64,000 nt of DNA. Origin: Marinobacter lipolyticus SM19. Lineage in GTDB: Bacteria; Pseudomonadota; Gammaproteobacteria; Pseudomonadales; Oleiphilaceae. The position numbers and the translations under genes are program-made. Shown in pieces: positions 1 to 64,000 of the stretch (within the stretch, counting starts at the first letter, position 1; each line of letters starts with the position of its first letter). The stretch is from contig NZ_KE007317.1 of NCBI RefSeq assembly GCF_000397065.2, positions 128,969-192,968 of the forward strand, read 5' to 3'. The notes under the pieces are model-generated. The model saw only the letters and a program-made list of their open reading frames with translations, was not told the origin of the DNA and ran no database searches.

Positions 1-1061
1 TTGCCCAGGATGCGGGGGTTGTCTGCATTGTGGTGATTGTCGTACGGGGCGGACGGGTGCTGGGAACCAAGGATTACTTTCCCCGTTATTCAATAGAGCA
101 GTCGGAAGGCGAGCTGCTGAGTGCGTTTCTGGGTCAATACTATTTCGGTGGCAGTACCCGCAGGGAAATTCCTCAGGATATCCTGGTGCCGGTGGAGGTT
201 GAAGGTGAGGCGTTGTTGTCACAGGCGCTGACCGAATCCGCGGGCAGGGACACCCGAATCCGTCGCAACGTTCGTGGCGAGCGTCGCAAATGGCTGGAGC
301 TGGCGATGACCAACGCGCGCCAGACCCTGCTAAGCCACCTGGCCAGCAAGGAAACCGTATATCGCCGATTGCTGGCGTTGCGGGACATGCTGGAGCTGAC
401 AGAGACGCCGTCACGGATGGAGTGTTTCGATATCAGCCACAGTCATGGTGAAAACACGGTCGCATCTTGCGTGGTTTTCGATGAAAATGGTCCGCTTAAG
501 AGTGACTACCGGCTGTACAACATTGAAGGCGTCACCGCCGGCGACGATTACGCGGCCATGCGCCAGGTGTTGACCCGCCGGTATAAGCGAATGGTGTCGG
601 GGGAGGGAAAACGCCCGGATCTGGTGTTTATCGACGGCGGTAAGGGGCAGCTGAATATCGCCCGGGAAGTCTTTGATGAGCTGGGTATTTCTGATATCCC
701 GCTGATTGGTGTTGCCAAGGGCGTGACCCGCCGGGCGGGTATGGAACAGTTGATTGATGCCATGACCGGGGATGTGTTCCGGGTACCGGCGGATTCACCC
801 GCCTTGCATCTGATTCAACACATTCGGGATGAATCCCATCGCTTTGCCATTACCGGGCATCGTGCCCGGCGGGACAAGAAGCGCCGGCAGTCGACTCTCG
901 AAGGTATTGAGGGCGTGGGACCGAAGCGTCGCCGGGATCTCATTCGCTACTTCGGTGGCATACAGGAACTTCGTAAAGCCAGCGTTGATGAGATGGCCAA
1001 GGTCCAGGGCATCAGCAAGTCACTGGCGGAAACCATCTACGCAGCATTGCACGACGAGTAA
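1..1061 (+). CDS. uvrC: Excinuclease ABC subunit C, C-terminal part
   Basis: About 352 residues of UvrC are visible; the gene starts upstream of the window, since the family is usually about 600 residues. UvrC makes the dual incisions in UvrABC nucleotide excision repair. Visible: the RNase H-like 5'-nuclease domain with the GDDYAAM and DGGKGQL segments carrying acidic catalytic residues, then a C-terminal helix-hairpin-helix pair (EGIGVGPK-like and VQGISKSLAE) that binds DNA. The reading frame is open from base 3. The stop lies 7 bases before pgsA, an arrangement common in gammaproteobacteria, so the two are probably cotranscribed. Confidence 0.96.
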   Translation, partial: AQDAGVVCIVVIVVRGGRVLGTKDYFPRYSIEQSEGELLSAFLGQYYFGGSTRREIPQDILVPVEVEGEALLSQALTESAGRDTRIRRNVRGERRKWLELAMTNARQTLLSHLASKETVYRRLLALRDMLELTETPSRMECFDISHSHGENTVASCVVFDENGPLKSDYRLYNIEGVTAGDDYAAMRQVLTRRYKRMVSGEGKRPDLVFIDGGKGQLNIAREVFDELGISDIPLIGVAKGVTRRAGMEQLIDAMTGDVFRVPADSPALHLIQHIRDESHRFAITGHRARRDKKRRQSTLEGIEGVGPKRRRDLIRYFGGIQELRKASVDEMAKVQGISKSLAETIYAALHDE

Positions 1062-1068
1062 GGACAGC

Positions 1069-1623
1069 ATGAATTTACCGAACCTACTGACGCTATCCCG
1101 CATTGTGATGATCCCGGTCTTTGTGGTGATCTTTTACCTGCCGGTGCAATGGAGCTACCTGGTCAGCGCGGCCATTTTTGCCCTTGCCGGGGCTACCGAC
1201 TGGCTGGATGGCTATCTGGCGAGAAAGCTTGACCAGAGCACCCCCTTCGGGGCGTTCCTGGATCCGGTCGCGGACAAGCTGATGGTAGCGGTCGCCCTGA
1301 CTGTGTTGATTGAAGAGCACGCCAGCCTGATCCTTACCGTACCGGCCACTGTGATTATTGGCCGGGAAATCGTCATCTCGGCCTTGCGCGAGTGGATGGC
1401 CGAGATCGGCAGTCGTGCCAGTGTCGCGGTTTCCTACATTGGCAAGATTAAAACCACGGCTCAGATGGTTTCGATTATTACCCTGTTGGCTTTTCCGCCG
1501 GGCGTTCTGTGGTCCTGGGTGGGCGTCGGAATCTTGTACGTCGCCGCCGTTCTGACGTTCTGGTCGATGATTCTTTATCTCCAGGCTGCCTGGCCGGACC
1601 TGTTTCCCAAGCAGAATTCCTAA
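1069..1623 (+). CDS. pgsA: CDP-diacylglycerol-glycerol-3-phosphate 3-phosphatidyltransferase
   Basis: Makes phosphatidylglycerophosphate from CDP-diacylglycerol and glycerol-3-phosphate, the first committed step to phosphatidylglycerol, in the inner membrane. The 184-residue length is typical. The CDP-alcohol phosphatidyltransferase signature is intact: D47-G48, A51-R52, G61, D65 and D69. Several hydrophobic helices follow. The frame stays open upstream inside uvrC, but the ATG at 1069 gives the canonical MNLPNLLT N-terminus and follows AGGA closely. The 3' end overlaps the convergent lipoprotein gene by four bases. Confidence 0.95.
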   Translation: MNLPNLLTLSRIVMIPVFVVIFYLPVQWSYLVSAAIFALAGATDWLDGYLARKLDQSTPFGAFLDPVADKLMVAVALTVLIEEHASLILTVPATVIIGREIVISALREWMAEIGSRASVAVSYIGKIKTTAQMVSIITLLAFPPGVLWSWVGVGILYVAAVLTFWSMILYLQAAWPDLFPKQNS

Positions 1624-2231
1624 GGGTCCAGACATTCACTGAGCCAGCCCAGCATCTGTTGGCTCAGCTCTTCACTTCCATGGCCAAATGCCTTTACCAC
1701 CTGGTCTATATCCGTACCTTCAGCGTCGGTCGTTACCCTGAAATTCTTCGTGCAAACAGTTGTCCGGGACCGGTTGTCCATCAGTTGGGCATACAGGGAA
1801 ACAATGACCTGGATTCCACTGTCTCCGGGTTGGCTGTGAAAACCATAAAGATCACTGATGAGCGTGACGTCGCTGCCGGTTGGACTGGTTTCATTGACCA
1901 CCCCCTGGAAGCGACCGTCCTGTCGTAAGGCACCAATCAGCATTTCCCGCACCAGAACCGGCGCGGTATCACGCCAACGGACGTCGCCGTATATCTGATA
2001 CTCGTGGGGAGCAGGCTTTGTCAGTATCCGCGAACTGTCGAAGGGTTCCGTGGCCTGGGGCGTGTCGATGCGCACGGTTTTATCCAGAGGTGATACGCCG
2101 TCCTGTCCTGACAGTCCTGGAGTCGGAATGTCCATCACACGAGGCGGTTCGTGATCCGGGAATACGGTACATCCCGGTGCCATGCCCATCATCGCTATCG
2201 CGGCCAACGCCACTGCAAGGCGGGTTGTCAT
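1620..2231 (-). CDS. ABC-type transport auxiliary lipoprotein (PqiC-like)
   Basis: A 203-residue outer-membrane lipoprotein of the ABC-transport auxiliary family found with MCE systems. The N-terminus is a short hydrophobic signal peptide ending in a lipobox (MAPGC), with Cys21 the probable lipidated residue. It is the last gene of the permease-ATPase-MCE-lipoprotein operon and overlaps the MCE gene by four bases. By analogy with PqiC it would receive lipids or dock the MCE tunnel at the outer membrane. Family membership comes from fold-like features and context; the exact substrate is not visible. Confidence 0.75.
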   Translation of the reverse strand: MTTRLAVALAAIAMMGMAPGCTVFPDHEPPRVMDIPTPGLSGQDGVSPLDKTVRIDTPQATEPFDSSRILTKPAPHEYQIYGDVRWRDTAPVLVREMLIGALRQDGRFQGVVNETSPTGSDVTLISDLYGFHSQPGDSGIQVIVSLYAQLMDNRSRTTVCTKNFRVTTDAEGTDIDQVVKAFGHGSEELSQQMLGWLSECLDP

Positions 2232-3166
2232 TGTGGCACCTCCTGAATCGTTTCCCGGTTCCAGATTGTGCTGGTGGGGTCATCCTCAAGGCGCCGGGTG
2301 AAATGATTGAGGTTCCTGAGCGTGCTGCGTAGTTCCCGGAGTGCGGGGGATAGTTCGCCCAGGCCCTGGAGCCCCTCATCCAACGCACCTTCGTTGTTTA
2401 CGGTCAGCTGCTCAATTCTGGTGGCGGTGGTCTGGATGGATGTGATGGCATTGTTGAGCGCCACCAGAGTCTGCTTGCCTTCGCTCTGCAACAGGTTGTC
2501 GGCATTGTCGGCAAACTCTGATACCCGTTCTGAAGCCTCCGCCGCGCGCACGCTGGCGTCATTCATCCGCTCCATCAGCTCTTCAAGTTCGTCCCTTCGG
2601 GCCATGAGTCCATCGGTGGCTATCCGCGTATTGCGCAGGATCACGGTCAGATTTTCGCTGTTCTCTTCGGAAAACAGAGTATTCGCGTTAGTCAGCAAGC
2701 GTTCTGCCTTGCTCAGTAGTGCTTCGCCATTGTCCAGCAGTGAGGTAAATACCGAAGGTTCGGCCATGATCCGTGGCGGGTTTTTGCGGTTGCCTTCAAT
2801 GACCGGGCTGTCACTGGTGCCGTCCCGAAAGCGCACGCTCATGCTGCCGGTAATATTGGCGAGTACAAGGCCAACCCGGGTGTTTTCGCGGATTTTGACG
2901 CTTTCGTCGACACGGACCAGAACCCGGACGTGACTGGGGTTTTCAGGATCCAGAGTCAGCTCCATGACTTCCCCGACCTCCACGCCGCTGTATTGCACCG
3001 GATTGCCTTTGGAGAGGCCGCTGACGGGGTGATCAAATCCGATCTCATACCAGGCCCACTCCCGATCGGTTGCTGTCTTACCCAGCCAGAGCGCAAACAC
3101 CAGCGCTGCGGCAGCGGTCGCCACCGTAAACAGTCCGATAATGATATGGTGAGCTTTGGGCTCCAT
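2228..3166 (-). CDS. MCE-domain protein of lipid ABC transporter (MlaD-like)
   Basis: A 312-residue inner-membrane-anchored periplasmic protein. One N-terminal transmembrane helix (about residues 7-28) is followed by an MCE domain (NPVQYSGVEVGEV region, about 50-130) and a long helical C-terminal region. The length fits a single-MCE protein with a helical needle rather than multi-MCE PqiB. The ATG at 3166 was chosen over upstream in-frame starts because it lies two bases after the ATPase stop and gives the normal MEPKAHH anchor. It probably forms a hexameric lipid channel fed by the adjacent permease and ATPase. Confidence 0.85.
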   Translation of the reverse strand: MEPKAHHIIIGLFTVATAAAALVFALWLGKTATDREWAWYEIGFDHPVSGLSKGNPVQYSGVEVGEVMELTLDPENPSHVRVLVRVDESVKIRENTRVGLVLANITGSMSVRFRDGTSDSPVIEGNRKNPPRIMAEPSVFTSLLDNGEALLSKAERLLTNANTLFSEENSENLTVILRNTRIATDGLMARRDELEELMERMNDASVRAAEASERVSEFADNADNLLQSEGKQTLVALNNAITSIQTTATRIEQLTVNNEGALDEGLQGLGELSPALRELRSTLRNLNHFTRRLEDDPTSTIWNRETIQEVPQ

Positions 3167-3168
3167 AG

Positions 3169-3966
3169 TTACTGCTCCTGAGTCCCGCCTGTTGCTGAGT
3201 GTGCGGCCGCACGGCCGCGGGGGCCGTGAAAATAGTCCCTGATCCATTCATCGTTGGTCGCTTCGACAACCTCAAGGCTATCGGCGACCAGTACTTTTTT
3301 CTGTGACAATACTGCAACCCGGTCACAGGTGCTGTATAGCGTATCCAGGTCGTGGGTCACCATGAACACTGTGAGCCCCAGGGCGTCCCGCAGGGTTTTG
3401 ATCAACCGGTCGAAGGCGGCAGCACCGATGGGGTCCAGCCCCGCTGTAGGCTCATCCAGGAGCAGTATCTCCGGGTCCAGAGCAAGAGCCCGCGCGAGAG
3501 CGGCGCGTTTGACCATGCCACCGGATAGTTCCGCTGGATACTTGAGGGCGGCTTCCGGTGGCAGGCCTGTCAGGGCCAGCTTCATCTGTGCCAGGTGTTC
3601 CGCCATCGGGCGCGTCAGGCCTGCGTGCTCCATCAGGGGCACGGCAATATTCTCCCGGAGGTTCAGGGACGTAAACAGGGCGCCCCCCTGAAACAGAATC
3701 CCGAAACGTTGTTCTATGCGGGAACGCTCCCTGTCTGTTAATGCCCACAGATTCTGGTCAAAAACCTGAATGTCACCCGATGAAGGGTGGTGCAAGCCAA
3801 CGATGCTTCGAAGCAACACCGATTTACCGGTGCCTGACCCACCAACGACGCCGAGAATCTCGCCTCGCCGGATATCAAGGTCCAACCCGTCGTGTACAAC
3901 GTGGGGACCGAACCGGTTTCCCAGCCCCCGGACCTTTACCAGAATGTCTTTGTCTGCCATGTTCAC
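3169..3966 (-). CDS. ABC transporter ATP-binding protein (MlaF-like)
   Basis: A 265-residue ATPase that powers MCE-linked phospholipid transport. Walker A GGSGTGKS is at residues 42-49, the ABC signature LSGG at about 147-150 and Walker B ILLLDEP at 167-173. The C-terminal tail ends in a Gly/Gln-rich segment. It overlaps the permease gene by four bases (ATGA), indicating translational coupling. An alternative ATG two codons downstream is possible. An MlaF-type function is inferred from similarity and from the flanking MlaE- and MlaD-type genes. Confidence 0.9.
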   Translation of the reverse strand: MNMADKDILVKVRGLGNRFGPHVVHDGLDLDIRRGEILGVVGGSGTGKSVLLRSIVGLHHPSSGDIQVFDQNLWALTDRERSRIEQRFGILFQGGALFTSLNLRENIAVPLMEHAGLTRPMAEHLAQMKLALTGLPPEAALKYPAELSGGMVKRAALARALALDPEILLLDEPTAGLDPIGAAAFDRLIKTLRDALGLTVFMVTHDLDTLYSTCDRVAVLSQKKVLVADSLEVVEATNDEWIRDYFHGPRGRAAAHSATGGTQEQ

Positions 3967-5132
3967 CAGCCCATCTCCATGAAGAATAGCGCAGCGATTG
4001 AATCCAGCAGAATGACCATGAAAATCGATTGCACCACACTGGATGTGGTGTGCTCACCGACGGATTGCGCGCTGCCGCTGACCTTGAAGCCTTCAAGGCA
4101 TCCGATGACGGCAATCAGGAAGGCAAAGACCGGCGCTTTGCTGAGACCGACCAGAAAGTGTCTGACGGCAATGTCCTGCTCAACAATGGCCAGGAACTGG
4201 GTTGGGGAAATGTCCAGTACCATGGCGCAGACAGCCGCGCCGCCAATCATTCCGGATATCATCCCGACAAAGGTCAGTATGGGCAGACTGATCATCATTG
4301 CCAGAACCCTCGGAAGCACCAGCAACTCAACCGGACTGAGGCCAAGGGTTCGGATGGCATCCAGTTCTTCGTTCACTTTCATGGCGCCGATGTGGGCAGT
4401 AAAGGAGCTCGCTGTGCGACCAGCCAGCAGAATCGCTGCCAGCAACACGCCAAATTCCCGGAGAAATGAAAAAGCCACCAGGTTGACGGTGTAGATCGTG
4501 GCGCCGAACGATTCCAGCACTGTGGCGCCGAGGAATGCCACGACGGCACCTACCAGAAAGGTTAGTAGTGCCACGATGGGCAGCGCGTTCAGGCCGGTAT
4601 CATGGATCGAAGCCACGAAGGCCGTCATTCGCCAGCGGCGAGGACGCGGCAGGTTGTAGGCCAGCGCAGCCAGTGTTTCACCAATAAAGGCCAGAAGAAG
4701 CCGGAGCAGGTCGTACAGCTCTTCCACCTGTTGACCGGTGACGGCCAGGAATGTCTTCACCGGGCTGTAAGATGGGGGCGCCGGCTCGCTACGATTGCCC
4801 ATGGCGGTTGCTACTGCATGGAGAAGGGCGCGTCTTTCCTCTGTGAGCCCGGAGGCGGTGTCCGCCAAATCAGCCAGTGCCGGTGCACCCAGCAGCTCTG
4901 CCAACAAGGCGGCGCCAGCGGTATCAATGCGGCCAAGACCGGATAGGTCACCTTGCAAGTTGCTGGAGGAATGGGTGCCTAGAATCTGGCGAACTCTCGC
5001 CTGTAATTCGGAATAATGATCGAGAACCCAATCTCCCTGGATCGTCAATTGGCTGTCGTTCGCCAGAATCTCACCACAAACACTGGCTGCGGATGCTGTT
5101 CTGGCGGAACTGGACGGAGATGTTGGCGCCAT
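3963..5132 (-). CDS. MlaE-type permease with N-terminal STAS domain
   Basis: A 389-residue fusion: an N-terminal STAS-like domain (about residues 20-110, with the DLSGLGRIDTAGAALL segment) joined to an MlaE permease (about 130-389) with five or six hydrophobic helices. In E. coli the STAS protein MlaB and permease MlaE are separate; the fused form is known from other MCE systems. It is the first gene of the operon. Upstream DNA to the tRNA genes is only 113 bases, so its promoter must lie there, back to back with the tRNA promoter. Confidence 0.87.
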   Translation of the reverse strand: MAPTSPSSSARTASAASVCGEILANDSQLTIQGDWVLDHYSELQARVRQILGTHSSSNLQGDLSGLGRIDTAGAALLAELLGAPALADLADTASGLTEERRALLHAVATAMGNRSEPAPPSYSPVKTFLAVTGQQVEELYDLLRLLLAFIGETLAALAYNLPRPRRWRMTAFVASIHDTGLNALPIVALLTFLVGAVVAFLGATVLESFGATIYTVNLVAFSFLREFGVLLAAILLAGRTASSFTAHIGAMKVNEELDAIRTLGLSPVELLVLPRVLAMMISLPILTFVGMISGMIGGAAVCAMVLDISPTQFLAIVEQDIAVRHFLVGLSKAPVFAFLIAVIGCLEGFKVSGSAQSVGEHTTSSVVQSIFMVILLDSIAALFFMEMGW

Positions 5133-5200
5133 GGTGCTCCCTGGAGTTGCTCAAATATTGTCCATAAAACGCTGATAAAACAAAAAGTTGAAAAAAGTGG

Positions 5201-5228
5201 TTGACGCAAACGGTCGAATCCGTAGAAT
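5201..5228 (+). promoter_or_regulatory. Sigma70-type promoter for tRNA-Gly/tRNA-Cys
   Basis: TTGACG (5201-5206) and TAGAAT (5223-5228) are separated by 16 bases and end 18 bases before the first tRNA nucleotide. The match to the -35/-10 consensus is good, and the G/C-rich stretch after the -10 resembles the discriminator of a stable-RNA promoter. Inferred from sequence only. Confidence 0.7.
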
Positions 5229-5245
5229 ACGCCCTCGTTGACCAA

Positions 5246-5321
5246 GCGGGAATAGCTCAGTTGGTAGAGCACAACCTTGCCAAGGTTGGGGTCGCGAGTT
5301 CGAATCTCGTTTCCCGCTCCA
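5246..5321 (+). tRNA. tRNA-Gly (anticodon GCC)
   Basis: 76 bases that fold into a full cloverleaf. The acceptor stem GCGGGAA pairs with TTCCCGC, the anticodon stem CAACC/GGTTG surrounds loop TTGCCAA with anticodon GCC at 5279-5281, and the T loop is GTTCGAATC. The terminal CCA is encoded. It is the first gene of a two-tRNA transcript. Confidence 0.97.
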
Positions 5322-5415
5322 ATTTTTCCAGTTTAACTGGTTTAATGGTCAATACAGTCTCTCACAGCCCACCTGAGAGCATGAAAGTCCTTAAATTTCC
5401 TTCGGACTTTTCCCC

Positions 5416-5489
5416 GGCGCGGTGGCAGAGTGGTTATGCAGCGGACTGCAACTCCGTGTACGCCGGTTCGATTCCGACCCGCGCCTCCA
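5416..5489 (+). tRNA. tRNA-Cys (anticodon GCA)
   Basis: 74 bases with a complete cloverleaf: acceptor GGCGCGG/CCGCGCC, anticodon loop CTGCAAC with anticodon GCA, T loop GGTTCGATTCC, and an encoded CCA. It lies 94 bases after tRNA-Gly. A run of seven T follows closely and may help to end transcription. In related genomes a tRNA-Leu often comes next; none is present here. Confidence 0.97.
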
Positions 5490-5583
5490 TTTTTTTCCTG
5501 TTCTGACTCGATATTACATTAGCCCGTAATGCAGGTTTATGTTGGCAGAGGGTGCCGGTGCGCTCGCGGTTTTTCCGGGTGGC

Positions 5584-6438
5584 TCAATCTTCGTCTTCCA
5601 TTAGCGTTCTTTCCTGCCGCTCCATCTCTTCCAGCCTCGCAGCATCGATTACTGCCATAAGTTCATCGACATCCGCGCTGTGGGTATCCTGCTCAAAGCA
5701 ACCAGTCAGCTTGCTGTCAGGATTTAGTTCGCCACTCTCATAGAGCGCCCAGATCTCCTGGCCGTAATCCGTTGCCAACAGGTCCGGTGCGTACCTGCCA
5801 AAGTGACGGCGCATGTTGTCGACATCCCGCAACAGCATGCGCTGGGCATTGTTATTGCCTGCGGCATTAACGGCCTGGGGCAGGTCAATGATCACCGGGC
5901 CCTGTTCATTCACAAGCACATTGAACTCGGACAGGTCACCATGGATAAGGCCAGCAGCGAGCATGCGGACAATCTCGGTCATGACCTGGTCGTGGTAAAG
6001 TCGGGCGATCTCCGGAGTAAGCGTGACGTCGTCGAGCCGTGGTGCGGCCTTGCCGTCTTTATCGGCAATCATTTCCATCAACAGCACGCCATCGACAAAT
6101 CCCAGGGGCTGGGGCACCCTTACGCCGGCTGATTCCAGACGGTACAGGGCATCGACCTCAGCGTTGAGCCAGGCATCCTCCTGCTCTTTCTGGCCATAGC
6201 GTGTTTTCTTGCTCATGGCTCTGGCGCGTCGACTGTTCCGAACTTTGCGGCCTTCCTGGTATTCCACGGCTTGCTTGAAGCTGCGTTTCTGAGCTTCCTT
6301 GAACACTTTGGCGCAGCGCAGGTCGTCACCACAGCGCACCACATAAACCTGCGCTTCTTTACCGCTCATAAGTTGGTACATCACTTCGTCCACCATGCCG
6401 TCATCGACAAGGGGCTGTAATCTCTTTGGTACTTTCAT
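5584..6438 (-). CDS. RIO1-like serine protein kinase (PA4780-type)
   Basis: A 284-residue RIO-family kinase. The ATP-binding N-lobe begins SGKEAQVYVV, the catalytic loop is HGDLSEFNVL and the metal-binding segment is IIDLPQAV. The start at 6438 gives MKVPKRLQPLVDDG, which matches the usual N-terminus of the bacterial PA4780-type kinases; longer in-frame starts upstream are unlikely. The acidic C-terminal tail is typical. Substrate and role are unknown. It is transcribed alone, convergent with the tRNA genes. Confidence 0.88.
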   Translation of the reverse strand: MKVPKRLQPLVDDGMVDEVMYQLMSGKEAQVYVVRCGDDLRCAKVFKEAQKRSFKQAVEYQEGRKVRNSRRARAMSKKTRYGQKEQEDAWLNAEVDALYRLESAGVRVPQPLGFVDGVLLMEMIADKDGKAAPRLDDVTLTPEIARLYHDQVMTEIVRMLAAGLIHGDLSEFNVLVNEQGPVIIDLPQAVNAAGNNNAQRMLLRDVDNMRRHFGRYAPDLLATDYGQEIWALYESGELNPDSKLTGCFEQDTHSADVDELMAVIDAARLEEMERQERTLMEDED

Positions 6439-6572
6439 AAAACCTTTCTGGTTAACCGCCGGTTGATCTGGAGCAAGGCCAGGAGTGGGCTGGGCAAAAG
6501 AATGACAACGTCGCAGCATATATACCACGTTTGGCTCGCCGATACTGTCACAATGCGAGGTGGATCGGGTTC

Positions 6573-7367
6573 CTAGCTCGCAGGACACGGCAGCCTGCCA
6601 TCCACCAGGAAGATGTCCCGGTTGAAAGCAGAGGCTGTTTTCTTGCCCTCTTCGTTGGTCAGGCTCATGGTTACAGTGGCAGGGTCCGCCATCATGATCA
6701 GGCGGTAGCGACTTCTGGGTTTCCTGTCTTTCAGGGCTCGTGGCGAAAACAGAGCAGCATTAACGCCTTCCATGCCATTTGTGGGTGAGTATGGCAACTG
6801 GTACAGGTCGGCCTGGCGCGCCCGGGCCGACAGAAACTGAAAACCCTCAATGCCGGTTTCTCTCATGGCCGTCCCGAGACTTTGGCAGGCATCGTAGCTG
6901 GCGGGATCGGTCAACGTGTCGTGGAGGTCTTCCCAGGCCGTATCCTGCAGGCGAATGCCGCGACTTGTTCGCACGCGGGTGGCGAACAGGGTGTGCAGGG
7001 TCTTCAGGGGCTTGGGGTAGGGCACAACCATATCGTTGATAAATACAAAACGGTAGAACGCGGCTTCCGCCAGAGCAGTATTTACCGTCATGGCGCCGTA
7101 GAACAGGCTTTTTTCGAATGGTCGGCCGAAACGGGAGCCGTATTTCAGGGGTGGGTATCGAAAGGGCGTCGCCAACAAATAGTGAAGGCCTTCGGTACCT
7201 TCCGGGCGTGGTGGCTTGCTCTGTTCAAGCAGTTCCTCGAGCCTCATCTGTTCCTGGATGTTGTCCACCAGTTCCGTCGTGGCTATTTCTTCCTGGGATT
7301 CAACAACCCGGTAAGTCGTGCCCTGAACGACTGTGATGCTGGATTCAATGCGATTGCGGAGACTCAA
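6573..7367 (-). CDS. RES-domain toxin (NAD+ phosphorylase family)
   Basis: A 264-residue protein with a RES domain (about residues 60-225), including the RFGRPFEKSLFYG and TALAEAAFYR segments that carry conserved Arg and Glu residues of the family. Known RES toxins degrade cellular NAD+. It overlaps the upstream antitoxin gene by four bases (ATGA), the standard coupling in RES/Xre pairs. The N-terminal 50 residues are helical and longer than in the shortest family members. Toxicity here is inferred from the family. Confidence 0.85.
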   Translation of the reverse strand: MSLRNRIESSITVVQGTTYRVVESQEEIATTELVDNIQEQMRLEELLEQSKPPRPEGTEGLHYLLATPFRYPPLKYGSRFGRPFEKSLFYGAMTVNTALAEAAFYRFVFINDMVVPYPKPLKTLHTLFATRVRTSRGIRLQDTAWEDLHDTLTDPASYDACQSLGTAMRETGIEGFQFLSARARQADLYQLPYSPTNGMEGVNAALFSPRALKDRKPRSRYRLIMMADPATVTMSLTNEEGKKTASAFNRDIFLVDGRLPCPAS

Positions 7368-7729
7368 ATCTTGCCTCGCATGGCGTCAAGATAATAAAGA
7401 ACCCGCACCAGCCCCTCGGCACTGCGTACCAACTCCCTCGGAACGTCTGAAAAGTACCGGTTTTCGGTGTTGAGCCAATGTTGCATGGCGTCCTCATCAC
7501 CTCCCACCAGTGCATAGACACTGCGATACAGGCGGATGAGGAGCAGGGCAAGTTCGCCAGCCTTGCTGGAAGGGCCGATCCCGTCCCGGATCAGGCCGGA
7601 GCGGTTGCGGCCCACGATTTCAGCCACGTCTGCCTGGGTCAGGCCCATGGCCTTGCCGGCGTTGACTACAGCTTTGCCCAGTAGTGCGCGGTCGGTGGTT
7701 TGTGGTTTGATACCTGAAACGGTGGTCAT
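7364..7729 (-). CDS. Xre/MbcA/ParS-type antitoxin
   Basis: A 121-residue antitoxin. The N-terminal helix-turn-helix-like part (about residues 15-60, LTQADVAEIVGRNRS) is followed by the MbcA/ParS toxin-binding domain with the short PRELVRSAEGL motif near the C-terminus. It precedes and overlaps the RES toxin gene. It probably represses its own promoter through the inverted repeat that brackets the -10 element just upstream. Confidence 0.87.
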   Translation of the reverse strand: MTTVSGIKPQTTDRALLGKAVVNAGKAMGLTQADVAEIVGRNRSGLIRDGIGPSSKAGELALLLIRLYRSVYALVGGDEDAMQHWLNTENRYFSDVPRELVRSAEGLVRVLYYLDAMRGKI

Positions 7730-7752
7730 AGGCCCTCCGCCATTAATGTCTG

Positions 7753-7784
7753 TTTTTCACATTATAGCGGAATTTCGTGAAAAA
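7753..7784 (-). promoter_or_regulatory. RES/Xre promoter with flanking inverted repeat
   Basis: On the reverse strand a perfect -10 TATAAT (7766-7761) is enclosed by an 8-base inverted repeat, TTTTTCAC (7753-7760) and GTGAAAAA (7777-7784). The antitoxin ATG lies 32 bases downstream. Such a position would let the antitoxin or toxin-antitoxin complex block RNA polymerase. No strong -35 is seen. Confidence 0.55.
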
Positions 7785-7797
7785 AGCACAGAGTGGA

Positions 7798-8454
7798 TCA
7801 GCGCAGTGCTTCTGTAAGCCGTTTGTTCATGTCCTGCCAGTGGTCCAGCTTGCCTGCTTCACCTACCCGCTGTTGACGTCCGCCGGATTGATTCAGCCAC
7901 AGGCCTTCGCCATTGAAGCTGTAGACTGGCTCGAGGTCGTTTCGTTGTGATGCGGGCTTGATCTGGTTGATCAGGTTATCGAGGATGAGCGGGTCTGCGT
8001 CCGGCGTCGGGTACCAGGCCAGGACCATGTGTGCCTGGTTCAGATCCAGTGCCTTGACGTAGACGATTCGGAGCTCTTCATCGGGAACTCCCATGGATTT
8101 CAGTGTCAGGTACTTGGCGATGGAGAAATCTTCACAGTCACCACCGTTGGTGGTCAGAAGCTCCACCGGCGTCGCCCAATAATCTTCCTCGCCCCAATGT
8201 TCCATGTCGGAAATAAAACGGGCGCGGTTGAAGAATGAATTCACCAGGGCAAGTTGTCTTTCCCTCGGTGCGTTTGCTGCCATGCGATTGAGATTCTGCC
8301 AGTTTTCAAGGCGAGCATGAGCCTCCTGGCCAAACTCCTCCCGAACGTAATTCAGCAGGCGGTCGCTGAGTTCAAAGGCTGCAACAGTGGCCACGATCAG
8401 CAACACGGGAAACAGCAAGCTTCGGCGACAAAACCTCCGGGCTGCCGTTTCCAT
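7798..8454 (-). CDS. Transglutaminase-like cysteine peptidase (LapG family)
   Basis: A 218-residue protein with an N-terminal hydrophobic anchor or signal (about residues 12-30) and the bacterial transglutaminase-like peptidase fold. Probable triad: Cys107 in GGDCEDF, His142 in AHMVLAW and Asp159 in LILDN. The spacings (35 and 17) resemble those of LapG (C135, H172, D189 in Pseudomonas fluorescens), which clips the adhesin LapA in the periplasm. No lapD-like gene is adjacent; instead it follows gspC by seven bases. Its target is unknown. Confidence 0.8.
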   Translation of the reverse strand: METAARRFCRRSLLFPVLLIVATVAAFELSDRLLNYVREEFGQEAHARLENWQNLNRMAANAPRERQLALVNSFFNRARFISDMEHWGEEDYWATPVELLTTNGGDCEDFSIAKYLTLKSMGVPDEELRIVYVKALDLNQAHMVLAWYPTPDADPLILDNLINQIKPASQRNDLEPVYSFNGEGLWLNQSGGRQQRVGEAGKLDHWQDMNKRLTEALR

Positions 8455-8461
8455 GTCAGCC

Positions 8462-9115
8462 TCAGCTGTTGTTGTTCCGCAGGCGTTCGCGGAGCTGTTC
8501 AAGGCGGCGGCGAATTTCTTCTCTGCGCTGATCGTCGGCAGCTGGGGAGGGACTTGCTCTGTTTGACGAATTATCGGGTTCGGCGCTTTGCGCTTCAGGA
8601 GTCGTGGAGCTATCCGCGGTAAACTCAAGCCCGGTGCGGTCTTCGGATTCCGGGAAGTACAGGTTCTCAAGCTTTCCGCCACGCTGGATGATGACCCGGT
8701 TGGCATGAACCGAGCGGAGTTTGGCGTTGCCGGGGAGTTCATCGCCAACCAGGTACGCTTCGGTCTGGCTCTTGTCGTCTTCTATCAGAGCGCTGCCCGG
8801 AAAATCGCCGTCTGCAGCGAGCACGCCGCGCAGAAAGAGCCGCAAGTTGGTTTCGGGAAGGTTCTCGGTGTCGATTTTCTGGTCTGTCGCTGATTCTCCG
8901 GCTTTGCCAAACAGGTCCAGGGAGGCCAGGGTCACTTCAGGTACTTTCTGTTCTTCCGTGACCGATTTCAGCTCAGCGGCCGCCTGCAATTGCTGGCTGC
9001 CCCGTTGGGATTCCTGTTGCCAGAAGCGGTAAGCCTGCCATGATGTCAGAGCAATCATGACCGCGATAGCGGCAACGGCCAGGAGAATAGGTAACCGGGT
9101 GTTATTAAAAGACAT
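8462..9115 (-). CDS. gspC: Type II secretion inner-membrane protein GspC
   Basis: A 217-residue bitopic protein: one N-terminal transmembrane helix (about 9-28), a homology-region domain (about 65-160, LASLDLFG, LRLFLRGVLA, GDELPGNAKL, VIIQRGGKLE), then a charged, probably coiled-coil tail (REEIRRRLEQLRERLR). It has no PDZ domain, unlike long GspC proteins. GspC couples the inner-membrane platform to the GspD secretin. It is divergent from gspE across 190 bases. A PilP-like assignment is the main alternative. Confidence 0.72.
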   Translation of the reverse strand: MSFNNTRLPILLAVAAIAVMIALTSWQAYRFWQQESQRGSQQLQAAAELKSVTEEQKVPEVTLASLDLFGKAGESATDQKIDTENLPETNLRLFLRGVLAADGDFPGSALIEDDKSQTEAYLVGDELPGNAKLRSVHANRVIIQRGGKLENLYFPESEDRTGLEFTADSSTTPEAQSAEPDNSSNRASPSPAADDQRREEIRRRLEQLRERLRNNNS

Positions 9116-9305
9116 TGGATATCCCGATAATGAATTTACGGCCCTGTAAAAAGATCACAGGTTATCAGACTGCAACGGTTAAATGGCAGTATAGTGTATA
9201 GAGTTATTCAGCGGTTCCATATCCTATGGTAGCCTTTCTGAATTAATTGAATAAAAAGGGTTTCCGGATAATTCATCCGCGCCTGGCAACAAAACGAGGA
9301 CGACC

Positions 9306-10814
9306 TTGAATACAGAACATGAACTTCAGCCGCAGGATGCTCCGCTGGGCCGTCTTCCTTTCGCTTTCGCCAAACGCAATGGCGTGATACTTACCCGCGA
9401 GGAAGACGGTGAGCCGGTTATTCTGGTGCGTCCCGGAGCCAGTCATTCAGCCCTGGCCGAAGCCAATCGCATCAGTGGGGGGCGTGCACGGTTCTCCACG
9501 ATCGATCCGGAGCGCTTTGATGCAGCCCTGAATGCGGCCTACCAGAACGACTCTGCTGAAGCCATGCAGATGGTAGAAGGCATCGGGGATGACATGGATC
9601 TGGCCTCCCTTGCGGACTCGGTGCCCGAGACGGAAGATCTGCTTGAGCAGGAAGACGATGCGCCGATTATCCGCCTGATCAATGCCATCCTGACGGAAGC
9701 GGTCAAAACCAACGCTTCGGACGTACACATCGAAACTTACGAAAAACGTCTGGTGGTCCGGTTCCGTGTCGATGGTGTGTTGCGGGAAGTAGTCCAGCCC
9801 AAACGGGCGCTGGCGCCGCTGCTGGTCTCCCGTATCAAGGTCATGGCCAAGTTGGATATCGCTGAGAAGCGTGTGCCTCAGGATGGCCGTATTGCCTTGC
9901 GGGTGGCCGGCCGGGAAGTGGATATCCGGGTCTCTACCATGCCATCTTCGAGTGGCGAACGAGTGGTGCTCCGTTTGCTGGATAAGCAGGCCGGAAATAT
10001 TCGCCTGGAATCCCTTGGTATGGCCGGGCGGGATCTCAAGGTTCTCCGTAAGCTGATTTACCGCCCTTACGGGATTCTGCTGGTGACCGGTCCCACAGGT
10101 TCCGGTAAATCGACCACCTTGTATGCATCGCTCCAGGAGATCAACGACCGCAGCCGCAACATTCTCACGGTCGAGGATCCCATTGAGTACAATCTGCCGG
10201 GTATCGGTCAGACCCAGGTCAACACCAAGGTCGATATGACGTTCGCCCGGGGACTGCGGGCCATTCTGCGTCAGGATCCGGATGTGGTCATGATCGGTGA
10301 GATCCGTGACCTGGAAACCGCTGAGATTGCCGTTCAGGCGAGTCTGACCGGTCACCTTGTACTTTCTACGCTGCACACCAACACGGCCGTCGGTGCCATC
10401 ACGCGGCTGATGGATATGGGTATTGAGCCGTTCCTGATCTCGTCAAGTCTGGTGGGGATTGTGGCCCAGCGTCTGGTGAGGGTGCTGTGCAAGGATTGCC
10501 GCGAACCGTATACGCCGAGTGAAGAGCACTGCGACTTCCTGCAACAGGACGCTGGTAACCCGCCAACCATCTACCGTGCAACCGGTTGTGAACACTGCAA
10601 TCAGCTGGGTTATCGCGGTCGAATCGGTATTTACGAAGTGGTGGAGATCTCTGATGAAATCAGTGCGCTCATCCACAAGCGGGCCGGGGAGCTGGACCTG
10701 GAACATGAGGCCCGGTTGTCTGGTCCAAGCATACACGCTGACGGTGTACAGAAGATTCTGGACGGTGTTACCACCGTTGAAGAGGTCCTGCGCGTGACCC
10801 ACCGGAGCCAATAA
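9306..10814 (+). CDS. gspE: Type II secretion ATPase GspE
   Basis: A 502-residue cytoplasmic ATPase that drives pseudopilus assembly. Walker A GPTGSGKS is at 262-269, the Asp box near 291, Walker [11 protein letters not shown] at about 326-335 and the His box near 350-357. A zinc-binding tetracysteine is visible (C395, C398, C428, C431), typical of GspE and distinct from PilT. The start is TTG, supported by GAGGA ending five bases upstream. It heads the gspE-M operon. Confidence 0.95.
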
Positions 10815-10818
10815 TCTT

Positions 10819-12033
10819 ATGCCTGCATTTGATTACAAGGCCCTTGATGCCCGGGGCAAACAAAAGCAGGGCGTATTGGAGGCTGATGCCCCCCGGGCTG
10901 TCAGGCAACAACTCCGGGAGCGCGGGCTGACCCCGCTGGAAGTGGCACCATCAACTGAAAAGCAGGCCCATGGGAGGAACCCGCTCAGCAGTCGGGGCAG
11001 TTTGGCGGCCGCCGACCTCGCACTGGTCACCCGACAGCTGTCAACGTTGATACAATCCGGAATTCCCGTCGAGCAGGCTCTGTCAGCAGCGGCGCAGCAG
11101 TCCACCAAACCGCGTATCCGCAGCATGCTGATCGCCATTCGTGCCAAGGTAATGGAAGGCTACAGTCTTGCGGACAGTCTTGGCGAGTTTCCACGGGCAT
11201 TTCCTCGGCTGTACCGTTCCACCGTTGCCGCAGGGGAGCATGCGGGGCACCTGGACCTGGTGCTCAACCGGCTGGCGGACTACACGGAAGCCCGGCAAGA
11301 GGCGCGCCAGAAAATTCAGCTCGCCGCGATTTATCCGATCATTCTGAGTGTGGTGGCGATTGCTATTGTGGTGTTCCTGCTCACCTATGTGGTGCCGGAC
11401 ATTATCGAGGTGTTTGTGAAGCAGGGGCAGGACTTGCCCGGGCTGACCGTTGCGATGCTGGCGGTGTCGGAATTTCTCGGCGACTTTGGTGTCTACCTCC
11501 TCATACTGATTGTTGTTGGTATCATCGGATTTCGGACTGCCTTGCGTAAGCCCGCGTTCCGGTTAAAGTTTCACCGCTGGCTGCTGAATATGCCGCTGTT
11601 GTCCGGCATGGTGCGAGGGGTTAACACTGCCCGTTACGCCAGTACACTCAGTATCCTGACCACCAGCGGCGTGCCGTTAGTGGACGCCATGCGCATTGCG
11701 GGCGAGGTGCTGTCCAACGACTACCTGCGCCGCGAACTGCGGGATGCTGCCCGCAAAGTCAGCGAGGGTGGCTCCCTTCAACGCTCGCTGGATCAGACGG
11801 GATATTTCCCGCCGATGATGCTCCATATGATTGCCAGTGGTGAGGCGAGTGGTGAACTCGACAGCATGCTGGAGCGAACCGCGAAAATGCAGGAAAACAC
11901 CCTGCAGTCGAAAATTGCAGCGATTGTCGGTCTTTTCGAACCGATGATGCTGTTATTCATGGGTGTGGTGGTCCTCATCATCGTATTGGCCATCATGCTG
12001 CCGATTCTCAATATGAGCAATCTGGTCGGCTGA
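10819..12033 (+). CDS. gspF: Type II secretion inner-membrane protein GspF
   Basis: A 404-residue polytopic platform protein with the usual two GspF domains (about 70-195 and 270-395) and three main transmembrane segments. The N-terminus MPAFDYKALDARGK is characteristic. It couples the GspE ATPase to pseudopilin assembly. It starts four bases after the gspE stop and has the expected length. Confidence 0.95.
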   Translation: MPAFDYKALDARGKQKQGVLEADAPRAVRQQLRERGLTPLEVAPSTEKQAHGRNPLSSRGSLAAADLALVTRQLSTLIQSGIPVEQALSAAAQQSTKPRIRSMLIAIRAKVMEGYSLADSLGEFPRAFPRLYRSTVAAGEHAGHLDLVLNRLADYTEARQEARQKIQLAAIYPIILSVVAIAIVVFLLTYVVPDIIEVFVKQGQDLPGLTVAMLAVSEFLGDFGVYLLILIVVGIIGFRTALRKPAFRLKFHRWLLNMPLLSGMVRGVNTARYASTLSILTTSGVPLVDAMRIAGEVLSNDYLRRELRDAARKVSEGGSLQRSLDQTGYFPPMMLHMIASGEASGELDSMLERTAKMQENTLQSKIAAIVGLFEPMMLLFMGVVVLIIVLAIMLPILNMSNLVG

Positions 12034-12078
12034 CCTCAAAAGTTTTACCCCTAGACAATGGAAAGAGAGTCTTTACTA

Positions 12079-12558
12079 ATGACGAGCCTAACTATGAAGC
12101 CATACGTTACCCGGAATCCACGCGACAACCACCGCAAGCAAGGTGGTTTCACCCTGATCGAGATTATGGTGGTTATGGTCATTCTCGGTCTGCTGGTTGC
12201 GATTGTTGCTCCGAACATTATGGGGCGTAGCGATCAGGCTAAAGTGACCGTGGCGGAAACCCAGCTGAGCAACATTGCCAACGCGCTTGACCTCTATCGT
12301 CTGGACAATAGCCACTATCCCTCAACCCAGCAGGGGCTGGAGGCGCTGGTCAGTAAACCGAGTGGTAGCCCGGAACCCAAGAACTGGAACCCCGATGGGT
12401 ACCTGAAAAATGTTCCGGAAGATCCCTGGGGTTCGAATTACCAGTACGTTAGTCCGGGCACAGAAGGGCCCTACGATCTTTATTCTTATGGTTCCGACAG
12501 CCAGGAAGGCGGTGAAGGCGATGCAGCCGACATCAGTGTCTGGAAGACCAAGGACTGA
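12079..12558 (+). CDS. gspG: Major pseudopilin GspG
   Basis: A prepilin-like protein of 159 residues. The cleavage site is GG^FTLIE with Glu at mature position 5, followed by a hydrophobic helix. The C-terminal part has the calcium-binding GspG features (DPWGSNYQYVSPG and YDLYSYGSDSQEGG). I prefer the ATG at 12079, preceded at nine bases by AAAGAGAG; an ATG at 12058 or 12094 is possible, and the leader is removed by the prepilin peptidase either way. It polymerises into the pseudopilus. Confidence 0.93.
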   Translation: MTSLTMKPYVTRNPRDNHRKQGGFTLIEIMVVMVILGLLVAIVAPNIMGRSDQAKVTVAETQLSNIANALDLYRLDNSHYPSTQQGLEALVSKPSGSPEPKNWNPDGYLKNVPEDPWGSNYQYVSPGTEGPYDLYSYGSDSQEGGEGDAADISVWKTKD

Positions 12559-12578
12559 ACGACCAGGGATTAAGCATT

Positions 12579-13109
12579 ATGGGGAAGCGGGCAACTGTCT
12601 CTGGCTTCACGCTGATTGAGATTCTGGTAGTACTGATTGTTGTCGGGCTACTTGCTGCGCTGGCAGTCATGAACCTGGGTGGCGGGTCTCAACAGCGGGA
12701 GCTGGAAAACAATGTCCGCGAGATGTTTTTGTTGATGCAAACCGCCTCTGAGCAGGCCGTACTGAACAACAAGGAATTGGGGCTGGCCCTTGAAGAAGAC
12801 AGTTATCGGTTCGTAACGTTTGACGAGCAGGCGAATGAGTGGAAAGAGTCAGGGGAACGGATGTTCCGACAGCGCAGTTTCCCGGAGTGGCTGGTAATGA
12901 CCGAGTTCATCGAGAGTGATACGCCAAGGCTTGCTTCCGAAGAAGATCGGTTACGTCCAGACATCGTGTTTTTCTCCAGCGGTGAAACCACGCCATTTGA
13001 AGTGGAATTCACCATCGGTAGCGACAGTTCCTTTATGCATGTACTCGCGTCGGATGGCGTGTCTCCCCTGGAGTGGCGTCGTCCGGGCAGTGAAGAGGAC
13101 GAGCGGTGA
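12579..13109 (+). CDS. gspH: Minor pseudopilin GspH
   Basis: A 176-residue prepilin-like protein with cleavage site SG^FTLIE near the N-terminus (G9/F10, Glu14) and a hydrophobic helix. The globular domain continues to a C-terminal WRRPGSEEDER. Minor pseudopilins cap the pseudopilus. It lies 20 bases after gspG, and its stop overlaps the gspI start codon. Confidence 0.9.
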   Translation: MGKRATVSGFTLIEILVVLIVVGLLAALAVMNLGGGSQQRELENNVREMFLLMQTASEQAVLNNKELGLALEEDSYRFVTFDEQANEWKESGERMFRQRSFPEWLVMTEFIESDTPRLASEEDRLRPDIVFFSSGETTPFEVEFTIGSDSSFMHVLASDGVSPLEWRRPGSEEDER

Positions 13110-13480
13110 GCAGTCAGCGTGGCTTTACTCTGATTGAGGTGCTGGTGGCACTGCTGGTGTTTGGTTTGATCGCCACGGCCGCTGCCGAGGTTGGAAGTCA
13201 GTACATTGCCAGCTACGAGCGTATCCGCGACAAGACCATGGCTGGTTGGATTGCAGACAACCGGATCAGTGAGCTTCGTCTGCAAGAGGCTCTGCCTGAC
13301 ATATCCGAAAATTCCGATGACCTGGATTATGGTCCCTATCGGTGGCAGGTAACCACCGCCGTTCTCGGTACGGAAGAGCCCACCATGCGGCGCATTGAGG
13401 TGACGGTCGCTCGTTTCAGGGATGATGGCAGCGATCCGGTGCCGATTCATACACTGTCCGCTTTCATTGGAGAGAACTGA
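13106..13480 (+). CDS. gspI: Minor pseudopilin GspI
   Basis: A 124-residue minor pseudopilin with RG^FTLIEVLVAL (Glu at mature position 5) and the GspI-typical tail around DNRISELRL. Translation starts at GTG 13106, overlapping the gspH TGA by four bases. It forms the pseudopilus tip complex with GspJ and GspK. Confidence 0.92.
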   Translation: MSSQRGFTLIEVLVALLVFGLIATAAAEVGSQYIASYERIRDKTMAGWIADNRISELRLQEALPDISENSDDLDYGPYRWQVTTAVLGTEEPTMRRIEVTVARFRDDGSDPVPIHTLSAFIGEN

Positions 13481-14232
13481 TGTTGCAACGGGGCTTCACC
13501 TTGATGGAGGTTCTGATTGCAGTGACGATCACCGCGGTCATCGGGCTGGGCGTGTGGCAGGTTCTCAGTGGCGTGGTGTTGTCCCGGGACCGGGTGAATG
13601 AGGTTGCTGAGGAGTTTGACCAGTTGCAACGCACCATGTTGCTGCTGGAGCGGGATCTTATGCAGGTTGTTAATCGCCCGGTACGGGATATGTACGGGGA
13701 TTACAAGCCAGCACTGACCAGCCGGGAAGACAGTTTTGCCCTGGTTCTGACCCGTCAGGGCTGGCGGAACCCATTGGGAATGCGACGGAGCTCGCTACAG
13801 AGAGCCGGCTGGGAGTATACCGGTGAGGAACTGCGTCGCCGACATTGGATTACCCTGGATCAGGGGCAAGATGAAAGCAGCCAGGATGTTGTGCTGTTGT
13901 CAGAGGTAACATCGTTTGAGATCCGCTTTCTTGACGATCAGCGTAACTGGACCGACGGCTGGCCCACCGAAGAAGCAATGGCGAGCCTGAGTCCGGGGAC
14001 ACGGCCTGATCTGCCACTTCCTCTGGGCATAGAAATTACCCTGGAACATGAAAGATTCGGCGAACTCATACGTACATTCGCGATGCCAGACTTCGACAAC
14101 AGTAAGGCCCAGGGCATGGTTAATACCGCTAATGAGGCCCAATCGGAGACGGATACTGATCGCGAAGAAGAGGAAGACAGCCAGTCCGATCAGGGTCAGA
14201 GCGGGCCGTCTGCCCTTGGGGGACCTCAATGA
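13480..14232 (+). CDS. gspJ: Minor pseudopilin GspJ
   Basis: A 250-residue minor pseudopilin with RG^FTLMEVLIAV and the GspJ core (RTMLLLERDLMQVVNRPVRD region). The C-terminal 35 residues are acidic and Gln/Ser-rich, longer than in many homologues and probably disordered. The ATG overlaps the gspI stop by one base. Confidence 0.92.
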   Translation: MLQRGFTLMEVLIAVTITAVIGLGVWQVLSGVVLSRDRVNEVAEEFDQLQRTMLLLERDLMQVVNRPVRDMYGDYKPALTSREDSFALVLTRQGWRNPLGMRRSSLQRAGWEYTGEELRRRHWITLDQGQDESSQDVVLLSEVTSFEIRFLDDQRNWTDGWPTEEAMASLSPGTRPDLPLPLGIEITLEHERFGELIRTFAMPDFDNSKAQGMVNTANEAQSETDTDREEEEDSQSDQGQSGPSALGGPQ

Positions 14233-15236
14233 TGATGCCCGGAGCGCCCCATCGATCAAGTCAGCGCGGCGTTGCGTTGATTATGGTTTTGCTGGCCATG
14301 GCTCTGGTAGTCATGCTTGCCACAGGTATGACGCAGCAGCAAAGTGTGAGGGTTTTCCGGGCAGGGCACTATCTGGCACAGCAACAAGGACAAAGCATTG
14401 CCCTTGGCGCAGAAGCTTTTGCAAGACAGATCCTGTCCCGGGACTTCGAACAGGACAAGGAAGACAATTTGATGGTCGACAGTCTGGACGAGTTCTGGGC
14501 TGCGAATTCTGCGGTATTGCCACTGGATGAAAACGGTGTGGTTCAAATCCAGATCGATGATCTGGGTGGCCGGATTAACCTGAACGATCTGGTATCGGCT
14601 AATGGACAGGTGAACCCGATGGTCCGGGATCAGCTTGAGCGGCTGCTGGTGGCGCTGAGTTTACCCGAAATCTCGGTTGACGCCCTGATCGATTGGGTCG
14701 ACGCGGATGATCAGACGGTGAGCGCCTATGGTGCTGAAGATGGACAGTACCTGATGGCAGATCCCGGTTTCAGGGCGGCCAATCAACCTTTTGTCAGCGT
14801 GACAGAACTCAGGCTTATTGAGGGCATGACTGAAGAGGCGTACCGTGCCCTGAGGCCGCATGTGACAGCATTGCCAGTGACTGGAATTGGTATCAATGTG
14901 AACACCGCGACAGCCCCGGTTCTGCGTTCGTTACACGCAGAGCTGACACAGGCTCAGGCAGAGTCTATTCTTGAAAAAAGGCAAGAGGAGCGGTTTGAAA
15001 ATATTCAGGATTTTCTGGCCTTGCCGGAGTTCTCGGGGCTCGGATTGAAGGCGACCGGACTGGGCTTGCAAACCCGTTTCTTTGAGGTCGTGTCGCGGAT
15101 TACCTATGATGACCGGGTTGCGAATCTGGTAAGTACCGTTTTCCGGAGCCCTGAAGGAGAGCTGCAGACGGTTCACCGGGATACCGGGCAGAAAAACCGA
15201 ATTACTAAAGAGCCTTTTACTATTTCAGAAGGATAG
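14229..15236 (+). CDS. gspK: Minor pseudopilin GspK
   Basis: A 335-residue tip pseudopilin, the largest of the set as expected. The cleavage site is RG^VALIM; the +5 Glu is absent, a known trait of GspK that lets it cap the pseudopilus. The periplasmic part contains the DDLGGRINLNDLV and INVNTATAPVLRSL segments of the family. It overlaps gspJ by four bases. Confidence 0.93.
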   Translation: MMMPGAPHRSSQRGVALIMVLLAMALVVMLATGMTQQQSVRVFRAGHYLAQQQGQSIALGAEAFARQILSRDFEQDKEDNLMVDSLDEFWAANSAVLPLDENGVVQIQIDDLGGRINLNDLVSANGQVNPMVRDQLERLLVALSLPEISVDALIDWVDADDQTVSAYGAEDGQYLMADPGFRAANQPFVSVTELRLIEGMTEEAYRALRPHVTALPVTGIGINVNTATAPVLRSLHAELTQAQAESILEKRQEERFENIQDFLALPEFSGLGLKATGLGLQTRFFEVVSRITYDDRVANLVSTVFRSPEGELQTVHRDTGQKNRITKEPFTISEG

Positions 15237-15238
15237 AC

Positions 15239-16543
15239 ATGTCTTACCGCCTTTATGTCAGGCCTCTTCCACCCTTTGCCGACCCTGGTCAGACACCGGA
15301 TGCGCAGCTCTATAACTGGGTTCTCCATGATGCAAGTGGCGACACTCAGGCCCATGGGCGAGGGGACACACGGGATCTTATTGAACAGACCCTTGGGCAG
15401 AACGCCCTCGACAACGTTCTGTTAATTGGCATGGTGCCCGGCGACGAGGCGCTGTTCTGTGTAGCGGATATTCCTGCGAAGCAAACCCGTTTCATTCTTC
15501 AGGCTCTGCCGTATGCGGTTGAGGAGCAGATTGCCCAGGATATTGACACTGTGCACCTGGCGTTGGGAAGCCGAACGGACAATGGTTTCAGGGTCGCCGC
15601 CATTGACCGGAGCCGGATGTCGGATTGGGTAAACCTGTTCAGTGGCTGGGAGCATGCGCGGCTGGATGCAATTTACCCGGAAGCAGCCTTGTTGCCGGAG
15701 ACGGAAGGTGGCTGGTCCATCTGTCTGGATGGCGAAAATGCCATGCTGATCAGTGACCGGGGCGAATGGCTCAGCATCCAGTCAAGGAATCTGGGCATGT
15801 TTGCTCACACACTGGCGGTTCCGCCTTCCGAAGACGTCGTTGCGGAAGTGCCAGTGACAATTTTTGGCACCGAACAGGAACTGGATCAGCAGCAATCCGC
15901 GATCAGTGAGCTGCGTTCCGCCGGTCGACTCGTGGTCAAGCTTGAGGCCATTGAGCTCATGCCGCTGGAATTGCTGGCGCACGCTCATCACCATCACCTG
16001 TCCCACCCGATTAACCTGTGCCAGGGCAGTTACAGTGTTAAAAGTGGTCAGACTAGCCCTTTGCGGGCCTGGAGGCCATTGATTGCGGTTGCCTGTGCCT
16101 GGTTTGTCATCCAGTTGGGTGTGGAGCTGGGAATGGGGTTCTACCACCAGCAGAAGGCTGATACTACTCGTGCGCAAGCCATGGGAATCTATCGTGACGC
16201 CTTCCCCGACGACCGTCGCACCCACGCTGGCAATGTTCGACGGGTTATCGAAGGGCAGTTGCGTTCAATCGGATCTGGTGGACCTGCCGCAGATTTTATT
16301 ACGTTGATGAAGTACACCGGCGACCAGTACTCCAAGGTACCGCAAAACCAGTCGCTGACGTTCAACTCTATCAACTATAGCCGTTCACGCGGAGAACTTG
16401 TCGTGGACATCCGGGCGGACACTTACAACCGTATGAGCGCCTTGCGTAATGGTTTGGCACAGCAGGGGCTGGAAGCACAGATCGGTTCCGTTGTTAATGA
16501 ATCCAGTGGCGCCCGTGGGCGTCTGACCGTATCGGGAGGCTGA
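15239..16543 (+). CDS. gspL: Type II secretion protein GspL
   Basis: A 434-residue bitopic protein. The cytoplasmic actin-like domain (about 1-260) binds GspE; a single transmembrane helix (about 280-302) leads to a periplasmic ferredoxin-like domain. The segment ALPYAVEEQIAQDID near residue 93 is typical of GspL. It starts two bases after the gspK stop and recruits the ATPase to the membrane platform together with GspM. Confidence 0.92.
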   Translation: MSYRLYVRPLPPFADPGQTPDAQLYNWVLHDASGDTQAHGRGDTRDLIEQTLGQNALDNVLLIGMVPGDEALFCVADIPAKQTRFILQALPYAVEEQIAQDIDTVHLALGSRTDNGFRVAAIDRSRMSDWVNLFSGWEHARLDAIYPEAALLPETEGGWSICLDGENAMLISDRGEWLSIQSRNLGMFAHTLAVPPSEDVVAEVPVTIFGTEQELDQQQSAISELRSAGRLVVKLEAIELMPLELLAHAHHHHLSHPINLCQGSYSVKSGQTSPLRAWRPLIAVACAWFVIQLGVELGMGFYHQQKADTTRAQAMGIYRDAFPDDRRTHAGNVRRVIEGQLRSIGSGGPAADFITLMKYTGDQYSKVPQNQSLTFNSINYSRSRGELVVDIRADTYNRMSALRNGLAQQGLEAQIGSVVNESSGARGRLTVSGG

Positions 16544-16547
16544 GACG

Positions 16548-17075
16548 ATGCTGACGAAACTGAAAGATCAGCCTTCCGTAGGCAAGCTTATAGCCCAGTA
16601 TGATCAGCTTCCTCGCAGGGACCAGCAGGCGCTGGCTGTGCTGGCGGTTGCGGTATTTCTGGGGCTTCTGTACTTCCTGATCTGGCGCCCCATTACCGGG
16701 TTTCACGACCAGGCGGTAAGCTCGCGGGAAAACGCGGAAGAGTTGTTGGCCTGGATGCGGGCAAACCAGTCCGATATTGAGCGTCTGGCCGCCACTGAAG
16801 GTGCCGGTAGCCCAGCGCCCAATGCACCGCAAGACGGGCGCGCACTGATGGCACTGGTCACCCGCAGTGCCGGCGAATCCGGGTTGTCGCTGCAACGGTT
16901 TGAACCCAGCGGGGGCAGCGCTATCCGGGTCTGGCTTGAAGACGTGCCGTTCGCAGATGTAGCAGCATGGCTGGAAAAGTTGAATACCGATCACGGTGTG
17001 GTAATCGATCAGGCCGCGATGGACAGGCAGGATGATCCTGGCATTGTGTCGGTACGGCTAACCCTTACGATCTGA
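16548..17075 (+). CDS. gspM: Type II secretion protein GspM
   Basis: A 175-residue bitopic inner-membrane protein with a short cytoplasmic N-terminus, a transmembrane helix (about 27-48) and a small periplasmic domain. It partners with GspL in the assembly platform. It is the last recognisable gsp gene; no gspN or gspD follows. It starts four bases after gspL. Confidence 0.9.
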   Translation: MLTKLKDQPSVGKLIAQYDQLPRRDQQALAVLAVAVFLGLLYFLIWRPITGFHDQAVSSRENAEELLAWMRANQSDIERLAATEGAGSPAPNAPQDGRALMALVTRSAGESGLSLQRFEPSGGSAIRVWLEDVPFADVAAWLEKLNTDHGVVIDQAAMDRQDDPGIVSVRLTLTI

Positions 17076-17130
17076 ACATTTGAGCCGCAACAGGGTTGAG
17101 TGTGAACGGAGAGTAAACAGGAGAAACCTG

Positions 17131-17796
17131 ATGAATGACGGCAACGATAAAAAAAATAATCCAGAGCCCGTGATTGTCCGCCTGGATGAGAGTGCGCGTA
17201 ATGAGGCGAAATCCATACTTTTCCATGCTTACCTTCGTGAGCCGACGTTCCAGTATCTGTTTGATCACCGGCGGCCAGGGTACGAGCAACGGGTAAGGGC
17301 CACCATTCGGGAACTGATTGATCTTTATCTGGATCTGAATCAGGAATCGATCGGTGTCATGCTGGATAATACCCTGGTCGCAGTAGCATTCATCGGCGAT
17401 CCCGACTTGCGTCTGAACCTGGCTGATCAGATCAGCTGGCGGATCAGGATGGTTTTGACAACCGGTTTTGCCTGTACGCGCCGTTACCTTGATTATCACC
17501 AGAAAATAAAGGAAATGTTACCCCAGCCACTGGCCCATCAATTGCCGCTGATGGGTGTGAATCCCCAGTACCAGAACCGGGGCTTTGGCCGTTTGTTGCT
17601 ATCGGCGGTTGAGCGCCTGTGTGCGGACAACCCGCGTGGCAGTGGTCTGGTCCTGGATACCGGTAACAGCCGCTATCTACCATTTTACGAGTCCGAAGGA
17701 TTCCGCAGTCTCGGAAAAATCCGCCTGGGAGACTTCGAGGACCATGTTCTATTCCGGGAAGTGTGCCCTGCGGAAAAGCAGGCAGCGCCCGGTTGA
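17131..17796 (+). CDS. GNAT-family N-acetyltransferase
   Basis: A 221-residue protein. The C-terminal half carries the GNAT acetyl-CoA-binding motif (VNPQYQNRGFGRLLL, the Q/RxxGxG/A pattern) and a downstream DTGNSRYLPFYESEGF segment. The start at 17131 is preceded by a clear AGGAGA at seven bases; the longer frame upstream lacks one. The acceptor substrate is unknown. It sits 32 bases before gorA on the same strand but probably after the gsp transcript. Confidence 0.82.
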   Translation: MNDGNDKKNNPEPVIVRLDESARNEAKSILFHAYLREPTFQYLFDHRRPGYEQRVRATIRELIDLYLDLNQESIGVMLDNTLVAVAFIGDPDLRLNLADQISWRIRMVLTTGFACTRRYLDYHQKIKEMLPQPLAHQLPLMGVNPQYQNRGFGRLLLSAVERLCADNPRGSGLVLDTGNSRYLPFYESEGFRSLGKIRLGDFEDHVLFREVCPAEKQAAPG

Positions 17797-17828
17797 CGTT
17801 ATTGTCCCAACTTTGATCAGGAGACGCT

Positions 17829-19190
17829 GTGTCTGACAACCAGGATTTCGATCTGATAGTAATTGGTGCCGGTTCGGGAGGTGTACGGCTAGCGAGAATG
17901 TCCGCCCAGAGGGGCGCCCGGGTAGCGATTGTTGAGTCCCGATACCTTGGTGGCACCTGTGTCAACGTTGGGTGCGTTCCCAAGAAGCTGTTTGTTTACG
18001 GCTCCCATGTCGGTGAGGATCTTGAAGACGCAGCCGGTTATGGCTGGAACGTTCCGCTTGATCAGGTCAGTTTCGACTGGCCCACGCTTGTGGCGAACAA
18101 GAACACCGAGATTGAAAGACTGAACGGTATCTATGGCCGTCTCCTGGAAAATGCCGGCGTGACCATCATTGAGGGGACTGCGACGCTTGCCGATGCCAAT
18201 TCCGTGGTTGTGGGCGAACAGAGCTATACCACTGGTCATATCACCATAGCGACCGGGAGTTGGCCGGTGATTCCGGATATTCCAGGCAAAGAAAGTATCC
18301 TCACCTCCAATGAAATGTTCTACCTGCCACAGTTGCCCCGGCAGGCAGTTGTCTGGGGGGGTGGTTATATCGCTGTGGAGTTTGCAGGCATACTGGCGGG
18401 GCTTGGTGTCGAAACCACCCTGTTATATCGAGGAGAGCTGTTCCTGCGCGGGTTTGATGATGACGTTCGTGAATTTACTGCCAATGAAATGCGTCGGAAA
18501 GGGGTGGATGTGAGGTTCGGTACGACCATTGAGGCTGTCGAAAGCGACGGGACTTATTACGATGTCACTCTGAATGATGGCTCTCATCTGACCACTGGCC
18601 TGGTCATGGCGGCTACTGGTCGTCGTGCACTTGTCGAAGGACTTGGTCTGGAGGCGTTGGGTGTCAAGCTGAGCCGGTCTGGTCATGTGGAGGTGGATGA
18701 CCATTTCCAGACATCTGTGCCTTCCATTACCGCCTTGGGCGATGTTATCGGTACGCCTCAGCTAACGCCGGTTGCACTTGCCCAGGCCATGGTTCTGTCT
18801 CGCCGCTTATTTGGCGATGGTCAGGGCGAGATGGACTATAACTGTATCCCAACGGCCGTTTTCTGCCAGCCGAATATTGGCACAGTGGGGCTGACAGAGG
18901 CCGAAGCAAAAGAAGCCGGCCACCAGGTCAGCATCTACCGCTCGGAATTTCGGCCGATGAAAAACACCCTGAGTGGCCGGCAGGACCGCTGCTTGATGAA
19001 GTTAGTGGTAGACAAGGAGAGTGACAAAGTTCTTGGCGCCCATATGGTGGGACCGGACGCGGGTGAGATCACTCAGGGACTGGCCGTTGCCATGAAAGCG
19101 GGAGCGACCAAAGCCCAGTTTGACAGTACCCTGGGGATTCATCCGACATCCGCCGAAGAGTTTGTCACTATGCGTGAACCGGTTACCTGA
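17829..19190 (+). CDS. gorA: Glutathione-disulfide reductase
   Basis: A 453-residue FAD-dependent NADPH:glutathione reductase that keeps glutathione reduced. The FAD-binding GAGSGG is at 13-18 and the redox-active pair C44/C49 in [13 protein letters not shown]. The dimerisation domain has the active-site HPTSAEEF near the C-terminus. Translation starts with GTG behind AGGAG. GorA is distinguished from other disulfide reductases by its length and by YGWNVPLD and [12 protein letters not shown]. Confidence 0.93.
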
Positions 19191-19219
19191 ACCGAGCCGG
19201 CCCGTTGCTCAGTCGCTGA

Positions 19220-21169
19220 TCAGACGTTTAACCAGCGGCTGAGCACCGCTCTCAGGCTTTCTTTGCGCACTGGCTTGGCCAGGTAATCATTCATGCCGGC
19301 CCCATGGCAATTGGCTTCTGTGCCGGGCAGGGCATCTGCAGTAAGCGCAATGATCGGTGTGCCGCACTGACCGTTGCTTTGTTCCCACTCCCTTATGCAC
19401 CGCGTGGTCTCGTAACCATCCATGATGGGCATCTGGCAATCCATCAGAATGACGTCATAACCGTGATGATTCGTCTGGATTAACTCCAATGCCTCCTTGC
19501 CGTTACTGGCGGCATCAGCGTCGAATCCCAGGCGCTTAAGAAGGGCGGTGGCTACTCTGAGGTTAACGAGGTTATCCTCGACAACCAATGCTTTTGAGGC
19601 AAAGCCTTCAGTTGCCGGTGATCTGATCGGGCGGCTGGAGGGGCTCGGCAACGGAGCCAGGTTACTAAGTTCAAACGGCAATTCAAAACTGAATGACGAC
19701 CCTTTGCCCGGATCCGTCTCCACATGAATATGGCCACCCATTAATTCAATCAGTCTCTGAACCAGTGACAAGCCTATGCCAGTACCGCCGTAATCACGGC
19801 TATCGCCGTTATCGAGCTGCTCGAAGGAGTTGAAGATATCATTCAGTCGGTCGACCGGAATACCCGATCCGGAATCGCTGACCGTACATTTCAGTACCAT
19901 GCAGTTATCTTCGAGTGGGAACCAGCCTGCCTGAATATTGACGTAGCCGGCACTGGTAAACTTGATGGCATTGTCGGTCAGTCCCGCAAGAATCTGCCGG
20001 AGCCGGGGAGCATCACCGACAACATACGGTGTTTCTGGCCAGTTGCCCTGGAAGGTTAGCGTCAAATCAAGTCCCTGCTGAACGGCCAGTAACTTGTAAC
20101 TTGCTGTGCAGTTCGTGAGTAGCTGGCGAAGGTCAAACTCACGATTCTCAAGCTTGAGTTGGCCACGATCGACCGTTGAGTAATCGAGAATATCCCCAAT
20201 CACCATCAACAGATCCTCTGTCGATCGTCTGGCGGTCAGCAAATAGTCTTTCTGGCGGGATGAAAGAGGGTCTTCGGAGGCCAGCTCTATCATACCGAGC
20301 ACGCCATTCAGTGGGGTGCGTAGTTCGTGACTCATTGTGGCCAGGAACTCTGACTTGGCCTGGTTGGCGGTCTCCGCTTTGGCGCGGGCGTTCTCGGAAG
20401 CGGCCAGGGTATGGGCCCTGGAATCTTCCAGGCTTCTCAGGTGGGCAGCCAGGGCGTTGAGGTTTTCCTCCAGCTCCTGAATTTCCCGGGTGTTATGTTT
20501 TCTGCTAACGGCAACCTGGTTGTAGTCCAGGTTTATGAGCTTTGTTACTCGATCAGACAACCGGCGTATCGGTGCCAATATGCCGGACAAGGTCTGGTTC
20601 ACAATCAACATGGTGAACAGCAACAAGGCGACTCCGACCGCCAGAGAGGTCCAGAGAATGTCGTTACGTCGTGCGGCAAGCTGCTCCTTGCTGACACCGA
20701 CTTGAACGGTTCCCACTCTCAGGGCACCGTTGCCGAAGCTGTAATCCGGTTCAAACCATTCGGTTTGACGGCTACCGCCCAGATCCAGTGGTTGTTGAAG
20801 AATCTCGGCCTCAAAAATGTCAAACGTGTCATTGGCACCCATGGTGTCGCTATCGGTGCTGGTCACGAAGCCTACCTCGTCTCCCATCACGTCGGATACC
20901 CGTATCCACTGTGCCCGGCTTCGCTGAAGCGATTGACTCAAAATCTGCTTTAACGCTGCTGTATTGCCTGAAACCACAGCGTACTCCACTGCCGGAGCCA
21001 GGCTGTTGGCGAGCATCTGACTGCTGTTCGCCAGATCCTTTCGGGCATCATCAAGCCGGGCGGAGGTAAAGAAAGCCATCAGCACAATGAACATGACAAT
21101 GGCGGGCGCTGCGCCCAGGAGCATCAGCTTTCTGACAAGAGGGGCGGGCCTGTTTGTCGGTTCAGTCAT
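19220..21169 (-). CDS. Hybrid sensor histidine kinase with receiver domain
   Basis: A 649-residue membrane kinase of BarA-like layout: transmembrane helix (about 14-34), periplasmic sensor, second helix (about 172-194), HAMP-like linker, HisKA with His281 in SHELRTPLNGV, HATPase with DNAIKF, GSGIP and GGTGIGL, then a receiver with phosphoacceptor Asp577 in LMDCQMP. No HPt domain is present, so the phosphorelay partner is elsewhere. The start at 21169 overlaps the upstream binding-protein gene by eight bases, indicating coupling; that protein may be its sensory partner. Confidence 0.88.
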   Translation of the reverse strand: MTEPTNRPAPLVRKLMLLGAAPAIVMFIVLMAFFTSARLDDARKDLANSSQMLANSLAPAVEYAVVSGNTAALKQILSQSLQRSRAQWIRVSDVMGDEVGFVTSTDSDTMGANDTFDIFEAEILQQPLDLGGSRQTEWFEPDYSFGNGALRVGTVQVGVSKEQLAARRNDILWTSLAVGVALLLFTMLIVNQTLSGILAPIRRLSDRVTKLINLDYNQVAVSRKHNTREIQELEENLNALAAHLRSLEDSRAHTLAASENARAKAETANQAKSEFLATMSHELRTPLNGVLGMIELASEDPLSSRQKDYLLTARRSTEDLLMVIGDILDYSTVDRGQLKLENREFDLRQLLTNCTASYKLLAVQQGLDLTLTFQGNWPETPYVVGDAPRLRQILAGLTDNAIKFTSAGYVNIQAGWFPLEDNCMVLKCTVSDSGSGIPVDRLNDIFNSFEQLDNGDSRDYGGTGIGLSLVQRLIELMGGHIHVETDPGKGSSFSFELPFELSNLAPLPSPSSRPIRSPATEGFASKALVVEDNLVNLRVATALLKRLGFDADAASNGKEALELIQTNHHGYDVILMDCQMPIMDGYETTRCIREWEQSNGQCGTPIIALTADALPGTEANCHGAGMNDYLAKPVRKESLRAVLSRWLNV

Positions 21170-22142
21170 GGTCGCCCTCCATGGATGCTGAAAGCCTCTC
21201 CTTGATGACATCGACAAGTTCTTGCCTGGATGGAAGGGGGATATTCAATGAGCGGGCAACCTGTTCATTGATTTCCAGTTTGAAGTTGTCCGGGTATATC
21301 GGTGGAGGAAACTGATTTGAAACCTGATACTCATTGATGACATCTGCGGCTAATTCTGCGACAAGCGTCAGGGGAACGTAGGTGGATGCCAGCGCGCCCG
21401 CCTTGACATAAGCCTGACTTGGACCGATGACAATTCGATTTCGTCGGTAGGTCGTCAACAGGATATGTTTGATGGTGCGAGGGTTATAGATGCCGTTATC
21501 GGGGGCAGCGAGGAGAAAGTCGCCGTACTCAAGCGCCCGGATCAGGGTGGAAATCAGGTTATCGTTATTGGTGACAACAAATACCTGACCTTCCATACCA
21601 AAGGCCGGCAACTGTTCCGTCAATTGTTCATATATTTCTACGCTGTCAGGTGTGGCAAGCATGGATACCCGGGTTGCGTGCGGAAGGATCACTTTCCCGG
21701 CCACTGCCTGACGAATCAGGGGCGGAGCATAAAAGATGGCGCCCAGACGCTGCTCCCCGGGCCGGTCGGTGTACCCTTTGATGAATTGCTCATCCACGAG
21801 TAGGGCGAGAACTGGAACGCTGCGACTTTCCTGCCGAACGAGGGCAAAGGCATCGGGGCCCAGGGTGATGACCAGACTGTTGTCATCCTGAGAGGTTTGG
21901 CCCGGTTTGAATGGCCGCAGGCTGAACTCTTCGCCGAGCTCGTTTTGTATAAGGCCGGACATGTGTTGCGTCAGCGCGACGTTGGACTCTGTGCCGGCAA
22001 TGTAAACGGCCGTTGTCGGGGGTGTTTGACTGAACGCGGATTGCGGCAGTGCCAGCACGCAGAGGAAGAACAGGCAAAAAGCAGTGCTTACAGGCATCCT
22101 GCCTGTGTACAAGGCGTTGATTGACTCGATTTTGGCTCTCAT
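21162..22142 (-). CDS. Periplasmic ABC-type substrate-binding-like protein
   Basis: A 326-residue exported protein with a signal peptide (hydrophobic stretch about 18-37, cleavage near AFS-QT) and the fold pattern of the uncharacterised ABC substrate-binding family (PF04392-like; LGPDAFALV, VSMLATPDS, LLAAPDNGIYN). No ABC permease or ATPase is nearby. It sits between a TonB receptor and a hybrid kinase and overlaps the kinase gene, so it may act as a ligand-binding sensor component rather than in import. Confidence 0.68.
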   Translation of the reverse strand: MRAKIESINALYTGRMPVSTAFCLFFLCVLALPQSAFSQTPPTTAVYIAGTESNVALTQHMSGLIQNELGEEFSLRPFKPGQTSQDDNSLVITLGPDAFALVRQESRSVPVLALLVDEQFIKGYTDRPGEQRLGAIFYAPPLIRQAVAGKVILPHATRVSMLATPDSVEIYEQLTEQLPAFGMEGQVFVVTNNDNLISTLIRALEYGDFLLAAPDNGIYNPRTIKHILLTTYRRNRIVIGPSQAYVKAGALASTYVPLTLVAELAADVINEYQVSNQFPPPIYPDNFKLEINEQVARSLNIPLPSRQELVDVIKERLSASMEGDHD

Positions 22143-22176
22143 ACCGTCCTGGGTTCAGTGCATTCCATTGACTGGG

Positions 22177-24360
22177 TCAGAAGCGGACACCCGCTTCGAC
22201 AAAATACTGGTTGTGGTTCTGAATAATGTTATCCGGACTCAGGTCCGGCTCCCTGTTGAGATAGTGTTGCACGGTAAAGGCCAGTTCGTAACTGTAGCTT
22301 GAGGCGAATATTCTACGCGCCAGGCGGAAATCCGCACGTTCGAACTGGGCTCTCCGGAATTCGTCGGCCCAAAAAAACGTAGCAGACGATGTAAGGTCGA
22401 AAGGCAACTGTTGTATCCACGCGAAACTTCCGGAGTGACGAACGGACAGTCGCCCGAGAAGCTCAACGACATATTCCTGATCCCTGGAGTCAAGTGCATC
22501 GGGAGCCCCGGTATAGCGGCCATCCTGATCAAGGTAGGCATAGGTCGCACGAAGCTTGGTACCGGCGTAGTCGACAGACGACTCCAGCTCGAAACCTTCC
22601 TGGTCCAGGTCGACATTGTTGGCGATGAACCATTCTTCTTCATTTATGACGCCGCTGATCATGTCAATCAGGTGATCGTTGAAATACCGAACCTCCAGCG
22701 ACAACAGGGCCTGATTGACCAAAAATTGGCCAAAATAGCTTATTTCCCGGGAGATTATGCGTTCTTCTTCAAGTTCTTCTCCAAAAGTTGAGGTCTGTGG
22801 ATTTACCAGATCTTCGACCTCGAACCTTGCGCCTTCGAGAAAATCGTAGGGTGGACGTATATTTCTTGGCTGGTAACCCCAGTCGGGATTCTGCTCAAAA
22901 GCATCCGGGGTGCGAACGGCTTCCGAATAAACGAATCTCAGGGCCTGGTTTCTGGTGATGAGGAAATTGGCGGCGACCCGTGGCGAGAGGTAGTCGTCAT
23001 CGGTGGTTGTGGTGCTTTCCCAGTTTCCGCCTGCATTGAAGGTGACCCATTCAATCGGTGTATATTCCAGGTTTGCAAACATTCGGGATTGGTAATTGTT
23101 ACCCCGGCCATTGAAGAAAGTTTCGGAGCGATAGGTGTCTCTGCGGTACCCCAGCCCGGAAACCAGTTTGAGGTCGGGGTTGAAATACAGGGTATCCTGA
23201 ATTTCGAATTCCAGCCGGGACTCTTCAATATCTTCGTTAAGATCTGCAACGAAGGGGGCAGGGCTGTCTTCTGGCATGCAATCGCCCGGTTCGAAATCGA
23301 ATTCGGGTGCATTCCCGGCAAGAATGCCATCGATTACTGGTCCGGAAATACACACTGGCCAACGCTGGCGACGCTGATAATTCTGATAATTGACCTGGAA
23401 ATGAAAGAAATGGTTCTCGGACGTGGTCACGTTCAGCCGCGTTTGCAGGTAATAATCATCAACGATGATGTCCGGGTGATCCGTGGCGCCCAGCTTGCCG
23501 TTCTTTCTCAGGTCTTCTTCGTTGATGCCGTCTACAACACCGCCCCGGAGTTCGACATTGGTGCTGTCTGAGGTGCGGACAATGCCGTCATAACTGAATG
23601 TGTTGATATCGTGTCCGTCATTGAACGGAAAGAACTGGTCGTCATCTTCCTGCTTGTCAAAGCCGTCGGATTTGCGTTTTTCATAGGCCAGCCGCCAACT
23701 GTACGGGGTACTGGAATCGCCAATGGAACCGAACGTCCTGAGATGGCCGCGGGAACCGGACACCGCCCCAAGCTGAACGCCTTCGGTATCCTCAGGTGAG
23801 CGGGTAATGATGTTGATGGTGCCCAGAAATGCGTTAATGCCATCAGCTGCCGCGTTGGGGCCGCGGCTGACCTCAATTCGTTCTATGAGTTCAAGCGGCA
23901 CGGGCATGGTATGCCAGTCAGTGTCAGAGAGGCTGGCGCGGTATGAGGTACGACCATCCACCAGAACCTGAAGCCGGCGCTGCTCGTAGTGCACGGTGCC
24001 GTGGTAGCTGGTCACCGGGTTGTTGCTGCCTACTTCCGCAACCGTCATGCCCGGTACCAGGCGGAACACTTCGACGAGATTCATTACCCCGAGATCCCTG
24101 ATGAGATCCCCTTCGATAATGGTGGTGGTGCCGGGAACCCGGGATTTTGGCTGGCGCAGCCGGGTAGTCGTCAGGATCTCCGGAAGGGGAGGTTCAATGG
24201 ATGACAGTCCGGAAAAGTCTGTCGAAGGTTCCCGGTCATCTGCCTGGGTCGGGGTGTAAATCAAAAGCGAGCCGGCAAAAACCAGGGCTATACAGGCCAG
24301 TGGAGCGACGGATCGGCGCGGGCCGTGTAACATGTTGGCAACAGAGTTCGTAACGGGCAT
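22177..24360 (-). CDS. TonB-dependent outer-membrane receptor
   Basis: About 727 residues: signal peptide, a plug domain (ITTTRL, PGTTTIIEGDLIRDLG, LVPGMTVAEVGSN, LVDGRTSYR, ERIEVSRGPNAA, INIITRS) and a beta-barrel ending in the aromatic VEAGVRF. The start is uncertain; ATG 24360 and 24333 both give a signal peptide and neither has a strong ribosome-binding site. The ligand is not deducible. It heads a three-gene row with the binding protein and hybrid kinase, with only 34 bases between the first two. Confidence 0.88.
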   Translation of the reverse strand: MPVTNSVANMLHGPRRSVAPLACIALVFAGSLLIYTPTQADDREPSTDFSGLSSIEPPLPEILTTTRLRQPKSRVPGTTTIIEGDLIRDLGVMNLVEVFRLVPGMTVAEVGSNNPVTSYHGTVHYEQRRLQVLVDGRTSYRASLSDTDWHTMPVPLELIERIEVSRGPNAAADGINAFLGTINIITRSPEDTEGVQLGAVSGSRGHLRTFGSIGDSSTPYSWRLAYEKRKSDGFDKQEDDDQFFPFNDGHDINTFSYDGIVRTSDSTNVELRGGVVDGINEEDLRKNGKLGATDHPDIIVDDYYLQTRLNVTTSENHFFHFQVNYQNYQRRQRWPVCISGPVIDGILAGNAPEFDFEPGDCMPEDSPAPFVADLNEDIEESRLEFEIQDTLYFNPDLKLVSGLGYRRDTYRSETFFNGRGNNYQSRMFANLEYTPIEWVTFNAGGNWESTTTTDDDYLSPRVAANFLITRNQALRFVYSEAVRTPDAFEQNPDWGYQPRNIRPPYDFLEGARFEVEDLVNPQTSTFGEELEEERIISREISYFGQFLVNQALLSLEVRYFNDHLIDMISGVINEEEWFIANNVDLDQEGFELESSVDYAGTKLRATYAYLDQDGRYTGAPDALDSRDQEYVVELLGRLSVRHSGSFAWIQQLPFDLTSSATFFWADEFRRAQFERADFRLARRIFASSYSYELAFTVQHYLNREPDLSPDNIIQNHNQYFVEAGVRF

Positions 24361-24494
24361 GGCAGTCGTTTTATAATCGGCTGAGTACGGGATAGACAGT
24401 GTCTTGCATGAAAGCCTTTTGTGTATCGTAGGTGACGACACTGCATTTGTCTCTCAAAATTGTAATGAATCTCTGACAAGAGAGTTACGCCTAT

Positions 24495-25124
24495 ATGACA
24501 TGTTGGGAAATCCTCGGAATCGAACCGACCCGTGATCCACGCCGGATTGAAACCGCCTATGAGCAGCAAAGCAAATTTGCCAGCGGCGAAGAAGCCGAGC
24601 GCCTGAAACGGGCATACCGGGAAGCAATGGGAAGGGATGAGGCTCCACAAGAGCAGCCGCAACAGCCTGAAGAGCCCGTTTCTAACGAGCAATCGTTGGA
24701 TGCCAGTGAGCAACAGGTGGTTCGCGAAGTGGTGATCCAGGTGAATGCGCTATTGAACGATTCCCGGCGAAGCAAGGATCCCCAAATCTGGAAGGCAATC
24801 CTTGGCGAGCCGCCTGCGGATCAGCCCCGGTTGAGGCGTGAAATAGGTAGATCTCTGGAGCACCAGGTGCGGCCAATGGCGGAAAATGGCAGCTTTCCGC
24901 CCCCTGTCGTCAGTTTTCTTGGCGAGTGGTTCGACTGGTACAGCCTGACCGAGGTGGTCAGAAAAGACAGGGAAGAAGAGGAGATTGCAGGGGGGGTGCA
25001 GCAGCAGGAAGAGGCGGAACAGCTGCCGCCTCAGATGGTCAATTTCTGGCCAGCTGTGATTGGCTGGATTGTTGGGCTAGCCGTTCTGGCGACCCTTTTC
25101 AGTGGCATGGGAGGCGGTGGCTGA
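24495..25124 (+). CDS. J-domain-like protein with C-terminal membrane anchor
   Basis: A 209-residue protein. The N-terminal 50 residues (CWEILGIEPTRDPRRIETAY, then LKRAYREAM) follow the J-domain helix pattern but lack the HPD tripeptide needed to stimulate DnaK, so it may be a degenerate J protein. A Glu/Gln-rich linker follows, then a helical domain, and a single transmembrane helix at about 185-203 ending in glycine. Its 3' end overlaps the convergent symporter gene by 48 bases. Function unknown. Confidence 0.7.
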   Translation: MTCWEILGIEPTRDPRRIETAYEQQSKFASGEEAERLKRAYREAMGRDEAPQEQPQQPEEPVSNEQSLDASEQQVVREVVIQVNALLNDSRRSKDPQIWKAILGEPPADQPRLRREIGRSLEHQVRPMAENGSFPPPVVSFLGEWFDWYSLTEVVRKDREEEEIAGGVQQQEEAEQLPPQMVNFWPAVIGWIVGLAVLATLFSGMGGGG

Positions 25125-26099
25125 GGCTGCCTCTATTTTCTCGCGGTATTTCTTGGCCAGGATGGCCCCAACGATCACCTGAATCTGGTTGTAACACATG
25201 ATCGGCAGTACGATCATGCCGAAGCCGGGGTGACCCGAGAACAGCACTTTCGCCATGGGCAATCCCGAGGCCAGGCTCTTCTTTGATCCGCAGAATACCA
25301 CCGCTGCCTCATCCTCCAGGCTGAACCCGAAACGCCTGACCAGGAATCGTGCCATGAGCATGAAAAAACCGAGCAGGGCAAAGCACAGCACGACAGCCAG
25401 TACGATCGCTGGAACTGGCAGGTTTTGCCACAGACCGCTTTCCACCGAATGGGAGAATGCGGAGTACACAATCAGCCAGATCACGCATTGATCGTAACGC
25501 GACATCAATCCCTCGTTACGTGCCAGGAACCCTCCCAGTAGTGGTCGCAGGGCATGCCCGGCTGCAAACGGCAGTAACAGCTGCAACATAATATCCTTCA
25601 GGGCCTCGGCCACCGAGAAGTTGCTGCCACCGGATGTACTGACCACCAGTAGCAGCAGAAAGGGCGTTAACATCATTCCAAACACATTAGAAGCTGCGGC
25701 ACTGCAAATGGCCGCCGGCACATTCCCTCTCGCCATCGCGGTGTAGGCAATGGATGATGACACCGCCGAGGGCAGGACGCCGAGATACAGGAACCCCAGT
25801 CCTAGGTCGGCCGGCATCCACTGTGGCGCAAAATTGCTGATGCTGTTGATGGGCAGCACTGCCAGAGGAAAGAATACGAAGGTGAGGGAGGTGATCAATA
25901 TGTGCAGGCGCCAGTGTGTGGCGCCGGCGATGATCTGATCGCGGGACAGGGCTGCTCCGTGAAAGAAGAACAGCAAAGCGACAGCCAGCGTACCGATGGT
26001 TGCGAGCAGGTCTGCCGCGTCGCCTTTGACCGGCAGAAAAGACGCCAGAACAATGGCACCGAGCAAAAGCAGGGTAAAGGTATCGACCCTCAACTTCAT
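25077..26099 (-). CDS. SBF-like bile acid:sodium symporter family protein
   Basis: A 340-residue polytopic inner-membrane protein with about nine or ten hydrophobic helices, matching the SBF-like (PF13593) group of the bile acid:sodium symporter superfamily. Members move organic anions; the real substrate is unknown. The C-terminus ends with a charged Ala/Lys tail. It is translationally coupled (four-base overlap) to the upstream FadR-type regulator, which probably controls it in response to the transported compound or a metabolite of it. Confidence 0.82.
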   Translation of the reverse strand: MKLRVDTFTLLLLGAIVLASFLPVKGDAADLLATIGTLAVALLFFFHGAALSRDQIIAGATHWRLHILITSLTFVFFPLAVLPINSISNFAPQWMPADLGLGFLYLGVLPSAVSSSIAYTAMARGNVPAAICSAAASNVFGMMLTPFLLLLVVSTSGGSNFSVAEALKDIMLQLLLPFAAGHALRPLLGGFLARNEGLMSRYDQCVIWLIVYSAFSHSVESGLWQNLPVPAIVLAVVLCFALLGFFMLMARFLVRRFGFSLEDEAAVVFCGSKKSLASGLPMAKVLFSGHPGFGMIVLPIMCYNQIQVIVGAILAKKYREKIEAASATASHATEKGRQNG

Positions 26100-26776
26100 G
26101 GGCGGTTGTCCCGAAGGGTGTCCAGGCTGGGTTTCAGGAGCGCTTTTGCCAAAGTTTCTGCCTTTTCCTCATCCTGGCGTCGGATGGCAGCCAAAAGCAA
26201 TTCATGATCTTCCTGGGAAGGTTCGGGCAGATCAGGTTCGGTTTCCGTGCTCTCGATGGTGCGGGAAACAGCATGGGCAAAGTAGTCGTAAAGCTCTGTC
26301 AGCGCGGGATTATGGGACGCGGCGACCAGCGCATGGTGAAAGGCTTCGTCGTGGCGGATGCGGGCCGCCAGGTTGTCCCCGGCCTGTGCCCGGGAATCCA
26401 GTGCTTTACTCATGGCCACAAGGTCGGATTCTGTACGACGGCCAGCGGCCAGCCGGGAGGCTTCCGTTTCCAGCATGATTCTCACTTCCAGCTGATCGCC
26501 CAATCGGGTCCGGGCAATTCGGCGCAGGGTTTCTCCGGCGTCCCTTTTAGACCGCACGTAGGTGCCGTCCCCCTGTCGGGTTTCAAGCATGCCGACATGC
26601 ACCAGTACGCGGACCGCTTCCCGAACCGTGTTGCGACTGACGCCGAGTGCGTCGGACAGGTCTGCCTCCACGGGCAGTCGGGCGCCGATCGGCCACTGGC
26701 CTTGTTCTATGGCGGAACGGAGACTTTCGATGGCCGTTTCGACCAGGGATCCTTTTTTGATAGGTACAAGAGCCAT
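26096..26776 (-). CDS. FadR/GntR-family transcriptional regulator
   Basis: A 226-residue regulator: winged helix-turn-helix of the GntR type (about residues 10-75, with LPVEADLSDALGVSRNTVREAVRVL) followed by an all-helical FCD effector domain (about 90-215) with the His/Asp metal-binding residues of the family (RHDEAFHHALV). It overlaps the symporter gene by four bases, so it is the first gene of a two-gene transcript and likely autoregulates. Confidence 0.88.
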   Translation of the reverse strand: MALVPIKKGSLVETAIESLRSAIEQGQWPIGARLPVEADLSDALGVSRNTVREAVRVLVHVGMLETRQGDGTYVRSKRDAGETLRRIARTRLGDQLEVRIMLETEASRLAAGRRTESDLVAMSKALDSRAQAGDNLAARIRHDEAFHHALVAASHNPALTELYDYFAHAVSRTIESTETEPDLPEPSQEDHELLLAAIRRQDEEKAETLAKALLKPSLDTLRDNRP

Positions 26777-26831
26777 GTCTATGATCCTGTCAGCTGATTA
26801 ACCAATCATCCTATGAATATCGGGAAACGTC

Positions 26832-26857
26832 AAATCCCGCCGGTCAGGGCGGGATTT
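26832..26857. terminator. Rho-independent terminator
   Basis: A perfect 10-base stem, AAATCCCGCC and GGCGGGATTT, around a six-base loop, followed on the + strand by further T residues. On the reverse strand it lies 21 bases after the monooxygenase stop but the T-run there is short, so it is clean on the + strand and weaker on the strand that carries the genes. Confidence 0.65.
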
Positions 26858-26878
26858 TTTTGGCATTCGATAGTGTCG

Positions 26879-28366
26879 TCAGTGGGCTTCGGAGGGATAC
26901 AGAAGCTGGTAATCCGTAGTGTCCACGCTACGTGTCGCCAGGCGGTAGGTGAAGGTAAAACCTGGCCAGTTGATGGTGTTACGACCGTTTTTATCCAGGT
27001 ACCACGAGGTGCAGCCGGCATTCCAGACGCTGTCTTCAAGTCCAGTCTGGACTGTGTCGGAAAATGCCTTCTGGCGCTCGGGTAACACGTCCATGGCTGA
27101 TCCCGGGTATTTCTCCAATGTATCGAGACAGCTCATGACGTAGCGGACCTGGGACTCCAACATATACACAATGGAGTTATGGGCCAGGTTTGTGTTGGGG
27201 CCGTATAGCACGAAGAGGTTCGGGAATCCGGTGACGGAAATACCTTTGTAGGCTTCGACTCCGTTGGCCCAGGCTTCGTTGAGGGTGACATTGTCTCGAC
27301 CGGTGATGGTCATCGGCGCCAGGAATTCTGACGCTGCAAAGCCGGTACCCAGAATGATCGCATCGACGTCGTGGTGTTTGCCATCAGACGTCACCACGCC
27401 TGACTCGTCTATCCGGTCTATCGAGGTGGTAATCAGATCCAGGTGGGATTGGTTAATGGCCGGATACCAGTCATTGGAAATCAGAATCCGCTTACAGCCG
27501 ATCTTGTAGTCGGGAATGATGTGCTTGAGCTTGTATGGATCGGTGACGTGCTTGCGGGCTTCCTTCCTGGCCTGGCGAGCAAACAGTTCCAGCAGTCCAC
27601 TGAAGCGTGTGAAAGCCAGTGCGCGGCTTTCGTTTTTCCAGTAGATCATGTAGCGATAGATTCGGTCCCACGCGGGGATGGACTTGAACAGGGATTGCTC
27701 CCAGGCCTTGAAGGGCCGGTCGGCCTTGGGCAATACCCACGCAGCGGAACGCTGGAACAGGCTGAGTGACTTCACCTGCTTCATGATTTCCGGCACGAAC
27801 TGGATGGCGCTTGCCCCGGTGCCGATCACAGCAACCCGCTTGTCAGTCAGATCGTAGTCATGATCCCAGCGAGCGGAGTGAAACAGCTTCCCCTTGAAAC
27901 GGTCCATACCCTGGATGTTCGGATAGGCGGGCTGGTTCAATTGCCCTGTGGCGGACACTACCACATCTGCGATGCGTTGCTGCCCATCCTGGGTGGTCAC
28001 GGTCCAGGTGTTGCTTGCATCATCAAAGGCGGCGCGTGTCACTTCCTGGTGGAACACAATGTGGCTGGCAAGACCAAACTTGTCCACGCAGTCTTCCATG
28101 TAACCCAGCAACTCCTTCTGGAGTCCGAACTTGCGGGACCAATCGTGCTTCGGCTCAAAGGAATAGGAATAGAAGTGTGACTGCACGTCGCAGGCGGCAC
28201 CCGGGTAGGTGTTGTCACGCCAGGTTCCGCCGACGTTGCCGGCTTTCTCCAGCATGGTGAAATTATCGTAACCGGCTTGTTTTAACTGGATGGCCATACA
28301 GAGACCACCGAAGCCGGTTCCGATGATTATCACCGATGGCTTTTTTGCATTCGCCTTGTTCGTCAT
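26879..28366 (-). CDS. Flavin-containing (Baeyer-Villiger-type) monooxygenase
   Basis: A 495-residue FAD/NADPH monooxygenase. It shows the N-terminal FAD motif GTGFGG, a class-B signature close to FxGxxxHxxxW (FKGKLFHSARWDH) and the NADP motif GTGASA. BVMOs insert oxygen next to ketones to give esters or lactones; alternatives are other class-B hydroxylations. I chose ATG 28366 over the adjacent GTG because AGGA lies suitably upstream. The gene ends at a terminator and is preceded by three tandem 7-base repeats. Confidence 0.82.
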   Translation of the reverse strand: MTNKANAKKPSVIIIGTGFGGLCMAIQLKQAGYDNFTMLEKAGNVGGTWRDNTYPGAACDVQSHFYSYSFEPKHDWSRKFGLQKELLGYMEDCVDKFGLASHIVFHQEVTRAAFDDASNTWTVTTQDGQQRIADVVVSATGQLNQPAYPNIQGMDRFKGKLFHSARWDHDYDLTDKRVAVIGTGASAIQFVPEIMKQVKSLSLFQRSAAWVLPKADRPFKAWEQSLFKSIPAWDRIYRYMIYWKNESRALAFTRFSGLLELFARQARKEARKHVTDPYKLKHIIPDYKIGCKRILISNDWYPAINQSHLDLITTSIDRIDESGVVTSDGKHHDVDAIILGTGFAASEFLAPMTITGRDNVTLNEAWANGVEAYKGISVTGFPNLFVLYGPNTNLAHNSIVYMLESQVRYVMSCLDTLEKYPGSAMDVLPERQKAFSDTVQTGLEDSVWNAGCTSWYLDKNGRNTINWPGFTFTYRLATRSVDTTDYQLLYPSEAH

Positions 28367-28377
28367 CACCTGAATCC

Positions 28378-28398
28378 TGTTGGCTGTTGGCTGTTGGC
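28378..28398. repeat. Three tandem TGTTGGC repeats
   Basis: Three perfect head-to-tail copies of the heptamer TGTTGGC end 11 bases upstream of the monooxygenase start, and an inverted copy (GCCAACA) occurs about 26 bases further on. They lie between the monooxygenase promoter region and the ribosome-binding site. They could be an operator array or replication slippage; nothing in the sequence settles it. Confidence 0.6.
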
Positions 28399-28477
28399 TT
28401 CGTTGTCACCAACAAGTATAAAGCGCCAACAGGGGATCAGGGATGGCTAATGTGTGCAAACCGGGTAGTCAGAACGA

Positions 28478-29446
28478 TCAATAACGGAGCAGGGCAGATC
28501 CCCAGGTGAAACCGCCACCAAAGGCTTCCAACAGGACGACTTCGTTCTTTTTGATGCGGCCATCACGAACGGCTACGTCCAGGGCGAGGGGAATGGATGC
28601 TGCCGAGGTATTACCGTGTTTGTCGACGGTGACCACCACCTGGTCCATGGACATGTTCAGTTTTCTGGCTGTCGCGGCGATGATGCGCAGGTTCGCCTGA
28701 TGGGGAACCAGCCAGTCGATATCCGACTTCTGCATCTGGTTCGCATCCAGGGTTTCATCGACAATCTTGCCGAGCGTATTAACCGCGATCTTGAAGACTT
28801 CATTGCCTTTCATGTGAACGTGCCCTTTACCGGCCCGCACCTGATCAAAGCCGTCGCCAATGCCATAGGGCACATGCAGCAGCTCTTCATACTGGCCGTC
28901 GGCATGGATATGGGTGGACAGAATGCCTGTTTCCTCGTTGGCTTCCAGGACCACGGCGCCAGCGCCGTCGCCAAAAAGGACGCAGGTACCACGGTCTTCC
29001 CAGTCCAGAATACGGGAGAACAGTTCTGCGCCCACAACCAGCGCCTTTTTGCTGCTGCCGGTCTTGATGAACTTATCAGCCACGGACAGTGCATAGACAA
29101 ACCCGCTACACACGGCCTGGATGTCGAAAGCAGGGCAGCCATGAATATCCAGTCGGGCCTGGAGGATGCACGCAGAGCTCGGAAAAATCTTGTCCGGCGT
29201 TGAGGTGGCAAAAATAATCAGGTCAATGTCATCGGGCGTGAGCCCGGCCGCTTCAATGGCGAGCCGCGATGCTTTTTCTGCGAGATCAACGGTGGTTTCT
29301 CCTTCCACCGCAATATGCCGCTGTTCAATGCCGGTACGTTCACGAATCCATTGGTCGCTGGTGTCGACGATCTTTTCCATGTCTTTGTTGGTCATGACAT
29401 TCTGGGGCAGATACGAGCCCGTGCCGACAATTCGCGCGTACGTCAT
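28478..29446 (-). CDS. 3-oxoacyl-ACP synthase III family protein (FabH-like)
   Basis: A 322-residue thiolase-fold condensing enzyme. The catalytic triad is visible: Cys in VCSGF, His in PHQANLR and Asn in KHGNTSAAS. FabH joins acetyl-CoA to malonyl-ACP to start fatty-acid synthesis. No fab genes flank it, so it may be a second FabH-type enzyme for a special acyl chain. ATG 29446 is preceded at nine bases by GAGGA; the in-frame TTG just upstream is too close to that site. Confidence 0.88.
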
Positions 29447-29627
29447 GTGCAATATTCCTCAGGGTAAACAGATCAATGCTCAGATTCTTTTAATCATCCT
29501 ATACCCTATTGATGGGCCCCAGCTATTAGCGGTTTGTCAAAGGCGAAGGCGGCAATGCACAGAGCTGGTACTCGGGCCATAATAAGCTATACCTTTAAAG
29601 AGAAATCCATGATGAGAAGGAGTGTTA

Positions 29628-30410
29628 ATGACAGACCTTCCGCTTGGCATGAAGTATTACCTGCTAATCCTCACCTCCAGCCTGATTGAAGACCTCAATG
29701 ATTATGGCGTCAGATGGGTGGCCAACGAATCCGGTGTCGCTATTCGCGATGTTGAGAAGGCGTTCTTCAGTGCCCGGGCGATCGGGAGCCGCCTGCCAGA
29801 CGAGCCGGAAGAAGCGGATCCTCGCCTGTGGCCGGATGTCATGAAAGCTATTCATACCATTCGCCGGGTGTTGGATCTGGTCGAGAAAACTACCTTTGAT
29901 GCCGTTATCGCCGAGGCTCTGGAGAGTACCTCGGAGAAGGCACGGTCCGACATCAGGCACGTCTTTGAGCAAAAACGGGCGGCGGGAGAGGTCGACTTCC
30001 GGCTTCACGGCATTCTCAATTCCAGGCCGGCAGCAGACGAACCGGACCCCGCCGTTCAGGAGTCTTTCATGCTCAAGAGGGCGCGACGCTATCAAAGCTT
30101 CATGAGCTTCGATGGCGCTAGCCTGTACCCGGAAGAGAAGGTGATACTGGAGGATGCCAGGATACTGGCACGCCATATTATGGATGGCGACAGGAATAAC
30201 CGGAGGATTGATGCCTTGTTGGTGATGGGCGCCGTACTGATAGAAACTGCCAGTGTGCGGCTGAAGCTGAATATTCCCGGGTTGATACGGGAGAGTTTCA
30301 ACCGTATGACGACCAAGGCAGCGATGGCGCTGGGGGCCATCGTATACTGGGATGAATACCAGAGTTTCAAGGCCTCATTGGGGCTGGAGCGCCTGGAATC
30401 GGATTTGTAG
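29628..30410 (+). CDS. Hypothetical protein, 260 residues
   Basis: A soluble, mostly helical protein that I do not recognise. Regularly spaced charged and hydrophobic residues fill its length; a short hydrophobic stretch near 195-210 (ALLVMGAVLIETASV) is too weak for a sure membrane helix. The ATG at 29628 has AGAAGGAG five bases upstream, a strong ribosome-binding site, so it is very probably translated. It stands alone, divergent from the FabH homologue and followed by a ydcH-like gene. Confidence 0.65.
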   Translation: MTDLPLGMKYYLLILTSSLIEDLNDYGVRWVANESGVAIRDVEKAFFSARAIGSRLPDEPEEADPRLWPDVMKAIHTIRRVLDLVEKTTFDAVIAEALESTSEKARSDIRHVFEQKRAAGEVDFRLHGILNSRPAADEPDPAVQESFMLKRARRYQSFMSFDGASLYPEEKVILEDARILARHIMDGDRNNRRIDALLVMGAVLIETASVRLKLNIPGLIRESFNRMTTKAAMALGAIVYWDEYQSFKASLGLERLESDL

Positions 30411-30503
30411 GGCGATGGATTTGAATCTTCTGAGGCTATTCACAAATCCTGAGTAAGAATGGCATCCTGATTAAACACGCTGCGAGAAAAAGGAGATGAG
30501 GTA

Positions 30504-30758
30504 ATGGGCATTTCGAACCACGAGCTTCACAACGAATTTCCCCAATTTGGAGATCTGATTGACGAGTTGAACAAGAATGACCCGAAATTCCAGGAACATT
30601 TCAAAAGGTATACAGCACTGGACCAGGAAATCGAAGGGCTGGAGCTCAGGGATTCACCGATAGGTGACGACAAGCTGCACCGGATGAAGCAGCAGCGACT
30701 GGAACTGAAGGATGACCTGTACCAAACACTCGTGAAGAAATCCAACGGCAAGGGGTAG
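30504..30758 (+). CDS. YdcH-family (DUF465) small protein
   Basis: An 84-residue, highly charged helical protein of the YdcH/DUF465 family. The N-terminal half (LHNEFPQFGDLIDELN, FQEHFKRYTALDQEIE) and the following LHRMKQQRLELKDDL segment match the family well. Function is unknown. It has a clear AAGGAGATGAGG ribosome-binding region upstream. Confidence 0.85.
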   Translation: MGISNHELHNEFPQFGDLIDELNKNDPKFQEHFKRYTALDQEIEGLELRDSPIGDDKLHRMKQQRLELKDDLYQTLVKKSNGKG

Positions 30759-30905
30759 GTATAAACAGGTAGTTCTTCTGGCTCGGGAGCCAGGTGGCGT
30801 AGTGGTTTCCAAGTATGGGGCCGGAAAGACTTTTTTCATAGAATAGGCAACTAACAAACCGGTTTTGATCTGCTACTTGTTGTTACCTATGAATGGAAGG
30901 TTACT

Positions 30906-31058
30906 ATGAAAAAAGCTGCATCACTGTACAAAGGGTGGAGGATGAAACGTAATTTTCTCCACCTCGTTCATACCACTGAGCCTCGCCTTCTTATAGATGC
31001 TGGCTATTCCCCGGAAGTTGTTGAACAGCGCTTGAAAACGCCGTTCTGGAAGTTCTGA
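30906..31058 (+). CDS. Small basic hypothetical protein, 50 residues
   Basis: A 50-codon frame with a strong GGAAGG ribosome-binding site five bases before its ATG. The peptide is Lys/Arg-rich at the N-terminus (KGWRMKRNFL) and ends in KTPFWKF. Small basic proteins of this kind are common and often unannotated; it may be remotely DUF1127-like, but I cannot confirm a family. It ends 18 bases before the convergent LysR gene. Confidence 0.5.
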   Translation: MKKAASLYKGWRMKRNFLHLVHTTEPRLLIDAGYSPEVVEQRLKTPFWKF

Positions 31059-31076
31059 GCCACCCATTAAAACTGG

Positions 31077-31967
31077 CTATCTGAAAGCGGTCTTTAGAAA
31101 CTCGGTAAAGAGCCGTGCCCGCTTTGGGAGATATTTACGGTCTGAATAGACCGCATAGATTGACCGGGGAATTGGATGGGCGTCCAGGTGCAATTCCTGA
31201 AGTTCTCCCCGTACCAACTCCTGTTGAACATAAGTCCTTGGCAACAGCGCAATGCCCAGACCTGCCTTTGCGGCGTCTGCCAGGACCAGTGAATTATCCG
31301 CAGTGACCGGACCGGAAACCGTTACCGAGAGCGGCACGATGTCACCCGCTGAGGGTGAAAATTCCCAATGGTTGGCGTCGGAACTCAGACTGTAGATCAG
31401 ACATTGATGCTGACCAAGCGACCCGACCGTTTCGGGAGTGCCGGCACGGTTCAGGTAGCTGGGGGAGGCAACCAGAATTCGCTCAAGTGAGCCAAGCCGA
31501 ACGGCAATCAGGGAGGAATCTTCCGGAGCCTCAATGCCCCGAATAGCCAGGTCGACCCCGGATCCCACCGGATCCGTGATCTGGTCACTCATCTGCATCC
31601 GAATGGCGATCTGTGGATGTTCGTTCTGGAACTGGAAAACGAGCGGTGCCAGCACTTTCATGGTCAGGGAGACGGGGCTGGCAATCACCAGCTGGCCGGT
31701 GAGCTCCCCGGTATTCGCTACAGAATCCAGCAAGTGCTCGGTCTGTTCGGTAATGGATCGGCAATACTCATAGAACCGGTGCCCCTCGTCGGTGAAGCTG
31801 ATCGTACGGGTATTGCGAAGAATCAGCTTGGCGCCGGTCCAGGACTCCAGGAATTTGACATACTTTGAGATCACGGCATTCGAGCAACGGAATTCGTCTG
31901 CTACTGCCGTGAAAGATCCCAGTTCATAGATTCGTTTGAAGTACTCGACACCCTTGAGGCGGTCCAT
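31077..31967 (-). CDS. LysR-family transcriptional regulator
   Basis: A 296-residue regulator: winged helix-turn-helix at residues 1-62 (LKGVEYFKRIYELGSFTAVADEF) and a periplasmic-binding-like effector domain to the C-terminus. It follows a truncated nitroreductase by 36 bases on the same strand. The likely target is the divergent EamA transporter or the lost nitroreductase operon; the sequence does not decide. Confidence 0.88.
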   Translation of the reverse strand: MDRLKGVEYFKRIYELGSFTAVADEFRCSNAVISKYVKFLESWTGAKLILRNTRTISFTDEGHRFYEYCRSITEQTEHLLDSVANTGELTGQLVIASPVSLTMKVLAPLVFQFQNEHPQIAIRMQMSDQITDPVGSGVDLAIRGIEAPEDSSLIAVRLGSLERILVASPSYLNRAGTPETVGSLGQHQCLIYSLSSDANHWEFSPSAGDIVPLSVTVSGPVTADNSLVLADAAKAGLGIALLPRTYVQQELVRGELQELHLDAHPIPRSIYAVYSDRKYLPKRARLFTEFLKTAFR

Positions 31968-32003
31968 GCCCAGACTCCATGCTGATGATTGGAGGATGGC
32001 CGA

Positions 32004-32315
32004 TTATACAGGGGTTGGATGTTCGGCGGTCAGTTGTATGAACTGATCGACCAACGGATCATTCAGATTTGTCATGGTTGCAAACACCAACAGGTGTGAG
32101 CATTCCGTGACCTGGGGTTGCGGGGCCGCTTCTTCACGGATTTGGGCAAGCAGCGATCGGTCGGATATCACCTTCACCACATAAGGCTGCAGACCATAGG
32201 ATGAGGGCGCCAGGTGGGTTGCCTCCAGGATGCGATCGAGTTGCGATTCAGGAATTCGTTGACCACTCATTCGTTTCGCGGCGTAGCGCCAATGCAAAGC
32301 CTTTAGAAAGTCCAT
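32004..32315 (-). pseudogene. Truncated nitroreductase-family gene
   Basis: A 103-residue frame with the N-terminal half of a nitroreductase (RYAAKRMSGQRIPESQLDRILEA, LAPSSYGLQPYVVKV), which binds FMN in complete enzymes. Family members are usually near 200 residues; the C-terminal half is missing and the LysR gene begins 36 bases later. A good ribosome-binding site (GAAAGGAGAACATC) precedes the ATG, so the fragment may still be translated. Probably a deletion remnant. Confidence 0.7.
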
Positions 32316-32478
32316 GATGTTCTCCTTTCGTTCGCTGGGTAATTGTTCCCGGTAATGATCTCCTGAACGGAAGGTGCCGATCGACCTCCGGATCGGGAAA
32401 TGAGTTTTCACGAAATGGGGGCTGATTGACGGTATCGGTTCATGGATCATGGCGGACTTCTGTTGGGGAGAACATCGT

Positions 32479-33429
32479 ATGAAATCCGAAGCCGTGATCG
32501 AAAGTTTCCGACCGGACGCCGTATCCGTGCTCCTGCTCCTCGGAGTAGGGGTGTTGATTGCGCTCATGCTGCCACTGTCCAAAATCGCAATGAGCCTGGG
32601 GATGACGCCGCTGGCCTATGCCTTCTGGCAGGCTTTTGGCGGTGGTTTGATCCTGTTTGTTTGCCAGGGGAAAGGGAGAGCTATTGGATGGCGAGGCAGT
32701 GTGGCGCGATATTTTGGGTTCAGTGCACTGACCGCCATTGCCTTACCCAATGTGCTTGCCTTTGTCGTGGTTGCGCAGATAGGCTCGGGGCTGACGGCAA
32801 CATTGTACGCCTTGCCTTCATTGGCAACCTACGCCATCGCGCTGACACTTCGCATGGAGACCCTGAGCCTGGGCAGGGCCATGGGTCTGTTGATGGGGAT
32901 ATCCGGCTGTGTCTGGATACTGTCTCCCAGTCCCACCGGTATCAGTGGAGAGACCGCTCCATGGCTGATGTTGGGTCTGCTGATCCCGTTGTCACTGGCC
33001 ATCGGTAATATCTACCGCACGACGCACTGGCCCAGAGGCGCCACTGCGGAACAGCTGGCCCCGGGCATGCTTCTGGGCGGCGCCATCCTGATACTTGTTG
33101 TCATCCTGATTCGGGGAGAGGCTGCTACGCTGTTGGTTGGTCATCCGACGTTATGGGGCATCCTGATCATTCAGTCGATGGTGACGGCGGTAGGGTATCG
33201 AGGATTCTTTCAATTACAGAAACGCTCGTCACCTACCTTTCTGAGTCAGCTCGGGTTTGTGATCACACCGGCAGGTTTACTGTTCGGGATTCTGTTTTTC
33301 AAAGAATCCTTTGGCTGGACCGTTTGGGGTGGTGTGGCATTGCTAATGGTCGGGGTCGTGTTGGCGAACAAGCCGGTAAAAAGCCGTGCCATTACACCGT
33401 GTATTAACGGGAATCGAATGGCAGAATAA
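32479..33429 (+). CDS. EamA/DMT-family transporter
   Basis: A 316-residue membrane protein with about ten transmembrane helices in two homologous halves, as in the EamA drug/metabolite superfamily. Such proteins export amino acids or small metabolites. The ATG at 32479 has GGGGAG eight bases upstream. It is divergent from the truncated nitroreductase. Confidence 0.85.
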   Translation: MKSEAVIESFRPDAVSVLLLLGVGVLIALMLPLSKIAMSLGMTPLAYAFWQAFGGGLILFVCQGKGRAIGWRGSVARYFGFSALTAIALPNVLAFVVVAQIGSGLTATLYALPSLATYAIALTLRMETLSLGRAMGLLMGISGCVWILSPSPTGISGETAPWLMLGLLIPLSLAIGNIYRTTHWPRGATAEQLAPGMLLGGAILILVVILIRGEAATLLVGHPTLWGILIIQSMVTAVGYRGFFQLQKRSSPTFLSQLGFVITPAGLLFGILFFKESFGWTVWGGVALLMVGVVLANKPVKSRAITPCINGNRMAE

Positions 33430-33479
33430 GCCGGTGTCAGCTACATCTCGTTCCTATCCCGCGGGCCCGGAGGTTTGCT

Positions 33480-34409
33480 TTGCCCATGAACGGCCAGATT
33501 ACAAGTGATCCGCTCTCAGTGCTTGAGCACCTCGCAACCGCACGAAATACTGGTTCCTGTGCATTGGTGGTTCTGGTATCGGTGGAAGGGCCGGCTTCGC
33601 GATCTCCCGGGACCCTCATGGCGGTCAGGGATAACGGAGAGTATGTCGGATCCCTGTCGAATGGCTGTCTGGAGTCAGATGTTGTGTCCCAGGCACTGGA
33701 AACCATGGCAACTCACCAGGTGAGACGTATCCGTTATGGTGCCGGGAGTGATTATCTGGATATCCAGCTGCCTTGTGGTGGTGCGGTTGATCTAATGATA
33801 ATTCCGGATCCTTCGCCAACCTGGTTGGATAGGGCCATGACCTGCCTTCACAACCGGAAACGTTGGGACCTTGATCTGCGGGATCTTCTGCCTGAAAAGC
33901 TGGCGCTCGCCGAACCTTACCCACGGATTCAATATCAGCCGCGGCTTCAACTGGCAATTTGCGGTCGGGGTACCGAACCCATGGCCCTTGCTCACCTGGC
34001 TCAAAGCTCAGGCTTTGGCGTGAAGGTGTATCTGCCAGGATCGGAGGAGGTGGCACGGTTGGCCGCTCAAGGGATTGCCGCTGAAATTATCAGCCCCACG
34101 GCATTTGACGGAGCATCGCTGGATAACAGAACCGCGTTTGTTGCGATGTTTCACGATCACGACTATGAGATTCCGATTCTGGCTAAGGCGTTGGCGAGCA
34201 ATGCCTTCTACATCGGCGCCATGGGCAGTCATCGCACCCACGAAGCCAGATTGGCAGCGTTACGGAATCTGGGGCACAACACCGCCGAACTGAATCGCAT
34301 CCACGGACCCATAGGCCTGGTTGGCCCGATGAAGGATCCGCAACGCCTGGCAATTTCGGTGTTGGCCGAGATACTGGGCGAGGAAAGTCCGCAGATACAA
34401 ACGGTGTAG
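33480..34409 (+). CDS. XdhC/CoxI-family protein
   Basis: A 309-residue protein of the XdhC family, which inserts or sulfurates molybdenum cofactor in xanthine dehydrogenase-type enzymes. The N-terminal domain has RSPGTLMAV and SNGCLESDV; the C-terminal Rossmann domain shows GRGTEPMALAHLA and YIGAMGSHRTH. TTG 33480 has GGAGG six bases upstream and is the likelier start; ATG 33486 is two codons later. No molybdenum hydroxylase gene is adjacent. Confidence 0.85.
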   Translation: MPMNGQITSDPLSVLEHLATARNTGSCALVVLVSVEGPASRSPGTLMAVRDNGEYVGSLSNGCLESDVVSQALETMATHQVRRIRYGAGSDYLDIQLPCGGAVDLMIIPDPSPTWLDRAMTCLHNRKRWDLDLRDLLPEKLALAEPYPRIQYQPRLQLAICGRGTEPMALAHLAQSSGFGVKVYLPGSEEVARLAAQGIAAEIISPTAFDGASLDNRTAFVAMFHDHDYEIPILAKALASNAFYIGAMGSHRTHEARLAALRNLGHNTAELNRIHGPIGLVGPMKDPQRLAISVLAEILGEESPQIQTV

Positions 34410-34424
34410 CCAGTTAGGACAGTC

Positions 34425-34457
34425 GGGACGGATCAGGAGGAAGTCATGATCCGCCCC
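34425..34457. terminator. Inverted repeat between convergent genes
   Basis: An 11-base stem with one mismatch, GGGACGGATCA and TGATCCGCCCC, with an 11-base loop, lies between the ends of the XdhC and aldehyde dehydrogenase genes. It is placed and oriented as a bidirectional terminator would be, although a long T-run is missing. Confidence 0.45.
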
Positions 34458-34480
34458 GTTATTTGCGGAGGTGGTAATCG

Positions 34481-36064
34481 TCAGAAGTACATTTTACGGA
34501 TCATCGCTGGCATGACACGCAAGCTTGCCCGTACAAAGTCGACCGGCGAACGAGGGGCCACCAGATGTAACGCGTTGTGAATGGCGTTGTTGCTCGCCTC
34601 ATCCTGCGGGTACCACCAGAGATTGCGTTTGGCTTTCAGCCAGTCCCAGTTAACCACTTTGGAATGGGTCATCTCCAGCAGCCCCTCCGGGCCGTGGGTA
34701 CGACCAATTCCGGACTCTCCGGGACCGCCCCAGGGCAGGTCGGACATTCCGTGGGTGTACAGGTGATCATTGATTGCCACCACGCCACCGTTAATGCGAT
34801 CAGCCAGTTTCTTGCCACGCTTGGTGTTCCGTGTCCAGATGGAAGCAGTCAGTGCCATGGTGCAGTCATTGGCCAGGGCTACCGCTTCGTCCTCAGTCTT
34901 GAATGACATCACAGGTATTACTGGCCCAAAGGTTTCCTCTCGCAGCAGGGCCATGTCGTGATGCACATCGGTTACCAGGGTTGCAGGATGGAATTCGCCG
35001 TCCTGATCACTGATAGCTTGTGACTGGGCGACTATTTTTGCCCCATCCCTGACTGCGTCGGCCAACTGCCCTTCAACGAACTGTCGTTGTTTGGCGGTGG
35101 TCATCGAACCAATGTCCACGGAACACTTGTCATCGGGAACACCGTGGCGTAGCGCCTTTGTTTTCTCCGCCATCAGCTCCACAAACCGGTGATACACAGA
35201 CTCATGAACATAGACGCGCTCAACCCCACCGCAGGATTGACCGGCGTTCTGATAGCCCGCCCAGGCGGCGCCATTGGCGGCCCGTTCCAGATCAGCATCC
35301 TCCAGAACAATCATCGGATCCTTTCCACCGAGTTCCAGTGACACCGGGGTCAACGTGGTCGCGGCCTGGGCCATGATCTGTTTGCCGGTGGGTACCGAGC
35401 CGGTGAAAAACAGCTTGTCGATACCGTTTTCAAACATTGCGCTGGACACCTGTCCGCCGGAGCCGACGATATGGTGGAACAGGCCGTCCGGCAATTCAGC
35501 GGCGGCCACGATATCCTCGATGGCCTTACCAACCAGCGGTGTTGCGGCAGCCACTTTCAGGATAATGGCATTACCGGCCATCAGACCCATGACCACTTCG
35601 CCGAAAGGAATGGACAATGGATAGTTCCAGGGGCTGACAATGCCAACCACACCCAGTGGGTCATGACGGATTTCAGAACGTTTGCCGATCCACAGAAGGC
35701 TGGAGGGTCCCCGATATTCGGGCTTCAGAACACTTGCCGCGTTCTTGCCATACCAGTCACAGGCCATCAGGCAGGGCAACACCTCGGTCGCCAGGGCGTC
35801 CATACGTGTCTTGCCATTACTTTCACTGACGATGCGGGCCAGCTCATCGGCATTGTCACGGATGTAGTTGCCCATTTTCTTCATGTGCTGGCGGCGCTCG
35901 GCAAACGACTTTTCCGCCCATAAGGCCTGAGCCTTCCTTGCCTGACTGAACATTTCAGGAATCTGGTGAGATGGCGTGTAGGGCAGGGAGCCCAACGTCT
36001 GGCCGTTGGCCGGATTCGTGGCCGTCAGTTCAAGTGTGGGGATGTCTTGTTTAACCATTTCCAT
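34481..36064 (-). CDS. Aldehyde dehydrogenase family protein
   Basis: A 527-residue NAD(P)-dependent aldehyde dehydrogenase. Catalytic residues: Cys278 in GQSCGG and Glu244 in LELGGKD, with Lys170 in the cofactor site. The C-terminal 40 residues are longer and more hydrophobic than in soluble ALDHs, suggesting membrane association, as in some long-chain fatty aldehyde enzymes. AGGAGG is nine bases upstream of the ATG. A direct-repeat operator shared with the AlkB operon precedes it, which points to oxidation of alkane-derived aldehydes. Confidence 0.88.
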   Translation of the reverse strand: MEMVKQDIPTLELTATNPANGQTLGSLPYTPSHQIPEMFSQARKAQALWAEKSFAERRQHMKKMGNYIRDNADELARIVSESNGKTRMDALATEVLPCLMACDWYGKNAASVLKPEYRGPSSLLWIGKRSEIRHDPLGVVGIVSPWNYPLSIPFGEVVMGLMAGNAIILKVAAATPLVGKAIEDIVAAAELPDGLFHHIVGSGGQVSSAMFENGIDKLFFTGSVPTGKQIMAQAATTLTPVSLELGGKDPMIVLEDADLERAANGAAWAGYQNAGQSCGGVERVYVHESVYHRFVELMAEKTKALRHGVPDDKCSVDIGSMTTAKQRQFVEGQLADAVRDGAKIVAQSQAISDQDGEFHPATLVTDVHHDMALLREETFGPVIPVMSFKTEDEAVALANDCTMALTASIWTRNTKRGKKLADRINGGVVAINDHLYTHGMSDLPWGGPGESGIGRTHGPEGLLEMTHSKVVNWDWLKAKRNLWWYPQDEASNNAIHNALHLVAPRSPVDFVRASLRVMPAMIRKMYF

Positions 36065-36170
36065 TTCTGGAATCCTCCTTTGGGGGGATAAAGCTCATGG
36101 CGCTCGCCAATTGTTGGACTTTTGATGACTCGTGGTCTTGAAAAGTGGCTGACCAAACTGGTCCCAGAGT

Positions 36171-36235
36171 ATGGTATCGACTCTATGACGGCGGAGTTGG
36201 GTTATTTAATGACAGTTTAGGGTTATAAAATGACA
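36171..36235 (-). promoter_or_regulatory. Direct-repeat operator and -10 before the ALDH gene
   Basis: Two half-sites, GGGTTATTTAATGACA (36199-36214) and GGGTTATAAAATGACA (36220-36235), start 21 bases apart. On the reverse strand a TACCAT -10-like hexamer (36176-36171) follows after 22 bases. The same architecture and distance occur before the AlkB operon. The neighbouring AraC-type regulator is the obvious candidate to bind it. Confidence 0.62.
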
Positions 36236-36244
36236 GAGGCGCGT

Positions 36245-37252
36245 CTATGACGTTAGTGGCGGTATATACATGGAGGGTGGCACCGACTCCCAGCGCTTGA
36301 AGGCCTTCCGGAAATTCGCGATATCCGAATAGCCCAGCGCATAGGAGATCTCCTGCACGGTCATCTGTCCCGTTTCCAGGTAACGGGTTGCGAGTTGGTG
36401 GCGGACATCCTCAAGAATGTCCCTGTACGATGTGCCTTCCTCGATCAGGCGGCGGTGAAGGGTTCTCGGTGTGACATGGAACCGCCTCGCGGTCATGTCC
36501 AGAGAAGGGAAACCATGGGTACTCTGCAACATGATCCGGCGTACGCGGACAGCCCAGGTTTGTTCGGAGGACAGTTTCTCCAGCTCTTGCTGACAGACTT
36601 TCAGCCCTTCCTGAAAGCTGACGGTATTCGCGAGCTTGAGAGGTTGGTCAATGGTCGCCAGGGGTAGCGAAAAGCCGGCTGAGTCCTGATTGTAGGAAAC
36701 CGGGCACCGAAACATCGCTTCTGCCAGCTTGGCATCGCCATCAAATGGAAAGGTAACCTCCCGGATGTCGCAGGTCCCCATGGTCGTGAAGTCCAGAATA
36801 TTTCGAATCGCCAGGACAATGGCTTCGGTAACCGGTCGGCGAACGTCCTCCAGCGGTCTGTTCTCGTAGAAGCTCACCCATAACCGGTCACCCTGTTGGG
36901 CGGACTCCATCGTCACCATGTCGGTCCTGAGAACCAGATATCGCTCCAGTAATTCAATCACTTGCCGGGTAGTGCCACTGCTTAGCGCTGCATAACCAAG
37001 AATGCCGTGGGTATTGATCAGCAGTCGTTCTCCGATCATCAGTCCCAGTGCCTTGTCGTTGCAGAATCGGCCAGCGTCCAACAGCAGTTGCCGAAATGTC
37101 GCCCAAGGCATGGTAATCAGCGATTCTTCCGACTCATCCGGGTCAATTCCCAGATGCCGCAGCCAGCCCTGTGTCGGAACACCAAGATCCGCGACGATAT
37201 TGATGATCTGGAGGATGTAGTGATTGGGTAAGGTGATTTTCGAGTTCGACAT
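36245..37252 (-). CDS. AraC-family transcriptional regulator (alkane module)
   Basis: A 335-residue regulator with an N-terminal arabinose-binding-like effector domain (about 20-205) and a C-terminal double helix-turn-helix (MTARRFHVTPRTLHRRL, then VQEISYALGYSDIANFRKAFKRW). It lies between the AlkB operon (divergent) and the ALDH gene. Such regulators activate through paired direct repeats, and matching pairs stand before both target genes. Confidence 0.88.
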   Translation of the reverse strand: MSNSKITLPNHYILQIINIVADLGVPTQGWLRHLGIDPDESEESLITMPWATFRQLLLDAGRFCNDKALGLMIGERLLINTHGILGYAALSSGTTRQVIELLERYLVLRTDMVTMESAQQGDRLWVSFYENRPLEDVRRPVTEAIVLAIRNILDFTTMGTCDIREVTFPFDGDAKLAEAMFRCPVSYNQDSAGFSLPLATIDQPLKLANTVSFQEGLKVCQQELEKLSSEQTWAVRVRRIMLQSTHGFPSLDMTARRFHVTPRTLHRRLIEEGTSYRDILEDVRHQLATRYLETGQMTVQEISYALGYSDIANFRKAFKRWESVPPSMYIPPLTS

Positions 37253-37260
37253 TTGATGAT

Positions 37261-37325
37261 TGTCAATTTATCACCCATGGATGTCAATAAATAACCCCCT
37301 GGTTTTCGGTGAGGGACACTAGCAT
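37261..37325 (+). promoter_or_regulatory. Direct-repeat operator and -10 before the AlkB operon
   Basis: TGTCAATTTATCACCC (37261-37276) and TGTCAATAAATAACCC (37282-37297) start 21 bases apart; TAGCAT (37320-37325) follows after 22 bases as a -10-like element. These half-sites match those before the ALDH gene, in the same orientation toward the gene. The predicted -35 position overlaps the second repeat, as expected for activator-dependent transcription. Confidence 0.65.
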
Positions 37326-37358
37326 GTATCCCGTGAGAACAAGAAACGGGGGAAGATC

Positions 37359-38414
37359 ATGTTTTCTTTATTCAGGAAGAGTGCACCGAAAGAACACTGC
37401 GCAGAGATCAACGGGGAAGTTGTCCAGGTATTCCAGAAAGAAACCATCCTGCATGCCGCACTGAGGGAGAACATCGATTTCCCGCACAGTTGTCGTGTGG
37501 GGGGCTGTGCGTCCTGCAAATGCCGCCTGGTCAAGGGAACCGTGAAGGAGCTGACGGACATTGGCTATATCCTTAGTGACGACGAGCTCGATCAGGGGTA
37601 TATCCTGGCTTGCCAGAGTGTCCCGACGAGCGACATCTCCATTGAAGTGGACCTGACGGCACAAAATCAGCGTAAGACCGTTCCGGGACGAGTGATCCTG
37701 CAGGAGCGGTTAACCCACGATATCACCCACCTCAAATTACAGCTCGATCAGACTCTGAATTACAAAGCCGGTCAGTACGCGGATCTGTCCCTGGATTCGT
37801 TACCGGGACTGGCCAGGAGCTATTCCTTCGCCACGCCTTGCCAGATGGATGCAACGCTGTCGTTCTTTGTCCGCAAAGTACCCGGGGGCCCATTCTCAAC
37901 AGCAGTGAATGATCAGGAATTGCTGGGCCACACCGTCATGGTGGATGGTCCGGCAGGAGAATTCTGGTTGCGCGCCTCAGAGGCTCCATTGATTCTGATT
38001 GCAGGGGGCAGCGGTCTCGCGCCGATCCTGGCGCTCCTGAAAGACGCTATGGATGGACAGAATCACAGGCCAGTGACCTTGTTGTTTGGCGCCAGGTGTC
38101 AACAGGATCTTTACCGGCTGGATGACATTCGGGATCTCGCACTCAAATGGTCCTCGGCGTTCAGGTTCATCCCGGTTTTATCCAAGGAGGACGAACGTTC
38201 GGATTGGACCGGGGCTCGCGGACGGGTGACCGATTTCATCCCCGGACTCTCATTACAAGGATCAGAGGCCTACCTGTGTGGTCCGCCAGGAATGATCGAT
38301 GCCGCTGAAGCCAGGCTTATTGAAGGGGGCGTCAAGCGGATAAGCATTTATGCCGACCGATTCACCACCACACGGGATGTGCTGGAGGCCGATGCCTCAG
38401 TCATGACTCTCTAA
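37359..38414 (+). CDS. 2Fe-2S ferredoxin-NAD(P)H reductase, electron supply to AlkB-like hydroxylase
   Basis: A 351-residue electron-transfer protein. The plant-type 2Fe-2S ligands are C45, C50, C53 and C85; an FNR-type module follows with FAD-binding RSYSFATP, NAD-binding GGSGLAPI and YLCGPPGM. It is the single-component type of reductase (as in XylA and MmoC) and can reduce the hydroxylase directly, replacing rubredoxin and rubredoxin reductase. First gene of the alkane operon. Confidence 0.9.
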   Translation: MFSLFRKSAPKEHCAEINGEVVQVFQKETILHAALRENIDFPHSCRVGGCASCKCRLVKGTVKELTDIGYILSDDELDQGYILACQSVPTSDISIEVDLTAQNQRKTVPGRVILQERLTHDITHLKLQLDQTLNYKAGQYADLSLDSLPGLARSYSFATPCQMDATLSFFVRKVPGGPFSTAVNDQELLGHTVMVDGPAGEFWLRASEAPLILIAGGSGLAPILALLKDAMDGQNHRPVTLLFGARCQQDLYRLDDIRDLALKWSSAFRFIPVLSKEDERSDWTGARGRVTDFIPGLSLQGSEAYLCGPPGMIDAAEARLIEGGVKRISIYADRFTTTRDVLEADASVMTL

Positions 38415-38442
38415 AAAACTAAAAAACCTAAGGAGTTGAAAG

Positions 38443-39612
38443 ATGATGTTATTACACTACTTGAAGTTTTTTCTCTTTCACGGCATCGGTCTCCAGGCTT
38501 TGGCTTCACTGGTAGCCGGTGGCTACTGGATCAGTCTGGGGCTGTTGGCAGTATTGGTCATCTACATTGCCGGTGACGCCCTGTGTGGTGACGACACAAC
38601 AACACCTGAGTTCAGACACCCCGCAATATTGACGGTGCAACTATGGATGGCGCTGCCATTACTGTGCCTGATCGTTTTCGCCTCAGTCTGGAGCTTCAGT
38701 TCAAAGGATGTCGCCGGGTTTGGTGCCCTGATCACTGAACTGACTGGCTACGATGCGATCTCGGCCCGCGATGCCACGCCTTTCCTTCACCACATCTCCG
38801 GTGTCGTACTGACCGGACTGATGATCGGAATCATCGGCACCATTACCGGCCATGAGCTGACCCACAGAACCTGGGATCCGGTGTCGATGCTGATTGGCCG
38901 CTGGTTGCTGGCCTTCAGTTTCGACACGATATTTTCTATTGAGCATGTCTACGGGCACCACCGCTACGTGTCGACCACTGAGGACCCGGCTACCGCACCG
39001 CGCGGACGAAATGTTTATCACCACGTCGTGGCATCCACCGTGAAAGGCAATGCCAGCGCCTGGAATATCGAACGCCGCCGGCTAAGGCGTAAAGGTCACT
39101 CTGCATTGTCCTGGCGTAATGCGGTGATCCGGGGGCATCTGATGAGTGCGCTGCTGGTAGCTACGGCCTTCGCCATGGGAGGCGTTGGCGCCATGGTGTA
39201 CTTCGTAGCCTGTGCACTCTGGGGCAAGGCCTTACTCGAGATCGTTAATTACATGGAGCATTACGGCATGGTCCGTCACCCTGAAACCCCGGTGCAGCCA
39301 CGGCATTCCTGGAATACCAACAAGCGCATCAGTTCCTGGACCATGTTTAACCTGACCCGCCATTCCCATCACCACGCCCAGGGCGAGGTGCCGTATCAGG
39401 ATCTAAAGCCGTTCCCGGATTCACCCATGATGATCAGCGGATATCTCACCACCATAGTGGTCGCAATGATCCCGCCGCTTTGGCACAAGCTCATGACGCC
39501 AAAGGTCCTGGAGTGGGATGAGAAATATGCGTCTTCGGCAGAGCGCGTCCTGGCATCGCACGCCAATGCCACAAGTGGAATACCGGCGCTTATGAAGCAT
39601 GCAAACCAATAA
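38443..39612 (+). CDS. AlkB-type alkane 1-monooxygenase-like hydroxylase
   Basis: A 389-residue integral-membrane di-iron hydroxylase with about six hydrophobic helices. All four histidine motifs are present: HELTH (137-141), EHVYGHH (167-173), NYMEHYG (269-275) and RHSHHH (306-311). The family turns alkanes, xylenes or related hydrocarbons into alcohols. The neighbour is a reductase rather than rubredoxin, so XylM-type substrates are also possible. The symbol alkB is not assigned for that reason. Confidence 0.88.
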   Translation: MMLLHYLKFFLFHGIGLQALASLVAGGYWISLGLLAVLVIYIAGDALCGDDTTTPEFRHPAILTVQLWMALPLLCLIVFASVWSFSSKDVAGFGALITELTGYDAISARDATPFLHHISGVVLTGLMIGIIGTITGHELTHRTWDPVSMLIGRWLLAFSFDTIFSIEHVYGHHRYVSTTEDPATAPRGRNVYHHVVASTVKGNASAWNIERRRLRRKGHSALSWRNAVIRGHLMSALLVATAFAMGGVGAMVYFVACALWGKALLEIVNYMEHYGMVRHPETPVQPRHSWNTNKRISSWTMFNLTRHSHHHAQGEVPYQDLKPFPDSPMMISGYLTTIVVAMIPPLWHKLMTPKVLEWDEKYASSAERVLASHANATSGIPALMKHANQ

Positions 39613-39641
39613 GTCCATAAACAAAAAAAAGGAAATCAAGA

Positions 39642-40649
39642 ATGCGTAAATTGATTAGTGCCCTGACGTTATCGTGTGTTGTCCCGTTTGCTTCAGCTAA
39701 CACGCTGTCCGTGTGTGTGTTCGATGTCATCGGTGCCAATGGTGATGTGTTTAACCTGATGAAGGACTTCTCGCTGGAAGCAAAGTCCATCGGTCTGGAC
39801 CTCAAACTGAAGCCATACACCGACGAAGGTGTCGCAGTGGGTGATTTTAACGCGGGGCAATGCGATGCCGTTGCGGCCACGGATCTGCGAACACGGCCAT
39901 TTAACCGGTTCACCGGGTCAATCAGTGCCGTTGGCGCTTTGCCGACCTACGATGACCTGAAAACCATGCTGGCCACGCTGGCGCAACCTAAAGCAGCGCC
40001 CCTCATGAAATCCGGTGGCTTTGAAGTGCTTGGTATTTTTCCGATTGGGGCAGGGTACCTGTTCGTCGACGATCGCAGTATCAATTCCGCCGCCGCGCTG
40101 GCCGGCAAACGAATGGCTACGCTGGATTATCAGAAAGACGCTATCCATATGGTGAACTACGTTAAGGCCACTGTGGTTCCCTCCGACATCACTAATTTTG
40201 CGGGAAAGTTTAACAATGGCTCCGTCGACGCCGCCTATGCGCCGGCCTTTGCGTATGAAGCGCTGGAGCTCTATAAGGGCATCGAACCAAACGGCGGTAT
40301 CGTCGATTACGCGTTGGCTCAGTTAACGGTTCAGCTCATTGTCCATGACGATATGTTGGATGACGAAACCGCACAAAAGGCCCGAACGATCGCCTGGTCC
40401 ATGTTCCCGCAAACCATGGAGCTGATAGGAGGGCAGGAATCAGCTATTCCAGATAAGAGCTGGATCACCATATCTGCTGAAGACATTGAGGGGTACCAGG
40501 AAATGTTCCGCCAGAACCGACTTCAGATGCGGGATGGCACCAACGGAGCGCCAACGGTCTATGACCCGAAAACGTTGGCGTTGATGGCAAAGATTCGTTG
40601 CAGCAGTAATCCGACAGCATCTGAATGCACTGCACCTGACCGGGAATAG
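39642..40649 (+). CDS. AdeT-like periplasmic solute-binding protein (DUF6091)
   Basis: A 335-residue exported protein with a signal peptide (cleavage near FASA-NTL) and a two-lobed binding-protein pattern: CVFDVIGANGDVF, KLKPYTDEGVAVGDFNAGQCDAV, FNNGSVDAAYAPAFAYEALELYKG. It matches the AdeT/DUF6091 family, formerly called putative RND components. No transporter membrane subunits are adjacent. The 29-base gap after the hydroxylase gene suggests cotranscription, so it may bind a hydrocarbon-derived solute. Confidence 0.8.
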   Translation: MRKLISALTLSCVVPFASANTLSVCVFDVIGANGDVFNLMKDFSLEAKSIGLDLKLKPYTDEGVAVGDFNAGQCDAVAATDLRTRPFNRFTGSISAVGALPTYDDLKTMLATLAQPKAAPLMKSGGFEVLGIFPIGAGYLFVDDRSINSAAALAGKRMATLDYQKDAIHMVNYVKATVVPSDITNFAGKFNNGSVDAAYAPAFAYEALELYKGIEPNGGIVDYALAQLTVQLIVHDDMLDDETAQKARTIAWSMFPQTMELIGGQESAIPDKSWITISAEDIEGYQEMFRQNRLQMRDGTNGAPTVYDPKTLALMAKIRCSSNPTASECTAPDRE

Positions 40650-40695
40650 TAAAAATAGCCTATAATTCCGGAGTCTACTGCACGGAAGCACCTCA

Positions 40696-40791
40696 ATGAC
40701 CCCCGGCTCCATGGACAGTTGTGTTCGTTGCCCCGTGTTTTCGTCCGGTCGTGCGATCATGGAGCCTGGATGTGGCTCTGTCACCCTGTAG
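40696..40791 (+). CDS. Possible small Cys-containing peptide, 31 residues
   Basis: A 31-codon frame with an ATG preceded at seven bases by GGAAG. The peptide contains a CVRC pair and a third Cys. It lies in the 163-base gap before the M48/pilin gene and coincides with the long-range inverted repeat GGCTCCATG/CATGGAGCC (40705-40713 and 40758-40766), so the sequence may be conserved as RNA structure rather than as peptide. I cannot show translation. Confidence 0.25.
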   Translation: MTPGSMDSCVRCPVFSSGRAIMEPGCGSVTL

Positions 40792-40812
40792 TCATCTAAT
40801 TGAGGGAATAGG

Positions 40813-42024
40813 ATGGATCTGGTTTACAAAAATGAAAAACCGTTACTGATTATTGCGGCGGTGTTTTCCGCCATATTCTGGCTGGCCTTGATTGTCGGCA
40901 CCCTGGGCATCGCCTTGCTGTATCTGCTCTTCGGCTATCTGTTTTTTCTGTTTGCCCATTCGGCGTTTATTTCCCACCTGAAAGGATCTGGAGTCCGGAT
41001 CAGTCCGGATCAGTATCCCGACTTGCATGAGCGACTGGTTCGGAGCTGTGAGAAGGTCGGGGTCAAGGAGATCCCGGAGGCCTACCTGCTGCGCACGGAC
41101 TTCTTTAATGCTCTGGCCACGAAATTTCTAGGCAGACATTTCGTTGTGTTGTTTACGGATGTTATCGATGCCTTGGAAGATCAACCAGATGCGATCGATT
41201 TCTATATTGGACATGAACTCGGACATATCCACCGTAAGCACTTGTCATGGCGTACTTTTGTAATGCCAGGCTCGCTGCTTCCTATTGTGGGCCCGGCTTT
41301 GCGTCGTGCGGAGGAATATACGTGTGACCGCTATGGAGTTGCCTGTTGCCGGTCCGAAGGCGACATCAAGGCTGCAATTGCCGCGATCGCAGCGGGTGAT
41401 ACGCGCTGGAAGACCATTAACGTTGACGCCTATATCAATCAGGTGGCTACCACCAATGGGTTCTGGATGTCGTTCAACGAACTGACTGGCGATTACCCCT
41501 GGCTGACCAAGCGAATGGCGACCGCGGTTGCTGTCTCGCAAGGGCGGAAGATAAACCATCCACGACGCCACGGGTTTGCCTGGTTCCTGTCAATGTTTGT
41601 ACCTCGGGTGGGCGGTGGAGCCGGTGGTGCGGCCTCCCTGATCGTGACGATTGCCATTATTGGTGTCCTCGCTGCCGTTGCTATTCCGGCCTATCAGGAG
41701 TACCAGGATCGGGCACGTTACTCCTCGGCCTATTCTGCGGCTCAGTCTGTCCAGGAGCAGGTCACCGCCTATGGTTATGAGAACCAGGGGTGGCCAACCA
41801 CTATGAACGAGTTGGGGTATGCGCAGCCAACCCTGTCGGATCCTGAAGTGGGTTATGAGATAGATATCTACGAAAACGGCCTGATCGGTGTTGAGGTTGG
41901 AACTGATGCCAGTGGAGAGTCGCAGTACATCATACTGGAACCCGAAGTTGTCGAAGGCGAGATCAGTTGGGTTTGCTTTGGGCAAAATGTGAAAGCCAAG
42001 CTGCTGCCGTCGGCGTGTAGCTGA
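40813..42024 (+). CDS. M48 metalloprotease fused to a type IV pilin-like domain
   Basis: A 403-residue protein. Two N-terminal helices (about 10-50) lead to an M48 zinc protease domain with HELGH at 134-138 and a probable third ligand Glu167/168. From about residue 273 a pilin-type hydrophobic helix (SLIVTIAIIGVLAAVAIPAYQEY) and globular tail (QSVQEQVTAYGYENQGWP) follow. The usual Gly-Phe cleavage site before the pilin helix is absent, so the domain cannot be processed by a prepilin peptidase. GAGGGA precedes the ATG. Confidence 0.85.
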   Translation: MDLVYKNEKPLLIIAAVFSAIFWLALIVGTLGIALLYLLFGYLFFLFAHSAFISHLKGSGVRISPDQYPDLHERLVRSCEKVGVKEIPEAYLLRTDFFNALATKFLGRHFVVLFTDVIDALEDQPDAIDFYIGHELGHIHRKHLSWRTFVMPGSLLPIVGPALRRAEEYTCDRYGVACCRSEGDIKAAIAAIAAGDTRWKTINVDAYINQVATTNGFWMSFNELTGDYPWLTKRMATAVAVSQGRKINHPRRHGFAWFLSMFVPRVGGGAGGAASLIVTIAIIGVLAAVAIPAYQEYQDRARYSSAYSAAQSVQEQVTAYGYENQGWPTTMNELGYAQPTLSDPEVGYEIDIYENGLIGVEVGTDASGESQYIILEPEVVEGEISWVCFGQNVKAKLLPSACS

Positions 42025-42039
42025 TAATAACGGCGGGCC

Positions 42040-42088
42040 AGTGGCCCGTCTGGCTGATTCGTTAACCTACTGAGCCAGACGGGCCACT
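42040..42088. repeat. 16-base inverted repeat, possible terminator
   Basis: A perfect 16-base stem (AGTGGCCCGTCTGGCT and its complement) around a 17-base loop, 15 bases after the M48/pilin stop. It is strong enough to stop transcription but no T-run follows. It may insulate the MarR-regulated block from the upstream gene. Confidence 0.5.
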
Positions 42089-42117
42089 AGACAAGACAGG
42101 CGATAGTCACGACAATA

Positions 42118-42133
42118 TAGTGTATATGCAGCT
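42118..42133. promoter_or_regulatory. MarR-type operator, site 1 (before marR)
   Basis: TAGTGTATATGCAGCT starts with the same TAGTGTA half-site seen twice before the downstream RND operon. It lies 37 bases before the MarR start codon, suggesting autoregulation. The second half is degenerate. Confidence 0.5.
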
Positions 42134-42169
42134 TTAGCCATTTTAAATGGCACAAACCACGGGGTAGGT

Positions 42170-42640
42170 ATGAGTTTAACAGGCGAACAGGCAATCGATA
42201 CACCTGATCCAATGGCCATTGCACAGCAGTGTGCGGCCCTGCACTCCAGGGTATTTTCGCGTCTGGTTACCCGCCATTACAACGCCTACCTTCGTCCGAC
42301 CGGATTGATGGTCACGCAGTTTACGATCATGAATGCGATTACGCTTTTCACTCCAGACTCGATACACCATCTGGCTGAGACTCTGGGCATGGAACGTACG
42401 TCTCTGCAGCGGACGGTGGATAAGATGATTGATAAAGGCTTATTGCAGACCCGATCAAGCGGACACAGTCGCTCTCTGGAACTCAGCCTGACAACAGAGG
42501 GTAAACGGATTTATAAAGAAGCCTCTGTGAAGTGGAATGAAGCGCATCAGGCATTTGTCGACATGGCGGGAACTGAAGAGTGGTCCAGTGTTGCCGAAAA
42601 GTTGCAGGACTTCAGCGCCTCCCTGAAGTCTAACCTTTGA
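42170..42640 (+). CDS. MarR-family transcriptional regulator
   Basis: A 156-residue winged helix-turn-helix regulator (PDSIHHLAETLGMERTSLQRTVDKMIDKGLLQTR core, about 63-110) with helical dimerisation ends. MarR proteins repress transport and catabolic genes until they bind a ligand. It directly precedes the RND-LolA/outer-membrane operon, and copies of a TAGTGTA operator lie before both. Confidence 0.88.
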   Translation: MSLTGEQAIDTPDPMAIAQQCAALHSRVFSRLVTRHYNAYLRPTGLMVTQFTIMNAITLFTPDSIHHLAETLGMERTSLQRTVDKMIDKGLLQTRSSGHSRSLELSLTTEGKRIYKEASVKWNEAHQAFVDMAGTEEWSSVAEKLQDFSASLKSNL

Positions 42641-42743
42641 TCTTTGCCGGCAGTCTTCGATGACTGCCTACCCACCGATAGAAGAGATCCCACGTCAAAT
42701 CGGATAAAGTTGAAAAGTGCTTGCGATCCGGTTTCAAGTCTAA

Positions 42744-42759
42744 TAGTGTAAATACACTA
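42744..42759. promoter_or_regulatory. MarR-type operator, site 2
   Basis: TAGTGTA AA TACACTA: a perfect inverted repeat of seven bases per arm around AA. It lies 104 bases before the RND start codon, in the promoter region. Confidence 0.6.
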
Positions 42760-42837
42760 AGATTAAAGATTGGTCGAGTCAGATGAAGTGAAAGCTATGA
42801 GTATGATGGCTTCCTTTGTGGTTTTATTGGTGACTTA

Positions 42838-42853
42838 TAGTGTATATACATCA
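42838..42853. promoter_or_regulatory. MarR-type operator, site 3
   Basis: TAGTGTATATACATCA, with a central TGTATATACA palindrome, ends exactly at the start of the ribosome-binding site (AGGAGAGG) of the RND-LolA gene. A repressor bound here could block elongation or leader access. Confidence 0.55.
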
Positions 42854-42863
42854 GGAGAGGGCG

Positions 42864-45800
42864 ATGAGTAAAACATCGACACGAGCTGAAGCTTTTTTTC
42901 TTACCGTTATCCGCTGGCGATGGGTCGTTTTGAGCATCGCCTTAGGGAGCCTGGTTGGCCTTGGCAGTCAACTAGGGAAATTGACGAAAAATACACAGGC
43001 AGACGCCTTCATCAGCCCTGACGAGCCAGCGCTCGTTTATCGGGAAAAAGTCGAAGATATTTTCAATCTTCGGGATCCCATCGTCATTGCGGTTAGGAAC
43101 AAAGGGGAGTCCGGGATCTTCAACCCCCGAAGCCTTGAGCTGGTGCAATGGCTGACGGAGCGAGTTGAGCAGGTCCCCAATGTTGATCCTGACCGGATTA
43201 CCAGCCTGTCCACGGAGTCCAATATTCGTGGTACCGAGGATGGCATGGAGGTCGACGACTTTTATGGCGAAGGCCCGGTGGACGAACAACGTGCGGATTG
43301 GATCCAGGCCGCAGTCAGCGACTTCCCGCTCTTTCAGGGCAGCCTGGTGGCGCGGGATGGAACCGCCACGCTCATTATTGTTGAGCTATTGGACGAAACC
43401 AAAGCGGAAGCCACCTATGACCACATCATGGCTTTGGTGAAAGATGCTCCGACCGGAGCCAATGACGAAATTCATGTGGCCGGCGAAGGAGCCGTTGCGG
43501 GGTACCTTGCCAATTATATCGACCAGGATGCAAAGCGGCTGAACCCACTTGCCGGCCTGATCATTACCCTGATCCTGATCGTTGCATTCCTGACACCCAG
43601 AGCGGCCCTTGTGCCCAATTTCGTGGTGGCAGGCACAGTGGTTGTGGGCCTGGGAGCGATGGCCGTGTCCGGTGTGTCCTTTTTCGTCATCACCAATGGC
43701 TTGATCGTGTGTATGATCGGGATCGCCGTGGCGGACTCTATCCACATTTTCTCAGAATACTACGACACCATGGCCAGCCACCCGTCACTGGACCACCATC
43801 GTGTGATTGCCCATGCCGTGGCGCGGGTCTGGCGTCCCGTCACGTTGACGACGCTAACCACAGCCGCAGGCTTCCTGGCGCTTTATCCCACCAATGATAT
43901 GCCACCCCTCCAGTACTTCGGGGTGTTTGGCGCGCTCGCTGTGATAGCGGCGTGGCTATTGAGCCTGCTGGTGACACCCTGCCTGTTGAGCCTTCTTAAG
44001 TTGAAGCCAAGCCGTCGCATCAAGGTTGCCCATAACATGGCACCGCCGAGTCTACTGTCCAGAACTCTTTGCGTCCTGGGAACGCAAAAGCCACGGGTCA
44101 CCCTGGCGGTCGCTGTCCTGATCGGTGCGATCGGGGTGGTTGGAAGCAGCAAAGTCGTTATCAATGAGGAGCGCATCGAAAATTTCCAGGCGTCCGAGCC
44201 TTTGTATCAAGCCGACAAAGCCATCAACGCCAGCATGGATGGTAGCTATTACCTGGACGTGGTGATTGAGACCTCCGATGCTAACGGAATCTACGAACCG
44301 GAAGTGCTGAACCGCATCCGGAACCTGCAGTACTTCCTTGAGCAGCAACCGGAGATCAACGGTTCGACATCAATAGTCGACTACATCCAGCAGATGCACA
44401 AAGCAGTCAATGAAGGGGATGACCAGTACTACAGTATCCCCAATGACCCGAATCTGACGGCTCAGTTGTTCCTGCTTTATACAGCTTCTGCCTCTCCCAC
44501 CGATTTTGAGGACAGAATTGATCCTGAACGCCGAATTGCCCTGGTACGGGCGAACCTCTCCACAGGGTCCTATCTCACGTCCAGGGAGCTGATTCCCAGA
44601 CTGGAATCCTACCTAGAACAGCACTTCTCAGATCCCGGTGTCAGCGCCAACGTTAGCGGGCGTGTCAACGTGGACTACCACTGGATACAGGGCATTGCCG
44701 CCAGTCACTTTAACAGTGTGATGGCGGCCTTTATCGCCGTGCTCGTTATGGCCGCCTTGCTCTTCCGGTCACTGGTTGGTGGTGTCATGGCTGCCACGCC
44801 GGTGGGGCTGGCCATCCTGACGGTTTATGCCGTGATGGGCGTGACGGATATCTGGCTGGGCGTTGGCACTTCCATGTTTGCAGCGATTGCCATTGGTCTG
44901 AGCGTCGATTTCGCTATCTACACACTCGACCGCCTGAAGGAGGTATTGAGCATGCAAACCGACTCAACGGTGCAGCAACGAATTCAGTCAGTGTTCCAGC
45001 TTTCCGGACGTGCACTTTGGTACAACTTCCTGGCGGTAGGGCTTGGTTTTGGCGTATTGATGACCAGCCAGGTGCCGCCTCTAGTTAACTTCGGGCTGTT
45101 GGTCGCCATGTCCGTTGGCATCGCGTTCATTTCCAGCCTGGTGCTGCTACCAGCCATTGCCCTGGTATTCAAACCCGCCTTCCTGTTTGGGCAAAAGCAA
45201 AGCAAGTGGCGAGGCGCTGCACTTGCATTGGTGCTCATTGCACTGGCGTTTGGTGCCCAGCTGGCGTCCGCACAACAGTCGCCAAGCGGTGACAGTGTTA
45301 TTCAACAGCTGAATGCCCGGGACGAAGGCGATTCCGTCTACCGGGAAATGCGAATCGAGTTAACCGACCGCCGCGGCAATACCCGGGTCGAGGAAACGGC
45401 GGCGTTTCGGAGATATTTCGGTGATACCAAGAAGACCGTCATTTTTTATACCAGCCCGGTCAACGTCAAAGGTACCGCCTTTCTGACATGGGACTATGCC
45501 GATAATGCCCGTGATGACGACCAATGGCTCTACCTTCCCGCACTACGGAAGGTTCGGCGGATCTCGGCATCAGACAGGGGAGACTATTTCCTTGGGACTG
45601 ACTTCACATACGAGGAAATCAAGAAAGAGAGCAAGATCTCGGCAGAAGACTATCACTTTACCCTGGTGGGTGAAGAGGAGGTGGATGGCCGTCATACCTG
45701 GGTGATCGAAGCCAGGCCCGCTTCTTCCGAAGTCGCTTCGGTTCTTGGTTACAGCAAGGTGTTGTTACGAATCGACCCCAAAGTCTGGATGCCACGATTG

Positions 45801-46010
45801 TCAGATTACTGGGATATTGCCGGCAACCATTTGAAAACTGTCCATACCAGGAAAATTGTCAAAATAGACGGCATATGGTCTGTCGAAGAAATCGAGGCAA
45901 AGAATCACAAAACCGGCCACCAAACCCGGATACTGTTCAGCAATACTGACTATGGCGCCGCTGTACCTCCCCGGCTGTTCGAACAGAACGCATTGAAACG
46001 CGGGTACTGA
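42864..46010 (+). CDS. RND (MMPL) transporter fused to a LolA-like outer-membrane lipoprotein-sorting domain
   Basis: A 1048-residue protein. Residues 1-780 form an MMPL-type RND transporter: two halves, each with a periplasmic loop and a five- or six-helix bundle (GIAVADSIHIFSEYYD; GLSVDFAIYTLDRL). At 781-808 a signal-peptide-like stretch (ALALVLIALAFG, ending ASA-QQ) precedes a 240-residue LolA-like domain (EMRIELTDRRGN, WDYADNARDDDQWLYLP, IDPKVWMPRLSDYW). In other genomes these are usually separate adjacent genes. ATG 42864 follows AGGAGAGG; the frame is open from 42840. Confidence 0.85.
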   Translation: MSKTSTRAEAFFLTVIRWRWVVLSIALGSLVGLGSQLGKLTKNTQADAFISPDEPALVYREKVEDIFNLRDPIVIAVRNKGESGIFNPRSLELVQWLTERVEQVPNVDPDRITSLSTESNIRGTEDGMEVDDFYGEGPVDEQRADWIQAAVSDFPLFQGSLVARDGTATLIIVELLDETKAEATYDHIMALVKDAPTGANDEIHVAGEGAVAGYLANYIDQDAKRLNPLAGLIITLILIVAFLTPRAALVPNFVVAGTVVVGLGAMAVSGVSFFVITNGLIVCMIGIAVADSIHIFSEYYDTMASHPSLDHHRVIAHAVARVWRPVTLTTLTTAAGFLALYPTNDMPPLQYFGVFGALAVIAAWLLSLLVTPCLLSLLKLKPSRRIKVAHNMAPPSLLSRTLCVLGTQKPRVTLAVAVLIGAIGVVGSSKVVINEERIENFQASEPLYQADKAINASMDGSYYLDVVIETSDANGIYEPEVLNRIRNLQYFLEQQPEINGSTSIVDYIQQMHKAVNEGDDQYYSIPNDPNLTAQLFLLYTASASPTDFEDRIDPERRIALVRANLSTGSYLTSRELIPRLESYLEQHFSDPGVSANVSGRVNVDYHWIQGIAASHFNSVMAAFIAVLVMAALLFRSLVGGVMAATPVGLAILTVYAVMGVTDIWLGVGTSMFAAIAIGLSVDFAIYTLDRLKEVLSMQTDSTVQQRIQSVFQLSGRALWYNFLAVGLGFGVLMTSQVPPLVNFGLLVAMSVGIAFISSLVLLPAIALVFKPAFLFGQKQSKWRGAALALVLIALAFGAQLASAQQSPSGDSVIQQLNARDEGDSVYREMRIELTDRRGNTRVEETAAFRRYFGDTKKTVIFYTSPVNVKGTAFLTWDYADNARDDDQWLYLPALRKVRRISASDRGDYFLGTDFTYEEIKKESKISAEDYHFTLVGEEEVDGRHTWVIEARPASSEVASVLGYSKVLLRIDPKVWMPRLSDYWDIAGNHLKTVHTRKIVKIDGIWSVEEIEAKNHKTGHQTRILFSNTDYGAAVPPRLFEQNALKRGY

Positions 46011-46011
46011 T

Positions 46012-47265
46012 ATGAAGCGACAGAGTTTTGCGTTCATGGTCATGACCCTGATGTCACAGGCGCTATGGGCGGTAGACGTCGGCCTCAGCGGGATCAGCCG
46101 GTGGAATTCAGGCTACGAAATAAACACCGGTGAATGGCAGACCAATCAGTTGGCGATAAAGCCCGAGATAATGGCTCGATTTGACGGCGGTACCAAGGTG
46201 ACCGCCAAGCTTCTTGCACGCTGGGATCTTGAGGACAAACTTGAGCCGGGCAGGCCGGCACAGCCTTTCAGGTCAGGCATTAATCGTCGTATCTTCCCCG
46301 ACAACCACACCGATCTCGAGTTGCGCGAGCTGTTCGTGGATGACTATCTCGGCGATACCTTTGTTCGCATTGGTAAACAACAGATCGTTTGGGGCCAGGC
46401 CGACGGACTGCGAGTCCTGGACGTTATTAATCCATTGAATCACCGTGAATTTATTCTTCCTGAGATGGAAGACCGACGCATTCCCCTCTGGAGCGCCCAA
46501 GTCGAAATGCCCATGGACTCATGGAGCCTGCAATTGGTGTGGGTACCAGACAGTACCGTCACGGAGTCACCGGAACCGGGAGCAGCCTATGCATTGCTGG
46601 ATGACCCCTTCGATGGTGCCGGCAAGCTGACAGTTGACCGACCAAAGGCATTCAGCGAAAGCGATTACGGTGCCCGCCTAGGGCGATACTGGAACGGGTG
46701 GGATCTCACTTTCAACTACCTGTACCACACCATTGACGACCCGATCATTACCGTTGATCCAGCGGTACGGGCGATTCGAGCCAGCTACAACCGCTCCCAC
46801 CTGTTTGGAGTAACGGCCGCCAATGCCTTTGGGGATTACACCTTCAGGCTGGAAGCCGGATATGAATCAGAGCGACAATACGCATCATCTGCGCATGGTC
46901 TCCAGTCTACCGATGAACTCAGTTATGTTCTGGGCCTGGATTACAGCGGGTTCACGGACACTCTGGTAAGCGGACAGTTTTTCCAGTCTATTCGGGATAA
47001 AGGTCTTGATGTCCCGCACACAGAAGAAAATGCCACATTGCTGCTGCGACGGGATTTTATGAACCAGGTTGTGCAACTGGAATCGCTTTTGATCTACAGC
47101 TTCGACAATCGAGACGCCTTGTGGCAAGTAAACGTGGACTATCAGGTCGCGACCAATGTAATTCTCAATACTGGTGCGAACTTTTTCAGTGGTGACAGGG
47201 AAGGGCAACTGGGTCGCTTCCAGGATCGAAGCCGTCTGAACCTGGGGATTGAATTGGGATTTTAA
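46012..47265 (+). CDS. DUF1302-type outer-membrane beta-barrel protein
   Basis: A 417-residue exported protein with a signal peptide and alternating beta-strand pattern, ending in an aromatic-terminated strand (LNLGIELGF). The segment FVRIGKQQIVWGQADGLRVLDVINP is typical of the DUF1302 family of putative outer-membrane channels that accompany MMPL and LolA-like proteins. It starts one base after the RND-LolA stop, so it is cotranscribed and probably part of the same export route. Confidence 0.8.
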   Translation: MKRQSFAFMVMTLMSQALWAVDVGLSGISRWNSGYEINTGEWQTNQLAIKPEIMARFDGGTKVTAKLLARWDLEDKLEPGRPAQPFRSGINRRIFPDNHTDLELRELFVDDYLGDTFVRIGKQQIVWGQADGLRVLDVINPLNHREFILPEMEDRRIPLWSAQVEMPMDSWSLQLVWVPDSTVTESPEPGAAYALLDDPFDGAGKLTVDRPKAFSESDYGARLGRYWNGWDLTFNYLYHTIDDPIITVDPAVRAIRASYNRSHLFGVTAANAFGDYTFRLEAGYESERQYASSAHGLQSTDELSYVLGLDYSGFTDTLVSGQFFQSIRDKGLDVPHTEENATLLLRRDFMNQVVQLESLLIYSFDNRDALWQVNVDYQVATNVILNTGANFFSGDREGQLGRFQDRSRLNLGIELGF

Positions 47266-47277
47266 TCGCTAAAAGCA

Positions 47278-47303
47278 GAGGTGGGAGGTTAACCCCCCAC
47301 CTC
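47278..47303. terminator. GC-rich hairpin after the RND operon
   Basis: A near-perfect 26-base palindrome (GAGGTGGGAGGTT/AACCCCCCACCTC with one mismatch) 12 bases after the operon stop. A T-run is absent, so it is a possible rather than a classical terminator. Confidence 0.45.
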
Positions 47304-47346
47304 GATACCAGGACCTTCGTTAAGATAGGTCACAGGGCGCTCAGGG

Positions 47347-47583
47347 TTATTCAGGGAACATTGAGAGAGCCTCTTTCAGGACCCTGACTGACTCGCCGTG
47401 TTTGCCCTGCTCGTGCAGAGTCTGCCCCTGATCACGGAGCGCCTTGATGTTACTTGCGGTTGCACTGTCAAGTTGGGCAGACTCCAGTTGTGAATCCACC
47501 TTGGCAACAAGAGCGGGACACTGCGAAGCTGCCACAGTGCCAGCAAGGAACAGACCAAATAGTAGTGCAGCTATATAACGCAT
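47347..47583 (-). CDS. Small exported protein, 78 residues
   Basis: A short protein with a signal peptide (MRYIAALLFGLFLAGTVAAS) and a helical mature part rich in Ala, Gln and Glu (VDSQLESAQLDSATASNIKALR). The ATG at 47583 is preceded by an excellent AGGAGG at seven bases; the frame upstream of it lacks one. Function unknown; it is convergent with the RND operon. Confidence 0.7.
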   Translation of the reverse strand: MRYIAALLFGLFLAGTVAASQCPALVAKVDSQLESAQLDSATASNIKALRDQGQTLHEQGKHGESVRVLKEALSMFPE

Positions 47584-47798
47584 AGTGTTTCCTCCTTTCG
47601 CACGCCTATACCTAGCATATATGACCCTCGGTGTTTGGCCAATTACAGGCATGCGGTCAAGTATTCAGGTAGTTCAATCATGGTGTCACAGAAGACCATT
47701 GCTTAACCTGCAGCTTCCCACGGAGCACCGATATTCGGGGTTGCAGGCAACCAGAGTTCTGTGTGGATATTGGGGTGGATTTTGGAGTGGGTAAGGGT

Positions 47799-48425
47799 AT
47801 GAACAAATTCAGTGACATAGTGGAATCAAGGGATCAGCTTCGCTCAATCCTGAATGAACCGAGCGAACTGGTGATTAGCAAGAGCTTGAGCCGGCTTGAC
47901 CGACATTGCGGTGCATTTATCCAGCGCTCACCCTTTATATTGCTGGCATCGGCTGATGGTGCAGGCAATGTCGACGTTTCCCCGAAAGGGGATCCCTCCG
48001 GATTTGTGAAGGTTCTTGACGACGCAACGTTGGCCATACCTGATCGCCCGGGAAACAACCGCGCGGATACCATGGAAAATATTCTGCAGAACCCGAATGT
48101 CGGGCTCATCTTTCTGATTCCGGGCAAGTCCGAGACACTGCGTATCAGTGGCACTGCTCAGATCGTGCGGGATGAGTCGCTTCGGCAGTCTATGGCCATT
48201 AATGGACGTAGTCCGAAGCTGGTCATCATCGTGAATATCAGTGAAGCTTTCTTTCATTGTTCCAAATGCATTATCCGATCAAAGCTTTGGCAACCCGAGC
48301 TTTGGCCGGCGGTTGACGATTTGCCCCGTTTAGCCAGGACCATGGTTGATGCGGGCAATCTGGAACTTACTGAACAGCAAATGCATGAAATCGTATTGAC
48401 CGACGAGCGTGAAAGACTTTACTAG
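47799..48425 (+). CDS. PPOX-type FMN flavoprotein (pyridoxamine 5'-phosphate oxidase family)
   Basis: A 208-residue protein of the pyridoxamine 5'-phosphate oxidase-like split-barrel family (FILLASADGAGNVDVSPKGDPSGFV, ENILQNPNVGLIFLIPG, CSKCIIRSKLW), close to the MSMEG_1061-type FMN-dependent flavoproteins. The natural substrate is unknown. The start MNKFSD is chosen over an upstream in-frame ATG because of the family N-terminus; its ribosome-binding site is weak. Confidence 0.82.
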   Translation: MNKFSDIVESRDQLRSILNEPSELVISKSLSRLDRHCGAFIQRSPFILLASADGAGNVDVSPKGDPSGFVKVLDDATLAIPDRPGNNRADTMENILQNPNVGLIFLIPGKSETLRISGTAQIVRDESLRQSMAINGRSPKLVIIVNISEAFFHCSKCIIRSKLWQPELWPAVDDLPRLARTMVDAGNLELTEQQMHEIVLTDERERLY

Positions 48426-48529
48426 ATTCTGGTTATTCAGCGATTTCCCGTCTTTAATAGAGTTGAGTAGAACGGTATCCGGGATGCGGCTGTATCCCGG
48501 ACTATTTCTCATCTACCGGTGCAGCCGTC

Positions 48530-49564
48530 ATGAATGAAGATACGCTCTCCGGCCTGCTGCGCTGTGTCCGTTTGCGCGGAGCGTTATTCTTCCACGTTGA
48601 ATGTGTTGGCGCCTGGGTGACTGAGGCTCCGGCCGCTCACCTGATCGCCCATGCCGTTATGCCGTCTTCGGAACACATGATGGAATATCACGTGGTGTTA
48701 AAGGGATCTTGTTGGGCAGGTATAACGGGCGAGGCACCTTTTGAAATGAATGAGGGGGATGTGATCCTCTTTCCTCACGGCGACCCTCATGTGATGTCCA
48801 GTATACCGGGACTGCGAGCAGAGCCGGATCTCGAACACCTGGTTTCTACGCTGAAACAGTGTTCGGGGTTGCCATTCATGCTCTGCCAGGAGGACGACTT
48901 TCGAGCTCGGCCTGCAACCGCCGCTACAAAAGGGCCGGAAAATGCCTCTGGCGCTGCGTTGCTCTGTGGTTTTCTGGGTTGTGACAAGGGGCCATTCAAC
49001 CCGTTGCTGACCGCATTACCAAGAGTGATGCATGCTCGCGCCCATGAGTTGACTGACGGTAGCTGGGCCGGGCAGCTTGCCAGGCTGGTCGAAGCGCAGT
49101 CGCGGTCGAGGAGGCCCGGTGGTGAAGCGGTCCTTGAGCGTATGAGCGAAATGATGTTTGTTGACCTGATCCGGTTTTATCTCGGCAACATGCCGGAAAG
49201 CCAGACCGGATGGTTGGCGGGACTTCGTGATCGTCATGTTGGTCGGGTGCTGGGGTTGATGCACCAATCCCCGGCTGACGCCTGGACGCTGGAAAAGCTT
49301 TCAAGCCATGCGGGCCTCTCCCGATCAGCGCTACAGGACAGATTCGTGGAACTGGTCGGACAACCTCCCATGCAATACCTCAGAAGCTGGCGGATGCAGG
49401 TCGCTTCCAACTTGCTGGTCGAATCAAAAGCGAAGATAGCAACCATTGCCGGTGAGGTGGGGTATGAATCCGAAGAGGCATTTAGCCGTTCATTCAAACG
49501 TGCTGTAGGCTTATCTCCCGCTGCCTGGCGTCGTGAGCGATCGGTTCCCCCGGCCTTTTCCTGA
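48530..49564 (+). CDS. AraC-family regulator with cupin-type sensor domain
   Basis: A 344-residue regulator with an N-terminal cupin-like domain (about 15-190, with HVVLKGSCW and NEGDVILFPHGDPHVM) and a C-terminal AraC DNA-binding domain (TLEKLSSHAGLSRSALQDRF, IATIAGEVGYESEEAFSRSFKRAVG). It probably controls the adjacent methyltransferase gene, 118 bases downstream on the same strand, through the palindrome at 49590-49611. Confidence 0.85.
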   Translation: MNEDTLSGLLRCVRLRGALFFHVECVGAWVTEAPAAHLIAHAVMPSSEHMMEYHVVLKGSCWAGITGEAPFEMNEGDVILFPHGDPHVMSSIPGLRAEPDLEHLVSTLKQCSGLPFMLCQEDDFRARPATAATKGPENASGAALLCGFLGCDKGPFNPLLTALPRVMHARAHELTDGSWAGQLARLVEAQSRSRRPGGEAVLERMSEMMFVDLIRFYLGNMPESQTGWLAGLRDRHVGRVLGLMHQSPADAWTLEKLSSHAGLSRSALQDRFVELVGQPPMQYLRSWRMQVASNLLVESKAKIATIAGEVGYESEEAFSRSFKRAVGLSPAAWRRERSVPPAFS

Positions 49565-49589
49565 ACTCAGGTATTTCAGTCATCAACGC

Positions 49590-49611
49590 TGGACGAATGA
49601 TCATTCATCCA
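49590..49611. promoter_or_regulatory. 22-base palindrome before the methyltransferase gene
   Basis: TGGACGAATGA followed by TCATTCATCCA is an inverted repeat of 11 bases per arm with a single mismatch and no spacer. The inner 12 bases (GAATGATCATTC) are a perfect palindrome. It lies 71 bases upstream of the methyltransferase start, as an operator would. Confidence 0.5.
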
Positions 49612-49682
49612 CCATGCCGATGCTCCCATCATGACTATGTCCACAGGGACAACCTCACATCTCTACCTGAAATGGAAGAATC

Positions 49683-50759
49683 ATGATGGAAGCAATGCAG
49701 ACATTTGATGAAGATAAACTGAATGCCTTTGTAGGGCAGGTACTTGCCGATCTGGGTGGCGCCTACAGCGCTGCTTTGGTCAAGATTGGCGACCGGCTGG
49801 GCCTGTATCGTGAGTTAAACAACAGGGGGCCTGCAACCTCATTGGAACTTTCCGAGCGGACCGGCTATTCCGAACGTTACCTGCGGGAATGGCTGGCGCA
49901 CCATGCAGCATCGAATTATCTCGCGTATGACAGAACGACCAAGCGGTTCCGGTTACCCCCGGAACAGGCCATGGTCTTCGCTGATGAGGACAGCCCGGTT
50001 TACATGATCGGCGGTTTTGAGAATGCGTTCACCACATTCGAGAATGAACCCAAAGTGAGCGAAGGGTTTCGTACCGGTGAGGGGGTCGCCTGGGGCGACC
50101 AGGCTCACTGTATGTTCTGTGCAGTAGCCAAGTTTTTCCGCCCGGGCTATGTCCATAATCTTGTGCAGCATTGGCTTCCTGCGCTGGATGGAATGGTCGA
50201 AAAACTGGAGCGCGGCGCGCGCGTTGCGGACCTCGGCTGCGGTCATGGCCATTCCACATTATTGATGGCGGCAGCGTTTCCGAATTCCACGTTTATTGGC
50301 TACGACTTTCACGGTGGATCTATCGATTCTGCGAATGCGCATCGTGATGAGCATGGTCTGGCCCCGGATCGAGTCCGGTTTGAGCAGGCCACGGCCACGG
50401 ATTTCGACGGCGGTGATTTTGATCTCGTGACCTGCTTTGATGCATTGCATGATATGGGGGATCCGATCGGAACTGCGACCCATGTGCGGAATCAGCTCAA
50501 GCCGGATGGTACCTGGATGGTGGTGGAGCCCATGGCGGCTGATGAACTGAGCGACAACTTTAACCCGGTAGGACGGCTGTTTTACGCGGCTTCAACGAGT
50601 ATCTGTGTACCCACGGCACTGGCACAGAGGACAGGCTTTGCGCTCGGGGCCCAGGCGGGAGAGCGAAAACTCACAGCCGTTATTAAAGAGGGTGGTTTCA
50701 GCAAGGTACGAAGGGCAGCGGAAACTCCCTTCAATATTGTTCTGGAGGTGCGTCCCTGA
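49683..50759 (+). CDS. Class I SAM-dependent methyltransferase with N-terminal winged helix
   Basis: A 358-residue protein. A helical/winged-helix N-terminal region (LELSERTGYSERYLREWLAHHAAS, about 40-80) precedes a Rossmann methyltransferase domain with the SAM motif ADLGCGHGHST near residue 180 and a motif IV-like FDLVTCFDALHD. It resembles the Rv2258c type. The methylated substrate is unknown. The start has two tandem ATGs; 49683 or 49686 may be used. Confidence 0.82.
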   Translation: MMEAMQTFDEDKLNAFVGQVLADLGGAYSAALVKIGDRLGLYRELNNRGPATSLELSERTGYSERYLREWLAHHAASNYLAYDRTTKRFRLPPEQAMVFADEDSPVYMIGGFENAFTTFENEPKVSEGFRTGEGVAWGDQAHCMFCAVAKFFRPGYVHNLVQHWLPALDGMVEKLERGARVADLGCGHGHSTLLMAAAFPNSTFIGYDFHGGSIDSANAHRDEHGLAPDRVRFEQATATDFDGGDFDLVTCFDALHDMGDPIGTATHVRNQLKPDGTWMVVEPMAADELSDNFNPVGRLFYAASTSICVPTALAQRTGFALGAQAGERKLTAVIKEGGFSKVRRAAETPFNIVLEVRP

Positions 50760-50783
50760 GCGTACGAGTCGGATAGATATCAC

Positions 50784-50829
50784 CGCCTCTTTGCCCCAAG
50801 CCAGTGAACTTTGATGGGGCAAAGAGGCG
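50784..50829 (+). terminator. Rho-independent terminator after the methyltransferase gene
   Basis: A perfect 14-base stem (CGCCTCTTTGCCCC and GGGGCAAAGAGGCG) around an 18-base loop, followed by CAGTTTTACT. Twenty-four bases after the stop codon. Confidence 0.75.
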
Positions 50830-50989
50830 CAGTTTTACTCCTTTGGTATTGGTGCCAAATGAGGGTCAGTCCCATCCGTTTTGAATAGTTCATAAACAAC
50901 GCAAACGCGTTAAGTTAAAAGCGTAAAGGAATCGTATGTATTTACAGGTAAGGAGTTCAGAACAGCAACCTTAAGCTCCAGAAGGTGGC

Positions 50990-51319
50990 ATGATGTTAGT
51001 TCAACAACGTCCATCATTTTTGGTAAAAGAGAATCAGCAATACGCCGGAACTGGCGGTTTGAGCGAAAACAACGCACATGCCCGTTTTGTTCCAGCCTTT
51101 AAAGACTCTTATACCGGCCAGGTAGAATTATCCCGATATCGCGACGGTCGACCTGCACCCTTCCATTTGGTTGATGGCTTGCCCGATGAATGGATAGTCA
51201 ACAGAGACTTGGCGAGCAATGTTGTTGAACTCAAAGCCACGGTCATTTCCGGATTTGTTCGATTGGGGCGGTTCTTTACACGCCAGGAAGCCTCGGAGTT
51301 TGTGGATCAATGCCCCTAA
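50990..51319 (+). CDS. Hypothetical protein, 109 residues
   Basis: A soluble small protein with no recognised motif; the C-terminal half (LKATVISGFVRLGRFFTRQEASEFVDQ) is predicted helical. GAAGGTGG precedes two tandem ATGs (50990, 50993) and either may be used. Upstream, 160 bases separate it from the previous terminator. Its stop overlaps the convergent membrane-protein gene by four bases. Confidence 0.6.
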   Translation: MMLVQQRPSFLVKENQQYAGTGGLSENNAHARFVPAFKDSYTGQVELSRYRDGRPAPFHLVDGLPDEWIVNRDLASNVVELKATVISGFVRLGRFFTRQEASEFVDQCP

Positions 51320-51591
51320 AACTTCCTGGCCAGAATGGCCGCGGTGGCTGCTGGCAGGCCAAATACGAGGATGAAGATGGGGAGCTCATCCATGAAAGAG
51401 TAGCCGGCGTGATAAACGCCAACGCCCATATTGAGCGCGGCAAACACAAACCAGACCAACAAGTAGAAGGGCAGTGCCGCGCTGAACGTTCGACCCGCGG
51501 TCCTGGCAACTGCTACCGCGAGTGCCAGTAATACGAAACCACCGAGAATGACTAGAAAAGTGTGCAATTCGCGAGCTCTCCATCGCAACAA
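51316..51591 (-). CDS. Small inner-membrane protein, 91 residues
   Basis: A 91-residue protein of three hydrophobic helices (about 10-30, 39-60 and 68-88) separated by short loops. I do not recognise a family; the GxGVYHAGYSF motif between helices two and three may be useful in searches. It lies in the gap before purU but on the same strand, 99 bases from the purU stop. Confidence 0.6.
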   Translation of the reverse strand: MLRWRARELHTFLVILGGFVLLALAVAVARTAGRTFSAALPFYLLVWFVFAALNMGVGVYHAGYSFMDELPIFILVFGLPAATAAILARKF

Positions 51592-51690
51592 ACGATTGCG
51601 GAGGCGGTGTCACTACCCCCTCTAAAGGCATACTTGTTAGTGTAGTCGCTTCGGGTTTGGGTGTTCCAGAAATGGGTGATAGACCTGCTT

Positions 51691-52557
51691 TCAGTCAGGA
51701 AACACAACGGTCCGGTTGCCATGCAGGAACACCCGCTTTTCAATGTGATAGCGTACAGCCTTGGCCAGGGTCTGGCTTTCGACGTCCTGACCTTTCGCCA
51801 CCAGATCTTCCGGATAATGGCTGTGATCCACCGCCTGCACGCCCTGGGTAATGATGGGGCCTTCATCGAGGTTATCGTTCACGTAATGCGCCGTCGCACC
51901 CACCAGCTTGACGCCCTTGGCCCAGGCCTGGTGATAGGGTTTGGCACCCTTGAAGCCTGGCAGCAACGAATGGTGGATATTGATCGCCCAGCCGTCGAGC
52001 CGGGCGGCCATCTCCGGGGAGAGCACCTGCATGTAACGAGCCAGAACAACCAACTCGCACTGATGCTCGTTAATCAATTCCCATACCTTCGCTTCCTGCT
52101 CGGGTTTCGTTTCCGGGGTGACTGGCAGGTGGACATACGGAATACCGTGCCAGTCCGCCAACGATTGCAGGTCCGGGTGATTGGAAATGATCAGGGGAAT
52201 ATCGATCGCCAATTCCCCTGTACGGTATCGGTAAAGCAGGTCGTTCAGGCAATGGTCGTATTTCGAGACCATGATGGCGACACGGGTCTGGTGTTCCGGC
52301 TCCGTCAACTGCCACTGCATGTCGAACTTCGCTGCACGGGGTTCGAGAATCTCGCGGAATTGCCGCAGGGAGGTTTCGCCCCCCAGCGGCCGGAACTCCA
52401 CGCGAATGCTGAAACTTCCCGTGGCCTTGTCGTCGAATGAGTTCAACGCCACGATGTAGTTCTCGCTTTCGACCAGACTGCGGGTGACGGCATCGACGGT
52501 ACCCAGACGGCTCGGACATTGAGCCGTCAGGATCCAGAGTTTCTCTTTAACGCCCAT
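51691..52557 (-). CDS. purU: Formyltetrahydrofolate deformylase
   Basis: A 288-residue enzyme that hydrolyses 10-formyl-THF to formate and THF. An N-terminal ACT domain (about 5-85) precedes the formyltransferase domain with the catalytic Asn-His-Asp set (INIHHSLLPGFKG, and HYVNDNLDEGPII). In this operon it recycles THF loaded with one-carbon units from sarcosine. It starts 11 bases after soxG, so it is cotranscribed. Confidence 0.93.
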   Translation of the reverse strand: MGVKEKLWILTAQCPSRLGTVDAVTRSLVESENYIVALNSFDDKATGSFSIRVEFRPLGGETSLRQFREILEPRAAKFDMQWQLTEPEHQTRVAIMVSKYDHCLNDLLYRYRTGELAIDIPLIISNHPDLQSLADWHGIPYVHLPVTPETKPEQEAKVWELINEHQCELVVLARYMQVLSPEMAARLDGWAINIHHSLLPGFKGAKPYHQAWAKGVKLVGATAHYVNDNLDEGPIITQGVQAVDHSHYPEDLVAKGQDVESQTLAKAVRYHIEKRVFLHGNRTVVFPD

Positions 52558-52568
52558 TGGCTATACCT

Positions 52569-53288
52569 TCAGTTTTCCACCGGGCTCGCCTGGAGTCGAC
52601 CGGCACGGTTTTTGGAGGCGCCTTGAGTGGGTTGCTCCAGACTCAGGCGGTATTCCTGGCTTGCGTCAACCAGCCAGCGCCAGATGTAGTCCGCGAAACT
52701 GCGGCGCACCACCAGTTCCCACTCGTCGTCGCCGACACGGCGAAGCGTTGCCTGGGATTTGCCCAGCACCGTGTTCACCACCTTGCCGACCGGGAAGTTA
52801 CGGTCGTGCACGTCGTAGGGGCAGCTCTTCATCAGTACCGAGCGGGCCCTGGGGCCGGCCAACCGCACCAGCGTCTGGCCGCCGCCGACATTAATCACTG
52901 CATAGTGGCCGCCCAGTTGTTCGCGCAGTGACATTTCCATGGCCAACGCTTGATCGCCCGGCCCTGTCAGCAGCCACTCGTCCGGCGCGATCCAACTCAG
53001 GGCCCACTCGTTGTTATGGTTGCTCTGCAACACCTCAGGTAGCGCCAGTCCAGTTGCAGCCTCGACGCCGTTGGCGAAGTCGGCGTTATTGGCGTCTCCC
53101 CGTAACGCCAGGTGAGTCTTCAGGGCCGATTCCCACAGATAGACCCCCGGGTTCTCCGGTGCTGTCCTGGACGCGGTTTGTTGCTGGTGCGCCAGCGGAC
53201 TGCGTGCTGGTACCCCGGTCTCTGGCAGCTGCTCCATGATGGCTATCTGGGTCGACTCAAGGACCGCCTTGTTGATTGCTTCAGACAT
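52569..53288 (-). CDS. soxG: Sarcosine oxidase gamma subunit
   Basis: A 239-residue subunit of heterotetrameric sarcosine oxidase. It shows the GcvT-like segments of the family (WALSWIAPDEWLLTG, VNVGGGQTLVRLAGPRAR). ATG 53288 overlaps the soxA stop by eight bases, giving a family-typical N-terminus; the frame upstream is inside soxA. The gamma subunit helps bind folate for the C1 transfer. Confidence 0.9.
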   Translation of the reverse strand: MSEAINKAVLESTQIAIMEQLPETGVPARSPLAHQQQTASRTAPENPGVYLWESALKTHLALRGDANNADFANGVEAATGLALPEVLQSNHNNEWALSWIAPDEWLLTGPGDQALAMEMSLREQLGGHYAVINVGGGQTLVRLAGPRARSVLMKSCPYDVHDRNFPVGKVVNTVLGKSQATLRRVGDDEWELVVRRSFADYIWRWLVDASQEYRLSLEQPTQGASKNRAGRLQASPVEN

Positions 53289-56200
53289 TTTGACGCTCCC
53301 CCTTCGGATCCAAAAAGATAGTGCTACAGATTTCTGCTTCGACAACCCGGCCGTCGACTAATGGGTAGTGGACGGTTTCACCCATTCGCTTGTGGCCGTT
53401 CTTGATAACGCCCATGGCGATTGAGCGACCAAGATTGGCACTGTAATAGCTTGATGTGACGTGCCCCAACATCGGTACCGGTTTCGGATGGTTCGGGTTG
53501 TCCACGGCCTGGGCGCCCTCGGGCAAAACAATGCTCGGGTCTTTGGTTTTGAGTCCGACCAGTTGCTTGCGGTTATCCCGTACGCAGTCTTCCCGCTTCA
53601 TGCCACGCTTGCCAATAAAGCTGAACGGCTTGTCCTCCTTCACCGCCCAGCTCATGCCGAGGTCGTAGGGGTGAACGGAACCGTCGGTGTCCTGACCGGC
53701 GATGATGAAGCCTTTCTCGGCACGCAGGATGTGCATGGTCTCGGTGCCGTAAGGCGTCAGGTCGTACTTGGCGCCGTGTTCGAAGAGCTTCTCCCAGACG
53801 TGCAGGCCGTAGTTTGCCTGTACGTTGATCTCGTAAGAGAGCTCACCGGTGAAGGAAATCCGGAACACCCGTGCCGGCACGCCAGCCACGGTACCCTGGC
53901 GCCAATCCATGAACTTGAAGTTGTCCCTGTCCAGGTCGATATCATCGGTCAGCTCGGACAACAGCTTGCGGGCGTTCGGCCCGGCAATGGTCATGGTGGC
54001 CCAGTGGTCGGTCACGGTGTTCATGTAGACCTCCAGTTCCGGCCACTCGGTCTGGTGATAGAACTCCAGCCACTCCAGCACACCGGCGGCGCCGCCAGTC
54101 GTGGTGGTCATCAGGAAGTGGTCCTCGGCCAGGCAGGAGGTAACCCCATCGTCGAAGACCATGCCGTCTTCTTTACACATCAGACCATAACGGCATTTTC
54201 CGACAGCCAATTTGGCCCAGGCGTTGGTGTAGATGCGGCCTATGAACTCGCGGGCATCCTTGCCCTGAATGTCGATCTTACCCAGCGTCGAGGCGTCGAG
54301 AATGCCCACGCTGTTGCGCGTTGCCAGGCATTCCCGGTCAAGCGCCTGCTGCATGGATTCGTTTGGTTTCGGGAAGTACCAGGGACGTTTCCACTGGCCA
54401 ACCTCTTCGAACAGGGCGCCGTGCTCGACGTGCCATTCATGCATGGCGGAATATCGCTTGGGTTCGAACAGGTCGTTACAGTGGCGTCCGGCGATCGCGC
54501 CGAAGGTCACCGGCGTGTAGTTTGGCCGGAAGATGGTGGTACCCGTTTCCGGAATAGACTGGTTCAGGGACTTGGCGGCGACGGCCATGCCGTTGATGTT
54601 ACCGAGCTTACCCTGGTCGGTGCCAAAGCCCATCGCCGTGTATCGCTTCACATGCTCGATGGATTCAAAACCTTCACGGGTGGCCAGCTCGATACCGGCG
54701 GCAGTCACATCGGTCTGGAAATCGACGAACTGCTTCGGTGCCCGACTGTTAGGCTTGTAGTGCGGTACACAGAACAGAGCCATGGGTCGGGTTTCAGGTC
54801 GGCATCTAACCGATGGCGCAGCCGCCGGCTCCGCATTGAAGCCGGCATTGGTGGCAGCTTCGGCACCAATGCGCGCTCCGTCGGCCAGGCAATCGGCAAG
54901 GGAAAAGCAACCGGTCACGGCACCGGCCGTGAGTTGCTTCTGAACGGTTTTGCCAGGCACGAATCCGATGACATCGTCATCCCAGACTGGGCGGCTGCCG
55001 GTATGGCAGGACAGATGAACCGCCGGGCTCCAGCCGCCAGAGCTGGCCAGGGTGTCGCAGTTCAGCACTTCGCCTTTGCCAGTGAGTTGGGTGCCGTCAG
55101 TATTCAAGCCGGCGACCACCGCGCCTGTCACACGCATTTTACCCTGAGCGTCAATGACGGCGTGGCCTTTCAGTAACTTGATGCCACGTCGGTTGGCCTC
55201 GTCCTGCCAGGCGCCGTCGGCATAGGCACGGGTGTCGACAATGGCGACGACTTCCCGCCCGGCGTCCTGCCAGTCGAAGGCCGCACGATAGGCGTTGTCG
55301 TTGGTGGTCATCAGTACCAGCCGGCGGCCGGGTGCCACGGCGTAGCGGTTGATGTAGGTGGACACCGCCGAGGCCAGCATGCAGCCGGGCAGGTCATTGT
55401 TGCCGTATACCAACGGTCGCTCATGGGCACCGGTGGCCAGTATCACCCACTTGGCACGCACCCGGTGCAGGCGTTGGCGAGACTGATTTGCCGGGGCGCG
55501 GTCGCCCAGGTGATCGGTACGACGCTCGTGAATGGTCAGGAAGTTGTGGTCGTGGTAGCCGTTGACGGTGGCGCGGGGTAACAACAGGACGTTGTCATAT
55601 CCCGACAGTTCCTTCAGCGCATCCCGCACCCAGTTGCTGGCTGGTTTGCCGTTCAGGGTCTCTCTGCTGTCGAGCAACGCCCCCCCCATCTCGGCCTGTT
55701 CGTCGGCGAGGATCACTCGTGCTCCGGAGCGGGCAGCGGACAGGGCTGCCGACAGCCCGGCGGGCCCCGCCCCGACGATCAGCACATCGGTATGCTGATT
55801 CAGGTGGTCGTATGTGTCGACGTCCGGATCACGCGGCGAGCGGCCCAGGCCGGCAGCTTTGCGAATGTACTTCTCATAGGTTTCCCAGGCAGCCTGGGGG
55901 AACATGAACGTCTTGTAGTAGAAGCCGGGGGGCAGCATGCGGCCGAGGATGGAGCCGAAAACGCCCAGGAAATCGAACTGCAGGTTTGGCCAGCCACTGG
56001 TGGGTTGGCTGACCAGCCCATTAAACAGTTCCTGCTGTGTGGCTCGGACGTTCGGTACCTGGGTGGCTTCGGTGGCTCCGAGCTGGAATACCGCATTTGG
56101 TTCCTCGGCGCCGGCGGCGACGATGCCGCGGGGGCGACTGTACTTGAAGCTGCGGCCGATCACATCGACCCCATTGGCGAGCAACGCCGAGGCCAATGTG

Positions 56201-56301
56201 TCACCGGAAAAGCCCTTGTAGCGGCGGCCGTTGAATTCAAAGGTCAGGTGCTTGCTGCGGTCGATTCGGCCGCCATTATCGAGACGGTTGGGTTGTGTCA
56301 T
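53281..56301 (-). CDS. soxA: Sarcosine oxidase alpha subunit
   Basis: A 1006-residue subunit. The N-terminal part (about 1-110) is a 2Fe-2S-like fold (KGFSGDTLASALLANGVDVIGRS), followed by an NAD-binding dinucleotide domain (IVGAGPAGLSAALSAARSG near 150) and a C-terminal GcvT-type folate-binding domain (about 600-970, with GELSYEINVQ and AEKGFIIAGQD). It demethylates sarcosine to glycine with transfer of formaldehyde to THF. ATG 56301 matches family length. Confidence 0.95.
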   Translation of the reverse strand: MTQPNRLDNGGRIDRSKHLTFEFNGRRYKGFSGDTLASALLANGVDVIGRSFKYSRPRGIVAAGAEEPNAVFQLGATEATQVPNVRATQQELFNGLVSQPTSGWPNLQFDFLGVFGSILGRMLPPGFYYKTFMFPQAAWETYEKYIRKAAGLGRSPRDPDVDTYDHLNQHTDVLIVGAGPAGLSAALSAARSGARVILADEQAEMGGALLDSRETLNGKPASNWVRDALKELSGYDNVLLLPRATVNGYHDHNFLTIHERRTDHLGDRAPANQSRQRLHRVRAKWVILATGAHERPLVYGNNDLPGCMLASAVSTYINRYAVAPGRRLVLMTTNDNAYRAAFDWQDAGREVVAIVDTRAYADGAWQDEANRRGIKLLKGHAVIDAQGKMRVTGAVVAGLNTDGTQLTGKGEVLNCDTLASSGGWSPAVHLSCHTGSRPVWDDDVIGFVPGKTVQKQLTAGAVTGCFSLADCLADGARIGAEAATNAGFNAEPAAAPSVRCRPETRPMALFCVPHYKPNSRAPKQFVDFQTDVTAAGIELATREGFESIEHVKRYTAMGFGTDQGKLGNINGMAVAAKSLNQSIPETGTTIFRPNYTPVTFGAIAGRHCNDLFEPKRYSAMHEWHVEHGALFEEVGQWKRPWYFPKPNESMQQALDRECLATRNSVGILDASTLGKIDIQGKDAREFIGRIYTNAWAKLAVGKCRYGLMCKEDGMVFDDGVTSCLAEDHFLMTTTTGGAAGVLEWLEFYHQTEWPELEVYMNTVTDHWATMTIAGPNARKLLSELTDDIDLDRDNFKFMDWRQGTVAGVPARVFRISFTGELSYEINVQANYGLHVWEKLFEHGAKYDLTPYGTETMHILRAEKGFIIAGQDTDGSVHPYDLGMSWAVKEDKPFSFIGKRGMKREDCVRDNRKQLVGLKTKDPSIVLPEGAQAVDNPNHPKPVPMLGHVTSSYYSANLGRSIAMGVIKNGHKRMGETVHYPLVDGRVVEAEICSTIFLDPKGERQNV

Positions 56302-56312
56302 GTCGTCGCCTC

Positions 56313-56615
56313 TCAGGACTTCTGCGTGTCGGTGAAATGGGTAACGCGCGGTGCGTCTCCCATCCGGTAGGTTTCCAGAATTTCGTAGCTCTGGGTGTCG
56401 CGCGTGGCGTTGAAAAACTTGCGACAGCCGATGGCATGAACCCAGATCTCGTGGTGCAAGCCGCGCGGGTTGTCTCGAAAGTAGAGGTAATCTCCCCATT
56501 CCTCATCACTGCAGGCGTCCGGGTCGGTCGGGCGCGACAGATGGGCCTGTCCCTTGGGGTGGAACTCTTCTTCTTCTCGATGTTCGCCACAATAGGGGCA
56601 ATAAATGTAAAACAT
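56313..56615 (-). CDS. soxD: Sarcosine oxidase delta subunit
   Basis: A 100-residue zinc-binding subunit: CPYCGEH near the N-terminus and HAIGCRKFF, with conserved His and Cys residues. It fits the usual size. It lies 14 bases after soxB and 11 before soxA in the invariant soxB-D-A-G order. Confidence 0.94.
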   Translation of the reverse strand: MFYIYCPYCGEHREEEEFHPKGQAHLSRPTDPDACSDEEWGDYLYFRDNPRGLHHEIWVHAIGCRKFFNATRDTQSYEILETYRMGDAPRVTHFTDTQKS

Positions 56616-56629
56616 GGAATGGTCCTCCG

Positions 56630-57883
56630 TCAGTGAGCCACGCCAGCGGCGCCGTGTTCGTCGATTAAGGCCCCGTTGTGGAACCGGAACATGGAGAACG
56701 GCTTGGCCAGTTCGTTGGCCTCGCCCTTCGCCAGGGTGGCAGCGAAAACGTGACCGGAACCGGGGGTGGCTTTAAAGCCACCGGTGCCCCATCCACAGTT
56801 GAAGAAGAGATTTTCAACCGGGGTATCGGAGATGATCGGGCAGGCATCCGGGCAGGTATCGACGATGCCACCCCACTGTCGGTTCATCCGCACCCGGCTG
56901 AACATCGGGAACATTTCGACGATGGCTTGCAGAGTGTGCTCAATGGTCGAGTAGGAGCCCCGCTGGCCGTAGCCGTTATAGCCATCAATGCCGGCTCCGA
57001 TTACCAGATCACCTTTGTCAGACTGGGAGATATAGCCATGGACCTGGTTGGACATGACCACGGTATCCAGGATTGGTCGGATCGGTTCGGATACCAGCGC
57101 CTGCAGCGGGTGGGATTCGATCGGCAGATGGAACCCGGCCATCTTGGCCAGTACACCGGAGTTACCGGCTACAACACAGCCGATACGATCGCCGTAGATG
57201 GCACCGTGCTGTTTGGTATTCACACCAATGGCAGCACCGTCTTCGGTGACGATGTCGTTCACTTCGCACTGCTGGATCAGGTCCACGCCCATGGCATCGG
57301 CAGCGCGGGCATAGCCCCAGGCCACCGCGTCATGGCGGGCCACACCGGCACGGGGTTGCCAGGAAGCGCCGAGAATCGGATAGCGGGCGCTGGAGGAGCA
57401 ATTCAGTATCGGCACAATCTCCTGCACGCCCTGGGTGTCCAGAGCTTCACTGTCGATGCCGTTCAGGCGGTTGGCGTTTACCCGGCGCTGGATGTCGCGC
57501 ATGTCCTGCAGGGTGTGGCCGAGGTTCAGCACGCCTCGCTGCGAGAACATGACGTTGTAGTTCAGGTCCTGGGACATGCCTTCCCAGAGCTTCATGGCAT
57601 GTTCGTACAGCAGTGCTGCTTCGTCCCACAGATAGTTGGAGCGCACGATGGTGGTGTTTCGCGCCGTATTGCCACCGCCCAGATAACCCTTTTCGACGAC
57701 TGCTACGTTGGTGATGTTGTGGACCTTGGCCAGATAGTAGGCCGTCGCAAGACCATGGCCACCGCCGCCAACGATGATGACATCGTATTTCTTTTTCGGT
57801 TTGGGATTGCGCCACACCCGCTGCCAGTTTTCATGGTGGGTCAGGGAGTGTTTCAGCAGTCCGAATCCGGAATATTTCTGCAT
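56630..57883 (-). CDS. soxB: Sarcosine oxidase beta subunit
   Basis: A 417-residue catalytic subunit with the FAD-binding [17 protein letters not shown] and the family's N-terminal KYSGFGLL. It holds the covalent flavin (FMN) and the sarcosine site. First gene of the soxBDAG-purU transcript, which begins at the activator-linked promoter about 110 bases upstream. The 5' leader carries a GTCCCGC/GCGGGAC hairpin (57967-57988). Confidence 0.95.
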
Positions 57884-57999
57884 TGTTAGGTCCTCTTCGG
57901 TGGCAACCGTCTCTCTGGGAAAGCTGCTGGTGTCGCCGTCGGAATCAGCGCTCGTTTTCAGGGCATGTCCCGCCGGTTAAAGCGGGACGGATTGAAAAG

Positions 58000-58064
58000 A
58001 TGTTATGCGTACCACTGCCACATCATCTGCTCGCTCACGACATTCGGGTGAATATTTGCGACAG
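58000..58064 (-). promoter_or_regulatory. Activator motif and promoter of the soxBDAG operon (site A)
   Basis: The 40-nt motif ATCTGCTYGNNCACGACAT-N11-TTTGCGACAG (58025-58064, + strand) has two CGACA half-sites 21 bases apart. On the reverse strand TAACAT (58005-58000) lies 19 bases from the motif, a -10 position. Matching copies stand before glyA and near fdhA. A GlxA/AraC-type regulator gene lies within the cluster. Confidence 0.7.
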
Positions 58065-58088
58065 TGGACAGGACTGGCGGGAAAGTGA

Positions 58089-59471
58089 TCAGCATTCGAT
58101 AACGTTGACCGCCAGGCCACCACGGGATGTCTCCTTGTACTTGTCAAGCATGTCCCGCCCGGTATCCCGCATGGTCCGGATCACCTTGTCCAGCGATACG
58201 AAGTGTTCGCCGTCGCCCCTTAGCGCCATCACAGCAGCGTTGATCGCCTTGACGGCCCCGACCGCATTACGCTCAATACAGGGCACCTGGACGAGCCCAC
58301 CGATAGGGTCGCAGGTGAGTCCTAGGTGGTGTTCCATGCCAATTTCCGCCGCGTTCTCGACCTGTTCCGGCGTACCGCCCGTCACAGCGGCGAGGCCCGC
58401 CGCTGCCATTGCACAGGCGGAGCCGACTTCTCCCTGGCAGCCCACTTCCGCACCGGAAATCGAGGCGTTCTCCTTGAACAGGATGCCGATGGCCGCAGCC
58501 GTCAACAGGAAGCGGATGACACCGCTCTCGCTGGCATTGGGGCACCAGTTCCAGTAGTAATGCAGCACCGCCGGTATGATGCCGGCAGCGCCGTTGGTGG
58601 GAGCGGTCACCATGCGGCCACCGGCTGCGTTCTCTTCGTTTACCGCCAGTGCATAGAGATTGACCCAGTCCATGGCGCTGAGCGAGGGTGTGATCAGGTC
58701 CATACGATCGACTTCCATCAACGATGCGTAGAGCTTCGCCGCTCGCCGTTTAACCTTCAGCCCACCGGGCAGGGTGCCTTCGTTGGTGATGCCGTTCTGT
58801 ACGCACTCCTGCATCACTTGCCAGATATCCAGGATTCCTTGCCGAATCTCCACTTCGTTACGCCAGACTTTTTCGTTGGCCATCATCAGTTCAGAGATGC
58901 TCAGCCCGTGTTCCTTACACTGGCGGATCAGGTCGGCACCGCTCTTGAACGGATAGGGCAGGGGCGACTTGTCTTCCACTATCCGGTCCGCACCGGCAGC
59001 TGTTTCATCAACCACGAAGCCGCCGCCTACCGAATAGTAGGTGCGCTGGTACACCACCTCGCCTTTCTCTTCGAAGGCGGTAAACATCATGCCGTTCGGA
59101 TGAAAAGGCAGGGTTTCCTTACGGTGATAGGTGAGATCGGTTGCCTCATTGAAGGCAATGGGATGCTCCCTGAGCAAACGTAACTCTCCCTGGCTGCGGA
59201 TTTCCTCCATTCGAGGGGACAGAATGGTGGGGTCGACAGTGTCCGGGCTGTGGCCCTCGAGCCCGAGCAGCACCGCCGGGCCTGTACCATGACCTTTGCC
59301 AGTCGCACCCAGTGAACCGTACAGCTGAATATCGACGCGGGCGACATTAGTGAGCCCACCGGCTTTCTTCAGGCCCCGGACAAAGCGGCGCGCAGCCTGC
59401 ATCGGACCCACGGTGTGGGAACTCGATGGGCCGATGCCGATTTTCAACATATCAAAAAGACTGATGGCCAC
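58089..59471 (-). CDS. sdaA: L-serine ammonia-lyase (iron-sulfur, one chain)
   Basis: A 460-residue enzyme that converts serine to pyruvate and ammonia. The N-terminal beta domain starts [23 protein letters not shown]; the alpha domain has the Cys-containing [19 protein letters not shown] for the 4Fe-4S cluster. The start is GTG 59471 behind GAGGAGAGAG. It lies 14 bases after glyA and removes the serine that glyA makes from glycine and 5,10-methylene-THF, so it completes sarcosine-to-pyruvate flow. Confidence 0.92.
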
Positions 59472-59485
59472 AGGTATCTCTCTCC

Positions 59486-60748
59486 TCAACCGTAAGCCGG
59501 GAAATCCCGACACAACTGGTGGACCTTCTCACGGACTTCTCCGACAACGGGAGTGGCATCGCCATCCAACATGGCGTCGAGAACATCGGCAATCCACCCG
59601 GCCAATTCGCGAGACTCAGGCTCCTTCAGTCCACGAGTGGTAATAACCGGTGATCCGATGCGCAGCCCGGAAGTGACAAACGGCGATTGCGGGTCGTTGG
59701 GTACGGCGTTTTTGTTCACGGTGATGTGCGCGTCACCCAACGCCGCATCGGCTTCCTTACCGGTCAGGCCCTGCTTGACCAGACTGAGGAGAAACAGGTG
59801 GTTCTCGGTGCCGCCCGATACCACTTCATAACCTCGCTCGATCAATACCTCGGCCATGGCCTGGGCATTGCGGACAACCTGTTGTTGGTAGGTCTGGAAC
59901 TCGGGTTCGGCGGCTTCCTTGAACGCCACTGCCTTGGCGGCGATGACGTGCATCAACGGTCCTCCCTGCCCAGCCGGGAAGACTGCGGAGTTGAATTTCT
60001 TGTCCAGTTCCGGCTGGCCCTTTGTCAGGATCAGGCCGCCGCGGGGGCCACGCAGGGTTTTGTGGGTAGTGGTGGTAACCACGTGGGCGTGAGGCAGTGG
60101 GTTGGGGTAAACACCGGCGGCGACCAGGCCGGCAACATGCGCCATGTCTACCATCAGATAAGCGCCGACCGCATCGGCGATCTCACGAAAACGCGCCCAA
60201 TCGACAGTACGGGAATAGGCCGAGAAGCCAGCGACAATCATGCCTGGCTTGTGTTCCTTCGCCAGTGCTTCCACCTGGTTGTAGTCGATCTCACCGGTGG
60301 CCTCGTCAAGGCCGTACTGCACGGCATTGTAGAGTTTGCCGGAGAAGCTGACATGGGCGCCATGGGTCAGGTGGCCGCCGTGGGCCAGGCTCATGCCGAG
60401 GACGGTGTCGCCGGGGTTCAGCAGCGCCATGTAGACGGCGGCGTTAGCCTGGGAACCGGAGTGGGGCTGGACATTGGCATAGTCGGCGCCAAACAGGGCC
60501 TTGGCACGGTCGATGGCCAGTTGCTCCACTTTATCAACGTATTCGCAACCGCCGTAGTAGCGTTTGGCAGGGTAACCTTCGGCGTATTTGTTGGTCAGGC
60601 AAGACCCCTGGGCTTCCATCACCACGGGACTGGTGTAGTTCTCGGAAGCGATCAGCTCCAGATGGTCTTCCTGTCGCGCCGCCTCGTCCTGCATGGCCGC
60701 CCAGAGAGTGTCGTCGTATGAAGAAAGCGTTTTTGTTTTGCTGAACAT
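59486..60748 (-). CDS. glyA: Serine hydroxymethyltransferase
   Basis: A 420-residue PLP enzyme that interconverts glycine plus methylene-THF and serine plus THF. The PLP lysine is Lys230 in [11 protein letters not shown]; the N-terminal ASENYTSP and [13 protein letters not shown] segments are diagnostic. In this setting it takes glycine and a one-carbon unit from sarcosine to serine. It heads glyA-sdaA and has its own activator-linked promoter. Confidence 0.96.
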
Positions 60749-60808
60749 GGCTTAGATTCCCGATAGTGAAAACGGACCTGATGGATCAGGTATGGGGTAT
60801 GGGGAGAG

Positions 60809-60873
60809 ATAGTAGGCCCGATGGCGGATGTTGATCTGCTCGGGCACGACATGGGATCGAGAATTTGCGACAG
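60809..60873 (-). promoter_or_regulatory. Activator motif and promoter of glyA-sdaA (site B)
   Basis: The motif (60834-60873) is ATCTGCTCGGGCACGACAT-N11-TTTGCGACAG with CGACA half-sites 21 bases apart. TACTAT (60814-60809, reverse strand) lies 19 bases from it. Bases before the motif, including TAGGCCCGATGG, are shared with site C, so similarity covers about 60 bases. glyA begins about 55 bases after the likely transcript start. Confidence 0.72.
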
Positions 60874-60909
60874 ATGCCTATTACACGCCAAGACATCTGA
60901 TTGGAGACA

Positions 60910-61929
60910 CTATTGCCGGACGTGCCTTGCCTCGGATGGCGTTATTCCGTAGTAGTCCTTGAAACAGTTGCTGAAATGACTACTACTGACAAAGCCGCTT
61001 GCCAGGGAAATGTTCAGGATGCTCCGATTTGTTTGCATCAGCAGGCGTCGGGCATGGACCAGTCTGAGTTCCAGGTAGTAGCGCGAAGGAGACGTGTCCA
61101 GGTGGTTTTGGAACAGTCGCTCCACCTGTCGTCGGGAAATATTGGCACATTCCGCCAGTTCCACTAGGGAGAGCGGTTCTTCGATGTTGGCCCGCATTAG
61201 CGCCAGCAGGGTTTGCAGTGCTTCTGGAAAGGTAGGATCGTCACCCATGTTCAGTGGCATTGGGCCCACCTGCTCGGCGACCTGATCGCAGCTCAAGATC
61301 TCGCGAACCGCCCGAACGATATGTGGATTGTGCAGCAGTTCGCCAATCAACTTCAGCATCATCTCCAGCGTACTGACTGGGCCGGCGCAGGTGGCGTGGT
61401 GGCCCTCAATCTCGTAAGCATTAGTGGAAACCTTCACGTTCGGGAAGTTTTCGCGGACATAGGCATGGTTGTCCGGATGTAGGGCACAGGCATGATGCTC
61501 CATCAGACCTGCCTGAATCAGCGCCACGCCCCCGTTCCATAATCCGCCCAGGCGAATGCCTTTTTGATCGGCTGCCCTCAAGGTGTTGAGCAGGTAAGGT
61601 TCGGGGGCCAGTTGGCTACGGTAGCCGCCGCAGACAATCAACATGTCGACGTGCCCGGGATTGGCCATCAAGGAATCCAAAGTAGTCCCGGTGGACACCT
61701 CTATTCCAAGATCGCTGAGCACGGTCCGGCTTCCGGTCCCGATGGTGAAGTGTACGAATACCGGCTCTGGTGTGATCAGGTTTGTCGTAACCAGCGTATC
61801 AACGGCGGCGGTAAAGGTGACCATGGAAAAATGCTCGCGCAGGATAAAACCGATGCGCAACGGTGTCTCTACACGAGGCTCCCCCGGCAAAGTACCGGGG
61901 TCTTTGGTCTGCGTTGATTTGGTCGTCAT
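60910..61929 (-). CDS. GlxA-family AraC-type transcriptional regulator of the C1/sarcosine cluster
   Basis: A 339-residue protein with a DJ-1/PfpI-like N-terminal domain (LDMLIVCGGYRS, SQLAPEPYL) and a C-terminal AraC DNA-binding domain (LVELAECANISRRQVERL, NISLASGFVSSSHFSNCFKDYYGI). In pseudomonads regulators of this family (GbdR, SouR) activate glycine-betaine or sarcosine catabolism. Location beside glyA, sdaA, sox and fdhA supports a similar role; I cannot tell GbdR from SouR. ATG 61929 is preferred to the upstream in-frame starts. Confidence 0.85.
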   Translation of the reverse strand: MTTKSTQTKDPGTLPGEPRVETPLRIGFILREHFSMVTFTAAVDTLVTTNLITPEPVFVHFTIGTGSRTVLSDLGIEVSTGTTLDSLMANPGHVDMLIVCGGYRSQLAPEPYLLNTLRAADQKGIRLGGLWNGGVALIQAGLMEHHACALHPDNHAYVRENFPNVKVSTNAYEIEGHHATCAGPVSTLEMMLKLIGELLHNPHIVRAVREILSCDQVAEQVGPMPLNMGDDPTFPEALQTLLALMRANIEEPLSLVELAECANISRRQVERLFQNHLDTSPSRYYLELRLVHARRLLMQTNRSILNISLASGFVSSSHFSNCFKDYYGITPSEARHVRQ

Positions 61930-61984
61930 GGGGCTAATCCAAAACACTTTGCCCGAATATAAGCTTCCACAGGCGCTTGGCGAT

Positions 61985-62746
61985 TCACTGGTACTGTCTC
62001 AGGAACCGGTTCGCGTGAATGTCTCGAATGGACTGTAGCACGCCACGCAATTCCAGTTTGGCGATGGCGAGGTTGATTCGGTCCACCAGCTCCTGGGAAC
62101 CCGCGGCTTGCTTGGGTACCAGGATGTGCATTTCCTGTCGTGAGAATACGAAGCTGAGCCGTCGCACGGCCTCCGGGTTGTCAAAGACCGTCTCGATGGC
62201 TTCCTTGGCTGAGAAAATATCCACGGGTATGACATCGACGGCACCGGCCTTTAATAGTTTGAAACAGTGCTTGAGGGTCGCGGGTTGTTCCAGCGTGGTA
62301 CCGGGTTGCTTCAGCAAGTCATTCAGGTCGTGGGTAAAGTAGCCTTGGGGGCGGCAGAAACGATGCCCGGCCAGTCCCTCCCGTTCCGATGTCCGTACAT
62401 GGCCGGCGGTTAAGACGAACGGCACGATGTAATTGGACATCAGGGGGTCCGTATAGAGGAAGCGCTGGGCTCGTTTTTCGTTCAAGTACCAGGGAAACGT
62501 TGCCTGATAGCGTCCTTCTTCGGTATCGGAGAGCAGTGCATCCCAGGTGGGCTGGAACACGACTTCATGCTTCAGCCCGGCCTCCGGCATGATGCGGTCC
62601 ACGATTTCAACGATCATGCCGCGGCTCCTCCAGTCTTCCCCGGTAAAGGGAACAAAATTTCCCGAGGTCACAAGTCGAAAGGGGTCCGCGAATGCGGTGC
62701 TGCTCAGGGTAAATAGCAGGAAATACCAGGCAAGGAACTTCTTCAC
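61985..62746 (-). CDS. Periplasmic amino-acid-type substrate-binding protein
   Basis: A 253-residue exported SBP_bac_3-type protein with signal peptide MKKFLAWYFLLFTLSSTAFA and lobe motifs (FVPFTGEDWRSRGMIVEIV; KHEVVFQPTWDALL). No permease or ATPase is adjacent, so it may be a sensor or orphan binding protein. The start is GTG 62746 with no clear ribosome-binding site; a mini-frame behind GGAGGA (TTG start) ends over this codon and may couple translation. A terminator lies upstream, between it and site C. Confidence 0.75.
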   Translation of the reverse strand: MKKFLAWYFLLFTLSSTAFADPFRLVTSGNFVPFTGEDWRSRGMIVEIVDRIMPEAGLKHEVVFQPTWDALLSDTEEGRYQATFPWYLNEKRAQRFLYTDPLMSNYIVPFVLTAGHVRTSEREGLAGHRFCRPQGYFTHDLNDLLKQPGTTLEQPATLKHCFKLLKAGAVDVIPVDIFSAKEAIETVFDNPEAVRRLSFVFSRQEMHILVPKQAAGSQELVDRINLAIAKLELRGVLQSIRDIHANRFLRQYQ

Positions 62747-62831
62747 AGTCGGTACCCATAGTCATTCGTGGCTGGCAAACGTTCCTCCAGAGGCAGTCCG
62801 TTACCGTCCAGGAAAAACCTGTCGCCGGGAT

Positions 62832-62947
62832 AAAAAAAGGACGGGGTATTCACTTGGGTCCGTAAAGCTGAACCCCGTCAAGTATGGACATGGCTTGGGT
62901 TTTCAATGGTACAAACAAAACCTGATGACTCAGGCGCAGATCAATTT
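62832..62947 (-). ncRNA. Candidate small RNA or attenuated leader
   Basis: A region that starts about seven bases after the -10 element of site C and ends in a hairpin plus seven T. It is about 115 bases long. A 13-codon frame (ATG at 62891, stop at 62850) overlaps the hairpin but has no ribosome-binding site. The short length and strong ends suit either a regulated small RNA or a leader with attenuation ahead of the binding-protein gene. Not seen in any annotation I can name. Confidence 0.45.
62840..62879 (-). terminator. Rho-independent terminator within the site C transcript
   Basis: Reverse strand GACGGGGT and ACCCCGTC form a perfect 8-base stem, extended inwards by TCA/TGA and CTT/AAG with small bulges; CTTTTTTT follows. 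It lies 94 bases upstream of the binding-protein start codon and would end transcripts that begin at site C. Confidence 0.75.
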
Positions 62948-62953
62948 GAAGCC

Positions 62954-63018
62954 ATACTAGGCCCGATGGAGGAAGTTGATCTGCTTGGGCACGACATCGG
63001 AGGAATGATTTGCGACAG
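62954..63018 (-). promoter_or_regulatory. Activator motif and reverse promoter near fdhA (site C)
   Basis: Motif ATCTGCTTGGGCACGACAT-N11-TTTGCGACAG (62979-63018) with CGACA half-sites 21 bases apart. TAGTAT (62959-62954, reverse strand) lies exactly 19 bases from it, as at sites A and B. By the orientation of A and B this site should drive reverse-strand transcription, not fdhA; activation of fdhA in the other direction is possible but unproven. Confidence 0.65.
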
Positions 63019-63171
63019 GGAGTGCGGGGAGAGGGGCAGGGGCGTCCTCGTTTCAGTGTTGTCCGTGTCCTGTGCAAGAAAGAATCTGTCGTATACAGGC
63101 ATGTGCCCAGCGGCCGGGTGTTTAAAGTGGGGAGGCACTTCCACCACAACAGCCTGATGAAGGAAGACACA

Positions 63172-64000
63172 ATGACAAGCAATGCATCCAACCGCGGGGT
63201 GGTGTACCAGGGCCCCGGCCAGGTCGCCATCGAATCCATCGCTTTTCCCAAACTTGCCCTTGGTAACCGACGTTGTGACCACGGCGTGATTCTGAAAGTA
63301 CTGACCACCAACATCTGTGGCTCCGACCAGCACATGGTGCGCGGCCGCACTACTGCACCCTCGGGCCTGGTGCTTGGCCATGAAATTACCGGCCAGATTA
63401 TCGAATGCGGCCGGGACGTTGAGTTCCTTGAAGTGGGCGACATTGTTTCCGTACCCTTCAACATTGCCTGTGGTCGCTGCCGTAACTGTAAGGAAGGCAA
63501 GACCGGCATCTGCCTGAACGTGAACCCCGCCCGTCCCGGCGCCGCCTACGGATACGTGGACATGGGCGGCTGGGTCGGCGGCCAGACCGAGTACGTCATG
63601 GTGCCGTACGCCGACTTTAATCTGCTCAAGTTTCCCGACCCGAACCATGCCATGGAAAAGATCAAGGACCTCACGCTGTTGTCCGACATCTTCCCCACAG
63701 GGTTCCACGGCTGCGTCACCGCCGGCGTCGGCCCCGGTTCTACCGTCTACATCGCCGGTGCGGGTCCCGTCGGCCTGGCTGCGGCTGTCAGTGCCCAGCT
63801 GCTCGGCGCCGCCTGCGTCATCGTCGGTGACATGATCGAAGAACGTCTCGACCAGGCCCGCAGTTTTGGCTGTGAGGCCATCGACCTGAAGCAGGATGCT
63901 GAACTGCCTGAAATGCTCGAGCAAATCCTCGGCGAGCCGGAAGTTGACTGCTTCGTCGACTGTGTCGGCTTCGAAGCTCATGCCTGCGGCCACCATCACC
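63172..64000 (+). CDS. fdhA: Glutathione-independent formaldehyde dehydrogenase, N-terminal part
   Basis: About 276 residues of a zinc alcohol dehydrogenase-type enzyme that runs off the window. Visible: catalytic-zinc region NICGSDQHM and LGHEITG, structural-zinc cysteines in CGRCRNCKEGKTGIC and the NAD-binding GAGPVGLAAA. It oxidises formaldehyde to formate with NAD without glutathione. The fdhA-purU-sox link is known from Pseudomonas. ATG 63172 is preceded by AAGGAAG at a normal distance. No stop is seen before base 64000. Confidence 0.92.
   Translation, partial: MTSNASNRGVVYQGPGQVAIESIAFPKLALGNRRCDHGVILKVLTTNICGSDQHMVRGRTTAPSGLVLGHEITGQIIECGRDVEFLEVGDIVSVPFNIACGRCRNCKEGKTGICLNVNPARPGAAYGYVDMGGWVGGQTEYVMVPYADFNLLKFPDPNHAMEKIKDLTLLSDIFPTGFHGCVTAGVGPGSTVYIAGAGPVGLAAAVSAQLLGAACVIVGDMIEERLDQARSFGCEAIDLKQDAELPEMLEQILGEPEVDCFVDCVGFEAHACGHHH

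Follow-up and report, generated by a model that had tools for sequence, protein, structure and literature searches.

Genes and Features of the Locus

The window analysed here, a stretch of 64,000 nucleotides from Marinobacter lipolyticus SM19, ends within fdhA, and between this gene and a family-3 solute-binding protein gene lies an intergenic region with two activator boxes of opposite orientation (Table 1). One of them has the right orientation to serve fdhA, and boxes of the form TGTCnn-N15-TGTCGT are found at the same position before fdhA in three other genomes (G120, G066, and G024). Similar boxes precede soxB and glyA on the minus strand. The other box, hereafter site C, has the two direct half-sites and the 15-bp spacer of a GbdR/SouR/CdhR-type site and is followed by a -10-like sequence, a leader of about 70 bases, a hairpin, and a run of T. 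The initial annotation had proposed that site C points away from fdhA and toward the hairpin, and an activator-type box with its own -10 does face it. The distances it gave also hold, with 93 bases from the stem to the GTG at 62746 and a transcript of about 115 nt if transcription starts near 62947, a position deduced from the -10. The scan that gave these boxes also gave two partial matches elsewhere in the window (42114 and 21363). A separate consensus scan used a pattern derived from the two window copies, so that the perfect scores of these copies are by construction, and most of its output is noise.

Table 1. Features around site C and its paralogous partner, in window coordinates.
Feature	Position	Strand	Description
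glyA, serine hydroxymethyltransferase	59486..60748	minus	
glyA promoter block	60809..60873	minus	paralogous partner of site C
AraC-type regulator gene ("souR")	60910..61947	minus	GbdR-like; 251 of 480 bits, below the GbdR cut-off
Family-3 solute-binding protein gene (PF00497)	61985..62746	minus	GTG start; 93 bases after stem
Predicted short transcript	62832..62947	minus	start deduced from the -10
Run of seven T (T7)	62838-62832	minus	one C between stem end and T7
Terminator hairpin	62879-62840	minus	GACGGGGT-(24 nt)-ACCCCGTC; 8-bp stem, 24-nt loop with inner 4-bp helix
Relic of glyA start codon	62889..62891	minus	ATG (ATT in G120); codon 1 of the 13-codon frame 62891-62850
Mini-hairpin	62921..62934	minus	CCTGAGTCATCAGG; common to the glyA leader; shortened in G066
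-10-like sequence	62959-62954	minus	TAGTAT; at the end of the 65-bp block
Block copied from the glyA promoter	62954..63018	minus	65 bp, 85% identical; ends with the -10
Site C activator box	63017-62991	minus	TGTCGC-N15-TGTCGT; points left, away from fdhA; 15-bp spacer as in the sites described in PMC5806209
Activator box of fdhA	63066..63092	plus	TGTCCT-N15-TGTCGT
fdhA, glutathione-independent formaldehyde dehydrogenase	63172..63999	plus	extends beyond the window edge

The regulator gene encodes an AraC protein with a DJ-1/PfpI-like domain and was tentatively named souR from its place in the glyA/sox cluster. The CdhR site of Pseudomonas aeruginosa is described as two half-sites in direct repeat, separated by a 15-bp spacer and located ahead of the core promoter, like the GbdR and SouR sites (PMC5806209). 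The likeness of site C to the promoters of these GATase-1-like AraC activators extends from the half-site repeat layout to the genes concerned, those of glycine betaine and sarcosine catabolism, and GbdR and SouR activate these genes in P. aeruginosa (PMC12093977). A candidate activator of site C would be of the SouR/GbdR type. Its binding is a prediction, and the half-sites here are TGTCGC and TGTCGT, unlike the GGTCGC of CdhR. A further difference from the GbdR, SouR, and CdhR promoters is that this one was copied from glyA and runs into a terminator.

Gene order around the element varies among the genomes that carry it. In G120 the leader is followed by the binding-protein gene and glyA, with souR on another contig, while in G066 it is followed by a remnant of the binding-protein gene and then by souR. 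The remnant has arisen by an in-frame internal deletion that leaves 58 codons and keeps the signal peptide and the C-terminal end (L019, around 4100-4180). The souR homolog of G120 (L095) lies beside a TRAP-type binding protein and a gene like the methyltransferase-like gene at 49683-50759 of the window; souR has moved within this cluster. A search with the binding protein gave matches in five of 120 genomes, two of them at only 24-25% identity. In G003 (L020, 2469-4065) the binding-protein gene lacks the leader and immediately follows an etf-like gene, with a BCCT transporter and a souR homolog nearby, a setting that ties the binding protein to dimethylglycine catabolism.

The Hairpin and Its T-Run

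The strong hairpin with seven T described in the initial annotation was recovered on the minus strand (Table 1), with a similar fold in G120 and G066, which represent two other Marinobacter species. Its folding energy is -15.8 kcal/mol in the window sequence, and the same fold reaches -16.1 in G120 and -15.8 in G066. All three copies have the GC-rich 8-bp stem and the directly following T-run of an intrinsic terminator, the run being T7 in the window, T6 in G120, and T5CT3 in G066. Together with the two following bases the hairpin folds at -16.6 (z -2.97), and one of 200 shuffles was equally good; the structure of the whole 136-nt region is not exceptional (z -1.27). The generic hairpin scan permits loops of 3-8, and this hairpin, with its 24-nt loop, is absent from its output. 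A dedicated scan for hairpins capped by a T-run, covering both strands of the 64-kb window, gave three at or below -12 kcal/mol and two at or below -15, and the same scan of 20 simulated sequences at the latter threshold gave 0-2 each (ten in total, mean 0.5). Being only mildly rare when taken alone, the hairpin draws what we judge to be its stronger case from its position between promoter and gene and from its retention in G120 and G066.

The initial annotation had suggested a covariation search in relatives. The hairpin is indeed kept in both, with one one-sided pair change in the stem and no covariation across the three sequences, and covariation in so small a set speaks neither for nor against it. 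A loop of 24 nt is long for an efficient terminator, which counts against the model favoured below.

The 13-codon frame overlapping the hairpin does exist as first noted, although the accompanying statement that the region has no long reading frame was not strictly right, as this short frame forms the end of a 219-codon frame that runs antisense to fdhA (63509-62850). In both relatives the longer frame is closed by a stop in the first few bases of the leader, and for this reason it looks like a shadow frame. A leader peptide was considered and rejected, with frame, start codon, and Shine-Dalgarno sequence all unconserved: a one-base indel shifts the frame, the ATG has become ATT in G120, and Shine-Dalgarno pairing, at -4.3 kcal/mol in four of four glyA copies, is -0.9, -3.0, and -3.0 in the site C copies.

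An Old Duplicate of the glyA Promoter and Leader

A DNA search with the intergenic region returned a second match in the same genome, before glyA. These two 65-bp blocks, each running from the box to the -10 and in the same orientation, share 85% identity. Past the -10 the leader can still be aligned to the glyA 5'UTR, first through a mini-hairpin of the form CCTGA-nnCA-TCAGG and then through AAGCCATGTyCA, the glyA start. The alignment scores are 28 in the window, 48 in G120, and 45 in G066, against maxima of 23, 25, and 22 among 500 shuffles each. The likeness ends after the first glyA codons, and the terminator starts about ten bases further on. When a covariance model (R1) built from the three site C leaders was searched against 124 genomes of the genus, the only other matches were the glyA 5'UTRs of the three genomes with the element (E 0.0076, 0.0050, and 0.0039), and the remaining 121 gave nothing at E<=0.1.

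In a FastTree phylogeny the site C copies of the three genomes group together, separate from those at glyA (support 0.98), which places the duplication before the split of the three species. On the strength of these alignments and this tree, site C and its leader are an old paralog of the glyA promoter together with its 5'UTR and start codon. Such an origin was not foreseen in the initial annotation, whose interpretation is partly supported, in that the box points at the hairpin and promoter, leader, and terminator have stayed together in three species. The promoter has also been relocated in G123 (L022, 3816-3880), where a box, -10, and 5'UTR like those of glyA precede sdaA instead of glyA.

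Conservation and Distribution

We compared the identity of each part of the element with the pooled fourfold-degenerate sites of neighbouring genes by Fisher tests, bearing in mind that the pairs drawn from three related sequences are not independent. The hairpin is identical at 38 of 41 positions between the window and G066 (fourfold sites 552/778, p 0.0009), at 39 of 41 between G120 and G066 (252/365, p 0.0001), and at 38 of 41 between the window and G120 (399/494, p 0.04). Within it, 15-16 of the 16 stem positions and 21-23 of the 24 loop positions agree. The box scores 57/65 in every pair, with p values of 0.002 (window-G066), 0.001 (G120-G066), and 0.12 (window-G120), and each of the three copies has an intact box, -10, and T-run. 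The body of the leader exceeds fourfold identity between G120 and G066 (63/72, p 0.0006) and is close to neutral in the other two pairs (57/74, p 0.17; 63/74, p 0.23); with one pair in three above the baseline, constraint on the leader body is possible. In G066 box, leader, stem, and T-run have been kept although the binding-protein gene is reduced to its 58-codon remnant.

The element is present in three of 124 Marinobacter genomes (those of the window, G120, and G066). A search at E<=1 for more distant relatives hit 96 of the 124, of which 93 had short, chance-like matches. Among 390 genomes of the order, R1 matched in four including its own; the other three matches were weak (E 0.02-0.06), and their 3-kb loci contained none of the eight neighbour proteins of the window locus. 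The exact 19-letter loop pattern was found in two stretches among the named genomes, one in a Marinobacter MAG and one in a Chloroflexi MAG, the latter judged to be a chance match. Against Rfam, the whole window gave only two tRNAs at gathering scores, and a search of positions 62700-63200 at E<=5 gave a single weak lncRNA match, which lies outside the element.

A Proposed Terminated Transcript from the glyA Promoter Copy

Box, -10, glyA paralogy, hairpin with T-run, and conservation in three species can all be read from the genomes themselves, and on this basis we lean, somewhat beyond even chances, toward an untranslated, terminated RNA of about 115 nt made from an activator-driven copy of the glyA promoter, the terminator acting as a fixed insulator or attenuator. 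In this model the duplicated glyA segment, comprising promoter, 5'UTR, and start codon, lies beside fdhA and faces the binding-protein gene. During glycine betaine or sarcosine catabolism an activator of the SouR/GbdR type would bind site C and transcription would start near 62947, most transcripts ending at the T-run as a short untranslated RNA. The terminator, fixed rather than switched, would insulate or attenuate the promoter copy, and read-through alone would reach the binding-protein gene and, in the window species, souR behind it. The model also predicts that in the window species both genes are expressed by read-through from an activator-driven promoter, in which case souR would be weakly self-activated.

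A plain terminator before the binding-protein gene appears to fit best. Like a simple attenuator or insulator, it consists of a GC-rich stem and a T-run in a 5' leader, between promoter and gene. Unlike attenuator leaders, this one is a paralog of the 5'UTR of another gene, and it showed no alternative fold, no ligand domain, and no conserved leader peptide. Against the model stands the fact that the gene behind the terminator varies, being the binding-protein gene and then glyA in G120 and the remnant and then souR in G066, which would also suit a free-standing RNA. If correct, the model would provide a dated example, in three species, of how a short terminated transcript arises, with duplication of a catabolic promoter and 5'UTR, loss of the translation start, and gain of a terminator. 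No report of such an RNA was found in the literature searched, which covered few subscription papers; the search on SouR and small RNA gave nothing relevant by title and abstract, and those on glyA attenuators with sarcosine and on Marinobacter sarcosine oxidase with RNA-seq gave no papers.

Alternative Readings

The element might instead be a relic without function, a promoter copy left by the rearrangement that placed the binding-protein gene between fdhA and glyA, with a terminator of little importance. A leader body that evolves at about the fourfold rate in two pairs out of three, decay of the start codon and Shine-Dalgarno sequence, and restriction to three of 124 genomes of the genus would be expected of such a relic, and yet the box and the hairpin exceed fourfold identity in most comparisons and box, -10, and T-run have stayed intact throughout. 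We regard it as unlikely, while giving it some weight.

A free-standing, trans-acting small RNA under the sarcosine regulator is less probable still. The element has its own promoter and terminator, as an sRNA gene would have, as far as can be told from the DNA, and its retention in G066 despite loss of the binding-protein gene, the high identity of its loop, and the mini-hairpin common to the glyA leader would all agree with a role in trans. What speaks against it is the shortened mini-hairpin of G066 and, for the one 10-base loop complement searched, the lack of enrichment: its sites number four per genome, the element itself included, versus 13, 18, and 13 for the reversed control, and among the non-self sites three are common to the window genome (G000) and G120 and none to all three genomes. 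In having a promoter and terminator of its own and a duplicated origin, such an RNA would resemble bacterial sRNA paralogs such as those of Pxr (PMC5568312); here it is a promoter and 5'UTR, not an sRNA gene, that has been copied. In its most specific form, a sarcosine-induced noncoding RNA from the duplicated glyA promoter and 5'UTR would act as a decoy for a regulator binding the glyA leader, and the one-carbon branch of the pathway would then be adjusted through an RNA that copies the beginning of its own mRNA. We hold this form to be very doubtful.

The initial annotation had also considered a leader whose terminator is bypassed to express the binding protein; in the form of a switched attenuator this was not supported. 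Such a switch, in which the choice between termination and read-through would fall to a ligand, to a protein, or to translation begun at the relic start codon, would be consistent with a terminator that separates a gene from its activator-driven promoter. In the window species and G066 a ribosome at the relic ATG, 12 bases ahead of the stem, could also open the hairpin. The leader pairs with the 5' arm of the terminator, on the other hand, no better than expected by chance, at -8.0, -5.6, and -7.1 kcal/mol (simple duplexes only, with about -16 for the terminator), values matched by 215, 433, and 323 of 500 shuffles. With no Rfam family match, an unconserved frame that begins with ATT in G120, and a weak Shine-Dalgarno sequence in all three copies, switching seems a poor prospect.

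That site C acts chiefly as an additional activator site for fdhA, the leader being a by-product, is scarcely credible despite its retention in three species within the fdhA-side intergenic region, given that it copies the glyA box, -10, and 5'UTR facing away from fdhA and that fdhA has its own correctly oriented box in four genomes, including one where no site C was found. This last genome is G024 (84% complete), in which a BCCT transporter gene lies upstream of the fdhA box. Because fdhA has its own box, kept even there, site C is probably not an fdhA activator site and most likely serves the leftward transcript.

A strong hairpin of the form GTCCCGC...GCGGGAC, with no T-run, also opens the soxB leader, soon after its activator box (57860-58064 of the window), and G003 has one there that is similar, though not identical, to it.
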